This document shows, in pieces, positions 1-64,000 of a stretch of DNA of 64,000 bases. The DNA lies in assembly GCF_900117455.1 (NCBI RefSeq), contig NZ_FPHO01000002.1, positions 558,001 to 622,000 of the forward strand. Reading direction: 5' to 3'. A model generated the notes under the pieces. That model was not told the DNA's origin and searched no databases. It saw nothing but the letters and a program-made list of their open reading frames with translations. Origin of the DNA: Hyphomicrobium sp. CS1GBMeth3 (lineage in GTDB: Bacteria > Pseudomonadota > Alphaproteobacteria > Rhizobiales > Hyphomicrobiaceae). Position 1 is the first letter of the stretch. The number at the start of each line of letters is the position of its first letter. The position numbers were made by a program, and so were the translations under genes.

Positions 1-354
1 CTCAAGATGGAGATCGTGCGCGAGGACCCGCCGGATCCTGAGGCGGGGACGCCCGGCGCCATCGAGGCCGTGGACCGTACGCTCGTGATGGGTCTTTACG
101 AGGATGTTGCAGTCCGCGTCGTTGGTGACGGGGAGAGCGCACGCGTTGACATCCGCTCGGCGTCGCGCTTCGGTCGCGCCGACATGGGCGCGAACGCCGA
201 AGGCGTGCGCGAGCTCACCAAGGAGATCCAGGCGCGCGTCGATGCCACCATGCCGACGGCCGAGGATGCCCGCGAAACGCGGCGCGCTAAGCAGGAGAAA
301 GCTGGCGGTCCCAAGTCGGATCGCCGTCGCAGGTCACGAGACCGCGAGCGATGA
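1..354 (+). CDS. DUF1499 family protein, C-terminal part (truncated by window edge)
   Basis: The reading frame is open to the left edge and ends at 354, so only the C-terminal 117 or so residues are present. The visible part carries the DUF1499 signature: a hydrophobic strand near MGLYEDVAVRV, then DIRSASRFGRADMGANAEGV, which matches the conserved D-x-R-S-x-S-R-x-G-x-x-D-x-G-x-N pattern. The tail after residue 90 is rich in Lys and Arg. DUF1499 has no established biochemical function that I know of. Its last 68 bases overlap the 3' end of the convergent hydrolase gene. The family call is good; the true start lies outside the window. Confidence 0.7.
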   Translation, partial: LKMEIVREDPPDPEAGTPGAIEAVDRTLVMGLYEDVAVRVVGDGESARVDIRSASRFGRADMGANAEGVRELTKEIQARVDATMPTAEDARETRRAKQEKAGGPKSDRRRRSRDRER

Positions 355-1195
355 GATGCTCGACGTGGGCTTGCACCGAAAGCGCAGCGGCGCTGGTCAG
401 CTTGCGGTCGATGGTCGGATAGATCACCGGCACGATGGACTGAATGGTGCCGACGCCCTCGCGGATGGCTTCCAACACCTGCTCCTCGCGCCAGCGGCGA
501 TGGAGGAGATAGGCGCGCACTGTGCGCTGCGCGTCCTCGAGGCGGCCACCGTGGCCGGGCAGGTAGACGCTTTCGGGCCGCACGAGCATCCGGGAGAGGG
601 ACTCGACGTAGTCGGCCATGGAGCCTTCGGGCGGCGCGACGAGCGTCGTGTTCCAGGCCATCACGTGGTCGCCTGAAAAGATGATGTTGCGGCCGGCGAG
701 CGCGAAGGCGAGGTGGTCCGGCGCGTGTCCCGGCGTGTGGATGGCTTCGAGACGCCATTCCTTCTCCGCGATGACGTCGCCGTCGGCAATCTTCACGTCG
801 GGCACGAAGACGTAGTCGATGAACTCGGCGCCTTGCGGCGTGGTCTCGGGGCCGACGGGCGCGAACGTCTCGCGGCCGTAACCGAGGATTGGCGCGCCCG
901 TTGCATCTTTCAGTGCGTCGGCGCCGTCGACGTGGTCGCGGTGCGCGTGCGTGACAATGATCTGGCGGATCGGCCGTCCGCCGGCAGCTTTCAGGATGGC
1001 GGCGAGGTGGGCCTCGTTCTTCGGGCCGGGATCGATGACGGCAAGCTCCGTCATGCCCAGAAGATACGTGTTGGTGCCCTTGAAGGTTAACGGGCTCGGA
1101 TTTTCGGCCACGATGCGCACGATGCCGGGGCTGACCGGAGCCGGTTCGCCGTAGGCGAACTGCATTGCGGTGTTGAAGGTGAGCTCGTGGGTCAT
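287..1195 (-). CDS. MBL-fold metallo-hydrolase, LACTB2-like
   Basis: A 302-residue metallo-beta-lactamase-fold hydrolase. The zinc-binding motif THAHRDH lies at residues 82-88 (His83, His85, Asp87, His88), followed by further metal ligands in the GDHVMAW segment and the GHGG segment near residue 215. The N-terminal NPSPLTFKGTNTYLLG block and a C-terminal winged-helix-like tail (about 225-295) resemble LACTB2/glyoxalase-II-like hydrolases. The substrate cannot be told from sequence. It is transcribed leftwards and overlaps the end of the convergent DUF1499 gene by 68 bases. No partner gene suggests a pathway. Confidence 0.85.
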   Translation of the reverse strand: MTHELTFNTAMQFAYGEPAPVSPGIVRIVAENPSPLTFKGTNTYLLGMTELAVIDPGPKNEAHLAAILKAAGGRPIRQIIVTHAHRDHVDGADALKDATGAPILGYGRETFAPVGPETTPQGAEFIDYVFVPDVKIADGDVIAEKEWRLEAIHTPGHAPDHLAFALAGRNIIFSGDHVMAWNTTLVAPPEGSMADYVESLSRMLVRPESVYLPGHGGRLEDAQRTVRAYLLHRRWREEQVLEAIREGVGTIQSIVPVIYPTIDRKLTSAAALSVQAHVEHLIARGLVTCDGDPTWDRQLSPA

Positions 1196-1302
1196 CGGAG
1201 GCCCTGGTTTCGTCAGTCAGGCCGGCGAACTTAGTGGATTGCGGTGGGTACGCCTAGGCGGCGGCGCGTCGCTCGTGCGCGGCTGGCGCTAACGGGCGCC
1301 TC

Positions 1303-2076
1303 TTAGTGTGGTGTTTCGAAAGAGGCTTGGTCGCGCAGCCGGAAGAGCACGTAGAGCGCGATCGCCGCGATCAGGCCCACGACGATCTCGGCGGCAACCG
1401 GTCCGTAGGCCGCGAGGGCCGCGATGCCGGCGGCATTGGCCGCCGCGTGAGCGCCGATGGCAGCGACGAGCCACAACAAGCTGCGCCGGACCACGGCCAT
1501 CAGCACCACGACAGCCAACGCCATGTGGAAGCACATGGCGAACACCCGCTCGAGTGCGCCGAACAGCGGCACGTAGGCCGGCGTTGCCCAGTAGCGCGCG
1601 GCCTCTTCGGCGAGGCTGTGCACCTCGGGGCTCTGGCCAGGCCGCGACGTGGTCGCCGGCATGCCGAGCGCCAGCATGCCGACGAGTTCCGCGCCCATCA
1701 GCGCGCCAAGAATGATGGCTTCCATCCCGCCGTGGCCGGCGCCGAACGTCACGGCGTCGTTCCACGTCCGCGCCTTGGGGATGACGTGGCGATAGGCGAA
1801 ATAGCGTGCGCCCTCCTCGAACAGCCCCGCGGTGAGCGCCAGGATCGCGACGTTCAAAATAGCTGCATAAAGAGGATTTGCGGCGGCTTGCTCGCCTGCA
1901 GGCAGAATCAAAGTCTGCAGAAGTGGAATGCGGAGGGCTTGCGCCGCGAGAAACGTAAGCGCACCCACGAGCAGCAAACTCGCCGGCGTGCCGAGACGGC
2001 GCACGAGCGTCCAGGCGAGTACGATGGGGAGCGCGATCATCAGCGCAACGGCTGCGGAGACGGTCGTTGCAAGCAT
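1303..2076 (-). CDS. YhfC-family intramembrane metalloprotease-like protein
   Basis: A 257-residue polytopic membrane protein with about seven hydrophobic segments. The diagnostic motifs are EEGAR at residues 87-91 and GHGGMEA at 114-120, with a further conserved His in the second half (FHMALAVV and GAHAAANA). This pattern fits the YhfC family, which is related to CAAX-type/PrsW intramembrane proteases. Nothing nearby identifies a substrate. A GGGAGGTG ribosome-binding-like sequence precedes the ATG at 2076. The family assignment is fairly secure; the protease activity is inferred from the family. Confidence 0.75.
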   Translation of the reverse strand: MLATTVSAAVALMIALPIVLAWTLVRRLGTPASLLLVGALTFLAAQALRIPLLQTLILPAGEQAAANPLYAAILNVAILALTAGLFEEGARYFAYRHVIPKARTWNDAVTFGAGHGGMEAIILGALMGAELVGMLALGMPATTSRPGQSPEVHSLAEEAARYWATPAYVPLFGALERVFAMCFHMALAVVVLMAVVRRSLLWLVAAIGAHAAANAAGIAALAAYGPVAAEIVVGLIAAIALYVLFRLRDQASFETPH

Positions 2077-2148
2077 GATGATGAGGCACCTCCCGTGCCT
2101 TTCACCATAACCCGCATCGATCGGTGTGCAACCGCTCTGGCCGCTGCG

Positions 2149-3144
2149 TCAGAGATTGAGCTGATAGCTGTGCGGAAGCCAGCGGTATGCTGATTGTCCG
2201 TCGCGCTCCAGGTAGCCTACCGACGGAAACGGCATGTGATAGCCGATGATGGGAATGCGGTCGGTTGCGAGCTTGTCGTAGACGCGTTTGCGCGTGATAG
2301 CTGCCTGCTCCCTGTCGATGTCGAACACACAATGCCAATCCGGGCGTGCCAGCGAGGCCACCTGATGGTGCGCGCAGTCGCCCCAGAAGTAGATCGCGCG
2401 GCCTTCACTCTCGATATGGAAGTTCAGATGGCCCGGCGTGTGGCCATAGGCCTCGACGGCGCGGATGCCGGGCACGACGTCGTCGCCGGGCTTCAGGAAC
2501 GTGAAACGGTCGGCGACAGGCTTGGTGTTGGTACGGAACACGGCGGCCATGCCCTCGATCTCGCCGGTGTGCTTCCCTTCGGGTGCCCAGAAGTCGTACT
2601 CGATCTGGCCGATATAGTAGCGCGCGTTGGGAAAGAGCGGCTTTCCGCCCTCGATCACGCCGCCGACGTGGTCGGGATGACCGTGGCTCAGCACGACGAT
2701 ATCGACGTCTTCCGGCTTGAAGCCCGCTTGCGCGAGATTGGCCGCGAGCCAGCCGCCGTCGGGGCGCTTCACGAAGCCGTTCTCGCCGTTGCCGGTGTCG
2801 AACAGGATGAGCTCGCGGCCGGTGTTGACGAGTGTCGGAGAGAAGCCTGGCTGGTAGCGCGCCTCCGGCAGCAGATTGTCGCGCATCAGCTGTTTGACGT
2901 CAGGCTCGGTCGCGTTGGCGCCGATGAGTGGGAAGGGGCCGTCGATGAAGACCTCCGAATCCGAGATGGTGGTGATCTCGAAGCTGCCGACCTTGTAGCG
3001 CCAGTATTTCGGCTGCCATGCGCCGAGGCTGGGCGCGGCGGCGACCGCCGGCGTCGCAAGGCCGGAGACGAGGGGGGCTGCCGTGAGACTCGCAGCGGTG
3101 GCGAGAAAGTTGCGGCGGCTCGGGCGGATGGGGCTTGTCGTCAT
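2149..3144 (-). CDS. Tat-exported MBL-fold metallo-hydrolase
   Basis: A 331-residue metallo-beta-lactamase-fold enzyme with a twin-arginine leader: SRRNFLATA at residues 9-17, then a hydrophobic stretch ending near VAAAP (residues 34-38). Zinc-binding residues appear in LSHGHPDH (His154, His156, Asp158, His159), with GHTPGH and GDCAHH downstream. The closest general match is the lactonase/quorum-quenching-like subgroup of the superfamily, but the substrate is not predictable. It is divergent from the AraC-type regulator that begins about 65 bases away, so the regulator could control it. The Tat signal places the mature protein in the periplasm. Confidence 0.85.
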   Translation of the reverse strand: MTTSPIRPSRRNFLATAASLTAAPLVSGLATPAVAAAPSLGAWQPKYWRYKVGSFEITTISDSEVFIDGPFPLIGANATEPDVKQLMRDNLLPEARYQPGFSPTLVNTGRELILFDTGNGENGFVKRPDGGWLAANLAQAGFKPEDVDIVVLSHGHPDHVGGVIEGGKPLFPNARYYIGQIEYDFWAPEGKHTGEIEGMAAVFRTNTKPVADRFTFLKPGDDVVPGIRAVEAYGHTPGHLNFHIESEGRAIYFWGDCAHHQVASLARPDWHCVFDIDREQAAITRKRVYDKLATDRIPIIGYHMPFPSVGYLERDGQSAYRWLPHSYQLNL

Positions 3145-3209
3145 TGAGGCTTGGGCTCCTGCTTGCTATGCGCAATGTGCTACGATTAGCGCGCTCAAGG
3201 GGACCGCAC

Positions 3210-3995
3210 TTGTACGAACGTGCTGCCAGTCCTGATCGAGATGCCGGTGCGCTACTGCCGATCTGGTACGTGGACGCGCGCCGGGCGCTGTTCGTCGGGC
3301 CGCTCGGCTACAATGCTCCACACGCGCACAGCGTGCCGGTCTATCTGGCGGGGCTCTATGAACCGTTCCGCCTGCGGATCAACGGCGGGCCGTGGCGGCA
3401 TTGCCGGACAGCGGCGATCCCGGCAGGCGTGTCCTACGAGTTCGATGTCGCGGGCCAGCCTCTTGCCGTGTTCTACCTCGAACCGAGCGAAGCGGGCGTC
3501 GAGGCGCTGGTGCCGCTCGTAGGGGAGGCGGACGAGGCCGACGGCGCGCGCTGCGGGCAAGGCGGTGCGTTCTCGCTGTTCCGTGACCTTTACGAATCCC
3601 CCGACGGGGGGGGCGATGCCGGAGCAGCGCTCGACAGCGTGCTCGCCTACTCGAAAGCGTGTGGGCGGCGTGCCTTCGATGCCAGGATTGCCGTGGCGGT
3701 GGCCTTGCTCTCGGATCCTGACCGTGCCCTGCCCGTCGGAGAGGCGGCGCGCTTAGCCGGGCTTTCTCCGTCGCGTTTTCAGCATCTCTTTGCGCGCGAA
3801 GTTGGCGTGCCGTTCCGCCGCTTCCGGTCATGGCAGCGGCTGCGGCACGCGATCAGTGGCATCGCATCCGGCGCGAGCTTCACCGCTGCTGCGCACGACG
3901 CGGGCTTCTTCGATCAGGCGCACTTCGCGCGCACGTTTCGCCAGACGTTCGGCGCGCCTGCGTCGCCCAGCTTGCGCCGCGTGCGGCGCGGGTAG
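3210..3995 (+). CDS. AraC family transcriptional regulator
   Basis: The protein has an N-terminal cupin-like sensing region and a C-terminal AraC-type double helix-turn-helix: EAARLAGLSPSRFQHLFAREVGVPF, then the second helix pair ending in DQAHFARTFRQTFGAP. I chose the TTG at 3210 because AAGGGGA (3196-3203) sits six bases upstream. In-frame ATGs at 3168 and 3135 are alternatives, but the second would overlap the start of the divergent Tat hydrolase. With the TTG start the protein is 261 residues. The divergent arrangement suggests control of that hydrolase or autoregulation. The inducer is unknown. Confidence 0.8.
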   Translation: MYERAASPDRDAGALLPIWYVDARRALFVGPLGYNAPHAHSVPVYLAGLYEPFRLRINGGPWRHCRTAAIPAGVSYEFDVAGQPLAVFYLEPSEAGVEALVPLVGEADEADGARCGQGGAFSLFRDLYESPDGGGDAGAALDSVLAYSKACGRRAFDARIAVAVALLSDPDRALPVGEAARLAGLSPSRFQHLFAREVGVPFRRFRSWQRLRHAISGIASGASFTAAAHDAGFFDQAHFARTFRQTFGAPASPSLRRVRRG

Positions 3996-4001
3996 CATCC
4001 T

Positions 4002-5387
4002 TTACGCGCTCTTCGCCAGGCCGGCCGCTTCGAGCGCGGCTGCAACGCGCAGGCAGAGATCCTCGCGCCACGGCGGGGCGATGACCTGGATGCCGTAGGG
4101 CATGGCTGCTGCCTCCCGCACGGGCACGGCCGCCACAGGCAGGCCAACGAACGAGATCGGCTGCGTATAGATGCCCATGTGCGCGCGCAGCGGCACGTCC
4201 TTGCCGCCGATGGAGATCGTCTTTTGGCCGATGAGCGGGGCGCTCGTCGGCGTTGCCGGCGCGAGGATCACGTCGTAGCGGCTGAATGTCTCCGCCATGA
4301 GGTCTTCGAACACGCGGCGAAAGCGTTGCGCGGCGACGTACCATGACGCGGGCAACAGGGCTCCGGCGAGGAACCGGTCGCGTGTGTCGGGGTCAAAGTC
4401 CGCCGGACGCCGGCGCAGCCGCTCAAGGTGCAAAGCGCTGCCCTCGGCGTTGGTGATCAGGAAGGCCGAGGCGCGCGCTTCGGCAGCGCGTGGGATGTCG
4501 ATCGCGTCGCTGACGTCGAGGGCCTGGGCGGCGCGGTCGAGCGCGGCGAGTGCGCCCGGTTCCGCGTCGGCGCGGAAGTAGCCGGTGGCGACCGCGATGC
4601 GCAGGCCGTCGTGGCCTTTCGCGATTTCACGCGTGACGTGCTCGACGGGGCGGCGCGCGCAAACGGGATCCGAGGCGTCGTGGCCCTGCAGCACGTCGTA
4701 GACGAGGCCGAGGTCTGCCACCGAGCGTGCGAACGGGCCCAGGTGGTCGAGGCTGTCGCAGAACGGGAACGTGCCCGTGCGCGGCAGGCGGCCGTACGTG
4801 GGCTTCAGGCCGTAAAGTCCGCAAAAGGCTGCCGGTACGCGGATCGAGCCGTTGGTATCGGAGCCGAGCGCGATCGGCACGAAGCCGGCTGCCACGGCGG
4901 CCGCCGAGCCGCCGGACGAGCCGCCGGTCATGCGCGTCGTGTCGAGCGGGTTGTGCGAGGGGCCGTAGTGCGCGTTCTCGCCGGTGAAATCGTAGGCGTA
5001 CTCACCCATGTTGAGGGCGCCGAGCAACACCGCGCCGGCAGCCCGCATGCGTTCGATCAGTAGCGCGTCGTCTGTCGCGCGAGGACCGGCGGCATTGATC
5101 TTCGAGCCGGCCCGCGTGGGGAGTCCGGCGACGGCGTAAAGGTTCTTGACCGCGTACGGCACGCCCGCGAGCGGCCCGAGCTGTTGGCCTTCGGCCCGGG
5201 CGCGGTCGATGGCCCGTGCTTCGGCGAGCGCGCGCTCGCGCGTGATGTCGGTGAACGCGTTGATGTCGCCGTCGCGCGCGTCGATGTCGGCGAGCGCAGC
5301 ACGCGCGAGGTCTTCGGCTGACACATCGCCGCGTGCGACGGCGCGTGCGATCTCAGCCGCACCGTTTGGACGTATGGTCGTTGTCAT
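4002..5387 (-). CDS. atzE: AtzE-type amidase (amidase signature family)
   Basis: An amidase-signature enzyme of 461 residues from the ATG at 5387; an ATG at 5399 would add four residues. The Ser-cisSer-Lys site is visible: Lys in [11 protein letters not shown], the [14 protein letters not shown] segment, and [20 protein letters not shown] carrying the nucleophile. The DTNGSIRVP form, with Asn instead of the second Gly of GatA, is like AtzE, the 1-carboxybiuret hydrolase. The start at 5387 overlaps the stop of the upstream small gene as ATGA, which suggests coupled translation. The true substrate is open; a related ureide or amide is equally possible. Confidence 0.75.
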
Positions 5388-5578
5388 TCCGTCGACCATG
5401 GCGTGAAGACGGGTGCGGCTTCGGTGGCGGCGGCCGCGCCGGTGCCTTCGACGAGTGCGGCCATGTTACGCGCAACCTCGAAGAAGGCAGCGACGTTCGG
5501 CTTCCATTCGGGCGCGATGCTGAGACCGAGCCCAGCCGCTGCCGCATCTATCCAGGTCGATGTGTCTTCCGTCGCCAT
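5384..5578 (-). CDS. atzG: AtzG-like small subunit (DUF4089)
   Basis: A 64-residue protein starting at the ATG at 5578, with AAGGA nine bases upstream; an upstream GTG at 5596 has no better signal. It matches the DUF4089 pattern: a helical WIDAAAAGLGLSIAPEWKPNV segment followed by a second helix (FFEVARNMAALVEG). AtzG is a GatC-like partner that wraps around and stabilises AtzE. Here the gene lies directly upstream of the AtzE-type amidase with a four-base overlap, which strongly supports a two-subunit enzyme. It is too short to judge substrate preference. Confidence 0.75.
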   Translation of the reverse strand: MATEDTSTWIDAAAAGLGLSIAPEWKPNVAAFFEVARNMAALVEGTGAAAATEAAPVFTPWSTE

Positions 5579-5712
5579 GCCGTGTCGTCCTTGCACTGCA
5601 CCTCGTGAATTCCGATCTACCGTAGTAGCCGGCAGGGGACTGACAAGAGGGAACTTTGGCGCGTTGCACGACGACTCGCTATGTTGTCATCGCACATGAG
5701 CAGGAGGACCTA

Positions 5713-6630
5713 ATGAGCTGGCAGCCTTGTGATGATCCCAAGCCAGGCGACCCGGCCTCTTGCGACGCGATCGAGCATATCATCGTGCCCCGCGCGCGTG
5801 ACCTCGGCGGGTTTGAGGTTCGTCGTGCGCTGCCGGCGTCCGAGACGCAGATGGTCGGTCCTTTTATCTTTTTCGACCAGATGGGGCCGGCCGAGTTTCT
5901 GATCGGAAATGGCATTGACGTGCGCCCGCATCCGCACATCGGACTGGCGACGGTCACTTATCTGTTCGCCGGTGAGCTGATGCACCGCGACAGCCTCGGC
6001 ACTGAGCTCGCCATCAGGCCGGGGGAATTGAACCTGATGTCTGCCGGGCGCGGCATCGTGCACTCGGAGCGCTCGAGCGTCGAGGCGCGGCAGACGGGGT
6101 CTCGGCTGTTCGGCATTCAGGCGTGGGCAGCCTTGCCCCAAACGCACGAGGAGGCCCCGCCGGACTTTGCGCATTACAGCTCGACGGAGCTGCCGCGCAT
6201 CATGGGCGAGGGCAAGACCGTGCGCCTCATCATGGGCTCGCTCTACGGCGCGCAGTCGCCGGCGCGCTTTCCGCACGACTGTTTCTATGCCGAGGCGGTG
6301 CTGGCTCCCGGAGCCGTGCTGCCGCTCGACCCCGAGCACGACGAACGGGCGATCTACATCGTTTCGGGGGAGATCGACATCGCCGGGCAGACGTTCTCGC
6401 CCGGGCGCTTGCTCGTATTCCGGCCCGGCGACCGCATTTCGATCCTTGCTAACTCCATGGCGCGGCTGATGCTGGTCGGGGGCGAGCCGATGGACGGTCC
6501 GCGGCACATCTGGTGGAATTTCGTTTCTTCATCAAACGACCGTATCGCCGCCGCAAAGGCCGACTGGAAAGCGCGGCGATTCTCGCCGGTGCCGGCTGAC
6601 GGTGAGGAGTTCATTCCGTTACCTGAATGA
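5713..6630 (+). CDS. Pirin family protein
   Basis: A 305-residue bicupin protein. The N-terminal pirin domain includes [14 protein letters not shown] and the metal-binding [15 protein letters not shown], with a further His and Glu in MHRDSLG and HSERS. The C-terminal cupin (about 170-290) contains [14 protein letters not shown] and FRPGDRISI segments. Pirins bind iron or act as quercetin-2,3-dioxygenase-like enzymes; the role here is unknown. I chose the ATG at 5713 because AGGAGG lies at 5702-5707, although the frame is open further upstream. It stands alone, divergent from the AtzG/AtzE pair. Confidence 0.85.
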
Positions 6631-6722
6631 TTTACGGCCTCGGCGCCGAAGAATGGCATATGCGCCGGCCGCAATAGGCGCTACCAATAGGACGCCGTGG
6701 AGCCATAAAGCCGGAGATGCTC

Positions 6723-7100
6723 ATGTCCCAGAATCCGTTCGAAATCCCCCAGCAGGTGCGCGATCTCGCTGAGAAGAACGTTGATCAGGCTCGCGTAGCC
6801 TACGGCCAGTTCATCGACGCGATGACTCAGGCGATGAGCTTCTGGACCAAGTCGTTACCCCCCAACGATATGTCGGCTGGGTTCCGAGCAGTGCAGGATC
6901 GCGCCACGAAGTTCGCCAAGCAGAACGCCGAGGCGGCATTTGGGCTGGCGAGCGATCTTGCGAGCGCCAAGGACATCCAGGAGATTCTCGCGCACCAGAG
7001 CCGGTTCGCGCAGCAGCAGATGCAAGCCTATGCCTTGCAGGCACAGGAGCTGGGACGGCTCGTGGCCGAGGCCATGCAGAACCTGCAGCCGAGGAAGTAG
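6723..7100 (+). CDS. Phasin family protein
   Basis: A 125-residue, almost wholly helical protein. It begins with the typical phasin lead NPFEIPQQVRDLAEKNVDQARVAY and continues with amphipathic helices such as KFAKQNAEAAFGLASDLASAKD and a Gln-rich C-terminal helix. Phasins coat polyhydroxyalkanoate granules, and some shorter ones act more generally as helical surface proteins. I prefer the ATG at 6723 to the in-frame ATG at 6717, because CGGAG (6712-6716) is then six bases upstream. No phaC or phaZ gene is in the window. Confidence 0.8.
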   Translation: MSQNPFEIPQQVRDLAEKNVDQARVAYGQFIDAMTQAMSFWTKSLPPNDMSAGFRAVQDRATKFAKQNAEAAFGLASDLASAKDIQEILAHQSRFAQQQMQAYALQAQELGRLVAEAMQNLQPRK

Positions 7101-7366
7101 TTCGACGAAGGGCACATCGCGGGCGCCCGCCGCGGCGCTGCGCGGGTGTGCTGTGCAACTATCGAAAAGTCGTCTCTTGCCTTAACGGAGCGTGTACTTC
7201 GCGCGCGCTCGGCAATTGCGGCGATATCGCCCCCTATACATTGCTCGATCACCAGCGAGCCGTCCGGATCCGACGACAGACGGTTTGCGATATCAATGTT
7301 GCGAGGGTTGGCTGATCAGTCCGATCGGGCTAAACGCCACCGAGTCCCTAGCTCGGAGGCATGCAC

Positions 7367-8482
7367 ATGCAGATTTGCACCCTTCGCGCGGCATGCATTG
7401 CCATTGTCGCACTTCTCGCCTTAGGCGCTTCAGCCCCGACAGAGGCCCAGCAAACCGGACAGAGCTCGCCACCGACCAAGCCGGACACCCTCAGGGTCGG
7501 GCTCTATGTCAGTCCGCCCTTCGTGATGAAGGATGGCGGGCGCTATACCGGAATGGCTATAGAGCTTTGGGAAATGCTCGCTCAAAAGCTTGTCCTCCAC
7601 TTTGACTATGTGGAGTTCGGTACGGTTGGCGAGATCGCAGATGCTGCGGCCGAGGGTACGATCGATGTCGCGGTCACAAACCTGACCATTACGCGATCAC
7701 GCGCTCAACGCATCGATTTCACCCATCCCTGGTTCGATGCGGGCCTGCGCGTCATGGTCAATAGCGACCAGAGCACGAGTTTCGGCGACGTCTTTACAGG
7801 TCTCGAGCAGTCCGGCCACCTGCGCGCCTACGCTTGGATCGCTGCCGTGATCCTCTTTGCTACGGTCTTGCTTACGGCCATCGACCGGCATTTCGATCGG
7901 GACTTTCCGCGCCGGTGGCGCGACGGCATCGGTGAGAGCTTCTATACGGTGATGTCGGTTGCCACGTCGGGAAAGCCTCCGGCGCGCAAGAATCTCTTCG
8001 GTTGGATCGGCCGCATTTGGCAGGGGATCTGGCTCGTCAGCGGGGTAGCGGTGCTCGCCTACGCCACGTCCTCCGTGACGAGCGTGATGACTACCCTCGC
8101 GATGAGCAACCAGATCAACAGCGTTGCGGACCTGGATGGGCGGCGCGTGGGCGTTTTCACCGGGTCCGTGGCGGAGAGCTACGCCCGTGAGTCCGACCTC
8201 GACGGCCGTGCCTTTCCCAACATCGAAAAGGCGGTGGCGGCGCTGCTCGAGGGACGCATCGCGGCGGTGATCGGCGACGCCCCCGTGCTCGAGTATCACG
8301 CTCATACGTCTCCACATCTGCCCGTCGCGGTCGTGGGGGCGATCTTCGAGCCGGACAAGTACGGCTTCGGGCTGCCAAGGGGCAGCGCGTTAACGCGGCC
8401 CTTCACCGTAGAACTGATCGGCGCTCACGAAAGCGGTATGATCGAGCAGATCCGCAGGAAATACTTCGGTGAGGCGTCGTGA
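7367..8482 (+). CDS. Prokaryotic ionotropic-glutamate-receptor-like channel
   Basis: A 371-residue protein starting at ATG 7367 (GGAGG at 7355-7359). A signal peptide covers residues 1-28. The ligand-binding domain is split as in GluR0: lobe S1 (about 40-145, with VGLYVSPPFV, GTIDVAVTNLTIT and IDFTHPWFDAG), a membrane helix at about 155-172, a pore loop (SFYTVMSVATSGK, about 191-203), a second helix at about 214-245, then lobe S2 (about 250-365, GRRVGVFTGSVAE and AVIGDAPVLEY). The usual TVGYG potassium filter is replaced by SVATSG. The topology predicts a ligand-gated channel, but ion selectivity and ligand are unknown. A plain solute-binding protein is unlikely because of the two internal membrane helices. 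Confidence 0.75.
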   Translation: MQICTLRAACIAIVALLALGASAPTEAQQTGQSSPPTKPDTLRVGLYVSPPFVMKDGGRYTGMAIELWEMLAQKLVLHFDYVEFGTVGEIADAAAEGTIDVAVTNLTITRSRAQRIDFTHPWFDAGLRVMVNSDQSTSFGDVFTGLEQSGHLRAYAWIAAVILFATVLLTAIDRHFDRDFPRRWRDGIGESFYTVMSVATSGKPPARKNLFGWIGRIWQGIWLVSGVAVLAYATSSVTSVMTTLAMSNQINSVADLDGRRVGVFTGSVAESYARESDLDGRAFPNIEKAVAALLEGRIAAVIGDAPVLEYHAHTSPHLPVAVVGAIFEPDKYGFGLPRGSALTRPFTVELIGAHESGMIEQIRRKYFGEAS

Positions 8483-8853
8483 CGGTGCGGTGGAGCAGGG
8501 CCGTGTGTTTGTGCCAGTCGGTCGGGTGGGGAGGGGCTCCTTACCTAAAGGTTTAACATCAACGTTGTGTGGGCATTTTTCTTTTCATTAGCAAATTGGT
8601 CTGATTAGATTCGGAGAGGGTACGCCGCAAACCATATCCCTCCGTATAGTTTCGCTTGTCCGCAATGACTAATTGAATGAGCCGCATTTTGAACCTCGAA
8701 TGGACTTTGCCGGGCTGTCTTTCGGTCAATCGATTCACGCTACTGCTCCTCGCCTCATAGGGGCATGGAGGGCTGTTCGTTCTGCCATGCCGCTGCACCA
8801 AGTTGGACCATCTCAGATCACGTTAGACATATTACAGAGGTTTTCTCACCGAG
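8483..8853. other. Intergenic region, AT-richer, no gene seen
   Basis: A 371-base gap between the channel gene and the first GT87 gene. It is visibly more AT-rich than its surroundings (for example GGTTTAACATCAACG and TTTTTCTTTTCATTAGC around 8550-8600). Short open frames exist on both strands, but none has a good ribosome-binding site or a recognisable family. It probably carries the promoter of the glycosyltransferase gene at 8854. Confidence 0.5.
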
Positions 8854-10257
8854 ATGGCGATCGCGAAGACTGAAGCTCCGGCGTCGAAATCGGGCACCGC
8901 GTGCCTGCGATGCGTGCTCGTGTTCCTCGCGGCGGTCGCCGCGTCGCTCATCCTTGTAAGTGTCGTCGATCAGGTGTCCTGGGCGCAGAGAGGCTACGAA
9001 GCCTCGGTTTACAACGGCAGCACGCTGCGTTCGTGGAGGGAGCTTGCGAGGCCGGCCTACCCGAGGGATGACTCGTGGCTGCCGATGATCGAGGCTCTGG
9101 AGGTGGCTCGGTCTCCGGACGGCGATCGTTTGTACGAGAAGGTGTTCTTCGACGACAAGGTCAAGTTCCAGTATCCGCCGACGAGCCTCGTCTACCTCGT
9201 CGCCCTCGAGCCGTTAGGACTGACCTCGGTCGATGCGCTCAATGCCATCAATGCCGCGCTGTTCGCGGCAACCTGCGCGGCGTTCGCTTATCTGGTTCTT
9301 GTTCTGCTGCAACCCGCGTCGACACAAAGTATGTCGTTGCGCTCCTGGGCCGTCGCGCTGGCGCTCATGCTGGCGGCGTTATTCTACTACCCGGCGATGC
9401 GATCGCTCGAAATCGGCCAGATCCAGGTCTGGATCAATGCGCTCTTCACGTTCGCCTGCATTGCGTGGCTGCGCGGCGCGAGACCGACAGCCGGAGCGCT
9501 GCTGGGATTAGCTGCAACCATGAAGCCGCAACTCGGTATCTTTCTGGTTTGGGCCATGCTGTGGAGGGAATGGGGGTTCCTGCGCGGCTTTCTCGCAGCC
9601 GGACTCCCCGTCGGGATCATGTCCCTGCTTTTGTTCGGCGTTCACAATCACATCACCTACCTCAACGTGCTGTCGTTTCTCGCGGAGCGCGGGGAAGCCT
9701 TCTTCGCCAATCATTCGGTCAACGGCCTCATGCACCGGGCGCTTGGCAACGGGGACAATCTGGGGTTCCACGACCACGTGTTCCCGCCGGCAGATACGCG
9801 TGTGATCAGCATGACTTTCGTCTCGAGCCTGGCGTTCCTGGCCATCGCGCTGGTGCCCGCGTTGATCGAAGGAGGACGGCGGCGGCCTGACCTCATCGAG
9901 GTCGCGATCACGGCGCTGTGCGCGACCATCGCTTCGCCGGTTGCCTGGGAGCACCACTACGGAATCATGCTGCCCATGTCCGGGATTGCCTTGGGGCTGC
10001 TCTGTTCCGAGCCCGGCCAGCGGGCAGCGCTCGTGTGGCTGGCTGCGAGTTGGATGATCGCGACCAATTATCTGCCCGTCGCGAACCACCTTAGCGATAC
10101 GTGGCTCAATTTCGTCCAGTCGTATCTGCTGTTTGCGGCCCTCATTCTCCTGGGCCTACTCCTCTACCTGCGCAGAGTAGGCGTGAGGAGTGAGATCACG
10201 CTGCCGCGCGATCAAGCCGTCGCGGCTACGGCTCCGCCTTCGCGAGCAGGTTTTTGA
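8854..10257 (+). CDS. GT87-type polyprenyl-phosphate-dependent glycosyltransferase
   Basis: A 467-residue integral membrane protein (DUF2029/GT87 type) with one N-terminal helix, a long extracytoplasmic loop containing the acidic segment VFFDDKVKFQYPP (about residues 100-112), and about nine further helices. Family traits include FQYPPTSLVY, SLEIGQIQVW, TMKPQLGIF and the late SPVAWEHHYGIMLP motif. GT87 enzymes transfer a sugar, often mannose, from a polyprenyl-phosphate carrier outside the cytoplasmic membrane. Its last 32 bases overlap the convergent SGNH gene. Its place beside the FkbH/ACP/MBOAT operon suggests a shared envelope glycan or glycolipid. The sugar is not known. Confidence 0.75.
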   Translation: MAIAKTEAPASKSGTACLRCVLVFLAAVAASLILVSVVDQVSWAQRGYEASVYNGSTLRSWRELARPAYPRDDSWLPMIEALEVARSPDGDRLYEKVFFDDKVKFQYPPTSLVYLVALEPLGLTSVDALNAINAALFAATCAAFAYLVLVLLQPASTQSMSLRSWAVALALMLAALFYYPAMRSLEIGQIQVWINALFTFACIAWLRGARPTAGALLGLAATMKPQLGIFLVWAMLWREWGFLRGFLAAGLPVGIMSLLLFGVHNHITYLNVLSFLAERGEAFFANHSVNGLMHRALGNGDNLGFHDHVFPPADTRVISMTFVSSLAFLAIALVPALIEGGRRRPDLIEVAITALCATIASPVAWEHHYGIMLPMSGIALGLLCSEPGQRAALVWLAASWMIATNYLPVANHLSDTWLNFVQSYLLFAALILLGLLLYLRRVGVRSEITLPRDQAVAATAPPSRAGF

Positions 10258-11341
10258 TCTCCTCCGACCATGCCGTCGCGCCTTTGACGTTCAAGTGCTC
10301 GAGATCGCCGAAATGATCGGCGGGCCTTGAGTAAACCACGTCCCCCAGCACGTGAAAGTTGGGATGACGCTTCGCGATGGCGGCCAGCAGGCTTTTGAAG
10401 GAGGCCACGACCTCGGGAGACATGTGCTCGAACGTGGCGGGGTTGAGCGGCGGCGTCACGAAGTAGACATCGGCGTCGTTGTCGCGCAGCAGCGTGAGCA
10501 CGCGGTCCAGATAGTCCATCATGATCGGGGAGGGCGTGAACTTCCTTTGCTCTGCGTCGTCGGCAATGGCGTTTGAAGCGAGGCTCGTGCCGAAGTAGTG
10601 GTGGCCACGATCTCGCAGTGTCGCGTCGATCTCGCGCTCGTTGCGGCCTCTGCGTCCCACAAAATGCGCGTTTATCATCGCTGGTGTGTAGTAGGGCGGG
10701 AAGCTGATGCGGTAGCTGAAGTTCCGCACTATGTCGAGAAGCGTGCCGACACGGGTGTCGTGATAGATCAGCGGATCCTGTACCCGCAGCGAGGTCTTTC
10801 TGACCTCTTCCATTTCGTCGAAATCCAGAAAACCGAATTGCGCCGTTCGCTCCCAATAGACCTGGTTTCGCGAAATATCGATCGGAAGGAATGAGATCAG
10901 CGCCCGCTTCAGGGGAGCGGGACATGCCAGCGCGCGACGCGCAGTGTAATAGTTCTCGATCTGGGTGCCGCCGCCGAGGGCAAGATTTGTGACGTTGTCG
11001 CCCATGGTCGCCGGGATGAGGCCTGCCATGGCGCGGGAGTCGCCTAGAATGATCGTGTCGCCCTGATCGCATTCTTTCACGATCTGCATCTTGGCCGTCC
11101 ACATCGCCCATTCGGGGTCCATGAACCACATGCGGCCGTAGGCAGCCCAAGGCCAGGCCGCGCCGAAGATCAGCGCCACCATCAGGCCTGTGGCTATGAA
11201 GAAATTGCGGAGCGAATAGGCAAAAGGTTGCGTGAGGCGGTCGGCCGGTGCCTTTGGTACCGGATCAACGACATCATTCAGGAGTGACTTGTCCAATCTG
11301 GTGCCCCGACTATGTCCAGCCCCGCAACAATGCCGCGTCAT
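10226..11341 (-). CDS. Membrane-anchored SGNH/GDSL-like protein (DltD/AlgX-like role proposed)
   Basis: A 371-residue protein with one hydrophobic helix near residues 46-68 and a large, presumably periplasmic domain. A block-I-like motif GDSRA lies at residues 100-104 (Ser102), and an Asp-x-x-His pair, DLEH, at 346-349 near the C-terminus matches the SGNH catalytic Asp/His. Proteins of this layout accompany MBOAT acyltransferases (DltD, AlgJ/AlgX, PatB) and help transfer or remove acyl groups on envelope polymers. It is 161 bases downstream of the hotdog-SDR gene, on the same strand as the MBOAT operon. The start is uncertain, since the first 40 residues look unlike a natural N-terminus. The function is inferred. 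Confidence 0.6.
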   Translation of the reverse strand: MTRHCCGAGHSRGTRLDKSLLNDVVDPVPKAPADRLTQPFAYSLRNFFIATGLMVALIFGAAWPWAAYGRMWFMDPEWAMWTAKMQIVKECDQGDTIILGDSRAMAGLIPATMGDNVTNLALGGGTQIENYYTARRALACPAPLKRALISFLPIDISRNQVYWERTAQFGFLDFDEMEEVRKTSLRVQDPLIYHDTRVGTLLDIVRNFSYRISFPPYYTPAMINAHFVGRRGRNEREIDATLRDRGHHYFGTSLASNAIADDAEQRKFTPSPIMMDYLDRVLTLLRDNDADVYFVTPPLNPATFEHMSPEVVASFKSLLAAIAKRHPNFHVLGDVVYSRPADHFGDLEHLNVKGATAWSEEIKNLLAKAEP

Positions 11342-11502
11342 GCAGCCTAAGTGGTGTTAAAGCAATTTTGAAGCCAAGCGTCGGTGAAACCGCGATAATT
11401 GTTTTTGCTAAGGTTTATCATGGCTGTGGCTTTCGCCGCGGCAGCCTCATCCATTTGAGCTCCCGGCTTCTCAATTCTACCATTGAACAGCGGCGGTTCA
11501 TT

Positions 11503-12987
11503 TCAGGGCTCGGCGCGCAGCAGAGGCAGGATCACGGCCACCGGGTCCTCCGTCTGAAGGGGTAGGACCGTTGCGGTCTGGTCGGTCAAGACGCGTGGAA
11601 TGCGAGGAGCCGAGATCGATATCCCTGTGGTCGAAGCGAGCTCGGCGGCCAGGATTTCGCCCGCGGCTTTTGCCATGGCGTATTCCGCCATTCCCTTTGG
11701 CCGCTCTTCGATGAACGCAGTCGACGGGTAGAGGATTGCGTGCGGTTTCTCTGTCGTGTGGACGAGCGCCCATCTTAGGAGCCGTGCGAAGCCGTCCACG
11801 TAGACCGCCGCGAACGCGTCGAAGCGTTCTTTGGTGTAGGGTTGGGTGGCCTGGTGTGCAATCCGGGGCGTGGCAAAATAATAAAGGTGCGTGAGTGTGG
11901 GCGGCAGCTCGGCGAGCTGTGCATCGAAATCGCCGAGCACATTGCAGCGCAGTGTGCTTGCGGCAGCCTCGCCGCGCCCCGCGCAGATTTCCTCTGCGAT
12001 GGCATCCGCGTCGTCCCGGCCCGTGGCGTAGGTCAGGTAGACCTGTGCGCCTCCTGCGGCCAGCAGCTTCGCCGTGACGGCGCCCAGCCCGCGCGAACCG
12101 CCGATCACGAGGGCTTTGCGCTGCGAGAACTCGTCCTTCGCGACTATTCCGCTCAAGGCCGCAATGGACGGCGGCTCGACAGGCTCGGCGCGCATGAAGG
12201 CCTGGACCTGGCCGGCGATGCCGCAGCCGAGAACCTTCATCGTGACGAGGCGGAAGCGGTCGTCTGTCCGCACGGTCTGCCAGCGGATGCCGCGCGGGCT
12301 GGCGTCTTCGTCGACAAAATCCACGGCCAGGCTCGAGAAGATCGAATGGAGCCCAGGGCAGATCATGCCGACGAGAGTCGATAGCCGAGCCAGCGCTTCC
12401 ACGCGCGCCGTGCCAAGGGCCTGCGAAAGCGCGGGAAACATCGCGGCGGCGTTGCTTCCGTCGCTCAACGGGATCCATCCCGCCCCATCTGCCATGTGCG
12501 GAAAGGCTGGCGCCAGCGGCGCATCGCCGAGCGTCCAGCCCTGTGCGTCTGGGCCGTCCCACGGCGGCGTCGCAGGGCGCGCGCCAAACTTCACGTCGAT
12601 GATGGTCGTCACAACTCCAACCGACGTGAGCTCTACTTTGATCGCCTGCTCGGTGCGCCGTGCGAGGCGAACCTCGACGCCGGAGTCGAGATACATGAAT
12701 TTCGGGAATTGAATCTTGAGCGACGCCGCCTGCGAGAAAGCGGGCTCTGCCGCAACAATTTTTTCGAGCGCCCAGAGCGCGCCGTGAACGCCATGAACCA
12801 CCGGCGCGCCGGCTTGCGTGCGGCGTGCGGCGCAGGCGTCGACGTGAATCGGATTGTAGTCCCCCGACAGACGCGCAAACGCCAACTGGTCCGCTGCGCT
12901 GAAGGTTCGGGCCGCTGACACCTCGTGGCTCACGGGCTCGCCCCTGCATTCGACTGCGTGATCGGCTCCCGATTCATGCGCGCCCAC
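11503..12987 (-). CDS. Double-hotdog (MaoC-like) hydratase fused to a short-chain dehydrogenase
   Basis: A 494-residue fusion. Residues about 20-150 form a MaoC-like hotdog with the catalytic Asp/His signature LSGDYNPIHVD and the VVHGVHG turn. Residues about 165-285 look like a second hotdog (STLVGMICPGLHSIFSSLAV). Residues about 290-490 are a short-chain dehydrogenase with the cofactor loop GGSRGLG and a catalytic YAMAK (Tyr and Lys), with a Ser upstream in LYPSTAF. The combination suggests dehydration/hydration and ketoreduction of a carrier-bound acyl group. It lies 18 bases after the MBOAT gene and downstream of the ACP gene, so the acyl carrier protein is the likely partner. The substrate chain is not known. 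Confidence 0.75.
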   Translation of the reverse strand: MGAHESGADHAVECRGEPVSHEVSAARTFSAADQLAFARLSGDYNPIHVDACAARRTQAGAPVVHGVHGALWALEKIVAAEPAFSQAASLKIQFPKFMYLDSGVEVRLARRTEQAIKVELTSVGVVTTIIDVKFGARPATPPWDGPDAQGWTLGDAPLAPAFPHMADGAGWIPLSDGSNAAAMFPALSQALGTARVEALARLSTLVGMICPGLHSIFSSLAVDFVDEDASPRGIRWQTVRTDDRFRLVTMKVLGCGIAGQVQAFMRAEPVEPPSIAALSGIVAKDEFSQRKALVIGGSRGLGAVTAKLLAAGGAQVYLTYATGRDDADAIAEEICAGRGEAAASTLRCNVLGDFDAQLAELPPTLTHLYYFATPRIAHQATQPYTKERFDAFAAVYVDGFARLLRWALVHTTEKPHAILYPSTAFIEERPKGMAEYAMAKAAGEILAAELASTTGISISAPRIPRVLTDQTATVLPLQTEDPVAVILPLLRAEP

Positions 12988-13005
12988 GTTAACCCGCGGT
13001 TGATC

Positions 13006-14586
13006 TCAGAATTGGAAGTACAGAAATTCGGTCGCCCCGGCGAGATACATCACCGAGAGGCCGGCAGCGGTTCCGAGCGAGAGGCCCCAGGCAAGGTTGG
13101 GCTTCCATTGCAGGCGTTCAGGGAGATCCGTGGAGACACGGCCGATGATGGGGCCGTACTTGGCAAAAAGCTCGCCCGAGTTCGGAGCGAAGAAGGCGAT
13201 GACGGAGCAGGTCAGAAGCAGGACTGCGGTCGACGGTGCGAGCAGCGTCGTCGTGATGAGATGGATGGTGTAGGTGTCCTCCGGCGGGAGCGTTCCATAC
13301 ATCATACCGCGCAGCCCGACCATCCCACCAAGCAGCCCCAAAGCCGTCGCGACGTACGGCGCGCGGAAGAACACTTGCGACACGAGCACGGCTATGTACG
13401 TAAGAGTCTGGCTCGCGACGGTCCCAATCAAAGCGAGGGAGGGGTTTTGTTTCTTCTTGTCGAACTTCGGACCGAAAATCCGCCACGCGTGGTTTACGGT
13501 GAGATAGAAGCCGTGCAGCACGCCGAATATGACGAATGTCCAGCCGGCGCCATGCCACACGCCGGCTAGAAACATGGTCGCCAATGTCGGAAAGCCCACC
13601 AGCAGCAGAAACCCTTCTAGGGTGGCGGCGCCCTTGGCGGCGATTGGCTTTCCTGCGGCGGCGCGCTTCCGGGTCACCCAGAGCGCCATAGGGTTATAGA
13701 GGTAGAGCGTCAGGTAGCGCGTAAGCGTCATGTGCCAGCGCTGCCAGAAGGCGATGATGTTCGTTGCCTTGTAAGGCGAGTTGAAGTTCGCCGGGAAGCG
13801 AATGCCAAACATGCGCGCCTGGCCGATCGCCATGTCCGAATAGCCCGAGAAATCGAAGTAAAGCTGCATCGAATAGGAAAGCGCCGCTATCCAGGCCGGC
13901 ACGAAGCCGATTTCGGAGCCGTGCGTGAACCCGACGCCCGTGATCGGCGCCAGCTGGTCGGCAATAAGCACCTTCTTAGCCAGTCCGACGATGAAAATGC
14001 CGAGACCGACGGCGATGTTCTCCGCCTTGTACTTGTAGGTGTCGGGGTTCTCGAACTGCGGCATCATCTCGCGGTGATGCAGGATCGGCCCAGCGATGAG
14101 GTGGGGAAAGAAGGTTACGAAAAGTGCGTAGTCGAGCAGGCGTCGTCCTCTGGCGATGCCGGTCTTGCAGTCGATCAGATAGCCCATCTGCGTGAACGTG
14201 AAGAACGAGATGCCGAGAGGCAGCAGGATACCCCCGGCGTCGAAATCGATGTTGATGCCGATCCGGCTGAGGTTGGCGAGAACGAAGCCGACGTACTTGT
14301 AGTAGAAGAGGAGCGAGAGGTTGGCGACGATGGCAAGCGTGAGAACGATGGTCTGAATGCGGTTGTTGCGCTCGAAATGCTGCAGCAGCAGGCCGAAGAT
14401 GTAGTTGGCGAGGATGGATCCGGCGAGCAGCGTTACGAAGAGCGGGTTCCACCATCCGTAGAACACGAACGACATAAGGACCAGCCAGCCCGCTGCCAGG
14501 CGATTGCTGGACTTGCCAAGGTAATAGTACCCAACCACGGAGATGGGCAAAAACGCGAATATAAACGCGAATGAATTGAATAACAT
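13006..14586 (-). CDS. MBOAT family O-acyltransferase (AlgI/DltB-like)
   Basis: A 526-residue polytopic membrane protein with about a dozen helices. Hallmarks of the AlgI/DltB type are the start MLFNSFAFIFAFLP, YYLGK, LPLGISFFTF (about 122-131), PHLIAGPILHH, DFSGYSDMAIG, FWQRWHMTL (about 280-288) and LAGVWHGAGWTFVIFGVLHG, which holds the expected catalytic histidines at about 345 and 358. Such enzymes pass an acyl group from a cytoplasmic thioester donor to an envelope polymer or lipid outside. It lies 25 bases after the ACP gene, so the ACP is the likely donor. The acceptor cannot be seen from sequence; flanking GT87 genes point to a glycan or glycolipid. Confidence 0.88.
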   Translation of the reverse strand: MLFNSFAFIFAFLPISVVGYYYLGKSSNRLAAGWLVLMSFVFYGWWNPLFVTLLAGSILANYIFGLLLQHFERNNRIQTIVLTLAIVANLSLLFYYKYVGFVLANLSRIGINIDFDAGGILLPLGISFFTFTQMGYLIDCKTGIARGRRLLDYALFVTFFPHLIAGPILHHREMMPQFENPDTYKYKAENIAVGLGIFIVGLAKKVLIADQLAPITGVGFTHGSEIGFVPAWIAALSYSMQLYFDFSGYSDMAIGQARMFGIRFPANFNSPYKATNIIAFWQRWHMTLTRYLTLYLYNPMALWVTRKRAAAGKPIAAKGAATLEGFLLLVGFPTLATMFLAGVWHGAGWTFVIFGVLHGFYLTVNHAWRIFGPKFDKKKQNPSLALIGTVASQTLTYIAVLVSQVFFRAPYVATALGLLGGMVGLRGMMYGTLPPEDTYTIHLITTTLLAPSTAVLLLTCSVIAFFAPNSGELFAKYGPIIGRVSTDLPERLQWKPNLAWGLSLGTAAGLSVMYLAGATEFLYFQF

Positions 14587-14611
14587 GCACAGCCCTTGAA
14601 GGAGGCAACGA

Positions 14612-14869
14612 TTATGCGGATACGCCCTTGGCTGTCTTCTTTTCGATCAAGTGCACGAACTCGCCGACGTTCTTCAGCCCCTCGATCTCGGCGGTCTGGA
14701 ACTTTATTTTGAAGTGCTCCTCGGCGGCGACGAGGATGTTGATGTGATTAAACGAGTCCCATCGATCGATGTCGTCGGCCGTCGTATGCATCGTCAGCTG
14801 GATGCTGTCGTCGTCAAACGTTTCGCGAAAGATGTCAGTCAAGCCCGAAAGGATTTCTGCGTCGGTCAC
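14612..14869 (-). CDS. Acyl carrier protein
   Basis: An 85-residue acidic helical carrier protein. The phosphopantetheine attachment site is Ser39 in RWDSFNHINI, the usual D-S-F/L context. It starts two bases after the stop of the FkbH gene and is followed by the MBOAT gene. This pairing suggests it is not the fatty-acid-synthesis ACP but a dedicated carrier loaded by the FkbH protein and used by the MBOAT protein. It would need activation by a phosphopantetheinyl transferase encoded elsewhere. Confidence 0.85.
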   Translation of the reverse strand: MTDAEILSGLTDIFRETFDDDSIQLTMHTTADDIDRWDSFNHINILVAAEEHFKIKFQTAEIEGLKNVGEFVHLIEKKTAKGVSA

Positions 14870-14871
14870 GG

Positions 14872-16788
14872 TCAGCCTTCCACGATCTGGATAAAGGTTT
14901 CCTTGGAGACGAAATCGCCGAGCGGGAGGTGCCAGCGTGTTGCGCCATCCTCGCCGTTCTCGAACAGCTTAAAGCCGAGCTTTCCGTAGTGCTCGCGAAC
15001 CATGCCATTCTTCGCGGTTGGGATGTACTGGCCGACGATGCTCTCTGCGCCGAGCCGCTGAGCTTCCGCGGCGACAAGATTGAGCGTCGCCTCCTCTACC
15101 TGGCGCCCCAGCACACGGCAGCTCATCAGCCAGGTCTCGATTTGCATGTCGCGCACGCTTTCGTCGTTGAGCCTGCCGATAACGACGCCGATGATGCCGT
15201 TATCGCCGAATGCGTCCGTCAGCCGTAGCTGAAGTGTCATCGACTTCGGATCGTTCATAAACGCTGCCACGTCGCTTTGCGAATACCGACGCGTGGTCAG
15301 GTTAAATTGGTTGGTCTTGTTGATGAGCTGGACGATGCGTTGCAGGCCGATGCTGTCGAAGTGGCGCCATTCGAGCCGCATATCGAGGCTCTTGAGGTAC
15401 GAGACGAGATCTGTCGATGATTGGCGGAGCTGCTCGCGTTGCAGGTTGCCCTGATACTGGGCTGACCGTGCGATGTCGTCGTTCGTGATCCGCAAGGCTT
15501 CGAAAGAGCCGGAGTTCGAGATGCAGCGGCCATAGAGCGCCGGATCCTCCGGCAGCTCCGGCACGGGCACCATGGGAAGCTCCCGACGCACGAACTCTCG
15601 CTCGAACGGGTTGTCGTCGGCGAAAACAAGCGAATCGATGCCGATGTTGAGGGTCTTCGCGATCGTGCGCAGGTTGGACGGCTTGTCCTGCCAGTTGGCG
15701 ACAAAGCAGGCGATGTCTTGCCGGCGGAGAACCATGTCGGGATGCTTCTCGAACGGCGCGAGCGCGTTCGCCTCGTCGTTCTTCGAGCACACTGCGAGAA
15801 TGATGCCGCGCCGCGACAGCTCCTTGGCGTAGTGCTGAAACGCGACGAAGGCCTCGCCAAGCGCGCTGCCCTGGCCGAGGACGATCCCTTCAAGCCCGTC
15901 GTCGCCGATGACGCCGCCCCACAGCGTATTGTCGAGGTCGAGAACGAGGCATTTCGCGGAGCGCCCCTGTTGGGCGGCGAGCAGGCGCGCGACGAGGTCG
16001 CCGTAGCCCGGAGCGGCTTTGGGCGAAATCTCCTGCTTGGCGCGATGCCAGAGCATGGGGTCGTGCCAGGCGAAGAGGCCGTCGTCGGATATGCTGCTGT
16101 CCAGGGCGAGGATATCCACGCCTTCAGCATCGGCGGCCTCGCGCATCCGGTAATTCAACGCATCGATCAGCGCGCGCTGCGAGCCGGCCAGCCTATGCTC
16201 GTTGCTGCCGAGCAGCGGTGACGCGAGGGGCAGGACGGTTTGCTGAATGACCTGTCCCTGGCACGCGTCGAGCGCCAGGCGCCAGAGCGCGCGCAGCCGC
16301 TCTATCGCAGCGTCGATCGCGCCGCGTGCCGCCGCCGTATCGGCTGCCGCGTTGGGGGCCCCCAAAAGGCTAGCGGCATCGAGCGAAAGCAGTATCGCGG
16401 TCGGCCGAAAGGCGTAAAGCGCGGAATCGGGATCGTTGAGCTCCTGGACGTACTGGCCATAGTCACCAACGTGGGTCGTGAGGTGCAGGCCGCGGCGGAG
16501 CGCGCCGACGCGCAGGCCCGGCAGCAGGTGATCGACCGTCGAGCCGCCGAGGACGGCAAGGCGGACCGGCTTGGTGGCGATGCCGGCGGCCGGCGGCTCG
16601 CTCCCGAACAACCGAAGCAGGACCCGATCGAGCCGGTTGGTGCGAAGGAAGTCGATCCGGGAGTTGGCGAGCGCCCGCAGGCTATCCCAGGACGCGGCGT
16701 CAGGCCGGTCTATTGCCTGTAATGCCGGTAGCCAGTCCGGTCGTTCCGGCAGCCAATGGAAATCATTCGTCAGCATTGTGTGCCGCAC
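14872..16788 (-). CDS. FkbH-type HAD-IIIC protein
   Basis: A 638-residue three-part protein. Residues about 70-270 form an SGNH-like N-terminal region (LAVLGGSTVDHLLP and later WHDPMLWHRAKQEISP). A HAD phosphatase core starts with the nucleophile motif DLDNTLWGGV at 284-293 and continues with VCSKND and FADDNPFE. The C-terminal third (about 490-638) is GNAT-like. FkbH proteins dephosphorylate 1,3-bisphosphoglycerate and load the glyceryl group onto a carrier protein in polyketide pathways. The gene for a carrier protein follows after two bases. The start could be the GTG at 16788 or the ATG at 16776. The glyceryl substrate here is inference. Confidence 0.85.
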   Translation of the reverse strand: MRHTMLTNDFHWLPERPDWLPALQAIDRPDAASWDSLRALANSRIDFLRTNRLDRVLLRLFGSEPPAAGIATKPVRLAVLGGSTVDHLLPGLRVGALRRGLHLTTHVGDYGQYVQELNDPDSALYAFRPTAILLSLDAASLLGAPNAAADTAAARGAIDAAIERLRALWRLALDACQGQVIQQTVLPLASPLLGSNEHRLAGSQRALIDALNYRMREAADAEGVDILALDSSISDDGLFAWHDPMLWHRAKQEISPKAAPGYGDLVARLLAAQQGRSAKCLVLDLDNTLWGGVIGDDGLEGIVLGQGSALGEAFVAFQHYAKELSRRGIILAVCSKNDEANALAPFEKHPDMVLRRQDIACFVANWQDKPSNLRTIAKTLNIGIDSLVFADDNPFEREFVRRELPMVPVPELPEDPALYGRCISNSGSFEALRITNDDIARSAQYQGNLQREQLRQSSTDLVSYLKSLDMRLEWRHFDSIGLQRIVQLINKTNQFNLTTRRYSQSDVAAFMNDPKSMTLQLRLTDAFGDNGIIGVVIGRLNDESVRDMQIETWLMSCRVLGRQVEEATLNLVAAEAQRLGAESIVGQYIPTAKNGMVREHYGKLGFKLFENGEDGATRWHLPLGDFVSKETFIQIVEG

Positions 16789-17037
16789 TGCAAGCAGTTC
16801 AATTCATTCATCTGGCAGGGCTATAAAAACCGTCGGCAATCGCCGCTCCGTTTTGCAGTATGTATTATCGCATTGCGGAACAGCCGGTGAAAATATAACC
16901 AAATGGGTAAAGGTCAGCGTATCGCACGCAACTTTACCATGCCCTATTTGATGCTTTGCCTAGTGTCGCAAATATCTGTTGAATCAATTTCAGCGGCAAA
17001 ACGCTGAGCCGCGCGGATGATGCTCAAGGGGGATTAG
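16789..17037. promoter_or_regulatory. AT-rich divergent promoter region
   Basis: The 249 bases between the leftward FkbH operon and the rightward GT87 gene are clearly more AT-rich than the coding regions around them (for example GGCTATAAAAACC near 16820 and TTTGCAGTATGTATTATCG near 16855). Both transcription units must start here. I cannot point to a specific -35/-10 pair with confidence. A strong AGGGGG sequence at about 17027-17032 is the ribosome-binding site of the rightward gene. Confidence 0.45.
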
Positions 17038-18363
17038 ATGAGCGGGAGCCTTCTGGCGTTGGTCCTGCTCGTGCAGCTGGGAGGGCTTCTCGCGGGGATC
17101 GCGCTTTTACGCTCTCCGGGCCTCGCCCTTCGCTCTCCTCGGACCAACGTAGCCGTGGCAACCGTCATCTCGGCTGCAATGGCGGCGTTCGTGTTCGCGG
17201 TTTCAGAACCCGGCTTGCTGTTCAACGATTTCCGCAAGGCGTACTACCCGGCCGGTCAAGTGATCCTCGAGCAGCCGGGCGCGCTTGCACCGCTCATCGA
17301 CAGCATCTCGTTCGTCAATCTTCCGATCGTTGCCTATCTGTTCGCGCCCTTCGGTATTCTGCCGTTCAAGGGGGCGGCTATTGCCTTCTTGCTGCTTGGC
17401 TTCGCCATGTCGCTGTGGGCCTGGAAGCTTCTGGCTCTCGAAGCCAGGCTGGAGCACCGCCAGCAGTGGCTCCTGCTCTTCCTGTTCGCCGCCAATGGAC
17501 CGCTCCTCTATTCGGCAAAGGAAGGCAATACAAGTCATATGGTGCTGCTCGGGCTGGTCGCCGGGCTCATCTACCTCCGGCGTCAGCGAGATATTGCCGC
17601 CGGCGTGGTGCTCGGGGTATGCGCGCTCATCAAGCTGCCGCTTCTCATCTTCGGCGCCTACTTCGTCTTGCGGCGGAACTGGCGGGCCGTCGCGGGCTTT
17701 TCCGGCGTCCTTGCGTTGTCCGGGCTGCTCTCGATCCTGATCTTCGGGTGGGAGCTCAATCAGCGCTGGTTCGAGCTGTGCGTGCTGCAGTTCGGCAGCA
17801 ACCCCATCGGCGCCTTCAACGTGCAATCGATCCCGAGCTTCCTCATACGCCTGGATGCCGGCCCGGAGGTTCTTCGCGACTGGTCCGCGGTGGAGATCGC
17901 TCCGCTGCAGAGGTTCGTTGGCACGGGGCTGGTGCTGCTGATGGCTCTTGCTGCCATCGCCGTCTGCGCGAGACTGTCGGACGCCGAGAACGAGCCTCGG
18001 CCTCAAGAACTAGTCGCACTCGAGTACGCCTTGGTGGTCGTCCTGTCGGTAGTTTCGAGCCCCATGTCCTGGTCGCACTACTATTGCTGGCTTCTCGTCC
18101 CGATCGCGCTGTTTCTCAGCCCCAGCTCCGCCGTAGCAGCGACGCCGCTTGCCCGCCGTGTGATATGGGCGGCCATTTTCCTGATCTCGCCCGCGGTCGT
18201 GCTGCTGTCGTTTGAAACGCCGGCCATCGAGACCCTTTACGTCAAGGTCTTGCTCTCGCACCTTTTGGCCGGGGGATTGATCGTCTACGGGATCTTGATC
18301 TGGGCGCTCGCGCGAGCCGAGCCCAGACACGTCCACAGCGGCGTGGCGAGAGTAATTCATTGA
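17038..18363 (+). CDS. GT87-type polyprenyl-phosphate-dependent glycosyltransferase
   Basis: A 441-residue membrane protein with about ten helices, of the same broad type as the gene at 8854. Family features are LLFNDFRKAYYPAGQVIL after the first helices (with the acidic catalytic Asp), FVNLPIVAYLFAPFG, SAKEGNTSHMVLLGL, LIKLPLLIFG and SSPMSWSHYYCWLL near the C-terminus. An AGGGGG ribosome-binding site precedes the ATG by about six bases. It is divergently transcribed from the FkbH/ACP/MBOAT operon. The likely role is adding a sugar from a lipid-linked donor to an envelope molecule; donor and acceptor are unknown. Confidence 0.75.
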   Translation: MSGSLLALVLLVQLGGLLAGIALLRSPGLALRSPRTNVAVATVISAAMAAFVFAVSEPGLLFNDFRKAYYPAGQVILEQPGALAPLIDSISFVNLPIVAYLFAPFGILPFKGAAIAFLLLGFAMSLWAWKLLALEARLEHRQQWLLLFLFAANGPLLYSAKEGNTSHMVLLGLVAGLIYLRRQRDIAAGVVLGVCALIKLPLLIFGAYFVLRRNWRAVAGFSGVLALSGLLSILIFGWELNQRWFELCVLQFGSNPIGAFNVQSIPSFLIRLDAGPEVLRDWSAVEIAPLQRFVGTGLVLLMALAAIAVCARLSDAENEPRPQELVALEYALVVVLSVVSSPMSWSHYYCWLLVPIALFLSPSSAVAATPLARRVIWAAIFLISPAVVLLSFETPAIETLYVKVLLSHLLAGGLIVYGILIWALARAEPRHVHSGVARVIH

Positions 18364-18520
18364 TTGCCAGTTCGGGGCGGCGCGGTCTCTTTTCCGCCTC
18401 GGAATTCCCTAGGGATGCTTGCTGGCCGGATTTCGCGCCAATTCGCCACGACCCACTCGACATTCCATCGCAGTCCATCCAGGACTCCCTCCCTGCGTTC
18501 TGAACGGAAGGCGGCGGCAC

Positions 18521-20089
18521 GTGTCGCCGAATGGCAACGTGCTGTTTGAATGGATGTACGATCCTGCGGCCTGGGCGGGCGTAGCGACGCTGGTCTTGCT
18601 CGAGATCGTCCTCGGAATAGACAATCTCGTCTTCATCGCGATCCTGGCGGACAAGCTGCCGCCCGAGCAGCGGGAGCGCGCCAGGTTCATCGGACTGTCG
18701 CTCGCGCTGCTGATGCGGCTCGCGCTCCTGGCCTCCATCGCCTGGATCGTCACGCTCACATATCCGCTCTTCACGATTCTCGGATCGGAGATCTCCTGGC
18801 GCGACGTCATTCTGATTCTCGGCGGCGCGTTCCTGCTGTTCAAAGGCACCATGGAGCTGCACGAGCGCCTTGAGGGCGCGCACGCCAAGAAGGCGAGCAC
18901 CGGGCATCATGCCGTCTTCTGGCAAGTCATCGCGCAGATCGTCGTGCTCGATGCGGTGTTCTCGCTCGACAGCGTGATCACGGCCGTCGGCATGGTGAAC
19001 GAAGTCTCGATCATGGTGATCGCGGTCACCATCGCGATCGGCGTCATGATGGTTGCGAGCGGGCCGCTCATGGCATTCGTGAGCCGCCACCCGACTGTGG
19101 TCATCCTCTGCCTGGGCTTCCTCCTGATGATCGGCTTCAGCCTCATCGTGGAAGGCTTTGGCGTGCACATCCCGAAGGGCTACCTCTACGCCGCCATCGG
19201 CTTCTCGATCCTGATCGAGGCCGCCAATCAGATGGGGCGTCGCAACGTCGTCAAACGGGTGACGACGACCGATCTCAGGCTGCGCACGGCGCAAGCCGTT
19301 CTGCGCATCCTGGGCGGAGCCCGCGGCCACCAGACCTCGGAGGAAGTTGCGGCGATCATCTCGACGGCCGGCGATGAGACCGCCTTCAGCTCGGAGGAGC
19401 GCTCGATGATCGAGCGCGTGCTGACGCTTGCGCAGCGGCCTGTGCGCTCCATCATGGTGCCGCGCGTGGACGTGATCTGGCTGGATGCCGGCGACGGTCG
19501 CGACACGGTTCTTGCCGAGATTCGGCAGAGCGGACGGTCGAGATTTCCGGTCTGCCGAGGCGATGTCGATACCGTGCTCGGCATCGTGCATGCGAAGGAC
19601 CTGCTCGCGCAGGCCGAGGGCGCGTTCGACCTGGCTGGAGCTACCCGCCAGCCGCTCTACGTTTCCGAATCCATGCCGGTTCTCAAACTGCTCGAGCAGT
19701 TCAAGACATCGCCGATCCATATGGCGATCGTGCTCGACGAGTACGGGACGTTCGAAGGCATCGTGACGCCGACCGACATCCTGGCCATGATCGCCGGCGA
19801 CCTACCTGAGATTGCCGGCGAAGAGATCCCCATGGTTGACCAACGCGCCGACGGTGCGTGGCTCCTCGACGGCAGATTGCCGATCGACGAGCTGGAGCGG
19901 GCACTCGATACCACGGGCATACAGGCGGAGGCCGCAGACTACACCACTCTCGGAGGCTTCGTCCTCGCGCAGCTCGGCCGCTTGCCAGAGGCAGGGGACA
20001 CCTTCACGTGGGGCGACTGGCGGTTCGAGGTGGTCGGGCTCGATGGGCACCGAGTGGATAAGGTCCTCGCAGCTCCGCTGGCATCTTGA
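18521..20089 (+). CDS. TerC family membrane protein with CBS and CorC/HlyC domains
   Basis: A three-domain protein of about 522 residues. The N-terminal TerC domain has about seven helices and the motifs [15 protein letters not shown] and [17 protein letters not shown], whose Asp residues are typical. A CBS pair follows (about 260-390, [13 protein letters not shown] and [17 protein letters not shown]), and the C-terminus (about 410-520) is a CorC_HlyC domain. I chose the GTG at 18521 because GGAAGG (18506-18511) lies nine bases upstream; a GTG at 18539 is possible. The architecture matches YegH/YoaE-type proteins, thought to act in metal ion transport or metalation of exported enzymes. Confidence 0.85.
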
Positions 20090-20309
20090 GCTGTCGGCCG
20101 CGCTTTCTCGTCGATTCCAGTCGTCCGCCGGAAGACGACCGCGAGCGAAGCTTTGGAGGCGCTCGGAGAGCGAGCGCCAGCGCGCCACACCACATCCGCT
20201 CCGACCCCGAGCCGGGCCTTTTCCAGAGTTGGGCGACAACCGAGGACGTGCGCGTAAGCGGGGCCACCCTCAAGAGTGGACGAACTTTCCGCTAAGTTAT
20301 TGAAATGAT

Positions 20310-20384
20310 TGGCTGGGACGGGAGGGTTCGAACCTCCGAATGGCGGAATCAAAATCCGCTGCCTTACCACTTGGCTACGTCCCA
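20310..20384 (-). tRNA. tRNA-Gln (TTG)
   Basis: On the minus strand the acceptor arms TGGGACG and CGTCCCA pair, with discriminator G and an encoded CCA at the left end (20310-20312). The anticodon stem GCGGA/TCCGC encloses the loop TTTTGAT, giving anticodon TTG. The T arm contains GGTTCGAACC. The total length of 75 with CCA is normal for tRNA-Gln. Confidence 0.95.
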
Positions 20385-20606
20385 TCGGCCGATCCGCCCG
20401 CAGTCGGGGGGGTGGCGATAGGCGCCGCACCATAATGAGGGCGGGGCTCTATCGCAATCCTCGTTCTCCGCCTTCTCCCCGGGTGACAAAATCAGTCGCG
20501 GCCGGCTTGCCCTGTCCGGGGGCTGTCGCTATAAAGCCGCCTCGCGCTTCGGCCCCTCTCGGCAGCCGCGGCGCTTTTCAACGACGTCGAGGACATTACG
20601 GTCGGG

Positions 20607-20683
20607 CGGAGCGTAGCGCAGCCTGGTAGCGCACTTGCTTCGGGAGCAAGGGGTCGGGAGTTCGAATCTCCCCGCTCCGACCA
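20607..20683 (+). tRNA. tRNA-Pro (CGG)
   Basis: The acceptor arms CGGAGCG (20607-20613) and CGCTCCG (20673-20679) pair, followed by discriminator A and an encoded CCA. The anticodon stem CTTGC/GCAAG encloses TTCGGGA, giving anticodon CGG. The T arm has GGAGTTCGAATCTCC. The length is 77 with CCA. I found no duplicated 3' end downstream that would mark an integrated element. Confidence 0.95.
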
Positions 20684-21079
20684 ATGTCCTCTCAATGGGC
20701 TAGGCCGGTTTTCCTGACGGCTATTTCGACTCTGTTTTCTCCCGTCCATTTCGACTCGTGCCGTCTTCGTTCAGGCAACCTGGCTCTCGATCCAGGCCCG
20801 ACGCCGTCTCGCGGCAGCGGTACGCTGCGCTTCCGTTTTCTTCACGTAGAGAAGGACGTCGAGCGCGCGGAGCGGGCGATGGAAGCGGAGCACGGCGGCG
20901 AGCTAAATCCGACCTCCGCTATCCATAAGGGTGAACCTGGACGTTGGCGTTCTTGTCTCTGGAGGCGCCGACGTTGCGGAGTGGTGTCAAATGGGCTGAT
21001 ACGGCCGTCAGAGCGGTGACCATCCTCTGCCGTCCCTCGGCCAGCATGCGCGCGTCGCTAACGCGTCTATACGGGCCGC
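20684..21079. other. Intergenic region, nothing recognised
   Basis: The 396 bases between tRNA-Pro and the stop codon of fliG hold no frame with a recognisable product and no clear hairpin with a T-run. I see no integrase fragment or repeat of the tRNA end. Confidence 0.5.
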
Positions 21080-22066
21080 TTAGTCGGGCCCATCGCTTTC
21101 CCCCTCGTGTTGGATCTCGATATCGCCACGTTCGAGCATCACCAACGCCGCGTCGGCGATGACTCGCTGTGCCTTTTGAATCTCCTTTGGCTTGGGCGAG
21201 ACGCCGTTTTCGAGTTCGGATTTGATCACTCGTTGGGCGCGCGCAGGAAGAGCGGCAAGGATTCGATCCGTCAGGTGGGAGGGGATCCCAACAAGGGCAT
21301 GGATGATAGTATCCGGCTGCATCGCATCGAATACGGTAGTGAGGGATTGATCGGTCAGCCTGTCGAGGTCAAGGAACGTGAAGAGCTGTTGGCGAATAAG
21401 CTCGGCGTCCTTTTCGTTGTGGGCCGCGATGCTACCTACGCTTTCCTCCATCATTTTGCGGTCCATCTTGTTGATGATGTGCGCAAGCCGCGTGTGCGGA
21501 GATTGGTCTGAATTGTTTCGCCTGTTCAAAAGCACGTCTTGTACGAGTGATATTTCAAGGAGGACGAGGGGGCGCTCTTCTACGGGCCTCAGCGCCAACA
21601 TCCGTTGAACCACAACATTGGCCTCCTTGCGTGGAAACTGCGCGAGGAGATGGGCGGCTGTTGGCAACTCGGCACGTGACAAAACCAGGGCGACAACCTG
21701 CGGATGTTCGTTTTGCAGATACTTAGCAAGCACCGCGTCCGGGATCTTAGCGAGCTGCTGCCAGACAGCATGGGCGGATTTGGTGCCGGTTTGCGAAAGC
21801 AATGCTTCGATTTGCTCTGAACTCAGGACGCCTTCCAGAAGATCATGGATCTTTTTAGCGTTCGCCGTGAGATCGACCCCGCCTTTGATGTCATCGGCGA
21901 ACACCTCGATTAGTTTGTCGACGGCTTCGCGCGATATAGACCCCAGATCATTGATGGCCTGGACAATGACTTTCACTTCATCTTCATCGAAGAATTTCAG
22001 AACGCGGCCTGCCGTCTCCTTGTTCAATGCAAGGAGTATTGCCGCGGCCTTGGACGTACCAGTCAT
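21080..22066 (-). CDS. fliG: Flagellar motor switch protein FliG
   Basis: A full-length (328-residue) FliG. The N-terminal domain starts SKAAAILLALNKETAGRVLKFF, the middle domain has the EHPQ motif (NEHPQVVALVLS), and the C-terminal motor domain follows. Aligned by eye to E. coli FliG, Arg281 is kept, Asp289 is Glu, Arg297 is Lys, Asp288 is Ser and Lys264 is Val. FliG forms the C-ring of the motor and contacts the stator. No other flagellar gene is in the window; fliG normally lies among fli genes. The nearest neighbours are tRNA-Pro and a small unknown gene. It could be a working but detached copy or a paralogue. Confidence 0.9.
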   Translation of the reverse strand: MTGTSKAAAILLALNKETAGRVLKFFDEDEVKVIVQAINDLGSISREAVDKLIEVFADDIKGGVDLTANAKKIHDLLEGVLSSEQIEALLSQTGTKSAHAVWQQLAKIPDAVLAKYLQNEHPQVVALVLSRAELPTAAHLLAQFPRKEANVVVQRMLALRPVEERPLVLLEISLVQDVLLNRRNNSDQSPHTRLAHIINKMDRKMMEESVGSIAAHNEKDAELIRQQLFTFLDLDRLTDQSLTTVFDAMQPDTIIHALVGIPSHLTDRILAALPARAQRVIKSELENGVSPKPKEIQKAQRVIADAALVMLERGDIEIQHEGESDGPD

Positions 22067-22603
22067 ATTCTTCAGGGCGTCCGAAGCTGTCTGGATATCG
22101 CCTTTCGACAGGATTATGCTCCGCGGCGGGCAATTGTCCTCTTGCGAAATACCGAATCATAGATGCCCGCGTGTCATACGAGCATGGACCCAACAACGTC
22201 CGTGAGCGGAAATTTTCGGCATGAGCCAGTTATGCCCCGCTAAAGCCTGCAGCCACTTTCGTCCGAGTGCCAAGGTACCTTCTGCTATCCTTCTCTTACG
22301 GGTGACACTGCGCGCGAAACCCCGCTAGGTATGACTCAAAATCGTGACTTCCCATGATTCCAATTTGAGCGCTTACTCGACCACATTCCTTTGTTTTCAA
22401 TGACATATTGCATTGGTACGTGCCGAAAAAGCCGGACCAGCTGCGGGCTGTCCGGCTTCTCTCTCCTGGCAGACTGAACAGCGCTATTTTTTCGATTTCG
22501 CTACCGTTCTCGTTGGCGTCGCGGACTTCTTTTCCGCGCTCTCCAACGCGTCGTTGTCGCCACTTGATGACCACGAAGGAGCGGGGCAGCTACTCCCATC
22601 CCA
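22067..22603. other. Intergenic region with one candidate hairpin
   Basis: The 537 bases between the fliG start and the stop of the small unknown gene contain no convincing gene. The right part is fairly AT-rich and carries the leftward hairpin listed at 22424-22458. The left part presumably holds the fliG promoter, which I cannot locate precisely. Confidence 0.5.
22424..22458 (-). terminator. Candidate rho-independent terminator
   Basis: Read leftwards, the stem AAGCCGGAC (pairing 22450-22458 with 22429-22437) closes a 12-base loop and runs into a row of T residues. It lies about 146 bases downstream of the small gene at 22604-22840 and probably ends that transcript. Confidence 0.6.
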
Positions 22604-22840
22604 TCACGCGGCGATAGCCCGCCGTGCCTTCATCACGGTGCGCCAGGGCATGAAGGGGCGGATCTCGGTCACTTGGCCATCAGCCAAGCGGGCGAGGGGC
22701 CATGAGCCATCCTCGCAGTCGGTCACGGTCGCAGCGATCCACCGCTCGACGAGTGTTTCGCCGCTCTCGGCTGCGCGCCATACGCGGTACTTGATCTCGA
22801 TGATGTCGCCTGGCTCGAGCGTGTTTGGGCTTGCTGTCAT
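22604..22840 (-). CDS. Small conserved-type hypothetical protein
   Basis: A 78-residue protein starting at the ATG at 22840, with AGGAG about ten bases upstream. The frame stays open further upstream to 23044, but that extension is basic and low in hydrophobic order and is unlikely to be translated. The sequence is mostly beta-prone (PGDIIEIKYRVWRA, GETLVERWIAATVTD, WPLARLADGQVTEIRPFMPW), suggesting a small SH3-like barrel. I do not recognise the family. No neighbour suggests a function. Confidence 0.5.
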   Translation of the reverse strand: MTASPNTLEPGDIIEIKYRVWRAAESGETLVERWIAATVTDCEDGSWPLARLADGQVTEIRPFMPWRTVMKARRAIAA

Positions 22841-23135
22841 TCCCCTGCCGCTCCTCTTTTGTTGATCCAGATTCGCGCGCACGCTAGCTGCCCAACATCT
22901 CAGTTTCTTGGCATCTTCCGGGCAAGAATGAGGGACGTGCGCATTCGGTTTCTTCTCAATTTGCGCATTGCTCTTCGGCGTGCGCGATAACGCGGGGGGT
23001 CTTCTGCCAAATGTGCCGGCGATACGGCGCGGCGGCGCCAACATTGCGGATATGTGACATGCGCGCGCGGCGAAATGGCGCCTATTTCAAAGCACATCGC
23101 ACGTTGACGCGGCTCCGTTGAAGACTGTTAGAGTA

Positions 23136-23213
23136 TGGATGTCTCGGCTCGATGCTTGGGGCAAACTTCTCCCGCTGACTTGGAAGGGGGCGCTTCGGCG
23201 TCCCCTTTTTTTT
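23136..23213 (+). ncRNA. Candidate small RNA
   Basis: A stretch of about 75-80 bases ends at a textbook terminator but follows no protein gene on the same strand. A -35-like TTGACG (23104-23109) lies upstream with weak -10-like sequences around TTAGAGTAT (23128-23136); the spacing is a little long, so the start is approximate. An unpaired CTTCTCCCG-type segment (about 23167-23175) is complementary to ribosome-binding sequences, as in many alphaproteobacterial sRNAs. The alternative is a transcription attenuator for the glycosyltransferase gene at 23356. Confidence 0.45.
23186..23213 (+). terminator. Strong rho-independent terminator
   Basis: An eight-base-pair stem GGGGGCGC/GCGTCCCC (one G-T pair) with the stable loop TTCG is followed directly by eight T residues (23206-23213). 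The nearest downstream gene starts 142 bases later. Confidence 0.85.
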
Positions 23214-23355
23214 ATCGTCTCGCGGGGGTTGCGCGCTGACGATCCGATCAAAGAATTTCCGTCGTCATTGTGTCGTCGGCGCGTCATCAGCCTGTTACAT
23301 GAATCCGTGATGGACTCCCGTTTATGGCGCTTGGCGAGGAGGCCAGTAGCAAGTC

Positions 23356-24501
23356 ATGGAATGGGCTGCCCTGGTCGTTCTGGCGCTGACGACACTCGTT
23401 CATTTGGCTTCCGCAGCGCTCACGCTGCGGCGCGTCCGCAGCCGTGCCGTCGCGGCGCCCGCACCGTGCGGAGACGCGCTGCCCCCGGTGACCGTAATCC
23501 GGCCGGTGTGTGGTCTCGACCCCTTCGATGAGCTGACGCTGCGCAGCACGTTCAAACTCGCCCATCCGCGGCTCGAGCTTCTCTTCTGCTCGGCGCGCGA
23601 GCGCGACGCGGCCGTGGCGCTCGTTCGCCGCCTGATCGCGGAGCATCCGCATGTCGATGCGCGTCTCTTGATCGGCGACGACAAGAGCACGCCGAACCCG
23701 AAGCTCAACAACGTCATCAAGGGATGGAATGAGGCGCGTCACGGCTGGATCGTGATTGCCGACAGCAACGTTCTGATGCCGCCGGATTATGTCGGGCGCC
23801 TGTTCCAATCCATGCACGACGACACGGGCTTGGTGTGCTCGCCGCCGATCGGCAGCCGGCCGCTGGGTTTCTGGGCCGAGGTCGAATGTGCCTTCCTCAA
23901 CACCTATCAAGCGCGCTGGCAGCTTGCGGCGGACACGGTTGGGCTCGGGTTCGCGCAGGGCAAGTCGATGCTGTGGCGGCGTGAGGTGCTCGACGCGGCA
24001 GGCGGCATCCGCGCGCTCGGGATCGAGATCGCCGAGGACGCCGCAGCGACGAAGGTGGTGCGCAGCGCGGGCTTGCGCGTGCGGCTCGTCGATGCGCCGT
24101 TCGAGCAGCCGCTGGGTCACCGCAGCCGGCGGCAGGTGATCGACCGGCAGGTCCGCTGGGCGCGGCTGCGGCGGGCGACGTTCCCGCTCTGCTACGCGCC
24201 GGAGGTGCTGACGGGCAGCGTGGTGCCGATGTGCGCTGCCGCCGTTGCAGCGCCGCTTGTCGATCTCGACGGCGCGGTCGCGGCCGGTCTCGTCGCAGCG
24301 ATGTGGCTTGGCGCCGAGGCGCTGCTCGCCAAGGCCGCGGGCTGGCACCTGAGCCTCGCGTCGCCGCTGGCGTGGCTCGTTCGCGACGTGGCGTTGCCGG
24401 TCGTCTGGCTCAAGGGCTGGATCGGTGACGGCTTCAACTGGCGCGGCAACGACATGACGGTCGCCGAGCCGGCTGCGGCGGCCGAGCAGGGGCAGGCGTA
24501 G
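23356..24501 (+). CDS. GT21-type (ceramide glucosyltransferase-like) glycosyltransferase
   Basis: A 381-residue membrane glycosyltransferase with an N-terminal helix (residues 3-24), a cytosolic GT-A domain and C-terminal hydrophobic helices (about 280-350). Ceramide-glucosyltransferase features are PPVTVIRPVCGLDP, the Asp in IADSNVLMPP (Asp136), the AEDAA acidic pair near 227 and the QVRW motif at 265-268 (Q-x-x-R-W form). Bacterial relatives glycosylate ceramides, diacylglycerol or hopanoids; which lipid applies here is unknown. The gene stands alone, with a strong terminator upstream. Confidence 0.8.
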   Translation: MEWAALVVLALTTLVHLASAALTLRRVRSRAVAAPAPCGDALPPVTVIRPVCGLDPFDELTLRSTFKLAHPRLELLFCSARERDAAVALVRRLIAEHPHVDARLLIGDDKSTPNPKLNNVIKGWNEARHGWIVIADSNVLMPPDYVGRLFQSMHDDTGLVCSPPIGSRPLGFWAEVECAFLNTYQARWQLAADTVGLGFAQGKSMLWRREVLDAAGGIRALGIEIAEDAAATKVVRSAGLRVRLVDAPFEQPLGHRSRRQVIDRQVRWARLRRATFPLCYAPEVLTGSVVPMCAAAVAAPLVDLDGAVAAGLVAAMWLGAEALLAKAAGWHLSLASPLAWLVRDVALPVVWLKGWIGDGFNWRGNDMTVAEPAAAAEQGQA

Positions 24502-24503
24502 CG

Positions 24504-24965
24504 CTAGCCGCGTCCGCGGTAGGGCGCGACGCCCTGATCGGGCAACCAGATGCCCGCAGGCAGCTTGCCGGTCTGCCAGAAGACGTCGATCGGGATACCT
24601 CCGCGCGGATACCAGTAGCCGCCGATGCGCAGGAACTTCGGTTCGAGCAAGGTCGCGATGCGCTTGCCGATGGCGACCGTGCAGTCCTCGTGGAAGGCGC
24701 CGTGGTTGCGGAACGAGGCGAGGTAAAGCTTCAGCGACTTGCTTTCGACGAGCCAGTCGCCGGGCACGTAGTCGATGACGAGATGGGCAAAGTCGGGCTG
24801 GCCCGTCACCGGGCATAGCGAGGTGAACTCCGGCGCCGTGAAGCGCGCGACGTAGTCCGTGTCGGCGTGCGGGTTCGCGACGCGCTCGAGCACGGCCTTG
24901 TCGGGGCTTTCGGGGAGTTGCGAGGCGCCCCCGAGGAGTGTGACGCCCGTGATTTCGCGACCCAT
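24504..24965 (-). CDS. queF: NADPH-dependent 7-cyano-7-deazaguanine reductase QueF
   Basis: A 153-residue single-domain QueF. The catalytic Cys lies in [14 protein letters not shown], and the substrate-binding ESKSLKLYL and the FRNHGAFHE segment follow, as in the short B. subtilis type. It reduces preQ0 to preQ1 in queuosine synthesis. It is the last of three leftward que genes (queE, queD, queF); its stop is three bases from the end of the convergent glycosyltransferase gene. The gap to queD is 40 bases, fitting one operon. Confidence 0.95.
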
Positions 24966-25005
24966 GCCGTCCTCCGCAAATTCCGCTGACGTTATTCGGC
25001 TGACA

Positions 25006-25392
25006 CTATTCCGCTGCCTGGCGCTTGCCGTGCAGGCTGCCGGTATAGATGCAGCCCTCGTGGCAGCTGTCGCGCGTCACGTGAATTTCGGCAAGGCCCG
25101 GCACGCGGTTCTGCAGACGGTTCCAAAGCCACATGGAGATGCGCTCGAGCGTCGGCAGCGCGAGGCCTTCGACCTCGTTCAGGAGGCGGTGATCGAGCGC
25201 GTCGTGGGCCTCAGAGATGGCCTTCGCTAGGTCGTCGAAATGGAAGACGAGACCGGTGTCGGGGTTGGGCTCGCCGTCGATGACGATGCGCGCGCGAAAT
25301 GAATGGCCATGGATCCGGGAGTTCGGATGGCCGGGAGGAGCGGACGGCAGGAAGTGCGCCGCCTCGAACAGAAATTCTTTGTAGATGCGCAT
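25006..25392 (-). CDS. queD: 6-carboxytetrahydropterin synthase QueD-type protein
   Basis: A 128-residue PTPS-fold protein. Zinc-binding histidines are visible in FEAAHFLPS and RIHGHSF, and the C-terminal [11 protein letters not shown] and [11 protein letters not shown] segments are typical. The usual catalytic Cys of the Cys-x-x-x-His-Gly-His motif is absent: the sequence reads NSRIHGH. Two cysteines near the C-terminus ([11 protein letters not shown]) are a different arrangement. The operon position between queE and queF supports a role in preQ0 synthesis, but a related pterin activity cannot be excluded. Confidence 0.8.
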
Positions 25393-25468
25393 GGGGGCTC
25401 ACATAGGGGATTTCGCCGCCCAGCGCCAGAGAGCGGGCGCACTGGCCGCCGGCGGGCCCTTCGACGCG

Positions 25469-26098
25469 TTAAGGAATGCCGATGTGCTTATGGGTCTGCA
25501 CCGACAGGCGCCATTCGGGATGGGCCTTCACGTAAGCCACCGCCGCGGTCGTGTTGCGGGCCAGATCGGGGCCGTCCATGGGGCTCAGGAAGCGGCGCGG
25601 GAAGTCGAGGGCGAGCAGGCTTTCGGGCGCCAGGCCCGCCTGCGGGAAGACCAGCTTCAATTCGTCGCCCTGCGTCTGACGCAGCTCGGAGCCCGCCTTG
25701 GGGCTGACGCAGATCCAGTCGAGGCCGGCGGGCAGGGGGAGCGTGCCGTTGGTCTCGATGGCAACGGTAAATCCGTGGCTGTGCAACGCATCAAGCAACG
25801 CGGCGTCGACCTGGAGGGCCGGCTCGCCGCCGGTCAGCACGACGAAGCGCTCGGCGTCGCCGCCCTGCCAAGCGCCTGTCACGGCCGCGGCGAGAGCGGG
25901 GGCGTCGGTGAACTTGCCGCCGCCGGGGCCGTCCACCCCCACAAAATCAGTGTCGCAGAAGCGGCAGTCGGCCTGCTCTCGGTCGGCTTCCCGCCCGGAC
26001 CACAGATTGCAGCCGGCAAAGCGGCAAAACACGGCCGCGCGGCCTGCGTTCGCGCCTTCGCCCTGGAGCGTGTAGAATACCTCTTTGACGGCGTACAT
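25469..26098 (-). CDS. queE: 7-carboxy-7-deazaguanine synthase QueE
   Basis: A 209-residue radical SAM enzyme. The N-terminus MYAVKEVFYTLQGEGANAG is typical of QueE. The cluster-binding cysteines have the long-insert form, C-x14-C-x2-C, in CNLWSGREADREQADCRFCD. TGGEPALQ and ETNGT follow. I chose the ATG at 26098 with AGGGA upstream; the frame continues to 26215 but without homology. It converts 6-carboxytetrahydropterin to 7-carboxy-7-deazaguanine. The queD gene follows 76 bases downstream. Confidence 0.92.
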   Translation of the reverse strand: MYAVKEVFYTLQGEGANAGRAAVFCRFAGCNLWSGREADREQADCRFCDTDFVGVDGPGGGKFTDAPALAAAVTGAWQGGDAERFVVLTGGEPALQVDAALLDALHSHGFTVAIETNGTLPLPAGLDWICVSPKAGSELRQTQGDELKLVFPQAGLAPESLLALDFPRRFLSPMDGPDLARNTTAAVAYVKAHPEWRLSVQTHKHIGIP

Positions 26099-26229
26099 GG
26101 CACGATCCCTAGGCAGCCGCAGCCGGCTGTCAAGCGGCACGCGGTCGCCGGCAAGGGGCTTGGGGGGACGGAACCGCGGGGTCGCGCAGTGGGTATCTCC
26201 TCTGACGACGCGCAACGGCGAGGACGACC

Positions 26230-26451
26230 ATGCAATGTTCGGTATGCGGAGCTGAGGCGGAGGATCTCACCTCCGGCGACTTCGACGGGCTGGTTGTACG
26301 CTGCAAGCGGTGCGGCGAGTATGAGATCGCGGATGCCGCCGTGAACGGGTTCCTGAGGCTCGACTACGACGCGCGTGTCGCCGCTCTTGAAAAGGCGAGG
26401 GAGGTCGCTAGCCAGGGGGCACGGCCGGCGATCACGGCAGGCTCACTCTGA
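26230..26451 (+). CDS. Small zinc-ribbon protein
   Basis: A 73-residue protein with two Cys pairs, CSVC at residues 3-6 and CKRC at 25-28, which form a zinc ribbon, followed by a helical tail (FLRLDYDARVAALEKAREVA). No larger family is recognisable. It is divergent from queE (131 bases between starts) and precedes the YhhQ-type transporter gene on the same strand, separated by 162 bases. The two could be co-transcribed. Function unknown. Confidence 0.6.
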   Translation: MQCSVCGAEAEDLTSGDFDGLVVRCKRCGEYEIADAAVNGFLRLDYDARVAALEKAREVASQGARPAITAGSL

Positions 26452-26613
26452 GCTATGCCGTCGGCGCTTCGCGGCCAGCGTCAATCCAATCTCTGGACGT
26501 TGCACGATGCGGCCGGTATCCATGAGGCTCGCGGAGGCTAGGCGCGAGAGATCTTCTGCGCATGCCTGCGAGTGATCCGCAGCAATCGGCTTCTCGTGGG
26601 GCGCGACGACCTG

Positions 26614-27321
26614 ATGGCGACGACGAGCCGGTCCTACCGCTACTACGATCTCGTCATGGCGGCGTTCGTCACGGTGCTTGTCTGCTCGAACCTCATCGGG
26701 CCCGCGAAGATCGCCCAAGTCGACGTTCCCGGCATCGGTTCCTACGTCTTCGGCGCGGGCGTTCTGTTCTTTCCCATCTCATACATCTTCGGCGACATCC
26801 TGACCGAGGTCTACGGCTACGCGCGGGCACGCCGCGTGATCTGGACAGGCTTTGCGGCGCTGTTCTTCGCGTCCATCATGGCGAGCGTCGTCGTGGCGTT
26901 GCCGCCGGCGCCGTTCTGGGAGCATCAGGCGGCCTACGAGGTTGCGTTCGGGAACGCGTGGCGCATCGTGGCGGCGTCGATGGTCGCCTACTTCTGCGGT
27001 GAGTTTGTCAACTCGTTCGTGCTCGCCAAGATGAAGGTAGCCCAGCGCGGCAAGCATCTCTGGAAGCGCACCATCGGATCGACGATTGCAGGAGAGGCCG
27101 TCGACAGCGCGCTGTTCTATCCACTCGCCTTCTACGGCACCGGCATCATTCCGAACGAGGCGCTGCCGATCGTCATGGTGGCTCAGTTTTTCACCAAGAC
27201 CATGGTCGAGGTCGTGTTCACGCCGGTGACATACAAGGTGGTCGCGTTCCTGAAGCGTGCGGAAGGCGTGGACTATTACGACCGCAACACGGACTTCAAT
27301 CCGTTCAAACTCGAGCCGTAG
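26614..27321 (+). CDS. yhhQ: Queuosine precursor transporter, YhhQ family
   Basis: A 235-residue membrane protein with six or so helices. It has the YhhQ/DUF165 features: SNLIGPAKI, FPISYIFGDILTEVYGY (acidic residues in a helix) and GEAVDSALFYPLAF. YhhQ imports preQ0 or preQ1. The start at the ATG at 26614 fits the family; an upstream GTG at 26572 would add 14 residues. It lies among the que genes, between the queEDF and queC groups, which strongly supports the assignment. Confidence 0.88.
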   Translation: MATTSRSYRYYDLVMAAFVTVLVCSNLIGPAKIAQVDVPGIGSYVFGAGVLFFPISYIFGDILTEVYGYARARRVIWTGFAALFFASIMASVVVALPPAPFWEHQAAYEVAFGNAWRIVAASMVAYFCGEFVNSFVLAKMKVAQRGKHLWKRTIGSTIAGEAVDSALFYPLAFYGTGIIPNEALPIVMVAQFFTKTMVEVVFTPVTYKVVAFLKRAEGVDYYDRNTDFNPFKLEP

Positions 27322-27323
27322 AG

Positions 27324-27351
27324 CTCTCCCCATCGCGTTCGATGGGGAGAG
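27324..27351. terminator. Bidirectional hairpin between convergent genes
   Basis: A perfect 12-base-pair stem CTCTCCCCATCG/CGATGGGGAGAG with a four-base loop lies between the stops of the YhhQ gene (+) and the Dps gene (-). There is no T-run, so termination is probable but not certain. Confidence 0.55.
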
Positions 27352-27359
27352 GGCGAGGC

Positions 27360-27902
27360 TCAATGGCCGGCGATCTCGCGGCGGCTGATCTCGAACAGGA
27401 ACCAGTGGCGGCGCTCGCTTTCGTCGATCCAGTTCTCAAGCAGGCTCGCGGTCGCCACATCGTTGTGCTCATCGGCGAGGTCGTGCACCGCGCGCAGGCG
27501 GCCGATGAGATCCTTGTTGTCGTCGCGCAGCTCGGCGATCATGTCGAGCGGATCGACGTAGTCGGCGTCGTTGTCCTTCACGCGCTGCAGCCTCGCGATC
27601 TGCCCGATGGACCGAATCGTCGTGCCGCCGATCTTGCGCACGCGCTCGGCTATGTCGTCGGTCATGGCGAAGATCTGGTCGCCCTGCTCGTCAAGCAGCA
27701 GATGGTAGTCGCGGAAGTGCGGCCCGCTTACGTGCCAATGGAAGTTCTTGGTCTTGAGATACAACGCAAAGACATCGGCGAGCAGCTCGTTGAGGGCGCC
27801 GCTCAAGTCGCGCACGGCGTTGTCGCCCAGGTCGCTGGGGGTGGTGAGGGGCGCCTTGCGGCGCTCCGCGGCTTTCTTGAGATCGATCTTCGTCTCGGCC
27901 AT
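27360..27902 (-). CDS. dps: Dps-family ferritin-like DNA-protection protein
   Basis: A 180-residue four-helix ferritin-like protein. The dinuclear ferroxidase residues are in NFHWHVSGPHFRDYHLLLDEQGDQ, the classical Dps signature. The Lys-rich N-terminus (ETKIDLKKAAERRK) could bind DNA. Dps stores iron using hydrogen peroxide and shields DNA in stress. I chose the ATG at 27902 with GGAG eight bases upstream; the frame reaches 27992 but the extra residues are not family-like. Confidence 0.88.
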   Translation of the reverse strand: MAETKIDLKKAAERRKAPLTTPSDLGDNAVRDLSGALNELLADVFALYLKTKNFHWHVSGPHFRDYHLLLDEQGDQIFAMTDDIAERVRKIGGTTIRSIGQIARLQRVKDNDADYVDPLDMIAELRDDNKDLIGRLRAVHDLADEHNDVATASLLENWIDESERRHWFLFEISRREIAGH

Positions 27903-28028
27903 GGGGAAAGCTCCATCGGGTTGGAAGGGGTGCCCGTAAGGTAGGAACCGTCCCGTGCGAAATGAAGCATCCCTATTCTTTGGTTGAGGCAAATTGGCCG
28001 TTAACGGAGCAGGAAGCTTCGTTGTCGC

Positions 28029-28751
28029 TCACGCTGTTTGAGCAGGATGCGCATGAGCTGCTTGCCACATTTCCCAGCCCTTGGCGCGAAGCTCGCAGGC
28101 GGGGCATGTGCCGCAACCCCAGCCCCAGTCGTGGTGGTGCGTACGGTCGCCGAGATAGCAGGTGTGGGTCTCCTCACGGATGAGGTCTACGAGCGCGCGG
28201 CCGCCAAGCTCGTCGGCCAGCGCCCAGGTGCCGGCCTTGTCGATGAACATGAGCGGCGTTTCGATCGAGAACGGCTTGTCGAGGCCGAGGGAGAGGGTCT
28301 CCTGTTGCGCGCGCATGGTGGTGGCACGACAGTCGGGATAGCCTGAGTAGTCGGTTTCGCACATGCCGCCGACGAGGCTCGCGATGCCGCGGCGGTAGGC
28401 GACGGCCGCCGCATAGGTGAGGAACAGAAGGTTGCGCCCGGGGACAAAGGTCGAGGGGAGGCCCGCCTCGGTCATCTCGATTTCGGTCTCGCGCGTAAGG
28501 GCGGTCTCGCTGATGCGCGAGAGCTCGGGTAGGGCGATCACGTGATCCGGGCCGAGCTTGGCGCCCCAGTCGGGGAAGGCACGGCGCAAGGCCTCTCGCA
28601 CGACGGTGCGCTGTGTCAGCTCGACCGCGTGGCGTTGGCCATAGTCGAAGCCGACGGTTTCGACGCGCCCGAAACGCGCCAGAGCCCAGGCCAGGCAGAC
28701 CGTCGAATCCTGGCCACCGGAAAACAGAACGAGGGCGCTGTCCGCGGGCAT
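28029..28751 (-). CDS. queC: 7-cyano-7-deazaguanine synthase QueC
   Basis: A 240-residue PP-loop ATPase. The ATP-binding loop LFSGGQDST lies near the N-terminus, [11 protein letters not shown] follows, and the C-terminal zinc site has the Cys spacing CYLG...CGTCPAC. It converts 7-carboxy-7-deazaguanine to preQ0 with ammonia and ATP. It lies one base after the stop of the GFA-type gene, so the two are probably one operon. Together with queD, queE and queF it completes the preQ1 pathway after the GTP cyclohydrolase step, which is not in the window. Confidence 0.95.
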
Positions 28752-28752
28752 G

Positions 28753-29115
28753 TCAGAGGCTCTTTCCGTCGAACGGTGTAATGGCGAGCGTGTCTGGATC
28801 TATCTCCTCGATACAGCGGACGTTGAGCGCAACCATCTCGGTGCCGTCGGGCATCGTGCCGCGCCCGAAGCTGCCGATGCCGCAGGTGCGGCAGAAGAGA
28901 TGGTGAATGACTTTCTGGCCAAACTGGTAGTCGGCGATCCGGTCCTCGCCGGACTCGAGCTTGAAGTTCTGCGCCGGGATGAAGGCGAGAAGGCCGCCGA
29001 ACCTGCGGCAGTAGGAGCAATTGCAGCTCATGGCTTCCGCGATGGGCGCGCTCCTCGCCTCATAACGGATTGCGCCGCAATGACAGGAGCCATGGTAGGT
29101 CTGCTGCTCGCTCAA
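28753..29115 (-). CDS. GFA family (Gfa-like/CENP-V) zinc protein
   Basis: A 120-residue protein with the GFA-type cysteine set: [11 protein letters not shown] at the N-terminus, SCNCSYCRR, and [12 protein letters not shown]. Family members include glutathione-dependent formaldehyde-activating enzyme Gfa, but many have no known activity. It is followed after one base by queC on the same strand, an arrangement that hints at co-transcription rather than a shared pathway. Function uncertain. Confidence 0.8.
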
Positions 29116-29162
29116 GGGATTGTCCTCGCTCTGATTGCGATCGTCCTGCCCAGGGTGGGTAG

Positions 29163-30569
<1,407 letters not shown>

Positions 30570-30611
30570 TCCCCTCAAGGCGGCCGCAGCGAGGCTTTAC
30601 CTCGTTTTAAG

Positions 30612-30649
30612 GAGCCGGGTCCTATAGTCCTTCTGTTCCCGGTTCTTTT
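30612..30649 (+). terminator. Rho-independent terminator of eno
   Basis: The stem GAGCCGGG/CCCGGTTC (30612-30619 with 30638-30645) has one G-T pair and is followed by TTTT. It lies 43 bases after the enolase stop and before the ftsB-like gene. Confidence 0.6.
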
Positions 30650-30671
30650 AACGCGTAACGTCGAACAATCC

Positions 30672-30998
30672 GTGCTGCGTCAGCCCCTATATGATCGGCG
30701 AGCCAAGCTCCGGCAGGCGTTGGTGTTGCTTCTCTGCCTGGCGTTGACGGCATATTTCGCCTTTCACACGATCAAGGGCCGCCACGGCCTCGATGCGCGG
30801 GACAAACTGCTTGAGCGCGAAAGTGCTCTTGAGTTTGAGATCCAGAGCCTCGAGGCCGTGCGCGCCAAGCTTTCGCGCGATGTGGCGCTGCTCCGGCCCG
30901 ATCTTCCCGATCCCGACTTCGTGCAAGAAATCGCCCGTGAGGTTCTCGGTTTCGCGAACCCGCGCGACCGCGTGGTCATGACGCCACCGCCGGGTTGA
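30672..30998 (+). CDS. ftsB: Septum formation initiator protein, FtsB-like
   Basis: A 108-residue protein starting with GTG. It has a short cytoplasmic N-terminus, one membrane helix (about residues 16-33), a coiled-coil segment (LLERESALEFEIQSLEAVRAKLSRDVALL) and a C-terminal DPDFVQEIAREVLGFANPRDRV block typical of the FtsB/DivIC family. In cell division FtsB joins FtsL and FtsQ. Its place after eno and before pdhA-type genes is conserved in alphaproteobacteria. Confidence 0.85.
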   Translation: MLRQPLYDRRAKLRQALVLLLCLALTAYFAFHTIKGRHGLDARDKLLERESALEFEIQSLEAVRAKLSRDVALLRPDLPDPDFVQEIAREVLGFANPRDRVVMTPPPG

Positions 30999-31207
30999 CC
31001 CCGAGGGGTCGGCGAGGCTTTTGCGCCGCTAAGCTGCCACAGGTCTCAGCCAGGAAGCGCTGGGCAAAGCGACTCGCGCGACGCTGCAGTGCAGCACAGG
31101 CGGGCGCTGGCCTGCGGGCCGCCGCGTCGTGTAGATTTCAATGTGCTCTGGCATGTTACCGCTGGCGGCAGGCGTTTTCACATAGTCGCGACGGGCAAGG
31201 AGAAGAC

Positions 31208-32200
31208 ATGACGGCAGGCGCGTTCGGTCCGATCGACGTGGAGGACGCGATGTTCTCCGCAGAGGAGGACATTGCCGCCTACCGCAGCATGCTGCTGATC
31301 CGGCGGTTCGAGGAGAAGGCCGGACAGCTTTACGCGTTGCAGGCGATCCATGGCCCTTGCCCGCTTTGCATTGGGCAGGAGGCGTCCATCGTCGGCATGT
31401 TGATGGAAGCGTTTCCCACCGACCCGGTTGTCACCGGATACCGCACGCATGGGGCGCTGTTGGCGCGCGGCGCCGATCCTGAGCTTCTGATGTCGGAGCT
31501 GACGGGGCGCAGCAGTGGGCTCGCCGGCGGCAAGGGCGGCACGACGCGGATGTTCGCGCCCGAGCACGAGTTCTATGGCGGGCATGGCAGCGCCGGGCTT
31601 GGCGCGCCAATCGGTGCGGGACTGGCGTTTGCCTCGCGCTATCGGCGCGACAATGCCGTGACGCTGTGCTTCTTCGGCGACGGTGCGGCCGGACGAGGGC
31701 GCGTGCTGGAGACGTACAAGCTTGCGGCGCGCTGGTTGCTGCCGATCGTGTTCATCGTCGACAACAATACAGCGGCGCCGGGGGGCAGCGTGGTGCTCGG
31801 CTCGGTGCCGTCTGCGATCTCCGAAAGCGGCCGACCGTTCGCCATTCCCGGCGAGCAGGTGGACGGCATCGACGTGCGTCGGGTCCGTGCGGCTGGGCGG
31901 CGCGCCATCGAGCGCGCGCGTCGCGGCGACGGTCCGACGGTGCTCGAGATGCTAACCTATCGCTATCGCGGTCATGGCGGCATGCCGGCGCGCATCAGCG
32001 GAGGAGTTGAGCGCCGGCTCGAGGATGCGGATCCCGTGGTCAAGGCGCGGGCGCGCATTCTCACCTCGGGTTTGCTGACGGAGCGCGAGCTCAAGGCGCT
32101 GGAGAAAGAAATCCGCGAAACGGTCGCTGCTGCGGCCGCAGCGGCGCGCGCGGCGCCTCATCCCGATGGCGACGACCTTCTGGCGTCGGTGGAGGCATAG
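31208..32200 (+). CDS. Divergent pyruvate dehydrogenase E1 alpha-like protein
   Basis: A 330-residue thiamine-diphosphate enzyme subunit; AAGGAG precedes the ATG at 31208. It keeps the family frame: LLIRRFEEKAGQLY, the TPP motif from GDG (FFGDGAAGRGR) to NN (VDNN), FYGGHG and TYRYRGHG. It departs from normal PdhA: GRG for NQG after GDGAA, YRTHGA for YRDHGH, KGGTTRMF for KGGSMHMF, and no MSDP after GH. It is followed after four bases by the beta-subunit gene. The true 2-oxoacid substrate is not clear; no E2 or E3 gene is nearby. Confidence 0.8.
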   Translation: MTAGAFGPIDVEDAMFSAEEDIAAYRSMLLIRRFEEKAGQLYALQAIHGPCPLCIGQEASIVGMLMEAFPTDPVVTGYRTHGALLARGADPELLMSELTGRSSGLAGGKGGTTRMFAPEHEFYGGHGSAGLGAPIGAGLAFASRYRRDNAVTLCFFGDGAAGRGRVLETYKLAARWLLPIVFIVDNNTAAPGGSVVLGSVPSAISESGRPFAIPGEQVDGIDVRRVRAAGRRAIERARRGDGPTVLEMLTYRYRGHGGMPARISGGVERRLEDADPVVKARARILTSGLLTERELKALEKEIRETVAAAAAAARAAPHPDGDDLLASVEA

Positions 32201-32204
32201 CGCC

Positions 32205-33539
32205 ATGCGCCGCGAAATCCTCATGCCGTCCGTAACGCCCGCGATGACCGATGCCAAGGTTTCGCGCTGGCACGTGGCTGAAGGCCAGGACGTGGCGGCG
32301 GGAGATCTTCTGGTCGAAGTCGCGACGCCGACGGCGACGCTCGAGATCGAGGCCGAAGATGAGGGGCGTGTCGAGCGCATCCTGGTGCCGGCCGGCACCG
32401 AGGGCGTTCGGGTCAACACGCCGCTTGCCATCCTGCTCGCAGCAGCACGCGAGCGGCGGGCACGCAACGCCGGCCTCGCGCAGCCGGTGACGTTTGCGGG
32501 GCTCGGGGATCTGGCGCCTGACGACGTGCTGCCGGTTCACGCTTCTGCTGGTGCGCGGGAGGGACAAGGGCAAAGCTACCGCGAGGCGCTGCGCGATGCG
32601 CTCGCGGCCGAGATGCGCGCCGACCCATCGGTGTTTCTGATCGGCGTCGACGTGGCGCAGAACCGCGGCGCGCAGCGCGTCGCGCAGGGTCTGCTCGACA
32701 CGTTCGGATCGTCACGTGTGGTTTCGGCGCCGGCGTTCGACGAAGCGCTGATCGGTACGGCCTTGGGTGCCGCCTTTGCCGGTTTGCGCCCCGTGATCGA
32801 GGTGACGCATTGGGGACGGGCGCTGGACGTGCTCGGGCCCTACCTCACGAGTGCCGCGCAGACGTTCTACCTGTCGGGCGGCCGCCTCTGCGTGCCGATC
32901 GTCTTCCGTGGGCCCAACGGAGGCTCGCCGGGGGCCACCGGGGAGGACGCGCGCTGTGTTGCTGCTGCGCTGGCGCAAATACCGGGCCTCAGGGTAGTAC
33001 AGCCGGCCACCGCCGCGACGGCCAGGGCGCTGTTGAGCGCGGCCATCCGCGATCCGGGTCCGGTGGCGGTGCTGGAGGACGAGCGGCTTTATGCGCTGCG
33101 TGACACGGGGCCGAGGCTGGACGTTACCCGCATCGGCGCTGCCCGCATTGCGCGCGCCGGACGCGACGTCACGATCGCGGCGGCGGGTCATACGCTCATC
33201 GTCGTGCTCGAAGCAGCCGGTGCGCTCTCACGCGCCGGGATCGAGTGCGAGGTGATCGACCTCATGTCGGTGCGTCCGCTGGACCGCGAGAGTGTGACCG
33301 CTTCCGTCATGCGTACGGGCCGGCTGGTAACGGTCGAGGACGGCTGGGGCGACCTTGGCATTGGCGCTGAGCTTGTCGCATCGGTTGCCGAGCGCGCGTT
33401 CGAGACTCTGCGTGCCGCGCCGCTTCGCATTGCCGGCGCCAGCGTGCCAATGCCCTATGCGCTCGAGCTACAGGCTGAAGCGGTGCCGGACGCTAAGCGT
33501 ATCGCCGGTGCCGTGGCTGCTCTGGTGCGGGGCGGCTGA
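32205..33539 (+). CDS. Divergent E1 beta-like protein with a lipoyl-type domain lacking the lipoyl lysine
   Basis: A 444-residue fusion like alphaproteobacterial PdhB. Residues 1-80 form a biotinyl/lipoyl-type domain, but where ETDKATMEVEA is expected the sequence reads VATPTATLEIEA, so Thr43 replaces the lipoyl lysine. After a linker the transketolase-like beta subunit runs from about 122 to 444. The beta active-site region is altered: Glu of ITEHG aligns with Asp179 (AFDEA), and His of QHSQ with Asp248 (GEDAR). The C-terminal DLMSVRPLD and VEDGW segments are normal. It may be a catalytically distinct or non-catalytic paralogue. No E2/E3 genes follow. Confidence 0.8.
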   Translation: MRREILMPSVTPAMTDAKVSRWHVAEGQDVAAGDLLVEVATPTATLEIEAEDEGRVERILVPAGTEGVRVNTPLAILLAAARERRARNAGLAQPVTFAGLGDLAPDDVLPVHASAGAREGQGQSYREALRDALAAEMRADPSVFLIGVDVAQNRGAQRVAQGLLDTFGSSRVVSAPAFDEALIGTALGAAFAGLRPVIEVTHWGRALDVLGPYLTSAAQTFYLSGGRLCVPIVFRGPNGGSPGATGEDARCVAAALAQIPGLRVVQPATAATARALLSAAIRDPGPVAVLEDERLYALRDTGPRLDVTRIGAARIARAGRDVTIAAAGHTLIVVLEAAGALSRAGIECEVIDLMSVRPLDRESVTASVMRTGRLVTVEDGWGDLGIGAELVASVAERAFETLRAAPLRIAGASVPMPYALELQAEAVPDAKRIAGAVAALVRGG

Positions 33540-33791
33540 GCACGGCCGCGCTTGCGATTCCGCACGGGGTTGCCGCCACTTATGATCGCTGCAGAGCTTT
33601 CCCGCTCGCTTGCCGTCATCGCATGTGGCGCGCCGGCCACGCGATTTTGCTTTCCACAGATTCGGTCCTGTCAATTCAGGTCGTGCACGGGCATTTTAGT
33701 GTCGCCTCCTTGTGAGGGGCCGCTTCTCGACCGTAGACCAGAGAAACGTACAGGCAACACACGTCGCCTCAAGTACGCCACGGGGGACACC

Positions 33792-34232
33792 ATGCAGACA
33801 ACGTCAGCGAAACTCGCCCTTGCGATCGGCGGCGCCCTGCTGCTCGCCGGCTGCTCGTCGAGCAGCGGACTGTTCGGAAATGCACTCACCACGCAGTCGA
33901 TCTCGACCTCGCCCAACGGCACGGCCGTTGCTGCGGGCAAGGTGGATCCGACTTGCACCGCGCTGGCCCAGCGTATCGAGACGCTGCGTTCCGACGGGCT
34001 GACGGAGCGCCTTGAGAAGGCGGGCACCGGCAAGTCCTCGACGGTGTCGGTGAAGCGGGACTCGCTCGCCAAGGCAGCTGAACTCGACAAGGCGAATGCG
34101 GAATTTCAGGCTAAGTGCTCGACCGTGCCGCGCCCGGTCCAGCAGGCTGCAGCCTCTACGGCTCCGGCCGGCGCTTCGGCAGGGTCCGCCCCAGCCACAG
34201 CAGCACCGCCAATTGTCGTTCAGCAGCGCTAG
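33792..34232 (+). CDS. Small putative lipoprotein
   Basis: A 146-residue protein starting at the ATG at 33792. A lipoprotein signal peptide ends in LLLAGC (Cys at about residue 21). The mature part has a short charged helical region with two further cysteines (DPTCTALAQRIETLRSD and FQAKCSTV), then a low-complexity Ala/Pro tail. No family is recognised. It resembles in size and layout the next small gene at 34425, which also has a Cys pair. Confidence 0.6.
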   Translation: MQTTSAKLALAIGGALLLAGCSSSSGLFGNALTTQSISTSPNGTAVAAGKVDPTCTALAQRIETLRSDGLTERLEKAGTGKSSTVSVKRDSLAKAAELDKANAEFQAKCSTVPRPVQQAAASTAPAGASAGSAPATAAPPIVVQQR

Positions 34233-34424
34233 TGCGTCAGCCTGTCGTCTCGCTGTGTGGCTCTGATCAGCATTTATTCACGACGAACTTTACAACGTCG
34301 TAATCTGCTGCATCACAGCCACACTTTTGCGCGAATGGGCTGGGATGAGCGGCCAGGGGTTCAATAGCTCCGTAGAAAAATCTAACGTACTGCTCCGATT
34401 TGTTCTCGAAAGGACTACTGGATC

Positions 34425-34730
34425 ATGACTGCGAGGGTGGTGCGCGGCGGCCCGTTTCGTCTTGCTCTGCTCAGCGCCGCGATGGCGGCTGCGCTGACAG
34501 GCGGATGCGCATCCGGAGGCGGCCCTGGCGGTCCGAGCAAGAAGGCCCTCGCCAACGGCGAGAGCTGCGGCTCGATCAAACAGCAGCTCAATAAGCTCGA
34601 CGCGCGTGGCGTCCCGGCATCCGTGCAGGCCCAGGCGGCCGGTAAAAAGATCAGCGGGCAGCAGAAAGCCGACGCCGATCTCTATAACCAGCTCCTCAAC
34701 GACTATCTCGGCGCGCGCTGCCACGTCTGA
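34425..34730 (+). CDS. Small secreted or lipidated protein
   Basis: A 101-residue protein with a signal peptide ending near ALTGGCAS, close to but not a perfect lipobox. The mature part has SCGSIKQQLNKLDARG and ends LNDYLGARCHV, giving one Cys pair flanking helices, as in the gene upstream. AAAGGA lies upstream of the ATG. Function unknown; the two neighbours may be distant paralogues. Confidence 0.55.
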   Translation: MTARVVRGGPFRLALLSAAMAAALTGGCASGGGPGGPSKKALANGESCGSIKQQLNKLDARGVPASVQAQAAGKKISGQQKADADLYNQLLNDYLGARCHV

Positions 34731-34877
34731 GGCGGGTGGCGGTTCAATCGCTCAACTCAGGGCTGCCCCGATGGGCCGGATAGCGGTTCCCGTCGGTTCG
34801 CGCTAGGTATGCGCCGTCGCTCCGCGAGAGCCAGGGGAAGACGGGGCAGGCGGAGCCAATCGCAAGGGGAGCCGACT

Positions 34878-35165
34878 ATGGACTTCATGCAATTCATCAA
34901 CGAGAACCCGAACCTCATCGTCATGGTCATCAACGGGCTCATCGCGGGCTGGCTCGCGGGGCTGTTGCTCGGCGGCGGCGGGTTAATCCGCAATTTGCTC
35001 GTGGGACTGATCGGCGCTGTGGTCGGCGGCTATCTGGTGTCCGCGGGCCTCCTGACGCTGCCGTATGATTTCGACTCCTACATTCCGTATGGTAACCAGA
35101 TCGTGGTTTCGACGATTGGTGCGCTACTCGTCGTCATCGTGTCCCGGTTTCTCGGCGGACGCTGA
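34878..35165 (+). CDS. GlsB/YeaQ/YmgE family membrane protein
   Basis: A 95-residue protein with three hydrophobic segments. Glycine-rich helices [34 protein letters not shown] are typical of the transglycosylase-associated/GlsB family of stress-related small membrane proteins. I chose the ATG at 34878 because AAGGGGA (34864-34870) lies seven bases upstream. It precedes lipA by 44 bases. Confidence 0.8.
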
Positions 35166-35209
35166 CAGAATGGTGGCAAGCGCTAGGGGCGTGCTCTAAG
35201 TATAAGCCT

Positions 35210-36166
35210 ATGGTTACGCTTCTCGATATGCGCGGGCGGGGCGGCGGAGAACGGCCCCGACATCCGGAGAAGGCGCATCGGCCCGATAAACCGATGCTGC
35301 CGAAGCCGGATTGGATTCGCGTGCGCGCACCTGGCTCCGATGGCTTTCTGGCGACGCGGGCCATCGTGCGCGAGCACGGGCTGGCGACGGTGTGCGAGGA
35401 GGCGGGCTGCCCCAACATCGGCGAGTGCTGGCAGAAGCGCCATGCCACCATGATGATCATGGGGGACATCTGCACGCGTGCCTGCGCGTTCTGCAATGTG
35501 ACGACGGGTCGGCCTCGGCCGCTGGATGGCGCCGAGCCGCAGCGTGTTGCCGACGCCGTGGCCGCGCTCGGACTTGAGCATGTCGTCATCACGTCCGTGG
35601 ATCGCGACGATCTCGCGGACGGCGGTGCGGCGCATTTCGCGGCGGTCATCGAAGCGGTGCGCGCCAGCGCCCCGCAGACCAGCATCGAGGTGCTGATCCC
35701 GGACTTTCTGCGCAAGGACGGCGCGCTGGCTGAGGTCGTTGCGGCGTGCCCGGACGTGCTCAACCATAACCTCGAGACCGTGCCTGCGCTCTATGTGCGC
35801 GTCCGTCCCGGCGCGCGCTACTTTCACTCGCTTCGTCTCCTGCAGCAGGCGAAGGAGATGGACGCGTCGCTGTTCACCAAGTCCGGGCTGATGGTGGGGC
35901 TCGGGGAGACGCGCGACGAGATCCTGCAGGTCATGGATGATCTCAGGACGGCGGATGTCGACTTCCTGACCATCGGGCAGTACCTCGCGCCGTCGCGCAA
36001 GCACGCCGAGGTGAAGCGCTACATGCCGCCCGACGAGTTCGCGGAGCTGAAGCGGATTGCGGAGGCAAAAGGCTTCCTCGTCGTGGCGGCGAGCCCGATG
36101 ACGCGCTCGTCGTATCACGCAGGCGATGATTTCCGCCGCCTCAAGGCGGCGCGCGCCGCGGGTTAG
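35210..36166 (+). CDS. lipA: Lipoyl synthase
   Basis: A 318-residue radical SAM enzyme with both iron-sulfur sites: the auxiliary cluster C-x4-C-x5-C in [12 protein letters not shown] and the radical SAM C-x3-C-x2-C in CTRACAFC. The C-terminal Ser ligand is in MTRSSYHA. It inserts sulfur into octanoyl groups to make lipoyl cofactors. It usually lies just after pdhC/lpd in alphaproteobacteria; here three small envelope genes stand in between. Confidence 0.96.
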
Positions 36167-36175
36167 GACCTAGCC

Positions 36176-36634
36176 TTGCCAAGCTTCCGTACCGTCCGGC
36201 ACGTTCCGTTCACGCAGCGCGAGATGTTCGATGTGGTGTCGGATGTCGAGCGCTATCCGGAATTCCTGCCGCTCTGTGAAGGGCTCGTCATTGCCGAGCG
36301 CAAAACGGGCGAGCGTGGCACCGAGCTCACGGCGACGATGACTGTTGGATACAAGTCGATCACCGAAGCGTTCACGACGCGCGTCACGCTCGATCCCGAA
36401 GCGAGCCTCATCACGGTGCGCAATCTCGACGGGCCGTTCTCGCATCTCGAGAACGAGTGGCGCTTCCTGCCCGCCGGATCCGGCTGCGACGTCCACTTCG
36501 CCATCTCTTACGCGTTCCGCTCGACGATGCTGTCGCTGATCGTCGGCGCCGCGTTCGACAAGGCCGTGCGCAGCTATACGCAGGCGTTCGAAGCGCGTGC
36601 ACGGGCGCTTTATGGGCCTCGCGCCGAGGCGTGA
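36176..36634 (+). CDS. RatA/Coq10-like SRPBCC protein
   Basis: A 152-residue START-like (SRPBCC) protein beginning with TTG nine bases after lipA. Typical features are the start FRTVRHVPFTQREMFDVVSDVERYPEFLPLCEG and the late NEWRF and FDKAVRSYTQAFEARA segments. Relatives are mitochondrial Coq10, which binds ubiquinone, and E. coli RatA. The position after lipA is conserved in alphaproteobacteria and favours a ubiquinone-related role over a toxin. Confidence 0.85.
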   Translation: MPSFRTVRHVPFTQREMFDVVSDVERYPEFLPLCEGLVIAERKTGERGTELTATMTVGYKSITEAFTTRVTLDPEASLITVRNLDGPFSHLENEWRFLPAGSGCDVHFAISYAFRSTMLSLIVGAAFDKAVRSYTQAFEARARALYGPRAEA

Positions 36635-36643
36635 CCCCCCGGG

Positions 36644-37447
36644 CTAGTTGATGGCTTTGTCGCGGTTGCGGATCGTGGCCAGCCCGATCGCGGTGTCGAA
36701 GCCCTTGGCGCCTGAGATCCGCGTGCCATCGAGATCGGCGTTGCTGAGATCCGCTCCCGTGAGGTCGGCTCCCGTCAGGTCCGCTTGAGAGAGATCGGCG
36801 TTCTTCAGGATGGCGCCTTTGAGATTCGCGCCTTTGAGGTTCGCAAAGCGCAGCGAGACGTGGGTCAGGTTGGCACCGGTCAAATCGGCTGCGCTGAGGT
36901 CTGCGGATTCCAGTCGCGAGCGCCACATCATCTCGATGAAGCCGGTGTCGTTTTGGGGTGCCAGCGTCGCCCCTGACATGTGGGCGCCCGCGAAGCTCGC
37001 ACCATTGAAGATGCCGAACAGGCGGGCCTTGGTGAGATCGGCGCCGGTGAAGCTCGGCGACTCGCCGCGGCCGGCTTCGAATGTGGTGGTCGTGGTGGGA
37101 CGCAACAGGCTGGCGCCAGCTAGGTTGGCGCGATCGAAGCGCGCGCCGATGGCAACCACGCGGTCGAGCTTGGCTTGGCGCAGGTCGACGTCGGAGAGGT
37201 CCGCTCCGGATAGGTCGGCACCGAACAGGTTGGCTTCGCTCAGGCGCGCCTTCTTGAAGTGCAGCCCCGCGAGGTCGAGGCCCGCGAGATCGCGTTTACT
37301 GTAGTCGATCGGAGCCGTATCGGTGGCGCGGAACAACTCCTCCGTGACCTGGCGCGCCGTGAACTCGGCCCCCAGCGCTGGCCCGACGGCGAGCGAGAGC
37401 GCTGCGGCGCATGCGGCCGGAATGCTGTAGCGGGTCCAAGAGGTCAC
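36644..37447 (-). CDS. Exported pentapeptide-repeat protein
   Basis: A 267-residue protein with a signal peptide (residues 1-26, ending GPALGA). From about residue 47 to the end it consists of A(D/N)LxG-type pentapeptide repeats, in two blocks broken by a non-repeat insert around 113-135 ([15 protein letters not shown]). Such repeats fold into a right-handed beta-helix. No binding partner can be inferred. It is convergent with the RatA-like gene (nine bases between stops) and upstream of cinA. Confidence 0.8.
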
Positions 37448-37543
37448 GAATGGCGCTCCATGGCAAAGAGGGCTCTTTCGGCAGCCAGCCTATCCGGCTG
37501 TGCGGCGGATATCCATCGCAAGCCTCGCCTCAGCTCAGTAAGC

Positions 37544-38038
37544 TCACGCGGCCAACGCCTGGTCCAGCATTTTGAGCGCCTCCGCAACGGTATGGCTTCG
37601 TACCTTGGAACGGCCGATGTCGCCGAAATGGAACTCGCGCACGAGGGTATCCGCTCCGGGCGCTGCCAGCCCGACGTAGACGAGCCCAACCGGCTTCGCT
37701 TCCGTTCCGCCGTCTGGCCCCGCGATGCCCGTTACGGCCAGCGTGACTTCGGCCGCGGATGCGCGGCGGGCTCCCGTGGTCATCGCGCCGGCCACCTCGG
37801 GGCTGACAGCCCCGTGACGCAGGAGAAGCTCGAAATCGACATTGAGCACGCCGACTTTGGCCGCGTTCGAATAGGTGACGAACCCGCGCTCGTAGACATC
37901 GGAGGCGCCGGGGATCTCCGTGAACAGCGCGGCGAGGAGACCACCGGTGCAACTTTCGGCCGTGGCCAGCTTCAGGCCGCGTGCCCGCAACTGGGCAAGC
38001 AACCGCTCTGCGTGCGAGATGAGCTCCGCTGAAAACAT
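37544..38038 (-). CDS. cinA: CinA C-terminal domain protein (PncC-type amidohydrolase)
   Basis: A 164-residue stand-alone CinA C-terminal domain. The motifs ATAESCTGGLLAALFTEIPGAS, GFVTYSNAAK and AVTGIAGPDGGTEAKPVG match nicotinamide-nucleotide amidase (PncC). The MoCF-like N-terminal domain of full CinA is absent, which is common. It deamidates NMN in NAD recycling. It lies on the same strand as the pentapeptide gene and the MarR gene. Confidence 0.9.
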   Translation of the reverse strand: MFSAELISHAERLLAQLRARGLKLATAESCTGGLLAALFTEIPGASDVYERGFVTYSNAAKVGVLNVDFELLLRHGAVSPEVAGAMTTGARRASAAEVTLAVTGIAGPDGGTEAKPVGLVYVGLAAPGADTLVREFHFGDIGRSKVRSHTVAEALKMLDQALAA

Positions 38039-38169
38039 GATCGTGTCCCTAGAGATGCGAATGGAGTGATCCTAGACGTTCAACGCCCAGCCCCGGAAAG
38101 GGTTCGAGGCGCCCTTTGCGGAGCGCCTCGAGTTGATCGATCGGCAACACTCGTTGGGAGGGGCGTAGA

Positions 38170-38697
38170 TCAGTCCGCGACCAGCTTCTCGGCGAGGCGC
38201 AGCAGGTCATCCAGCTTGGCGCGGGTCTCGACGCCCATCACTGCGACAGAGCGCGCTTGGGCCGCCTGCCAGACAGGGAAAGCGTCTTTCAGCACCACCT
38301 GACCCTTTGGCGTGAGGTGCAAGCCACGACCGCGCCGTCCTGCCGGCGGGTCCATGATGATCATGCCGAGTGCCAGGAGCCGCTTCAGGTTGCGCGACAG
38401 CGTGGACTTCTCGATGTCAAGCTCGTGGCCGATCTCGACGGCAGTAATGCCGTCGCGGGACGCGAGCTGCGCCAGCAGCGTGTACTGGCTCGCAGTGATG
38501 CCGAGCGGGCGCATGGCATCGTCGTAGAGTCGCGTGATGATGCGCGACAGCTGGCGGACGCGCGTTGCGAGGCACGTCGCCGCCGTGGTTTCGGCGATGT
38601 CGGAGATGTTCGCATTGCTGGTCTCGCCGGACTGAGGACGCTCGAGCGTGTGCATCAGGTTCATGGCGTGTGTCCCCCGGGAATCGCTTTTGGTCAT
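38170..38697 (-). CDS. MarR family transcriptional regulator
   Basis: A 175-residue winged-helix regulator. The DNA-binding core includes TASQYTLLAQLASRDGITAVEIGHELDIEKSTLSRNLKRL and the wing DPPAGRRGRGLHLTPKG. I chose the ATG at 38697 with AGGTGG about six bases upstream; an upstream in-frame start at 38742 is less likely. The N-terminal 40 residues are unstructured. The target genes are not evident, and neither neighbour is an efflux or catabolic gene. Confidence 0.82.
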   Translation of the reverse strand: MTKSDSRGTHAMNLMHTLERPQSGETSNANISDIAETTAATCLATRVRQLSRIITRLYDDAMRPLGITASQYTLLAQLASRDGITAVEIGHELDIEKSTLSRNLKRLLALGMIIMDPPAGRRGRGLHLTPKGQVVLKDAFPVWQAAQARSVAVMGVETRAKLDDLLRLAEKLVAD

Positions 38698-38781
38698 ACA
38701 ACCACCTGTCTCCTGATGCCGCGATTCTGGCGAAGGGGTCAACGCAAGCTGGGCCGATGGATGTGAGAAATTGCGCCGGGG

Positions 38782-39981
38782 CTACACCGGTAGCAGCACC
38801 GTAGCCGAGGCCAGCGCGGCGATGCCTTCCTTGCGGCCCGTAAATCCAAGGCGCTCGGTGGTCGTCGCCTTCACCGCGACGCGGGTGACGTCGATCCCGA
38901 GCACCTCAGCGATGACGGCGCGCATGGCGTCCCGGTGCGGGCCGATGCGTGGCTCCTCGCAGAGGATGGTGACGTCGACGTTGGTGATACGGCCGCCGCG
39001 AGCGGCGATACGACGGGCGGCATCCTCCAGGAAGAGGCGCGAGGGGGCGCCCTTCCAGGCAGGATCGGAGGGCGGGAAATGCTGGCCGATGTCACCGTCT
39101 CCGATGGCGCCGAGGAGGGCGTCCGTCAGGGCGTGGAGGGGCGCGTCGGCATCCGAATGGCCGAGCAGGCCGCGGTCGTGGGGGATGCGCACGCCTGCGA
39201 GCCAGACGTGATCACCGTCGCAGAAGGCGTGGACGTCGAAGCCGGTGCCGATCCGTGGCTCGTAAGCCGGGGCGGCCGATCGCAGAAGCCGTTCGGCCAT
39301 GGCCATGTCCTCCGCAGTCGTGATCTTGAGGTTTTGCGTCGAGCCCGCCACCAGCGCTACACCGAGCCCCGCCCATTCGGCGATGGCGGCGTCGTCTGTG
39401 AAGGCGAGCGGCGCGCCTTCAGCCGCGGCTCGTTGGTGGGCTGCCAAAATGGGGGCGAAGCGGAAACCTTGCGGGGTCTGGGCCCGCCAGAGCCCGGCGC
39501 GGGGCACCGTGTCTGCGATCGTGCCGCGGCCGGTGTCGCGTTTCAGGGTGTCGGCCAGGGGCTCGGCGGCGATCGCGCCATCGTGTGCGGCGAGCGCGGC
39601 GTGGACGCGCGCGATGACGTCGGGTGTCAGCAGTGGGCGGGCGGCGTCGTGGATCAGCACGAAATCCGGGGCGGCCGTTGCCAAGGCCTCAAGCCCGAGC
39701 CGGACGGAATCCTGGCGCGTAGCCCCGCCGGTCACTGGCGCGGTGAGGCGTGGCTCGTCCTTAGGAGCACCTGCCGCGTAAAGCTCGGCGTCATCGGGAT
39801 GAATGACCACCGTGATGCTGGATACCAGCGGTGAGGCGCGAAAGGCCGCGATGGTGTGGGCAAGAACCGGGCAGCCGGCCAGCAGCGCATACTGCTTGGG
39901 CACGTCCTCGGGCCCGCGGCCCGCGCGGGTGCCGCGTCCGGCGGCAACGATCAGGGCGGCTGTTGTCACGGGTGGGCCCAT
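38782..39981 (-). CDS. ispDF: Bifunctional IspD/IspF enzyme of isoprenoid synthesis
   Basis: A 399-residue fusion typical of alphaproteobacteria. The N-terminal half is the CDP-ME synthase, with the CTP loop [19 protein letters not shown] and [11 protein letters not shown]. The C-terminal half is ME-cPP synthase: GTGFDVHAF (metal-binding Asp and His), [33 protein letters not shown], and the conserved late region [20 protein letters not shown]. Together they carry out two non-consecutive steps of the MEP pathway. The gene is divergent from dusB across 167 bases, as often seen. Confidence 0.96.
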
Positions 39982-40148
39982 ACAGTCGGAAGTCGAATCG
40001 GCAGGGACTTAGCCTGTGGCGCGGCAATTCGGCAATTGCCTATCGACTGTTCGCGCTTGCGCTGGATTGGGAGCCAGAATATTGTGCCTAAATCCAAGGC
40101 ACGTTAAATTCATGCCCAATATGTGGGCAGATACAGAGGTTCCGGCGC

Positions 40149-41174
40149 TTGGCCTGTATCAGAATTGGATCTCAAATATCTGTAAATTCAGTATTTCTCG
40201 CACCTATGACGGGTGTGAGCGATCTCCCGTTCCGGCGTCTCGTCCACGCTCAGGGAGCCGGTCTCGTCGTGTCCGAGATGGTCGCGAGTGCCGAGCTGGT
40301 CCAGAAGCGCGCAGACGTCGTCCGCCGGGCCGAGGGCAGCGGATTGAAGCCGTTTGTGATGCAACTCGTCGGGTGCGAGGCGCGCTGGATGGGCGAGGGG
40401 GCGCGCATCGCCGAGGCTAACGGCGCGGACATCATCGACATCAACATGGGCTGCCCGAGCCGCGAGGTGACGGGCAAGGCGTCCGGCTCGGCGCTGATGC
40501 GCAATCTCGATCAGGCGCTGGAACTGATCCGGGCGGTGGTCACTGCCGTGTCGGTTCCGGTCACGCTCAAGATGCGCCTCGGCTGGGACGAGCGCGCGCG
40601 CAATGCACCCGAACTCGCCCGTCGGGCGGAGGCCGAGGGCGTGCAGGCCGTTACCGTGCATGGCCGCACGCGTCAGCAGTTCTTCAAGGGGAAGGCGGAT
40701 TGGTCGGCGGTGCGTCCGGTCAAGGAGGCCGTCTGTATCCCCGTGATCGTCAACGGCGACATCGCGACGGCTGGGGATGCGCGTGACGCGCTCGCGGCGT
40801 CGGGCGCCGATGCCGTCATGATCGGACGGGCCGCGTACGGCGCGCCATGGCTACCGGGTCGCGTCGCCGCTGCGCTCGATGGCGGCAGAGAAGGCGACGC
40901 GCCGGCGCTTGCCGAGCAGGGGCGGATCGCGCGCGGGCACGTGGAAGCGATGCTCGATCACTACGGCGCGTATCTCGGCCTGCGCAATGCGCGCAAGCAC
41001 ATGGGTTGGTATCTCGAGACAAGCGGGCATCGAGCAGCGACGCGCAAGGCATGGCGGCGCCAGATCTGCACCGAGGACGATCCAGTGCGCGCGTTGGGAT
41101 TGCTGGAAGCGTTTTATGGGGATGCGCCCGAGCGCGACGTGCTCGGGCAGGATGCGTTGGAGGTTGCTGCGTGA
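40149..41174 (+). CDS. dusB: tRNA-dihydrouridine synthase DusB
   Basis: A 341-residue flavin enzyme with [14 protein letters not shown] at the N-terminus, the catalytic Cys in [26 protein letters not shown] and the FMN-binding VNGDI and MIGRAA segments. The TTG at 40149 gives the usual short lead before IG. DusB reduces uridines in the D-loop of tRNA. It overlaps ntrB by four bases (GTGA), the classic dusB-ntrB-ntrC operon. Confidence 0.93.
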
Positions 41175-42343
41175 GCAAGAGAGCCGTTGAGCGTCCGATC
41201 CCGTTTCGCAAGCCCGTCGTCGAGCACGATATGCTGCTCGGCGCGCTGCCGCATCCGATCCTGGTGATCGCCGACGACAACCGGATCGTCTACGGCAACG
41301 CGGCCTCAGAGGCTTTTCTCTCGACCAGCGCCACGATGATGACGCGCCTGCGTCTCGATGACGTGGTGGCCTTTGGTTGCCCGCTGCTGGCGCTCGTCGA
41401 TCAGGTGCGGGACACGGGCTCAACGCTCAACGAGTACGGCGTCGAGATGGCGAGCCCGAAGTTCACGACGCCGAAGCTGGTCGATGTCTATGCTGGGCCC
41501 ATGAACGACAGCGTGCAGCTCATTGTCATCATGCTGCAGCAGCGGACCATGGCGCAGATGATCGAGCGGCAGCTCACGCATCGCGCCGCGGCGCGCTCTG
41601 TTTCGGGCATGGCGGCGGTGCTCGCCCACGAGATCAAGAACCCGCTATCCGGAATCAAGGGCGCGGCGCAGCTCCTCGAGCAGAACCTTTCCGACGAGGA
41701 CCGGGCGCTCTCCCAACTTATCTGCTCGGAGACGGAGCGCATCCGTAATCTGGTCAACCGTATGGAGGTATTCGGTGACGAGCGCCCGCTTTCGAAAGAG
41801 CCGGTCAACATCCACGACGTGCTGAATCACGTGCGCCGTCTCGCGGAGACGGGCTTTGCGCGCAACGTGCGCATCGTCGAGGATTACGATCCGTCGCTGC
41901 CGCCGGTTCCGGGCAATCGCGACAAGCTCGTGCAGGCCTTCCTCAACCTGATCAAGAATGCGGCCGAAGCGATCGGCGAGAACACGGACGGGCAGGGGCG
42001 CATCGTCATGCAGACGTCCTTCCGCCCTGGTGTGCGGCTGTCGGTTCCCGGAGCGGAGGCGCGCATCACGCTGCCCCTGATGATCCAGATAGAGGACAAC
42101 GGGCCGGGGGTTCCCGACCACCTGAAGCCGCACCTCTTCGATCCCTTCGTCACTACCAAGCACAATGGCACCGGTCTCGGCCTTGCGCTCGTCGCCAAGA
42201 TCATCGGCGATCACGGCGGCATCATCGAATGCGACAGCGAGGCCAATCGTACCGTGTTTCGTGTCCTCCTGCCGATGCAAGACCGCAGCCCCAAGATCGA
42301 GCCGTTCCGGCGGCAGATTCCAGCCAACGACAGGAGCAAATAG
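41171..42343 (+). CDS. ntrB: Nitrogen regulation sensor kinase NtrB
   Basis: A 390-residue soluble sensor kinase. A PAS-like domain (about 20-130, [18 protein letters not shown]) precedes the H-box with His153 in [20 protein letters not shown] and the ATPase domain with [17 protein letters not shown] and GTGLGLAL. It starts at the GTG at 41171, overlapping dusB by four bases; the frame is open upstream only because it runs through dusB. It phosphorylates and dephosphorylates NtrC, normally under control of GlnB. Confidence 0.94.
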
Positions 42344-42348
42344 CACCC

Positions 42349-43794
<1,446 letters not shown>

Positions 43795-44085
43795 GCGGCG
43801 AATCCTTTTCTCAGCCATTTTTTGGCCTGCGATACGCTCGAATACTGTGCCGGAGCCGTGCCCAGCGCTCCGGCACCTCATCCAATTTGGCAACAGATCG
43901 CGTGGCGCCGTTGCACAGACGGCGTTCGGTCGCACGGATTGCGTCGCAGGAATGTCACAGTTAAAGTGTGGTCTGTGCCCGGTGCACGCCACCTCGGGTC
44001 TTCTGAGTGGCGGGGACGCATATCCGACGCGAACGCTCGTGCTCGGAGAGTAACACTCGCCCCGGCCTCTTTACACGCGGCAGCA

Positions 44086-46392
44086 ATGGCAGGACCTATG
44101 AGCGGCGAAGGCTCCAAAAACAGGGCCGGGTTGACGGACGGCGCGGCCTCGCCGCTGCTGGACCTCACCGACCGTGGCTTCATGACCGGCCTCGTGGTCG
44201 TGATTCTGTCGCTGGTCTCGGCACTTGCGACCTACCTCATTTTGACGGGCCTGACGCCGGTTCCCCCGCGCGACGACGTCGTGCTCGTGGCCCTGCTCGT
44301 CAACGTGATCTTGATCGCGTCGATGATCGGCATCATTGCCTGGCAAGGCTACGGCATGTGGCGTGCCTGGCGCGCCAAGCTCGCGGGGGCGCGGCTGCAT
44401 GTGCGCATCGTGCTTCTGTTCTCGATCATCGCCGCGCTGCCGACGATGATGCTAGCGGTTGCCGCGACGACGACGTTCTCCCGCTCGCTCGACGGATGGT
44501 TCTCGACGCGCACGCGGGAGATCATCGACAACTCGGTCGAGGTGGCGCAGGCCTACGTCGTCGAGCACGGCCAGCTTCTGCGCACCGATCTCGCGAACAT
44601 GGTGCGGGACATCGATTCCGCTGCCGAGCAGATCCCGGCTGACTCGCCCGACTTCAAGCAGCATGTGATTGCGCAGGCAGGTCTGCGCGACATCCCGGCC
44701 GCGTATGTGATCGACGACAAGGGTGATCCGGTCATCGCCGCGCTCGAAGACGACAAGATGCCGTTCACGCCGGTGCCACCCTATTATCTCAGGCAGGCGT
44801 CGGCAGGGCAGGTGGCGTTGTTCACGCCGACAGGGACGGCGCAGGTGTCGGCGGTGGCCAAGCTCAACCGCTATGCCGATCGCTATCTCTACGTCACGCG
44901 GCTGTTGAGCCCGAAGGTCATGGGGCATCTGCAGCGCACGGCGCAGAGCGTCGACGAATACAACGCGCTGCGCGCCGCGCGCGGCGGGCTTAAGCTCGCC
45001 CACGGGCTCATCTACTTCATGATTTCGATGACGGCGCTGCTCGCCGCCATCTGGGTTGGTCTCTGGTTTGCGGGCCGCTTCGTGGCCCCGATCCGCCGCC
45101 TCATCGAGGCCGCGCAGCAGGTGTCGCGCGGCAACCTCAAGGTCGAGCTGCCCGAGCGGCGCGGGGAGGGCGACTTGCGCCGCCTGTCATCCACCTTCAA
45201 CACAATGACGCGCGAGCTCAAACACCAGCGCGACGCGCTGATGACGGCCAACGAGCAGCTTCTCGATCGCCGGCGCTTCATGGAAGCGGTGCTGTCCGGC
45301 GTCTCGGCGGGCGTCATCGGCCTCGACAGCCAGGATCGCATCACGCTGGTCTCGCGCTCCGCACAGCAGCTGCTCGCCATTCCCGAGCAGGACATCGTCG
45401 GCAAGAAGCTCGTCGATGCGCTGCCGGTGCTGGCGCCGGCGCTCGAGCGGCGCGAAGAGCAGGGCATGAAATCGCGCGGGGCGCAGGAGATCTCGATCAC
45501 CATCGGGGACGACGAGCGCACCTTCGCCGTGCGGGTGACGCGCGAGCAGGCGGGGCCGGGCGACGTCGGCTCGGTGGTGACGTTCGACGACATCACGGAG
45601 CTCGTCTCCGCGCAGCGCACGTCGGCATGGGCGGATGTAGCCCGACGCATCGCGCACGAGATCAAGAATCCGCTGACGCCGATCATCCTCTCGGCCGAGC
45701 GCATCCGGCGCAAATACGGGCGCGTCATCGTCGACGACCGCGACACATTCGAGAAGCTAACGGCGACCATCGAGCGGCAGGCGGGCGACATCAAGACGAT
45801 GGTCGACGAGTTCGCCTCGTTCGCGCGCATTCCGAAGCCGGTCATCGAGATCGCCGATCTCCGCGACGCGATCACGGATTCGGTGATCCTGTTCCGCGAG
45901 AGTCATGCCGGCGTCGTCTATGGGCTCAAGATGCCGGAGGGGCCGGTTGACGCTGCTTTCGACCGCAGGCTGCTCACGCAGGCCGTGACCAACCTTGTCA
46001 AGAATGCGACCGAAGCTGTCGAGTCCTCGGTCGAGGGCGAGCCGGTGCGCAAGGGGCGCGTCGACATCGAGCTGCGGATCGACGAGACCACGGTCGCCAT
46101 CGACGTCATCGACAACGGCCCGGGGCTTCCGAAGCACAACCGTTCGCGATTGCTCGAGCCTTACGTGACGACCAAGGGCCACAAGGGCACCGGCCTCGGC
46201 CTCGCGATCGTTGCCAAGATTACGGAGCAACACGGGGGCGAATTGCTCCTGGACGATGCGCCACAGACGCCGGAGCGCCCGAGCGGCGCGCGCGTGACGC
46301 TGTCGTTCCCATCTTCCATTTTGACGCCTCCGAAACCCGCAAAAGTTGATGAGACCGGCGACGGCTCACGCCAGCGGGCTGCGGGCGAATGA
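44086..46392 (+). CDS. ntrY: Membrane sensor kinase NtrY
   Basis: A sensor kinase of about 768 residues. The N-terminus has two to three membrane helices (LVVVILSLVSALATYLIL and VALLVNVILIASMIGII, then IVLLFSIIAALPTMMLAV), followed by a periplasmic region, another helix near YFMISMTALLAAIWVGLWF, a HAMP domain (RFVAPIRRLIEAAQQVS), a PAS domain and a kinase core with His524 in [25 protein letters not shown] and GTGLGLAI follow. The start could be 44086 or 44098; both have weak ribosome-binding sites. It partners NtrX. The 291 bases before it hold no recognisable gene. Confidence 0.92.
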   Translation: MAGPMSGEGSKNRAGLTDGAASPLLDLTDRGFMTGLVVVILSLVSALATYLILTGLTPVPPRDDVVLVALLVNVILIASMIGIIAWQGYGMWRAWRAKLAGARLHVRIVLLFSIIAALPTMMLAVAATTTFSRSLDGWFSTRTREIIDNSVEVAQAYVVEHGQLLRTDLANMVRDIDSAAEQIPADSPDFKQHVIAQAGLRDIPAAYVIDDKGDPVIAALEDDKMPFTPVPPYYLRQASAGQVALFTPTGTAQVSAVAKLNRYADRYLYVTRLLSPKVMGHLQRTAQSVDEYNALRAARGGLKLAHGLIYFMISMTALLAAIWVGLWFAGRFVAPIRRLIEAAQQVSRGNLKVELPERRGEGDLRRLSSTFNTMTRELKHQRDALMTANEQLLDRRRFMEAVLSGVSAGVIGLDSQDRITLVSRSAQQLLAIPEQDIVGKKLVDALPVLAPALERREEQGMKSRGAQEISITIGDDERTFAVRVTREQAGPGDVGSVVTFDDITELVSAQRTSAWADVARRIAHEIKNPLTPIILSAERIRRKYGRVIVDDRDTFEKLTATIERQAGDIKTMVDEFASFARIPKPVIEIADLRDAITDSVILFRESHAGVVYGLKMPEGPVDAAFDRRLLTQAVTNLVKNATEAVESSVEGEPVRKGRVDIELRIDETTVAIDVIDNGPGLPKHNRSRLLEPYVTTKGHKGTGLGLAIVAKITEQHGGELLLDDAPQTPERPSGARVTLSFPSSILTPPKPAKVDETGDGSRQRAAGE

Positions 46393-46436
46393 GATTTGGA
46401 CTACGAACAGTGACGCGAGCACGAGGGAGTTGAGCG

Positions 46437-47831
46437 ATGGCTGCAGACATCCTGATCGTCGATGACGAAGCGGATATCCGGGAGCTGGTTGCGGGAATTC
46501 TGGAGGACGAGGGTCACCGCACGCGGCTTGCCCGCGACAGCGACGAAGCCTTGCGCATCATTGAGGAGCGCCGGCCGCAGCTCGTCATCCTCGATATCTG
46601 GCTACAGGGCAGCCGGCTCGACGGGCTCGAGGTGCTGTCGGTGATCAAGCGCACCTACCCCGAGCTGCCGGTCGTCATCATCTCGGGCCACGGTAACATC
46701 GAGACGGCGGTGACGGCGATCAAGCGCGGTGCCTACGATTACATCGAAAAGCCGTTCAAGGCGGATCGGCTCGTGCTGGTGACGCTGCGCGCGCTCGAAG
46801 CCTCGCAGTTGAAGCGCGAGGTGCGCGAGCTCAAGGAGCGCTCGACGGTGTCGGCGGAGATGATCGGCAAGTCGCCCGCCATCAATCAGCTCAAGGGCGC
46901 GATCGATCGCCTTGCACCGACCAACAGCCGTATCCTGATCCGTGGCTCATCGGGTGCCGGCAAGGAGCTCGCCGCGCGTCTTCTGCATCAGAAGTCGCAT
47001 CGCGCAGACGGGCCGTTCATCGTGCTCAATGCCGCTTCCATGGCGCCGGATCGCGTGGAGGAGGAGCTGTTCGGCACCGAGGATCGTTCGGGCGGTCCGC
47101 GCAAGGTCGGCGCGCTTGAGGAAGCGCACGGCGGCACGCTCTACATCGACGAAGTCGCGGACATGCCGATCGAGACGCAGGGCAAGGTGCTGCGCGTGCT
47201 CGTCGAGCAGAAGTTCCAGCGCATCGGCGGGGCGCAGAAGGTGTCGGTCGATGTGCGCATCGTGTCTTCGACGAGCCGCGACCTCGAGCGCGACATGAGC
47301 GAAGGGCGTTTCCGCGAGGATCTCTATCATCGCCTCAACGTAGTGCCGTTGCGGGTGCCGGGGCTCGCCGAGCGGCGCGAGGATATCCCCGATCTCATCC
47401 AGTATTTCGTAAGCCAGCTCTCGCAGGCCTCGGGGCTTGCGCCGCGTCGCATCGGCGAGGATGCGATCGCCGTGCTGCAGGCGCACGACTGGCCGGGCAA
47501 CGTGCGCGAGCTTCGCAACAACATCGAGCGCCTTATGATCCTGGCAGGCGGTGATCCCTCGACGGTGATCACGGCCGACATGCTGCCCGAGGAGATCGGC
47601 TCCAACGTGCCGCTGCCGGTCAACGGCGGGGCGGAGCATCTGATGAGCCTGCCGCTGCGCGAAGCACGCGAGATCTTCGAGCGTGAGTACCTGCTGGCGC
47701 AAATCAACCGCTTCGGCGGCAACATCTCGCGCACGGCCGAGTTCGTCGGCATGGAGCGCTCGGCGCTGCATCGCAAGCTGCGCGCGCTCGGCGTCTCGTC
47801 CGACCAACGCGTCAGCGAGAAGGTTGGCTGA
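46437..47831 (+). CDS. ntrX: Response regulator NtrX
   Basis: A 464-residue NtrC-family regulator. The receiver has Asp53 in VILDIWLQGS. The AAA+ domain has Walker A RGSSGAGKE and Walker B LYIDEVADMP, but the GAFTGA loop is missing: LFGTEDRSGGPRKVGALEEA stands where [10 protein letters not shown] would be. The C-terminal helix-turn-helix is ISRTAEFVGMERSALHRKL. Loss of GAFTGA is known for alphaproteobacterial NtrX and predicts sigma-54-independent action. GGGAG precedes the ATG. Confidence 0.94.
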   Translation: MAADILIVDDEADIRELVAGILEDEGHRTRLARDSDEALRIIEERRPQLVILDIWLQGSRLDGLEVLSVIKRTYPELPVVIISGHGNIETAVTAIKRGAYDYIEKPFKADRLVLVTLRALEASQLKREVRELKERSTVSAEMIGKSPAINQLKGAIDRLAPTNSRILIRGSSGAGKELAARLLHQKSHRADGPFIVLNAASMAPDRVEEELFGTEDRSGGPRKVGALEEAHGGTLYIDEVADMPIETQGKVLRVLVEQKFQRIGGAQKVSVDVRIVSSTSRDLERDMSEGRFREDLYHRLNVVPLRVPGLAERREDIPDLIQYFVSQLSQASGLAPRRIGEDAIAVLQAHDWPGNVRELRNNIERLMILAGGDPSTVITADMLPEEIGSNVPLPVNGGAEHLMSLPLREAREIFEREYLLAQINRFGGNISRTAEFVGMERSALHRKLRALGVSSDQRVSEKVG

Positions 47832-47869
47832 GGCGGTCGCGCAAATTATAGCAGCGGAGCAGGGCGGGC

Positions 47870-48733
47870 ATGACGCGCGTCGTCTACGTCAACGGGCGCT
47901 ACCTGCCCTACGCGCACGCCGGTGTGCATGTGGAGGATCGCGGCTTCCAGTTCGCCGATGCGATCTACGAAGTGTGCGAGGTGCTCGACGGTCGCCTCGT
48001 CGACGAGACGCGGCACATGGAGCGGCTCGAGCGCTCGCTCACTGAGCTTCGAATTCCGATGCCGATGGCGCGCCGCGCCTTGGGGCGGGTGCTTCGCGAG
48101 ACCATCCGGCGCAATCGCGTCAGGACCGGGCTTGTGTACCTTCAGGTGACACGAGGTGTCGCACCGCGCGACTTCCCGTTCCCGAAGGGAGACATTTCGC
48201 CGACGCTTGTGTGTCTGGCGCGGCGTGTCGATGGGGCCGCGCGCGCCGAGCGTGCGGAAGCGGGCATTTCCGTTCGCACCATGCCGGACATCCGCTGGGG
48301 TCGTTGCGACATCAAAACCGTGATGCTGCTGCCGGCCGTGCTGGCCAAGGAGGCCGCTACCGAGGAGGGAGCGCAGGAAGCCTGGCTGGTCGATTGCAAC
48401 GGTTTTGTTACGGAAGGGGCCTCGAGCAATGCTTGGATTATGGACCGCTCTGGCGCTTTAATTACCAGACCAACCGGAAACGCAATTCTGCCCGGCGTTA
48501 CGCGCAGAACTCTTCTTGATTTGCTTAGCAGGGAAAAAATCCCGCTAATCGAGCGCCCGTTTACCGTCGCGGAGGCGCTCTCTGCACGTGAGGCCTTCAT
48601 AACCTCGGCTTCGGGTACCGTCATGCCCGTTGTAGCGATCGATAAGAAATCCATCGGCAATGGACACCCCGGCGAGCTGACGCTCCGGCTGCGCTCATTC
48701 TTTCATCAGATTGCCGAACTTTCTGACGAATGA
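47870..48733 (+). CDS. dat: D-amino acid aminotransferase (class IV PLP enzyme)
   Basis: A 287-residue fold-type IV aminotransferase. It has EDRGFQFADAIYEV at the N-terminus, the PLP Lys in RCDIKTVMLLP, EGASSNAWI and the late RTLLDLLSREKIPLIERPF and ITSASGTVMPV segments. These match D-alanine aminotransferase rather than branched-chain enzymes. It makes D-glutamate or D-alanine for peptidoglycan. It lies between ntrX and hfq, a conserved place in this lineage. Confidence 0.88.
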   Translation: MTRVVYVNGRYLPYAHAGVHVEDRGFQFADAIYEVCEVLDGRLVDETRHMERLERSLTELRIPMPMARRALGRVLRETIRRNRVRTGLVYLQVTRGVAPRDFPFPKGDISPTLVCLARRVDGAARAERAEAGISVRTMPDIRWGRCDIKTVMLLPAVLAKEAATEEGAQEAWLVDCNGFVTEGASSNAWIMDRSGALITRPTGNAILPGVTRRTLLDLLSREKIPLIERPFTVAEALSAREAFITSASGTVMPVVAIDKKSIGNGHPGELTLRLRSFFHQIAELSDE

Positions 48734-48909
48734 TGCGAACGGTAAATTCTACGTGTTGTCCAGTCGGTCACTCACCCTTATTGTCCCGCAATCAAGATAT
48801 GTTAGCTGCTCCTGTGTCATGGGTCATTCGGCAAACTCGTGGCGGGTCGGCCCTCATCCAACGACCCGATAAAAGTCCAGGAAGAGGCTAATAAAAAGAG
48901 GCAACAACG

Positions 48910-49161
48910 ATGGCCGCAGATCGCGCACAGAACCTCCAGGACACGTTTCTCAATCACGTTCGTAAGAGCAAAACCCCTCTTACGATCTTTCTCGTCAACG
49001 GCGTTAAGCTGCAGGGCATCGTGACCTGGTTTGACAACTTTTGTGTGTTGCTACGCCGCGACGGTCATTCGCAGCTCGTTTATAAGCATGCGATATCGAC
49101 CATCATGCCCGGCGCTCCGGTCCATCTGATGGAGGTGGAGGCCGACGGTCAGCAAGGGTGA
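48910..49161 (+). CDS. hfq: RNA chaperone Hfq
   Basis: An 83-residue Sm-like protein of full length. Sm1 includes [35 protein letters not shown], and Sm2 has the YKHAISTI motif. It forms a hexamer that pairs sRNAs with mRNAs. The 176 bases upstream, after dat, probably hold a separate promoter. The gene is followed by hflX after 36 bases. Confidence 0.97.
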
Positions 49162-49197
49162 GTACGTCCCATCGACCGCAGCACCAAGCCGGACAGC

Positions 49198-50601
49198 GTG
49201 CCGGCCAAGAACGGCCCTCATAAAGCGGGCCTCACATCGTCGCCGAACCTCACTGAGGACATGGCGGCGCGGGCGCGCGCAACGCGCACGCTCGTGCTTG
49301 TGCCGGTGCTGACGCCAGCACGCGGGGCCGCTGTCTCGCGTCCTCGTCACGCCTCGCTGCATTCGCCCGAGGATCGGCTTGCCGAAGCGGCAGGTCTCGC
49401 GAGCGCGATCGATCTCGATGTTATCGACGCCCTTCTGGTTCCGGTGCCGCAGCCGAAACCTGGAACGCTGTTCGGATCAGGCAAGGTGGACGAGATCGCG
49501 GCGCGTGTTGCGGAGGCGGAGATCGGCCTCGTCATCGTCGATCATGCAATCAGCCCCGTGCAGCAGCGCAACCTCGAGAAGGCGTGGAACGCGAAGGTTC
49601 TGGACCGCACCGGGTTGATCCTCGAGATCTTCGGGCGGCGCGCGCAGACGCGTGAAGGCCGCTTGCAGGTCGAGCTGGCGCATCTCTCGTATCAGAAGGG
49701 CCGCCTGGTTAGGGCGTGGACCCATCTCGAGCGCCAGCGTGGCGGACGCGGCTTCCTCGGCGGTCCCGGTGAAGCGCAGATCGAGCTCGACAGGCGCATG
49801 CTCGACGAGCGCATCATCGCCATCAAGCGCGAACTCGAAGGGGTAGTACGCACGCGCGACCTGCACCGCAAGGGACGGCGCAAGGTGCCGTATCCGATCG
49901 TCGCCATCGTCGGCTACACGAACGCCGGCAAGTCGACGCTATTCAATCGCGTCGCGGGCGCGGGCGTGCTCGCCATGGACCAGGTGTTCGCGACGCTCGA
50001 TCCGACCATGCGCGAGGTGCGGCTGCCGTCGGGTCGGCGCATCATCCTGTCCGACACGGTCGGCTTCATCTCCGACCTGCCGACACAACTCGTGGCCGCG
50101 TTTCGCGCGACGCTCGAAGAGGTCGTAGAAGCCGATCTCATCTTGCACGTTCGCGACATTGCGCACGCTGAAACCGAGGCGCAGGCTCATGACGTCAACC
50201 GCGTGCTCGCAGACCTCGGCATCGACACGATCGCCGCGCATGGCCATATCCTGGAAGTGTGGAACAAGATCGATCTTCTCTCGGCCGTGACACGCACGGA
50301 GGCCGAGGCGGTCGCGCGTTTCCGCACGCCGCAGCCGGTGCTGATGTCGGCCGCGACGGGGGAGGGCGTCGGTCGCCTGCTCGAGTCCATCGACGCACGG
50401 CTCGGCGGCGCCGACGAGATCCTGACCGTGACGCTGCCGGCGCATGAAGGGCGCCTCTTGGCCTGGATGCACGAGAACGCCGACGTGCTCTCGCGCGAAC
50501 CCGACGGGCAGGGTAGCATCGTGGCGCGCGTCAGGATCGCATCCGAGAAGAAGATGCGTCTCATGCGCCAACTTGAGAAAGCGGGCGTCTCCTTGTCCTG
50601 A
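49198..50601 (+). CDS. hflX: GTPase HflX
   Basis: A 467-residue GTPase. The N-terminal HflX domain has GSGKVDEIAARV and RTGLILEIFGRRAQTREGRLQVELA, then a linker with RGGRGFLGGPGEAQIE. The G domain has the P-loop GYTNAGKST, the DTVGFISDLP switch II region and NKID. HflX binds ribosomes and rescues stalled ones in stress. The start could be the GTG at 49198 or the ATG at 49261; neither has a clear ribosome-binding site. It follows hfq, as in many proteobacteria. Confidence 0.93.
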   Translation: MPAKNGPHKAGLTSSPNLTEDMAARARATRTLVLVPVLTPARGAAVSRPRHASLHSPEDRLAEAAGLASAIDLDVIDALLVPVPQPKPGTLFGSGKVDEIAARVAEAEIGLVIVDHAISPVQQRNLEKAWNAKVLDRTGLILEIFGRRAQTREGRLQVELAHLSYQKGRLVRAWTHLERQRGGRGFLGGPGEAQIELDRRMLDERIIAIKRELEGVVRTRDLHRKGRRKVPYPIVAIVGYTNAGKSTLFNRVAGAGVLAMDQVFATLDPTMREVRLPSGRRIILSDTVGFISDLPTQLVAAFRATLEEVVEADLILHVRDIAHAETEAQAHDVNRVLADLGIDTIAAHGHILEVWNKIDLLSAVTRTEAEAVARFRTPQPVLMSAATGEGVGRLLESIDARLGGADEILTVTLPAHEGRLLAWMHENADVLSREPDGQGSIVARVRIASEKKMRLMRQLEKAGVSLS

Positions 50602-50640
50602 CCTTTTGGAGCGCCCGCTTGTGCTTCGCGGGAGGGAAGG

Positions 50641-51867
50641 ATGGGCGCTCTCATTACCCAGTGCTGTATCGCCGGCGGCGGACCGGCCGGTCTCATGCTC
50701 GGCTATCTCCTGGCGCGTGCCGGCGTCGACGTGACGGTGCTCGAGAAGCACGCCGACTTCTTGCGCGATTTTCGTGGCGACACGGTGCATCCCTCGACGC
50801 TGGAGGTGATGGTCGAACTCGGCATCATCGACCGCTTCCTCAAACTTCCGCACCAGAAGGTGTTCAAAGTCGGCGGTCTCGTCGGCGAGACCCCGGTGAC
50901 GATTGCCGATTTCTCGCATCTGCCCGTGCGCGAGCGCTACATCGCGATGATGCCGCAGTGGGACTTCCTGAATTTCCTGGCGGAGGAGGCCTCGCCCTAT
51001 GCGGGGTTCAGGCTGCTCATGCGCACGGAGGCGACGGATCTGATGACGGACGGCGACCGCGTTGTTGGCGTCAAGGCAAGCGCCCCCGAGGGTCCGAAGG
51101 AGATACGGGCTGATCTGGTCGTGGCGGCGGACGGGCGTAACTCGGTTCTGCGAACGCGTGCAGGGCTTGAGGTCGAGGACTTCGGCGCGCCGATGGACGT
51201 GCTGTGGTTCCGCTTGCCGGCCGAACCGGGGGACGAGGGCGAGACCATGGGGCGGTTCGGCGCCGCCTCGCTCTTCGTTCTGATCTTCCGCGGCGACTAT
51301 TGGCAGTGCGCCTACGTCATTCCGAAAGGTGCGTTCGGCGGCATCAAGGCGCGCGGGCTCGAAGCCTTCCGCGACGTGATCGCCACCGTGGGACCGTTTT
51401 CACGTTCGCGGCTCAATGCGCTCGCGTCATGGGAAGATGTAAGCCTGCTCACGGTGCGCGTCGATCGCTTGCGGCAGTGGTATCGGCCCGGGCTTCTGTT
51501 CATCGGCGATGCGGCGCACGCCATGAGCCCGATCGGCGGCGTGGGCGTGAACCTTGCCGTGCAGGATGCGGTTGCGGCGGCCAATCGTCTTGCCGAGCCC
51601 TTGAAGACAGGCACAGCGACGATCGATGATCTCAAGGCCGTGCAGCGGCGGCGTGCGTTTCCGACGCGCGTCACGCAGGCCATTCAGCTTCAGATGCAGA
51701 CCATGATCATCGGGCCGACGCTAAAGCTTACGGAGCAGCCGAAGCCCCCGTTCGCGGTGCGTCTCATGCAGCGGTTTCCGGTTCTGCAGCGATTGCCAGC
51801 CCGCGTGCTCGGCCTCGGCGTGCGCCGCGAGCACGTGGCGGAGTTCATCCGGGAAGGGCGGGGCTGA
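50641..51867 (+). CDS. FAD-dependent monooxygenase (aromatic hydroxylase type)
   Basis: A 408-residue flavin enzyme of the p-hydroxybenzoate-hydroxylase fold. The FAD-binding motifs are GGGPAGLMLGYLLARAG near the N-terminus, the DG motif VVAADGRNSVLR, and GDAAHAMSPIGGVGVNLAVQDA near residue 300. GGGAGGGAAGG precedes the ATG. The substrate is unknown; UbiH-type ring hydroxylases are distant relatives. It follows hflX by 39 bases and may be co-transcribed. Confidence 0.85.
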   Translation: MGALITQCCIAGGGPAGLMLGYLLARAGVDVTVLEKHADFLRDFRGDTVHPSTLEVMVELGIIDRFLKLPHQKVFKVGGLVGETPVTIADFSHLPVRERYIAMMPQWDFLNFLAEEASPYAGFRLLMRTEATDLMTDGDRVVGVKASAPEGPKEIRADLVVAADGRNSVLRTRAGLEVEDFGAPMDVLWFRLPAEPGDEGETMGRFGAASLFVLIFRGDYWQCAYVIPKGAFGGIKARGLEAFRDVIATVGPFSRSRLNALASWEDVSLLTVRVDRLRQWYRPGLLFIGDAAHAMSPIGGVGVNLAVQDAVAAANRLAEPLKTGTATIDDLKAVQRRRAFPTRVTQAIQLQMQTMIIGPTLKLTEQPKPPFAVRLMQRFPVLQRLPARVLGLGVRREHVAEFIREGRG

Positions 51868-51883
51868 AACGCCCCCTCACCGG

Positions 51884-51900
51884 GGCACCGCCGAGGTGCC
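51884..51900. terminator. Short hairpin between convergent genes
   Basis: A six-base-pair stem GGCACC/GGTGCC lies between the stops of the monooxygenase (+) and the unknown gene (-). It has no T-run, so its role as a terminator is only suggested by position. Confidence 0.35.
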
Positions 51901-51905
51901 GACCG

Positions 51906-52376
51906 TCAATTCGCGAGGAACACGAACCTGCTCGCCGGCTCCCATATGTGCTCCGAAGTCGCTCTATAGCCGCGCAGCCAGAGCTGCTCGTCGATCCGTC
52001 GCAGATAAAACCCGTTGGGGTACGCGTCGTCGTCCCTGGTCTTTTGAGAGGCGACTGTCAGATACGGTCCTTCGGTCTGCTCCAGGAATTGAAGCCGCAA
52101 GTGCGGAGCCAGCTCAAGCGGGCAAAGTGCCAGACCGATGCCAGTAGCTCTGGCAAAAATCGCGGCGCTTGTTGCGCCGTCCATGAGCCCCAGTTCCGCA
52201 ACCGTGATCCTTGTCGCAAGTACCCACCGGCTACTTTCGGAAGTCGTGAACGCGGGATCATCTAACAGAATGTGAGCATATCGGTTCAAATGGATCCCGT
52301 GCTCATGCATCGAGGAGAGCAGTTCTGCCTTACTCTGTCCTCCGACCTCTAGCCTTTGTGCGCGATCTCGAAACAT
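51906..52376 (-). CDS. Conserved hypothetical protein
   Basis: A 156-residue protein of a family I recognise by pattern but not by function. It starts with a helical LLSSMHEHGIHLNRYAHILLDD segment, followed by GATSAAIFARATGIGLALCPLELAPHLRLQF, EGPYLTVASQKTRDDDAYPNGFYLRRIDEQLWLRGYRA and a C-terminal HIWEPASRFVF. Relatives are scattered in unrelated bacteria, sometimes mislabelled as helicases; no helicase motifs are present. It starts ten bases after the mazG stop on the same strand. Confidence 0.6.
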   Translation of the reverse strand: MFRDRAQRLEVGGQSKAELLSSMHEHGIHLNRYAHILLDDPAFTTSESSRWVLATRITVAELGLMDGATSAAIFARATGIGLALCPLELAPHLRLQFLEQTEGPYLTVASQKTRDDDAYPNGFYLRRIDEQLWLRGYRATSEHIWEPASRFVFLAN

Positions 52377-52386
52377 CAGGGGCGAA

Positions 52387-53244
52387 CTATTTTCGTTCGT
52401 TGGCTCTGGCTTCGTCCCAGAGGGAGTCCATCTGTTCGAGTGTTGAATCCTTGGGCGTGCTGCCCTCTTCCGCGAGGCGCTGCTCGATATGGCGGAAGCG
52501 GCGCACGAACTTGCGGTTGGCGGCGCGCAGGGCTTCCTCCGGGTCGAGTTTCAAGTGGCGGGCGACGTTGGCCATCACGAACAGAAGGTCGCCCATCTCC
52601 TCCTCGATCTTTGCGCGGCGCTCGGGAGTGTCATCCGTGGTGTTGCCCCTGGGGTCCGCCGGCACGGCGATCTCTTCCAATTCGGATAGTTCCTCGCGCA
52701 TCTTGTCGAATACCGGCGCGAGTGAGGGCCAGTCGAAGCCCACCGCGGCGGCTTTGTCCTGCAACTTGATGGCGCGTGTGAGCGCGGGCAAGCCCACCGG
52801 CACGTCGTCGAGCAGGCTCGCTTGTGGCGTTTCGTCGTGGTTTCCACGGGTGGCGGCTTTGGCGGTGCGCTCCTCGGCTTTGATGCGCGCCCAGAACCCA
52901 GGTGCGGCGCCGGCAGCGCGGGCGTCCTCGTCGCCGAACACGTGGGGATGACGGCGGATCATCTTCGTCGTGACCGCCTCGACGACATCGCCGAAGGCAA
53001 AGGCGTCTTCCTCCTCCGCCATGCGGGCGTGATAGACGACCTGCAACAAGAGATCGCCGAGCTCGTCCTTCAGATCGACGCGATCGCCGCGCGCGATGGC
53101 GTCGGCCACCTCGTAGGCTTCCTCGATGGTGTAAGGGGCAATCGTCTCGTACGTCTGCTCGAGATCCCACGGACATCCGCTGCCAGGCGTGCGGAGCGCC
53201 GCCATGATCTCGATGAGGCGCGTGATGTCTTTGGACGGAGTCAT
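52387..53244 (-). CDS. mazG: Nucleoside triphosphate pyrophosphohydrolase MazG
   Basis: A 285-residue two-domain MazG. Repeats of the metal-binding E-x-x-E...E-x-x-D pattern occur at EEAYEVADAI...DELGDLLLQV in the N-terminal half and REELSELEE...EEEMGDLLFVMANVAR in the C-terminal half. It hydrolyses abnormal (d)NTPs and (p)ppGpp. I chose the ATG at 53244 by homology; the frame reaches 53352. Its place near hflX is common in alphaproteobacteria. Confidence 0.93.
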   Translation of the reverse strand: MTPSKDITRLIEIMAALRTPGSGCPWDLEQTYETIAPYTIEEAYEVADAIARGDRVDLKDELGDLLLQVVYHARMAEEEDAFAFGDVVEAVTTKMIRRHPHVFGDEDARAAGAAPGFWARIKAEERTAKAATRGNHDETPQASLLDDVPVGLPALTRAIKLQDKAAAVGFDWPSLAPVFDKMREELSELEEIAVPADPRGNTTDDTPERRAKIEEEMGDLLFVMANVARHLKLDPEEALRAANRKFVRRFRHIEQRLAEEGSTPKDSTLEQMDSLWDEARANERK

Positions 53245-53404
53245 GTGGTCGTGCCCGGATGTGTTGCGATGTAGTGGGACCCTAGTCGAGGCGGCCGCAC
53301 CTGGCGAGAGGGCGGCGTGTCTCGCTGGAAAAACGTTTCCTGTTTGCCGCAAGGGGCTTTACACCTAATCGAAACGTCCTCTCCAGAGTGCCAGTCCGCC
53401 CACC

Positions 53405-54160
53405 ATGATTGTCGTTCGCATTCTGCTCAATGGTGTGATCATGGCGGCCGAGATCCTGGCCGTCGTCGCCATCGCCTGGTTTGGCTACCATCATCCCTTC
53501 CTGTTCGCGGCAGCGACTGCCGGGCTTACCTTCGTGCTCGGGCTCAGGCTGGAGAGTAAGCGGCTGGCGTTCGAGCTGCCGTTCTATTTCGAGGGCCTCA
53601 GGAGGCCGCGGCTGCCGCTGGTGATCCTGGTGGGCACCGTCGAGGCGCTGTTGAAGGGTGTGCTGGCCGGGCTCGCGGCGCTGTTCACGTTCGCCGGCAC
53701 AGACAGTGCACGGCTCTACTGGGTGGCGATCGTGTTCGGCATTACGACGTATGCGGGCGCGAGCGCGCTGCGGGCGCTTTCGGTTTCATTCCGCGCGCAG
53801 CCGTGGCGCTGGGGCTATTTCCGGCTAGCGCCGCCGTTGGGGCTCGCGTTCTCGGGGGGTATCGCGGCGCTGGCGGCATTAAGCGTCATCGAATCGACCA
53901 GCGTCGGCGAGATCGGTTGGAAGCTCGTGTGGGAGCTGCCGCAGCGGCCGTCGGTCAGCCAGGTGAGCGAGCTCTTCTTCCAGCTCAAACAGGCGTTCGA
54001 CGATTTCATCGTGACATTGCTCACGACCGTCATGAGCGAGCAGTGGGCGCGCGTCGTCGCCATTGCGGTCAGCGTCAATGTGCTCACCGGGTTCGTGGCG
54101 TCGGTCTATGCTTCGGTGATCGCGGCGGCGGTCCGCACGGCGGAGGAGGGACTGCCATGA
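53405..54160 (+). CDS. Integral membrane protein of unknown function
   Basis: A 251-residue protein with about five or six hydrophobic segments (residues about 5-45, 75-100, 105-125, 138-160 and 220-245). No conserved motif links it to a known family; a soluble loop (WELPQRPSVSQVSELFFQLKQAFDDF) lies before the last helices. It is divergent from mazG (160 bases apart) and convergent with the MCP-like gene. I do not recognise it. Confidence 0.55.
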   Translation: MIVVRILLNGVIMAAEILAVVAIAWFGYHHPFLFAAATAGLTFVLGLRLESKRLAFELPFYFEGLRRPRLPLVILVGTVEALLKGVLAGLAALFTFAGTDSARLYWVAIVFGITTYAGASALRALSVSFRAQPWRWGYFRLAPPLGLAFSGGIAALAALSVIESTSVGEIGWKLVWELPQRPSVSQVSELFFQLKQAFDDFIVTLLTTVMSEQWARVVAIAVSVNVLTGFVASVYASVIAAAVRTAEEGLP

Positions 54161-54179
54161 GCGGCTTGCCGCCCGCGCG

Positions 54180-55382
54180 TCAGCTGACGCCTTCGGATTC
54201 CTGGACGATAACGCCATACCAGCCGAGGCCCTTGTAAGTCTCGTAGCCCGGCGTGTGGTGAAACGCGAAGAGGCGGCGGTTGGCGTCGAACTCGATGCCC
54301 GCGCGGCGCCCGTCGAGGCTCAGGGGAATGCGTTCGCTCAGCGCACCGATACCGTCGGAAGCGGCTAGCACGCGGCCGCCGGCGTCGACCAGCAGTACAC
54401 GGGATCGGTGGCGCTCTTCGTCGGTCAGCCGGACGCCGCGCACGATGGCCTGAGCCTGGGGCCGCCAGTCGAAATGGATAGCGATAATGCCGAGCGGCTT
54501 GCCGTTGCTGTCACCGTCCTCGCGCACGCTTGCCACATAAGTCGCCACCTCGGCGCCGCCAAGCACAGGCTCGACGGCCACCTCGCCAACGGCATAAGCG
54601 TCGCCGTCGGGGAGCTCGCGTCCCCGTGCGAACCAAGCCTGATGGGCCGCGGACTTGCCGGCGATCCTATAGCGATCGGGCCGGCCGTTTGCGATGATGG
54701 TGCCGTCGAGGTCGCAAAGCCAGATGTCGAGGTAGACAGTATAGGCCTTGAGGATGACTCCGAGCCGGCGGCTTGCGTAGTCCGTAGCCTCGGCGGTCTT
54801 GAGCTTCGCGGCCTGGACGATTGCGGAGTCCGTCGCCCACCAGCGCACGTCGCAGGTGCGCTCATAGAGATTGCGGTCTAGCAACTCGATGGCGTTCAGC
54901 GCCAGATCGACCATGCGCCGCCCGTTAGCCTCGTTGGCCATACGGCGGGTAAGCAGGTCGAGGGATGAGATCTCGCCGCCAAGGTCATGAGAGAGGGCCT
55001 TGGCGAAGGACTCGACTTCATTCGAGATCTTTTTGACCTCCTGTGCGACGACGGCAAACCCGCGGCCTTGGGTGCCGGCACGGCTCGCCTCCATGAGGGC
55101 ATTGAGTGCTAAAACGCGAAGCTGGTTGGTGACGGTTTGGATGCCGCTAATGTTCTTGTCGGCGGACTGGCGAGCGCGGGTAGTCGAAGCGATGACGTCG
55201 GCGATGAGTACGGGCTTGCTCTGGGCGTGCATGGGCGGGAGGCGTCCGCGGTGGCCAATCAACTGATTCGCATGCTGATAGAGTTCGGCGAATAGGGGAA
55301 GACGCTCGATGCGAGTTTTCACAGATCCGATGCAACTCTGCGGCCAGGGGTCCGGAATGGCGTGAATAACGTTTGTTCGCAT
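54180..55382 (-). CDS. Soluble methyl-accepting-chemotaxis-like protein with C-terminal sensor
   Basis: A 400-residue protein without membrane helices. Residues about 60-170 resemble the MCP signalling hairpin tip: VTNQLRVLALNALMEASRAGTQGRGFAVVAQEVKKIS. The flanking coiled-coil is much shorter than in full MCPs. Residues about 175-400 look like a Cache/PAS-type sensor (YLDIWLCDLDGTIIANGRPDRY, GKSAAHQAWFARG, GKPLGIIAIHFDW). The order is the reverse of the usual MCP. No che gene is nearby, so its target kinase is unknown; orphan fliG is 32 kb away. Confidence 0.7.
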   Translation of the reverse strand: MRTNVIHAIPDPWPQSCIGSVKTRIERLPLFAELYQHANQLIGHRGRLPPMHAQSKPVLIADVIASTTRARQSADKNISGIQTVTNQLRVLALNALMEASRAGTQGRGFAVVAQEVKKISNEVESFAKALSHDLGGEISSLDLLTRRMANEANGRRMVDLALNAIELLDRNLYERTCDVRWWATDSAIVQAAKLKTAEATDYASRRLGVILKAYTVYLDIWLCDLDGTIIANGRPDRYRIAGKSAAHQAWFARGRELPDGDAYAVGEVAVEPVLGGAEVATYVASVREDGDSNGKPLGIIAIHFDWRPQAQAIVRGVRLTDEERHRSRVLLVDAGGRVLAASDGIGALSERIPLSLDGRRAGIEFDANRRLFAFHHTPGYETYKGLGWYGVIVQESEGVS

Positions 55383-55491
55383 AATATATATTATGGAAAA
55401 TAATGATCTGAACTAGCGTGTTTACAATTTATTGTGGTGGCTCCGGCTACAGCCTGGGCCGTACGTTTGTCGGCCCAGGCTGCCACACGAC

Positions 55492-57048
55492 CTACTTCTC
55501 CCCGCGCTCGAAGTTGTCGGCGACGAAGCGATCCAGAAGCTGGACGCCCCAGCCCGAACCCCAGCTCGTGTTGATCTCGTTGCGCGGCGCGTCCATTGCA
55601 GTGCCGGCAATGTCGAGATGCGCCCACGGCACGTCCTTCTTGATGAAGCGCTTGATGAACGCTGCGGCCGTACAGGCGCCGCCCCAGCGGCCGCCCATGT
55701 TCTTGATGTCGGCGTTCTTGCTGTCGAGCAGCTTGTCGTAGGACTTGTCGAGCGGCATGCGCCAGACCTTCTCGCCGGTCTCCTTGGCGGCTGCGAGAAG
55801 CTGGTCGGCGAGCTTGTCGTCGTTGGCGAAGAGACCGGCGAAGTCCTTGCCGAGCGCCACCATGATAGCTCCGGTCAGTGTCGCGAGGTCGATGACCAGG
55901 CGCGGCTTGAAACGTTCCTGGGCGTACCAGAGCACGTCGGCGAGCACGAGACGGCCCTCGGCGTCGGTGTTGAGGTTCTCCACCGTGATGCCCGACATCG
56001 AGACGACGATATCGCCGGGACGCGTCGCGGTGCCCGACGGCATGTTCTCGACGATGCCGATAATGCCCACGGCGTTGACGGGCGCCTTCCGCTTCGCGAG
56101 CGCGACCATGAGGCCGGTGACGCAGGCGGCACCGCCCATGTCTCCCTTCATGTCCTCCATGCCGGCCGCGGGCTTGATCGAGATGCCGCCGGTGTCGAAC
56201 ACGACGCCCTTGCCGACGAAGGCCAGGGGCTTGGCGCGCTTCGACTTGGCGCCGTGCCACTGCATGACGGCCACGCGCGCCGGCCGCGCGCTGCCTTGTG
56301 CGACGGAGAGCAGCGTGTTCATGTTGAGCTCAGTCAGCGCGTCAACATCGAGGATTTCGACCTCGAGGCCGACACTTTCGAGCTCCTTGACGCGATCGGC
56401 GAACTCGACGGGGCCCAGGATGTTGGCCGGCTCGTTGACGAGGTCGCGAGCAACGTAGACGCCATCGGCAACGGCGCGCTTGGCCTCGAAGGCCGCGCTT
56501 GCCTTGTCCGGGGCGGCGCAATGCACGACGAGCTTGGTCAGGCGGTCGGGGACGGGCTTCTGGTCGGTATTGCCATTGCCGTTGGCCCCCTCCTCTCCGT
56601 TCTTTTTCGTCAGATATTTGCGGAACGCGTAGTGGCGCAGCAGTGCGCCCATGGCTAGGCTCGCGGCAATGGCTTCCGGCTTGGTGTCGCCGGCGCCGGC
56701 CACGTCCGCGATGATGCTCGCGGTCGCCGTCTTGCGCGCCGAGATCTGCCCGAGCGCATAGCCGCCGAGGGCTATCCAGTCGCTGTCGGTCTGCTCGCTC
56801 GCCTTGCCCGTGCCGACGAGAATGAGGCGGCCGATATCGAGCTTCTGCGGCGCCAAGATCTCAATCGAGGTCTTTTGCTTGCCTTTGAACTCCGCGGCTT
56901 CGGCCGCCTTGAGGATCAACCCGTTGCTGCGCGTGTTCAGCGCCGCGACCGTCGGGGACAAGGCCAGATCGTTGGCGACGAGAGCCGCCGTGCTCGCCTC
57001 GGGGGCGGCGTCGAGGCGGGCGAACGTGATTTCGAGCGGAGTGGACAT
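55492..57048 (-). CDS. pepA: Leucyl aminopeptidase PepA
   Basis: A 518-residue M17 aminopeptidase with a poorly conserved N-terminal domain and a C-terminal catalytic domain. Metal and active-site residues are visible in [29 protein letters not shown] and [17 protein letters not shown]. It removes N-terminal residues from peptides with two metal ions. The ATG at 57048 fits the family ([10 protein letters not shown]); the frame continues to 57147. It is divergent from lptF, as in many alphaproteobacteria. Confidence 0.95.
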
Positions 57049-57527
57049 TCTTCTGCGGGTGCTCCTCAAGGGACACGTGTGCCGGGCGCGTCCGGGATGA
57101 ATATGGGAAACACGGAACCGGCTTGGCACACGAAAACTGTGCGCCATCGCTGCCGCGACCGTGCCAAACTGGGCGGGTGCTTTTCGATCTTTGCCTTAAA
57201 ACTTAGCTGCTTGCCGGGGAAGTGCAAGGTGGGCCGGCCCGCTTTGCGGCGGGAAAAGGGACTTTATGGTTGCCCGGTGGGGGCTGAGGCGGGCCGAGGC
57301 CAGTCCACATGCCACCCACAAGCCAGATGGCCTAGAGGCTTGGAGAACAGCCGAAATTCCGCCATTCTGCCGTGGGACGAGGCTTCAATCGAGACGAGGG
57401 ATTCGGACGCGCGCAGCCCCCGCGAGGGGACACGGCGAAAGGTGGCGCCCCAGAGGTGCCCCACGCCGCGCTGGACCGGCCGCATCCCCGCAGGGGGCCT
57501 GCGGGAGCCGAGCGTGGTCGACGTTAC
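57049..57527. other. Divergent intergenic region between pepA and lptF
   Basis: 479 bases without a supported gene. It must contain promoters for both the leftward pepA and the rightward lptFG-lptD-surA-pdxA run. A ten-base palindrome GGGCCGGCCC lies at 57231-57240; its meaning is unknown. Longer open frames here are GC-rich by-products without recognisable homology. Confidence 0.5.
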
Positions 57528-58760
57528 ATGAGGATTTTCTCGCGATACGTCTTCGGTCAGTCCGGCAGTGCGCTAATCCTGGTGCTGCTGTCTCTGACAG
57601 GTGTCGTCTGGATTTCACTGGCGCTACGCGAGCTCAACGTCGTCACGAGCAGCGGGCAGAGCGCGCTAACACTCGTCAAAATGACGACGCTCGGCCTGCC
57701 GAGCTTCATTGCGGTCATCACGCCGTTCGCGCTGCTGATCACGACGATCCACACCTTGAACAGGCTCAACGGCGACAGCGAGATCATCGTTCTCACGGCC
57801 TCCGGTGCAACGGCTTGGACGATCGTCAAGCCGCTCGCTGCTCTCGCAGCGGTGGTCATGATCGGCATCACGTTCGTCAATCATATCGCCGCGCCATGGA
57901 GCTATCGGGAGCTGCGCGAGATCATTCTGCAGGTCAGGACAGACCTGCTCACCCAAGTCATCCAGCCCGGCCGCTTCTCGAGCCCCGAACGCGGGCTCAC
58001 ATTCCATATCCGCGAGCGCACGCTGGACGGCACGCTGCACGGCCTCGTCATGCACGACGCGCGCAAGGACAACGAGGTGCAGTCCTATCTCGCGGACAAG
58101 GGCGTGCTCGTCGAGGACAACGGAGGCGCCTACCTGTTCATGATGGACGGGCACATTCTCCGTCGCAACGGAGGCCTCAGCGAGCCGACACAGATCATCG
58201 CTTTCGACAAGTACGCGGTCGATCTCGACAGCTTCGAGCGTCGCGTTCAGGAAGGCGCGACGCAGCTCCGGCCGCGCGAGCGCTATTTCGGCGAGCTTGT
58301 CGAGGGGATGAGCGAGGCGCCCGAGGAGGACGCCGAAAAGGGCAAGCGGGCAAAGGATGACAATCCTGGAAAAATGCGCGCCGAGTTGCATGAGCGTTTC
58401 TCGAGCGCGCTCTATCCGCTGGCGTTCGTGCTCATGGCCGTCGCGATGGTCGGGCAGGCGCAGAGCACGCGTCAGAACCGGCATGCCCGCATCGGGCTCT
58501 GCTTCCTGGCCGGCGTCGGGTTGCGGCTCGGGGGGCTCGCGGTGAACAACGTCGTCAGCTTGCACGCCGGGGCGGTGCCGTTTCTGTATCTCATCCCGCT
58601 GGCGGCGATCGTGGTGTCCATGGTCCTCATCGTGCGCGGCACGCGCCAGTCGCGCGGGGCGGCGCGGCTCGACACGATCGTCGACGCGACGATAGCGCTT
58701 GGTGAGCGGCTCAGGCAGCGCTTCGGGCGGCGTGCGCAGCCCGCAGGCGCGAGGAGCTAG
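57528..58760 (+). CDS. lptF: LPS export permease LptF
   Basis: A 410-residue permease of the LptF/LptG family: helices at about 12-34, 55-80 and 98-118 come first, a periplasmic jellyroll domain occupies 130-280, and three helices follow at about 300-395. The family block ALREL...PSFIAVITPFALLITTIHTLNRLNGDSEIIVLTASG is clear. With LptG and LptB it extracts LPS from the inner membrane. The ATG at 57528 was chosen by homology. It lies two bases before lptG. Confidence 0.92.
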   Translation: MRIFSRYVFGQSGSALILVLLSLTGVVWISLALRELNVVTSSGQSALTLVKMTTLGLPSFIAVITPFALLITTIHTLNRLNGDSEIIVLTASGATAWTIVKPLAALAAVVMIGITFVNHIAAPWSYRELREIILQVRTDLLTQVIQPGRFSSPERGLTFHIRERTLDGTLHGLVMHDARKDNEVQSYLADKGVLVEDNGGAYLFMMDGHILRRNGGLSEPTQIIAFDKYAVDLDSFERRVQEGATQLRPRERYFGELVEGMSEAPEEDAEKGKRAKDDNPGKMRAELHERFSSALYPLAFVLMAVAMVGQAQSTRQNRHARIGLCFLAGVGLRLGGLAVNNVVSLHAGAVPFLYLIPLAAIVVSMVLIVRGTRQSRGAARLDTIVDATIALGERLRQRFGRRAQPAGARS

Positions 58761-58762
58761 CG

Positions 58763-59857
58763 ATGCCCGGCATCTCCACCCTGTCGCTCTATCTCAGCAT
58801 GCGGTTCCTAACCGCCATCTTCGCGGTGTTCGGGCTGTGCACCGTATTGATTTTCATGATCGATTTCGTGGAGATGCTGCGCCAGGCCGGTAAGCACGGA
58901 AGCGTCCCCGTGGGTATGCTCGTCCGCATCACGGTGCTCAGATTGCCGGCCTACACGGAGATCCTGCTGCCGTTTGCCGTGCTCGTCGGCTCGATCGGCA
59001 CGCTGTTGATGCTGAGCCGGAAGAGCGAGCTCGCGGTGATGCGTGCTGGCGGCATGTCCGTCTGGCAGTTCCTGAAACCCGGCATTGCCGTCGCGCTTCT
59101 GCTCGGCGTGTTCAGCTCGCTCGTCTTCAATCCGCTGGCCGCCCAGGCCCGCGACAGGGCCGAGGGGCTTTACGCCGATGCGTTCGGCCGGGAATCGACG
59201 ACGCTCGGCAAGGGCGCCGGCGGCCCGTGGCTGCGGCAGGACGGTCTCGACGGCCAGTCCATCCTGAGCGCCGCCTCCGCAGGCCGCCGCGGCACGGAGC
59301 TCAAGGCCGTCACCGCCTTCGTCTACGACAAAGAGGGCCGCTTCACCGAGCGGGTCGACGCCAAGGAAGCGCGGCTTCAGGAGGGCTTTTGGGTCCTGCG
59401 GGACGCGGTCGTTTCCGGCGTCGGCCGGGAGCCGGAAACGTTCGGCCGATATTTGCTCTCAACCTACCTTACACCCGAGCGGGCGGCCGATGCCTTCGGC
59501 AGCCTCATCTCGATCTCCTTCTGGGAGCTTCCAGACCTTATCTATGTTGCTGAAAAAGCCGGTCTTTCCACAACTCAATTGCGCACGCAGTACGAGCTTT
59601 TGCTGACCCGCCCCCTCCTCTGCATCGCCATGGTGTTTTTGGCGGCAACTGTGTCGTTGCGGTCATTCCGCTCAGGGGGGATCCAGACTATGGTTGTTAC
59701 AGGAATGGTAGGGGGCTTTGGGTTTCTCCTTTTCGCTGAGGTTTCAAGGCAAATCGGCACAGCCGGCCTTGCCCCGGTTTGGGCGGCGGTCTGGGTTCCG
59801 TTGCTTCTCGCCATTCTGTGTTCGGTCACGGTGCTGTTGCACCAGGAGGACGGTTAA
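58763..59857 (+). CDS. lptG: LPS export permease LptG
   Basis: A 364-residue permease with the same layout as LptF: N-terminal helices with FLTAIFAVFGLCTVLIFMIDFVEML, the LPAYTEILLPFAVLVGSIGTLLMLSRKSELAVMRAGG block, a periplasmic domain (about 120-260), and three C-terminal helices. It forms the transmembrane pair of the Lpt ABC transporter with LptF. Its stop is directly followed by the lptD start region. Confidence 0.93.
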   Translation: MPGISTLSLYLSMRFLTAIFAVFGLCTVLIFMIDFVEMLRQAGKHGSVPVGMLVRITVLRLPAYTEILLPFAVLVGSIGTLLMLSRKSELAVMRAGGMSVWQFLKPGIAVALLLGVFSSLVFNPLAAQARDRAEGLYADAFGRESTTLGKGAGGPWLRQDGLDGQSILSAASAGRRGTELKAVTAFVYDKEGRFTERVDAKEARLQEGFWVLRDAVVSGVGREPETFGRYLLSTYLTPERAADAFGSLISISFWELPDLIYVAEKAGLSTTQLRTQYELLLTRPLLCIAMVFLAATVSLRSFRSGGIQTMVVTGMVGGFGFLLFAEVSRQIGTAGLAPVWAAVWVPLLLAILCSVTVLLHQEDG

Positions 59858-62368
59858 GTGATGCGTGTTGCGCGCACATTGCTGGCGACATGCACTCGGT
59901 TCCTCACCCCGTATTCCCGCCGGCAGGCGGAGGATAGGGGGCGTTTGCGCTTGTCTTTTGCAACCATTCCTCACTCCATGCCCCGCGCACGCCTCCAGCT
60001 CTCCGTCATCCCAGCCCTCCTCCTTCTGGCGTTTGCCGTGGCCGGGGCGAGCCCGGCGCTCGCTCAGCTCCCGAAACAGAAGGGCTCCGCCTTCCCGGAG
60101 CAGCCCGGCGGCATCTTCGGCAAGCCCGAGAAGCTCGACCGCTCGCTGCCGCTCTACCTGCAGGGCGACGAGCTGGTCTACGACAACTCTGGCAACCGCG
60201 TGATCGCGCGCGGAAACGTCGAAATCTACTACAACAAGAACGTGTTGACGGCCGACGAGGTAATCTACGACCGCAGTGCCAACACGCTGACGGCGTCGGG
60301 CAACGTTCAGCTCAAGGACGCGAACGGCAACGTCATCCGGGCCGAGAACTACACGCTGACGGACGATTTCCGCGACGGCTTCGTGCAGTCGCTGTCGGTG
60401 GTGGCGCGCGACGATTCACGCATCACGGCCTCGCGCGGCGAGCGCCGCGAAGGCAACATCACCGAGTTCTCGGACGCGACGTTCACGGCCTGTAAGAGCG
60501 AGGGCAACGTTCCGCCGCTGTGGTGTATCGGCGCCAAGCGCGTGATTCATGATCAATCGGCGGCCACGATCTCCTACCAGGATGCCGAGTTCAAAATCCT
60601 CGGCGTTACGGTCGCCTACCTGCCCTACTTTGAGCACCCGGATCCGTCGGTGAAGCGCAAGAGCGGTTTCCTGGCGCCGACCTATGGCAACTCGAACGAC
60701 CTCGGCGTCTTCTTCGAGCTGCCCTACTATTTCGCGCTGTCGCCGCACTACGACTTCACGTTCCGGCCGCGCTACATGAGCGAGCAGGGCGTGCTCTGGC
60801 AGGGTGACTGGCGGCAGCGGCTGGCCAACGGCGAGTACAGCGTCAGCCTCGCCGGTATCGACCAGGACTGGAGGGATCTGCCGGGCGATCCTGATAGTGC
60901 GCGGAATCGCGATGGTTGGCGCGGCAGCATCGAGACGCACGGCCGCTTCTCGCTCTCGAGCTGGTGGAGCTACGGCTGGAACGCGATCATCGAGAGCGAC
61001 GATTCCTTTCGCCGCTTCTACAAACTCGACAGCGTGCTGCTGACCGACCGCGTCAACGACGTTTGGCTCGTCGGCCTCTCCGAGCGTAATTACTTCGGCG
61101 CCAAGCTTTATCACTTCGGCGGCCTCCTCGTGGAGGACGACGACGCGGCGGAATCGCTGGTCCATCCGGTGATCGACCACAACTACGTGTTCAAGGACCC
61201 GGTGCTCGGCGGCGAGCTGCGCTGGAGAGCGAACGCATTGAGCCTGTCGCGCTCGGACGTCGACTCCGCTTCCGGCCTCGTCTCGCAAGACATGAACCGC
61301 GTGATTGCCGAAGTATCCTGGCGCCGCCGCTTCACCGACGCGGTCGGCATCACCTACACGCCGTTCGGCGAGCTTCGCGGCGACGTCTACCAGGTGGATT
61401 ATTCGGATTTCAACGATCCGAACGACCCCACCCTGAACCTCGACGATACCTTCCTGCGCGGGCTCGCGACGGGCGGTGTCACCGTGTCCTATCCGTGGGT
61501 GGCCAATGTGGGCGCCACGTCGCACGTCATCGAGCCGATCGGCCAGCTCGTCGCGCACAATTCCAGTGTCAGCCAGGCCGGTTTGCCGAACGAAGACGCG
61601 CAGAGCCTGATTTTCGACGACACCAATCTGTTCTCGACATCCAAGTTCTCGGGCTATGACCGCCTCGAGACGGGCGTGCGCGCCAACGTCGGCCTGCAGT
61701 ACACCTTCCAGGGACCGGTGGGATACGCGCGTGTTCTCGCCGGCCAGAGCTTCCATCTCTCGGGTGACAACGCCTATAGCGAGAATAGATATCAGGACGG
61801 TACGGCATTCAACGCCGACAGCGGCCTCGAGACCGACGATTCCGACTACGTGCTCGGTGTCTACCTGGCGCCGACCGATATCTTCCGTGTGATCTCGCAA
61901 ACGCGCTTCGACGAGGACGACCTGTCGGTGCGGCGCGCGGACTTGACCGGCGTGTTCACCTACGGGCCGCTGTCGACCGCCGTCACCTATACCTACGGCC
62001 AGGTCTTCGACTACCAGACGAACAGCTCGTACACAGCCTCGAACGATTACCGCGAGGGCGAGGAAATTCTCGGCCAGGCGACGCTGCGTCTGACCGATCG
62101 CTGGACGCTGTCGGGCTCCATGCGCTACGACCTCGACAACAACGAACGTCTGATGGACTCGATCACGCTCGCCTACCTGGACGAGTGCTTCATGCTGAGC
62201 GCCACCTACAGCGAGACGTTCATCACCGACCCGGGCCGCGATATCGAGCCTGACCAGGTTGTGATGCTGCGCTTCGAGTTCAAGCACCTCGGCGGCTTTA
62301 ACTATCAGACCAATGTGGTCGACTACCTCGGCGGCGAAGACTCCTCGGCGTTCAAGCAATCGAATTGA
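59858..62368 (+). CDS. lptD: LPS-assembly outer membrane protein LptD
   Basis: An 836-residue protein if started at the GTG at 59858, which directly follows the lptG stop and has AGGAGG eight bases upstream. The signal peptide (ending ASPALAQ) begins only at residue 41, so the ATG at 59978 is an alternative start. The LptA-like N-terminal domain has YLQGDELVYDNSGNRVIARGNVEIY and LTASGNVQLKD; a large beta-barrel follows. It inserts LPS into the outer leaflet with LptE. Cysteines are fewer than in E. coli LptD (for example FTACKSEGNVPPLWC and DECF). Confidence 0.92.
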   Translation: MMRVARTLLATCTRFLTPYSRRQAEDRGRLRLSFATIPHSMPRARLQLSVIPALLLLAFAVAGASPALAQLPKQKGSAFPEQPGGIFGKPEKLDRSLPLYLQGDELVYDNSGNRVIARGNVEIYYNKNVLTADEVIYDRSANTLTASGNVQLKDANGNVIRAENYTLTDDFRDGFVQSLSVVARDDSRITASRGERREGNITEFSDATFTACKSEGNVPPLWCIGAKRVIHDQSAATISYQDAEFKILGVTVAYLPYFEHPDPSVKRKSGFLAPTYGNSNDLGVFFELPYYFALSPHYDFTFRPRYMSEQGVLWQGDWRQRLANGEYSVSLAGIDQDWRDLPGDPDSARNRDGWRGSIETHGRFSLSSWWSYGWNAIIESDDSFRRFYKLDSVLLTDRVNDVWLVGLSERNYFGAKLYHFGGLLVEDDDAAESLVHPVIDHNYVFKDPVLGGELRWRANALSLSRSDVDSASGLVSQDMNRVIAEVSWRRRFTDAVGITYTPFGELRGDVYQVDYSDFNDPNDPTLNLDDTFLRGLATGGVTVSYPWVANVGATSHVIEPIGQLVAHNSSVSQAGLPNEDAQSLIFDDTNLFSTSKFSGYDRLETGVRANVGLQYTFQGPVGYARVLAGQSFHLSGDNAYSENRYQDGTAFNADSGLETDDSDYVLGVYLAPTDIFRVISQTRFDEDDLSVRRADLTGVFTYGPLSTAVTYTYGQVFDYQTNSSYTASNDYREGEEILGQATLRLTDRWTLSGSMRYDLDNNERLMDSITLAYLDECFMLSATYSETFITDPGRDIEPDQVVMLRFEFKHLGGFNYQTNVVDYLGGEDSSAFKQSN

Positions 62369-62376
62369 TATCTCTC

Positions 62377-62420
62377 CCTGCCGTGCCGGATTACCGGGTG
62401 CATGGTCCCGGATCGGCAGG
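62377..62420 (+). terminator. Possible hairpin after lptD
   Basis: CCTGCCG (62377-62383) pairs with CGGCAGG (62414-62420), with an inner CCGGG/CCCGG stem, followed by TTTAGG. This could partly terminate transcription before surA; the T-run is short. Confidence 0.35.
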
Positions 62421-62605
62421 TTTAGGCTTCGCCGCCTTGGCACTGCCAAGGTTCATGTGGATAAGTTGCTGAGGCGCGTGGCCTTTGCGCCCGAATCCCG
62501 CCGGGCTTATGCTGGTGGGCACTTAGCCCCGGAGAGCCGGATGCGCCGGCCCTCGATGTCCAACCGGTCGCGATTTGACCCGTCTGCGCTGACGAGACAG
62601 CCTTG

Positions 62606-63811
62606 ATGTCCAATTTTACCCGTGCCGTCGTTTTAGCTACCGGGGGAGCCCTGCTCGCCACCGGCTTCGGCGTGCTGAGTGCCGCCGCTGAGCCCGGCAA
62701 ACCGGTTCTGCTGGCCCAGACCACGGCCAATGCCGAGATCGTCAATCCGGCCCTCAAGGCGGAACGTCCCAAGGGCGGCCTTTCGATTGCCGTTCTCGTC
62801 AACGACGAGCCGATCACGGCCTACGAGATCGAACAGCGCGCAGCGTTCCTCGCCCTTCAAGGTGGAGGTGGCGGCGGTGACATGCGCGCCAAAGCCGAGG
62901 CGCGCTGGAAGTCGATCATCCAGAACCCGAAGACCAACGAGCGCTTCAAGCAGATTCTGCAGAAGAACAACGTGCAGTCGCAGGAGGAAGCGCAGGCGCT
63001 GCAGACAAAGTTCGTCAAGCAGCTGCAGGCCGACATGATGAACCAGCTCAAGCGCGAGGCCCGCTCCAGCGCGCTCGCCGGATCGAAGGGCAAGGCGCAG
63101 GACGAGCTGATCGAGGAGAAGCTCAAGCTGCAGGCCGCAAAACAGCTCAACGTCGTCGCAGAGGATGCCGAGGTCGACAAGATCGTTGGCGGTATCGCCG
63201 AGCGCAACAAGATGACGCTCGAGCAGTTCGGCCAGCACATGAAGGGCATGGGTGTCGACATCCGCACCATGAAGAGCCGCTTCAAGGCCGAGATGTCCTG
63301 GCGCGAAGTCGTTCGGCGTCGCTTCGGCCATCTGGTTTCGATCACCGAGCGCGACGTGGACCAGCTGATGGCGACCACGTCGGTACAGGCTCAGGGCGAT
63401 GTCGAGTTGCAGGTCCAGCGCATCACGTTTCCGCTGCCGGGCGCCGTCGATCAGTCGGTCATTGCACAACGCATTGCCGAAGCTGACGCGGTAGCGCGGC
63501 AGTTCTCGGGCTGCGCGTCGTTACCATCACTCGCGGCCTCCGCGGGAGGCCGGCACGAGGATCTCGGTGCGCGCAAGCCATCGACCATTCCGGAGCCCAC
63601 CCGTAGCCTGCTGCTTAATGCGCGTGACGGCGATCTCCTTCCGGCAAGCGTCAGCAACGGCGGTGTCGAGCTGTGGGCGCTGTGCGGCCGGAAGGCCGAA
63701 AACTCGGCGCGCGAGAACGCTCAGGCCGAGCTTCGCCAGCAGGAGTTCGACGTGCTTGCCCAGAAGCATCTGAAGGACCTGCGGCAGGACGCGTCCATCG
63801 AGATCCGGTAA
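62606..63811 (+). CDS. surA: SurA-family periplasmic chaperone / peptidyl-prolyl isomerase-like protein
   Basis: A 401-residue exported protein (signal peptide about 1-28, ending SAAAE). The SurA N-terminal region includes IAVLVNDEPITAYEIEQRAAFLAL and a long helical section with KLQAAKQLNVVAEDAEVDKIVGGIAERN. The C-terminal parvulin-like domain (about 250-395) is degenerate, with VELQVQRITFPLPGA and GGVELWALCGRKA but no clear active-site set. It probably assists outer membrane protein folding. It overlaps pdxA by one base (TAATG). Confidence 0.85.
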   Translation: MSNFTRAVVLATGGALLATGFGVLSAAAEPGKPVLLAQTTANAEIVNPALKAERPKGGLSIAVLVNDEPITAYEIEQRAAFLALQGGGGGGDMRAKAEARWKSIIQNPKTNERFKQILQKNNVQSQEEAQALQTKFVKQLQADMMNQLKREARSSALAGSKGKAQDELIEEKLKLQAAKQLNVVAEDAEVDKIVGGIAERNKMTLEQFGQHMKGMGVDIRTMKSRFKAEMSWREVVRRRFGHLVSITERDVDQLMATTSVQAQGDVELQVQRITFPLPGAVDQSVIAQRIAEADAVARQFSGCASLPSLAASAGGRHEDLGARKPSTIPEPTRSLLLNARDGDLLPASVSNGGVELWALCGRKAENSARENAQAELRQQEFDVLAQKHLKDLRQDASIEIR

Positions 63812-64000
63812 TGAGCCCCGCTCCTCCCCTCGCCCTGACCGCGGGCGATCCAGCGGGAATCGGACCTGACATCACGCTTATTGCTTGGCTGGCGCGGCGC
63901 GAGCAGGCGCTGGCGCCATTCGCGGTATTCGGCGATGCCGATGTTCTCGCCGCGCGTGCGCAGGCGCTCGGGCTTTCGGTCGACATCGCGGTGATCCCGG
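63811..64000 (+). CDS. pdxA: 4-hydroxythreonine-4-phosphate dehydrogenase PdxA, N-terminal part
   Basis: The first 63 codons of PdxA, cut by the window edge. The start LALTAGDPAGIGPDI is the conserved N-terminal motif of the family. PdxA acts in pyridoxal phosphate synthesis. The ATG overlaps the surA stop by one base, consistent with the conserved lptD-surA-pdxA(-ksgA) operon. Confidence 0.92.
   Translation, partial: MSPAPPLALTAGDPAGIGPDITLIAWLARREQALAPFAVFGDADVLAARAQALGLSVDIAVIP

Follow-up and report, generated by a model that had tools for sequence, protein, structure and literature searches.

An FkbH-headed gene row in Hyphomicrobium with features of a transmembrane acylation system possibly charged from glycolysis

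The locus analysed here raises the question of which acyl group would be moved, and to where, by a gene row that joins an FkbH-type protein to a carrier protein, a membrane acyltransferase and an SGNH-type protein. It lies within a 64,000-nucleotide stretch of Hyphomicrobium sp. CS1GBMeth3 (Alphaproteobacteria; contig NZ_FPHO01000002.1, positions 558,001–622,000), hereafter the window. We favour, with a probability of roughly 0.55, a reading in which the operon is an envelope acylation system charged from glycolysis, with a lactyl group travelling via an acyl carrier protein (ACP) to the MBOAT acyltransferase and on to the SGNH protein.

Results

Organization of the locus

The ORF listing of the window places five closely packed ORFs at 10226–16788, all on the minus strand, as the original prediction of five leftward genes had it. 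They run in the order FkbH, ACP, MBOAT, MaoC–SDR fusion and SGNH, with intergenic gaps of 2 bp, 25 bp, 18 bp and 161 bp, respectively, and are flanked by two GT87 genes:

8854..10257, plus strand: GT87 glycosyltransferase gtA (PF09594, 66.7 bits), convergent with the SGNH gene
10226..11341, minus strand: SGNH/DltD-like protein, ORF of 371 aa, with S102/D346/H349 and a weak DltD likeness
11503..12987, minus strand: MaoC dehydratase and SDR reductase fusion, ORF of 494 aa (PF01575, PF00106)
13006..14586, minus strand: DltB-like MBOAT acyltransferase, 526 aa (PF03062, 6bug, motifs, terminal FxYxxF)
14612..14869, minus strand: ACP, 85 aa, with a DSx serine and ACP models under cut-off
14872..16788, minus strand: FkbH-type HAD-IIIC protein, 638 aa (TIGR01686, FkbH_N, HAD motif)
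17038..18363, plus strand: GT87 glycosyltransferase gtB (PF09594, 91.5 bits), divergent from the FkbH gene

The fusion probably starts near 12933 and the SGNH protein near 11296, their database copies (P0001 and P0121) comprising 476 and 356 aa. Family profiles and conserved residues bear out the predicted FkbH, carrier, MBOAT and SGNH-type identities, and the three proteins submitted to PHROGs (SGNH, MBOAT and FkbH) had no match there. A site scan, which is weak evidence, detected two overlapping sigma-70-like matches preceding FkbH (16864–16893); promoter-like sites number 4 versus a shuffle mean of 1.9 and terminator-like sites 5 versus 6.0, counts that are likewise weak evidence.

FkbH and the carrier protein

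The FkbH protein scores 308.9 bits with TIGR01686 (curated cut-off 146.65) and 29.2 bits with FkbH_N (cut-off 27), matches PDB 3slr with 229 bits and carries the HAD DxDxT motif as DLDNTLWGG at residue 284. The ACP falls below every curated cut-off (Pfam, 15.3 versus 20.8; best NCBIfam ACP model, 38.2 versus 66), and its candidate phosphopantetheine serine is S39, within DSFNHI. Profile scans identified FkbH as the sole loading-type enzyme among the five genes, in agreement with the proposal that it stands in place of an adenylating enzyme.

Passages of PMC7489565 offer a precedent for FkbH acting with a stand-alone ACP to form glyceryl-ACP from 1,3-bisphosphoglycerate, a pairing that the window shares with the tetronate and methoxymalonyl modules described there. 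The five genes differ from such modules in having no FabH-like or oxidising partners and in the proposed delivery of their output to a membrane acyltransferase. By family chemistry, FkbH would load the glyceryl group of 1,3-bisphosphoglycerate onto S39 of the ACP.

A MaoC–SDR fusion points to a possible lactyl group

Both halves of the fusion exceed their Pfam cut-offs (MaoC PF01575, 45.1 bits versus 27; adh_short PF00106, 29.5 bits versus 26.6). Aligning the window protein with 28 relatives, chosen among the 120 matches listed, revealed that D43/N45/H48, S422/Y436/K440 and G296/G300/G302 are invariant in 29/29 sequences. The D/H pair, which we take to be the hydratase active site, and the S/Y/K triad, presumably that of the SDR, are thus both intact. 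The original description of a double-hotdog/SDR fusion holds for the SDR and for one hotdog, detected at residues 24–120; a second hotdog found no support, as residues 131–284 had no PDB match by phmmer and a profile comparison with residues 20–130 returned a probability of 0.2%, with no match to the first hotdog.

Family chemistry suggests that the MaoC domain would strip the 3-hydroxyl to yield enol-pyruvyl- or pyruvyl-ACP, and that the SDR domain would reduce pyruvyl-ACP to lactyl-ACP. Bryostatin- and oxazolomycin-type pathways make lactyl starter units from 1,3-bisphosphoglycerate, and they resemble the window in combining FkbH with dehydratase and ketoreductase activities that lead to lactyl; they are polyketide assembly lines, whereas envelope acylation is proposed here. 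Because MaoC and SDR occur together in the gene row, we deduce that lactyl is the likeliest transferred group. Both the chemistry and the acceptor are inferred. The earlier suggestion of dehydration and reduction of a C3 group on the carrier is thereby sharpened, and the overall interpretation is partly supported.

The MBOAT and SGNH proteins carry putative relay residues

The MBOAT scores 91.9 bits with PF03062 (cut-off 27), matches the DltB structure 6bug (E 2e-24) and contains WHMTLT and WHGAGW motifs. It terminates in FLYFQF (residues 521–526 of 526), which fits FxYxxF and positions the tyrosine at Y523. This ending recurs in 18/30 related MBOAT genes; seven others end in IVYKxF and five in neither motif, one of these being truncated by a contig end. 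Passages of PMC12148441 describe FxYxxF as an acyl-shuttle motif, together with the relay, for PatA and DltX.

S102, D346 and H349 of the SGNH protein are invariant in 19 sequences, and a hydrophobic stretch is apparent by eye at its N-terminus. No SGNH-type Pfam model scored over cut-off, the only Pfam matches being DltD (18.6 versus 22.7) and DUF1574, both under cut-off; searching its profile against the PDB (E<=10) retrieved solely two DltD sequences, at E 0.021 and 0.025. The subfamily is represented by 18 proteins in the protein database, the window's own among them, in a search that reaches only relatives sharing short words, and its profile matched 3/385 genomes of the class, one of the three being that of the host.

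At the level of sequence, these data support a transmembrane acylation system whose relay residues are carried by MBOAT and SGNH. Judging from the motifs and precedent, the MBOAT would take the acyl group off the ACP and attach it to Y523 in its C-terminal motif, at the outer face, Y523 would pass it to S102, and the SGNH protein, as the final acyltransferase, would esterify a periplasmic glycan or glycolipid.

Comparison with the Dlt and PatA systems

The original prediction viewed the MBOAT, carrier and SGNH trio as mirroring DltB, DltC and DltD. The likeness to Dlt (DltA/B/C/D/X, teichoic acid D-alanylation) stands for the carrier protein and the DltB-like MBOAT, and remotely for the SGNH protein; the fused tyrosine shuttle is PatA-like instead. 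In Dlt the shuttle tyrosine sits on DltX, whereas here the DltX-type motif is fused to the MBOAT (the window survey covered ORFs of at least 70 aa). The row further differs from Dlt in its extra MaoC–SDR fusion and in including FkbH but none of the adenylating enzymes; no AMP-binding domain of the DltA kind was detected in these or the two flanking GT87 genes. We therefore rejected a true Dlt system, given this lack of DltA in the gene row and scores below the DltB (174.3 versus 375) and DltD cut-offs.

PatA/PatB and related MBOAT–SGNH O-acetylation systems likewise pair an MBOAT that ends in an FxYxxF shuttle with a distinct SGNH protein, but their gene rows differ from that of the window, which includes a carrier protein and FkbH. 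According to passages of PMC12148441, PatA uses acyl-CoA and PatA-type pathways work without a carrier protein; here the MBOAT gene follows a carrier gene after a gap of 25 bp. With its own C-terminal FxYxxF, the MBOAT system is thus Dlt-like in its carrier protein and PatA-like in its fused tyrosine.

Flanking glycosyltransferases

GT87 enzymes use polyprenyl-phosphate sugars. The host genome has only two GT87 matches, gtA and gtB, and both flank the operon. In Paraburkholderia a gtA homologue (201 bits) is part of the operon, and in Hyphomicrobium L064 a gtB homologue (467 bits) occupies the equivalent divergent position; gtA and gtB are probably partners of the operon. From this neighbourhood, the acceptor glycan or glycolipid would be built by the two GT87 glycosyltransferases.

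Distribution and linkage of the genes

FkbH/ACP/MBOAT sets recur in other genomes, and the five-gene set with GT87 is also found in two Paraburkholderia, so that it is not unique to the window; P. ginsengisoli is a Paraburkholderia that carries these genes. In the DNA fetched around 80 loci found through the fusion, FkbH is present at 63, ACP at 53, MBOAT at 21 and all three at 17. Within the host's class, 19/190 genomes carry FkbH, host included. The FkbH–fusion linkage is not chance because 63/80 fusion loci, versus 19/190 class genomes, carry FkbH; a chance neighbourhood, which we rejected, is also disfavoured by MBOAT at 8/18 FkbH loci versus 69/190 whole genomes. FkbH is missing at 17/80 fusion loci, among them L006, L025 and L032 with 10 kb on both sides, and MBOAT was not seen at 59/80, many of them truncated by contig ends. 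FkbH and the fusion lie on opposite strands in 20/67 loci with both genes, which indicates that a single operon is not the rule.

The 18 FkbH loci fetched from FkbH-bearing genomes of the class contain MBOAT in 8, ACP in 12 and MaoC in 6 cases, and ACP accompanies all 8 FkbH–MBOAT loci. MaoC adjoins FkbH in other architectures at 4/18 loci: shorter MaoC–SDR fusions (L130, L134), separate adjoining MaoC and SDR genes (L132) and MaoC alone (L119). At 6 of the 8 FkbH–MBOAT loci MaoC was not found with the profiles used, and the long fusion is absent from all 8 genomes (E up to 1e-20). In a FastTree phylogeny of FkbH, built from stop-to-stop ORFs and without displayed support values, fusion-bearing and fusion-free loci are intermixed. 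FkbH and fusion distances correlate with r 0.51 over 67 rows (0/1000 permutations reach r), a value that does not control for species relatedness; L136, a likely copy of L007, was dropped, and both members of the close pair L021/L137 were retained.

Discussion

The distribution bears on whether the relay carries lactyl or glyceryl. We regard it as unlikely that the group is glyceryl or an epimer, with the fusion acting on another substrate or adjusting stereochemistry only. Eight of the 18 FkbH loci are FkbH–ACP–MBOAT sets in genomes without the long fusion, six of them with no MaoC found; glyceryl transfer is therefore plausible for those loci, and other versions of the system may carry glyceryl. 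In the window, however, the fusion gene sits between the MBOAT and SGNH genes, and the fusion is linked to FkbH at 63/80 loci and keeps both active sites, while MaoC with SDR recurs next to FkbH in other architectures. Donation from another acyl-ACP seems to us highly improbable, whether the ACP bore pyruvyl, an ordinary fatty acyl group or a unit of the hydroxymalonyl type found in the methoxymalonyl pathway. Polyketide pathways are proposed to oxidise the glyceryl-ACP formed by FkbH to hydroxymalonyl-ACP, but according to passages of PMC7489565 that route uses two dehydrogenases, whereas MaoC with one SDR fits dehydration and reduction; moreover, profile scans found no ketosynthase among the five genes and the two flanking GT87 genes.

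We give equally long odds to an acceptor other than an envelope polymer, with the acyl group going to a small molecule that is secreted or to a natural product. The FkbH literature found concerns natural products, and open-licence texts in which FkbH and MBOAT appear together treat cyanobacterial peptides; suomilide clusters encode an FkbH domain as well as an MBOAT (PMC13122637, PMC10143770). Those passages nevertheless present the suomilide FkbH as an NRPS domain and propose that the MBOAT acylates the hexose, whereas a scan of 17 window genes revealed no NRPS/PKS, and the operon includes an SGNH partner and lies between GT87 genes.

Each part of the lactyl relay is of a known kind, and the open-access literature searched, in part as the best matches of longer lists, yielded no description of the combination. 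Open-licence literature, in the passages retrieved, contained no lactyl precedent, nor did bryostatin, FkbH and lactate occur together there. If the lactyl relay is correct, a high-energy glycolytic acyl phosphate would be a third charging mode for transmembrane MBOAT–SGNH relays, besides the acyl-CoA of PatA and the adenylated amino acid of DltA. Surface chemistry would then be coupled directly to glycolytic flux, the clustering of FkbH, ACP and MBOAT genes in the sampled genomes would be accounted for, and there would be a route, open to testing, by which bacterial glycans acquire lactyl or glyceryl esters. More tentatively, and at odds below even, the operon may exemplify a widespread modular route from 1,3-bisphosphoglycerate through FkbH/ACP/MaoC–SDR to lactyl-ACP and on to surface glycans via interchangeable acyltransferases (MBOAT–SGNH here, others elsewhere), which would need neither an ATP-dependent ligase nor free lactate and would amount to glycolysis-driven lactylation of the envelope.

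The SGNH subfamily also adjoins an MBOAT gene in L140, with no FkbH or ACP within the 11 kb fetched, in a genome without the long fusion. Among candidate SGNH neighbours at six loci (L048, L015, L033, L038, L007 and L012), only that of L038 exceeds a Pfam cut-off (ALGX, 31.6 versus 26.5).

Organization of the FkbH operon

The five leftward genes that the original prediction placed at 10226–16788 are present and close-packed, with intergenic gaps of 2, 25, 18 and 161 bp, and their families were assigned by scans in which the carrier and SGNH proteins fell below cut-offs. A pair of GT87 glycosyltransferase genes flanks the operon.

Features of the operon and its flanks
8854–10257, (+) strand: GT87 glycosyltransferase
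10226–11341, (−) strand: SGNH protein; Pfam signals for DltD and DUF1574 only, both sub-threshold
11503–12987, (−) strand: MaoC dehydratase and SDR reductase fusion (family scans)
13006–14586, (−) strand: MBOAT; PF03062, 91.9 bits; DltB model, 174.3 bits (below the cut-off of 375)
14612–14869, (−) strand: ACP-like carrier; best model 38.2 bits (below the cut-off of 66); S39 in DSFNHI
14872–16788, (−) strand: FkbH; TIGR01686, 308.9 bits
17038–18363, (+) strand: GT87 glycosyltransferase

At the thresholds applied, the host genome encodes a single FkbH protein and a single MBOAT protein, and the flanking pair accounts for its sole GT87 matches. The GC content is 0.58–0.64 across 10–17 kb of the window; the ten further window ORFs scanned are mainly ordinary cell genes, including an amidase, enolase, pyruvate dehydrogenase parts and HflX, and one of the ten had no family match.

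FkbH had been predicted to take the place of DltA, and indeed FkbH is present and DltA is absent from the five genes. Sequence comparison suggests that the operon acts like Dlt and PatAB yet belongs to neither, since its five genes include no DltA, its MBOAT and SGNH proteins score below the DltB and DltD cut-offs and, unlike PatA, it includes a carrier protein.

Beyond the gene content, motifs and linkage observed here, we infer glyceryl loading, a lactyl product and the identity of the acceptor: FkbH would load a glyceryl group onto the ACP, dehydration of glyceryl-ACP by a 3-hydroxyacyl dehydratase would produce enol-pyruvyl/pyruvyl-ACP, and the SDR would then yield lactyl-ACP, from which the acyl group would pass to MBOAT Tyr523, SGNH Ser102 and a glycan. 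Across the 29 sequences compared, neither active site of the fusion varies. Lactyl starter units of the bryostatin type are known, and our open-access literature search returned no paper joining them with FkbH.

The same search found nothing linking FkbH and MBOAT to envelope acylation. PMC13122637 and PMC10143770 describe FkbH together with an MBOAT in suomilide/aeruginosin biosynthesis and propose that this MBOAT acylates the peptide product or, for varlaxin, glycosylates it.

Linkage between FkbH and the dehydratase/reductase fusion

Scanning the genome collection for the fusion family yielded 118 relatives, and the 80 loci retained span several proteobacterial classes, Acidobacteria, Omnitrophota, Nitrospinae, a Mycobacterium and others. 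FkbH was detected in the fetched DNA of 63 of the 80 loci, ACP in 53 and MBOAT in 21 (including a single 22-bit fragment at an edge); 17 loci had all three together. In an even draw of 190 genomes from the host's class, 19 carry FkbH (host counted; 18 above cut-off), mainly as a single copy, so we estimate, for this one class, that a random 21-kb stretch would hold FkbH by chance in well under 1% of cases. Many of the 17 fusion loci without FkbH are short or cut; orphan fusions do exist, since three loci (L006, L025, L032) lack FkbH with 10 kb on both sides of the fusion. FkbH and the fusion share a strand in 47 of 67 loci and are opposed in 20/67, this set comprising 62 of the 80 loci plus five others, with both genes above thresholds and L136 likely a copy of L007. 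The module is patchy, as the fusion profile exceeds 400 bits in 4/297 genomes of the host's order (host counted). A Mycobacterium locus (L028, 7838–11446) holds FkbH, ACP and the fusion; its fetched DNA showed no MBOAT.

The search for the five-gene neighbourhood elsewhere, proposed with the original prediction, recovered the full set in two Paraburkholderia loci (L048, L080), all on one strand. In L048 the SGNH and fusion genes are separated by a Pfam-confirmed GT87 gene, and a homologous ORF is present in L080; a Hyphomicrobium contig (L064) shows a divergent GT87 gene, FkbH, ACP, MBOAT and the fusion start before the contig ends. Because GT87 enzymes use polyprenyl-phosphate sugars, the acceptor is likely a periplasmic glycan or glycolipid.

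Starting from FkbH, we located 20 loci in host-class genomes and fetched 18; the two set aside were the window's own locus and a fragment in G476 that scored under the cut-off. MBOAT is present in eight of the 18, each with ACP (L119, L120, L122, L124, L125, L127, L132, L135), and two contain the long fusion without MBOAT (L121, L126). MaoC takes other forms in four: alone between ACP and FkbH (L119), in short MaoC–SDR fusions (L130 and L134, the latter with a partial SDR part and overlapping ORFs), or as separate adjacent one-strand MaoC, SDR and FkbH genes, which give the donor half in unfused form (L132, 10033–13093). The fusion-derived profile found no MaoC in the other 12/18, three of them on contigs <4.2 kb, and SDR counts may be too low because the corresponding SDR profile failed to pick up the stand-alone SDR gene of L132. 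The long fusion was absent from all ten genomes searched at E up to 1e-20 (eight with FkbH–ACP–MBOAT, two with SGNH relatives), using the profile that does match in the host-order search. We read two versions of the system: FkbH–ACP–MBOAT alone versus one adding the dehydratase/reductase.

The proposed MBOAT and SGNH exporter half

DltB of known structure aligns with the window MBOAT (E 2e-24) across both histidine motifs, WHM and WHG, and the MBOAT ends in FLYFQF. PMC12148441 describes FxYxxF as an acyl shuttle, located on DltX in Dlt, with PatA acylating the tyrosine within its own C-terminal motif, and reports that MBOAT/SGNH pathways besides Dlt have no carrier protein. The window combines a carrier-protein gene with a shuttle fused to the MBOAT. 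Among 30 related MBOAT genes from fetched loci (host-genome copies excluded), 18 have an exact FxYxxF terminus (for L064, in a second reading frame). Another 7 finish with IVYKxF, and the remaining 5 carry neither motif, one of them being cut by a contig end. The L064 gene (8421–9979), from a Hyphomicrobium metagenome assembly, spans two reading frames through a sequencing error or a real frameshift.

Residues S102, D346 and H349 of the SGNH protein are invariant across 19 sequences (the window, 17 database relatives and one from L048). A PDB search with its profile (E up to 10) matched two sequences, each a DltD (E 0.021 and 0.025), so 'DltD-like' denotes a remote likeness. The subfamily also exists apart from FkbH: in L140 (7949–10748) an SGNH relative adjoins an MBOAT, and neither FkbH nor ACP was found in the 11 kb fetched.

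Possible other outlets of the acyl-ACP module

In L044, an Antibiotic_NAT protein (the aminoglycoside N-acetyltransferase type) and a separate Acyl_transf_3 protein (4955–5857 and 12312–13409) share a neighbourhood with FkbH and the fusion, which suggests that other acyltransferases too are supplied by the acyl-ACP module; the MBOAT–SGNH arm may not be its sole outlet. An AMP-binding, carrier and Acyl_transf_3 fusion lies near the FkbH–ACP–MBOAT set of L120 (3354–6200), and two differently charged acylation systems may therefore neighbour each other.
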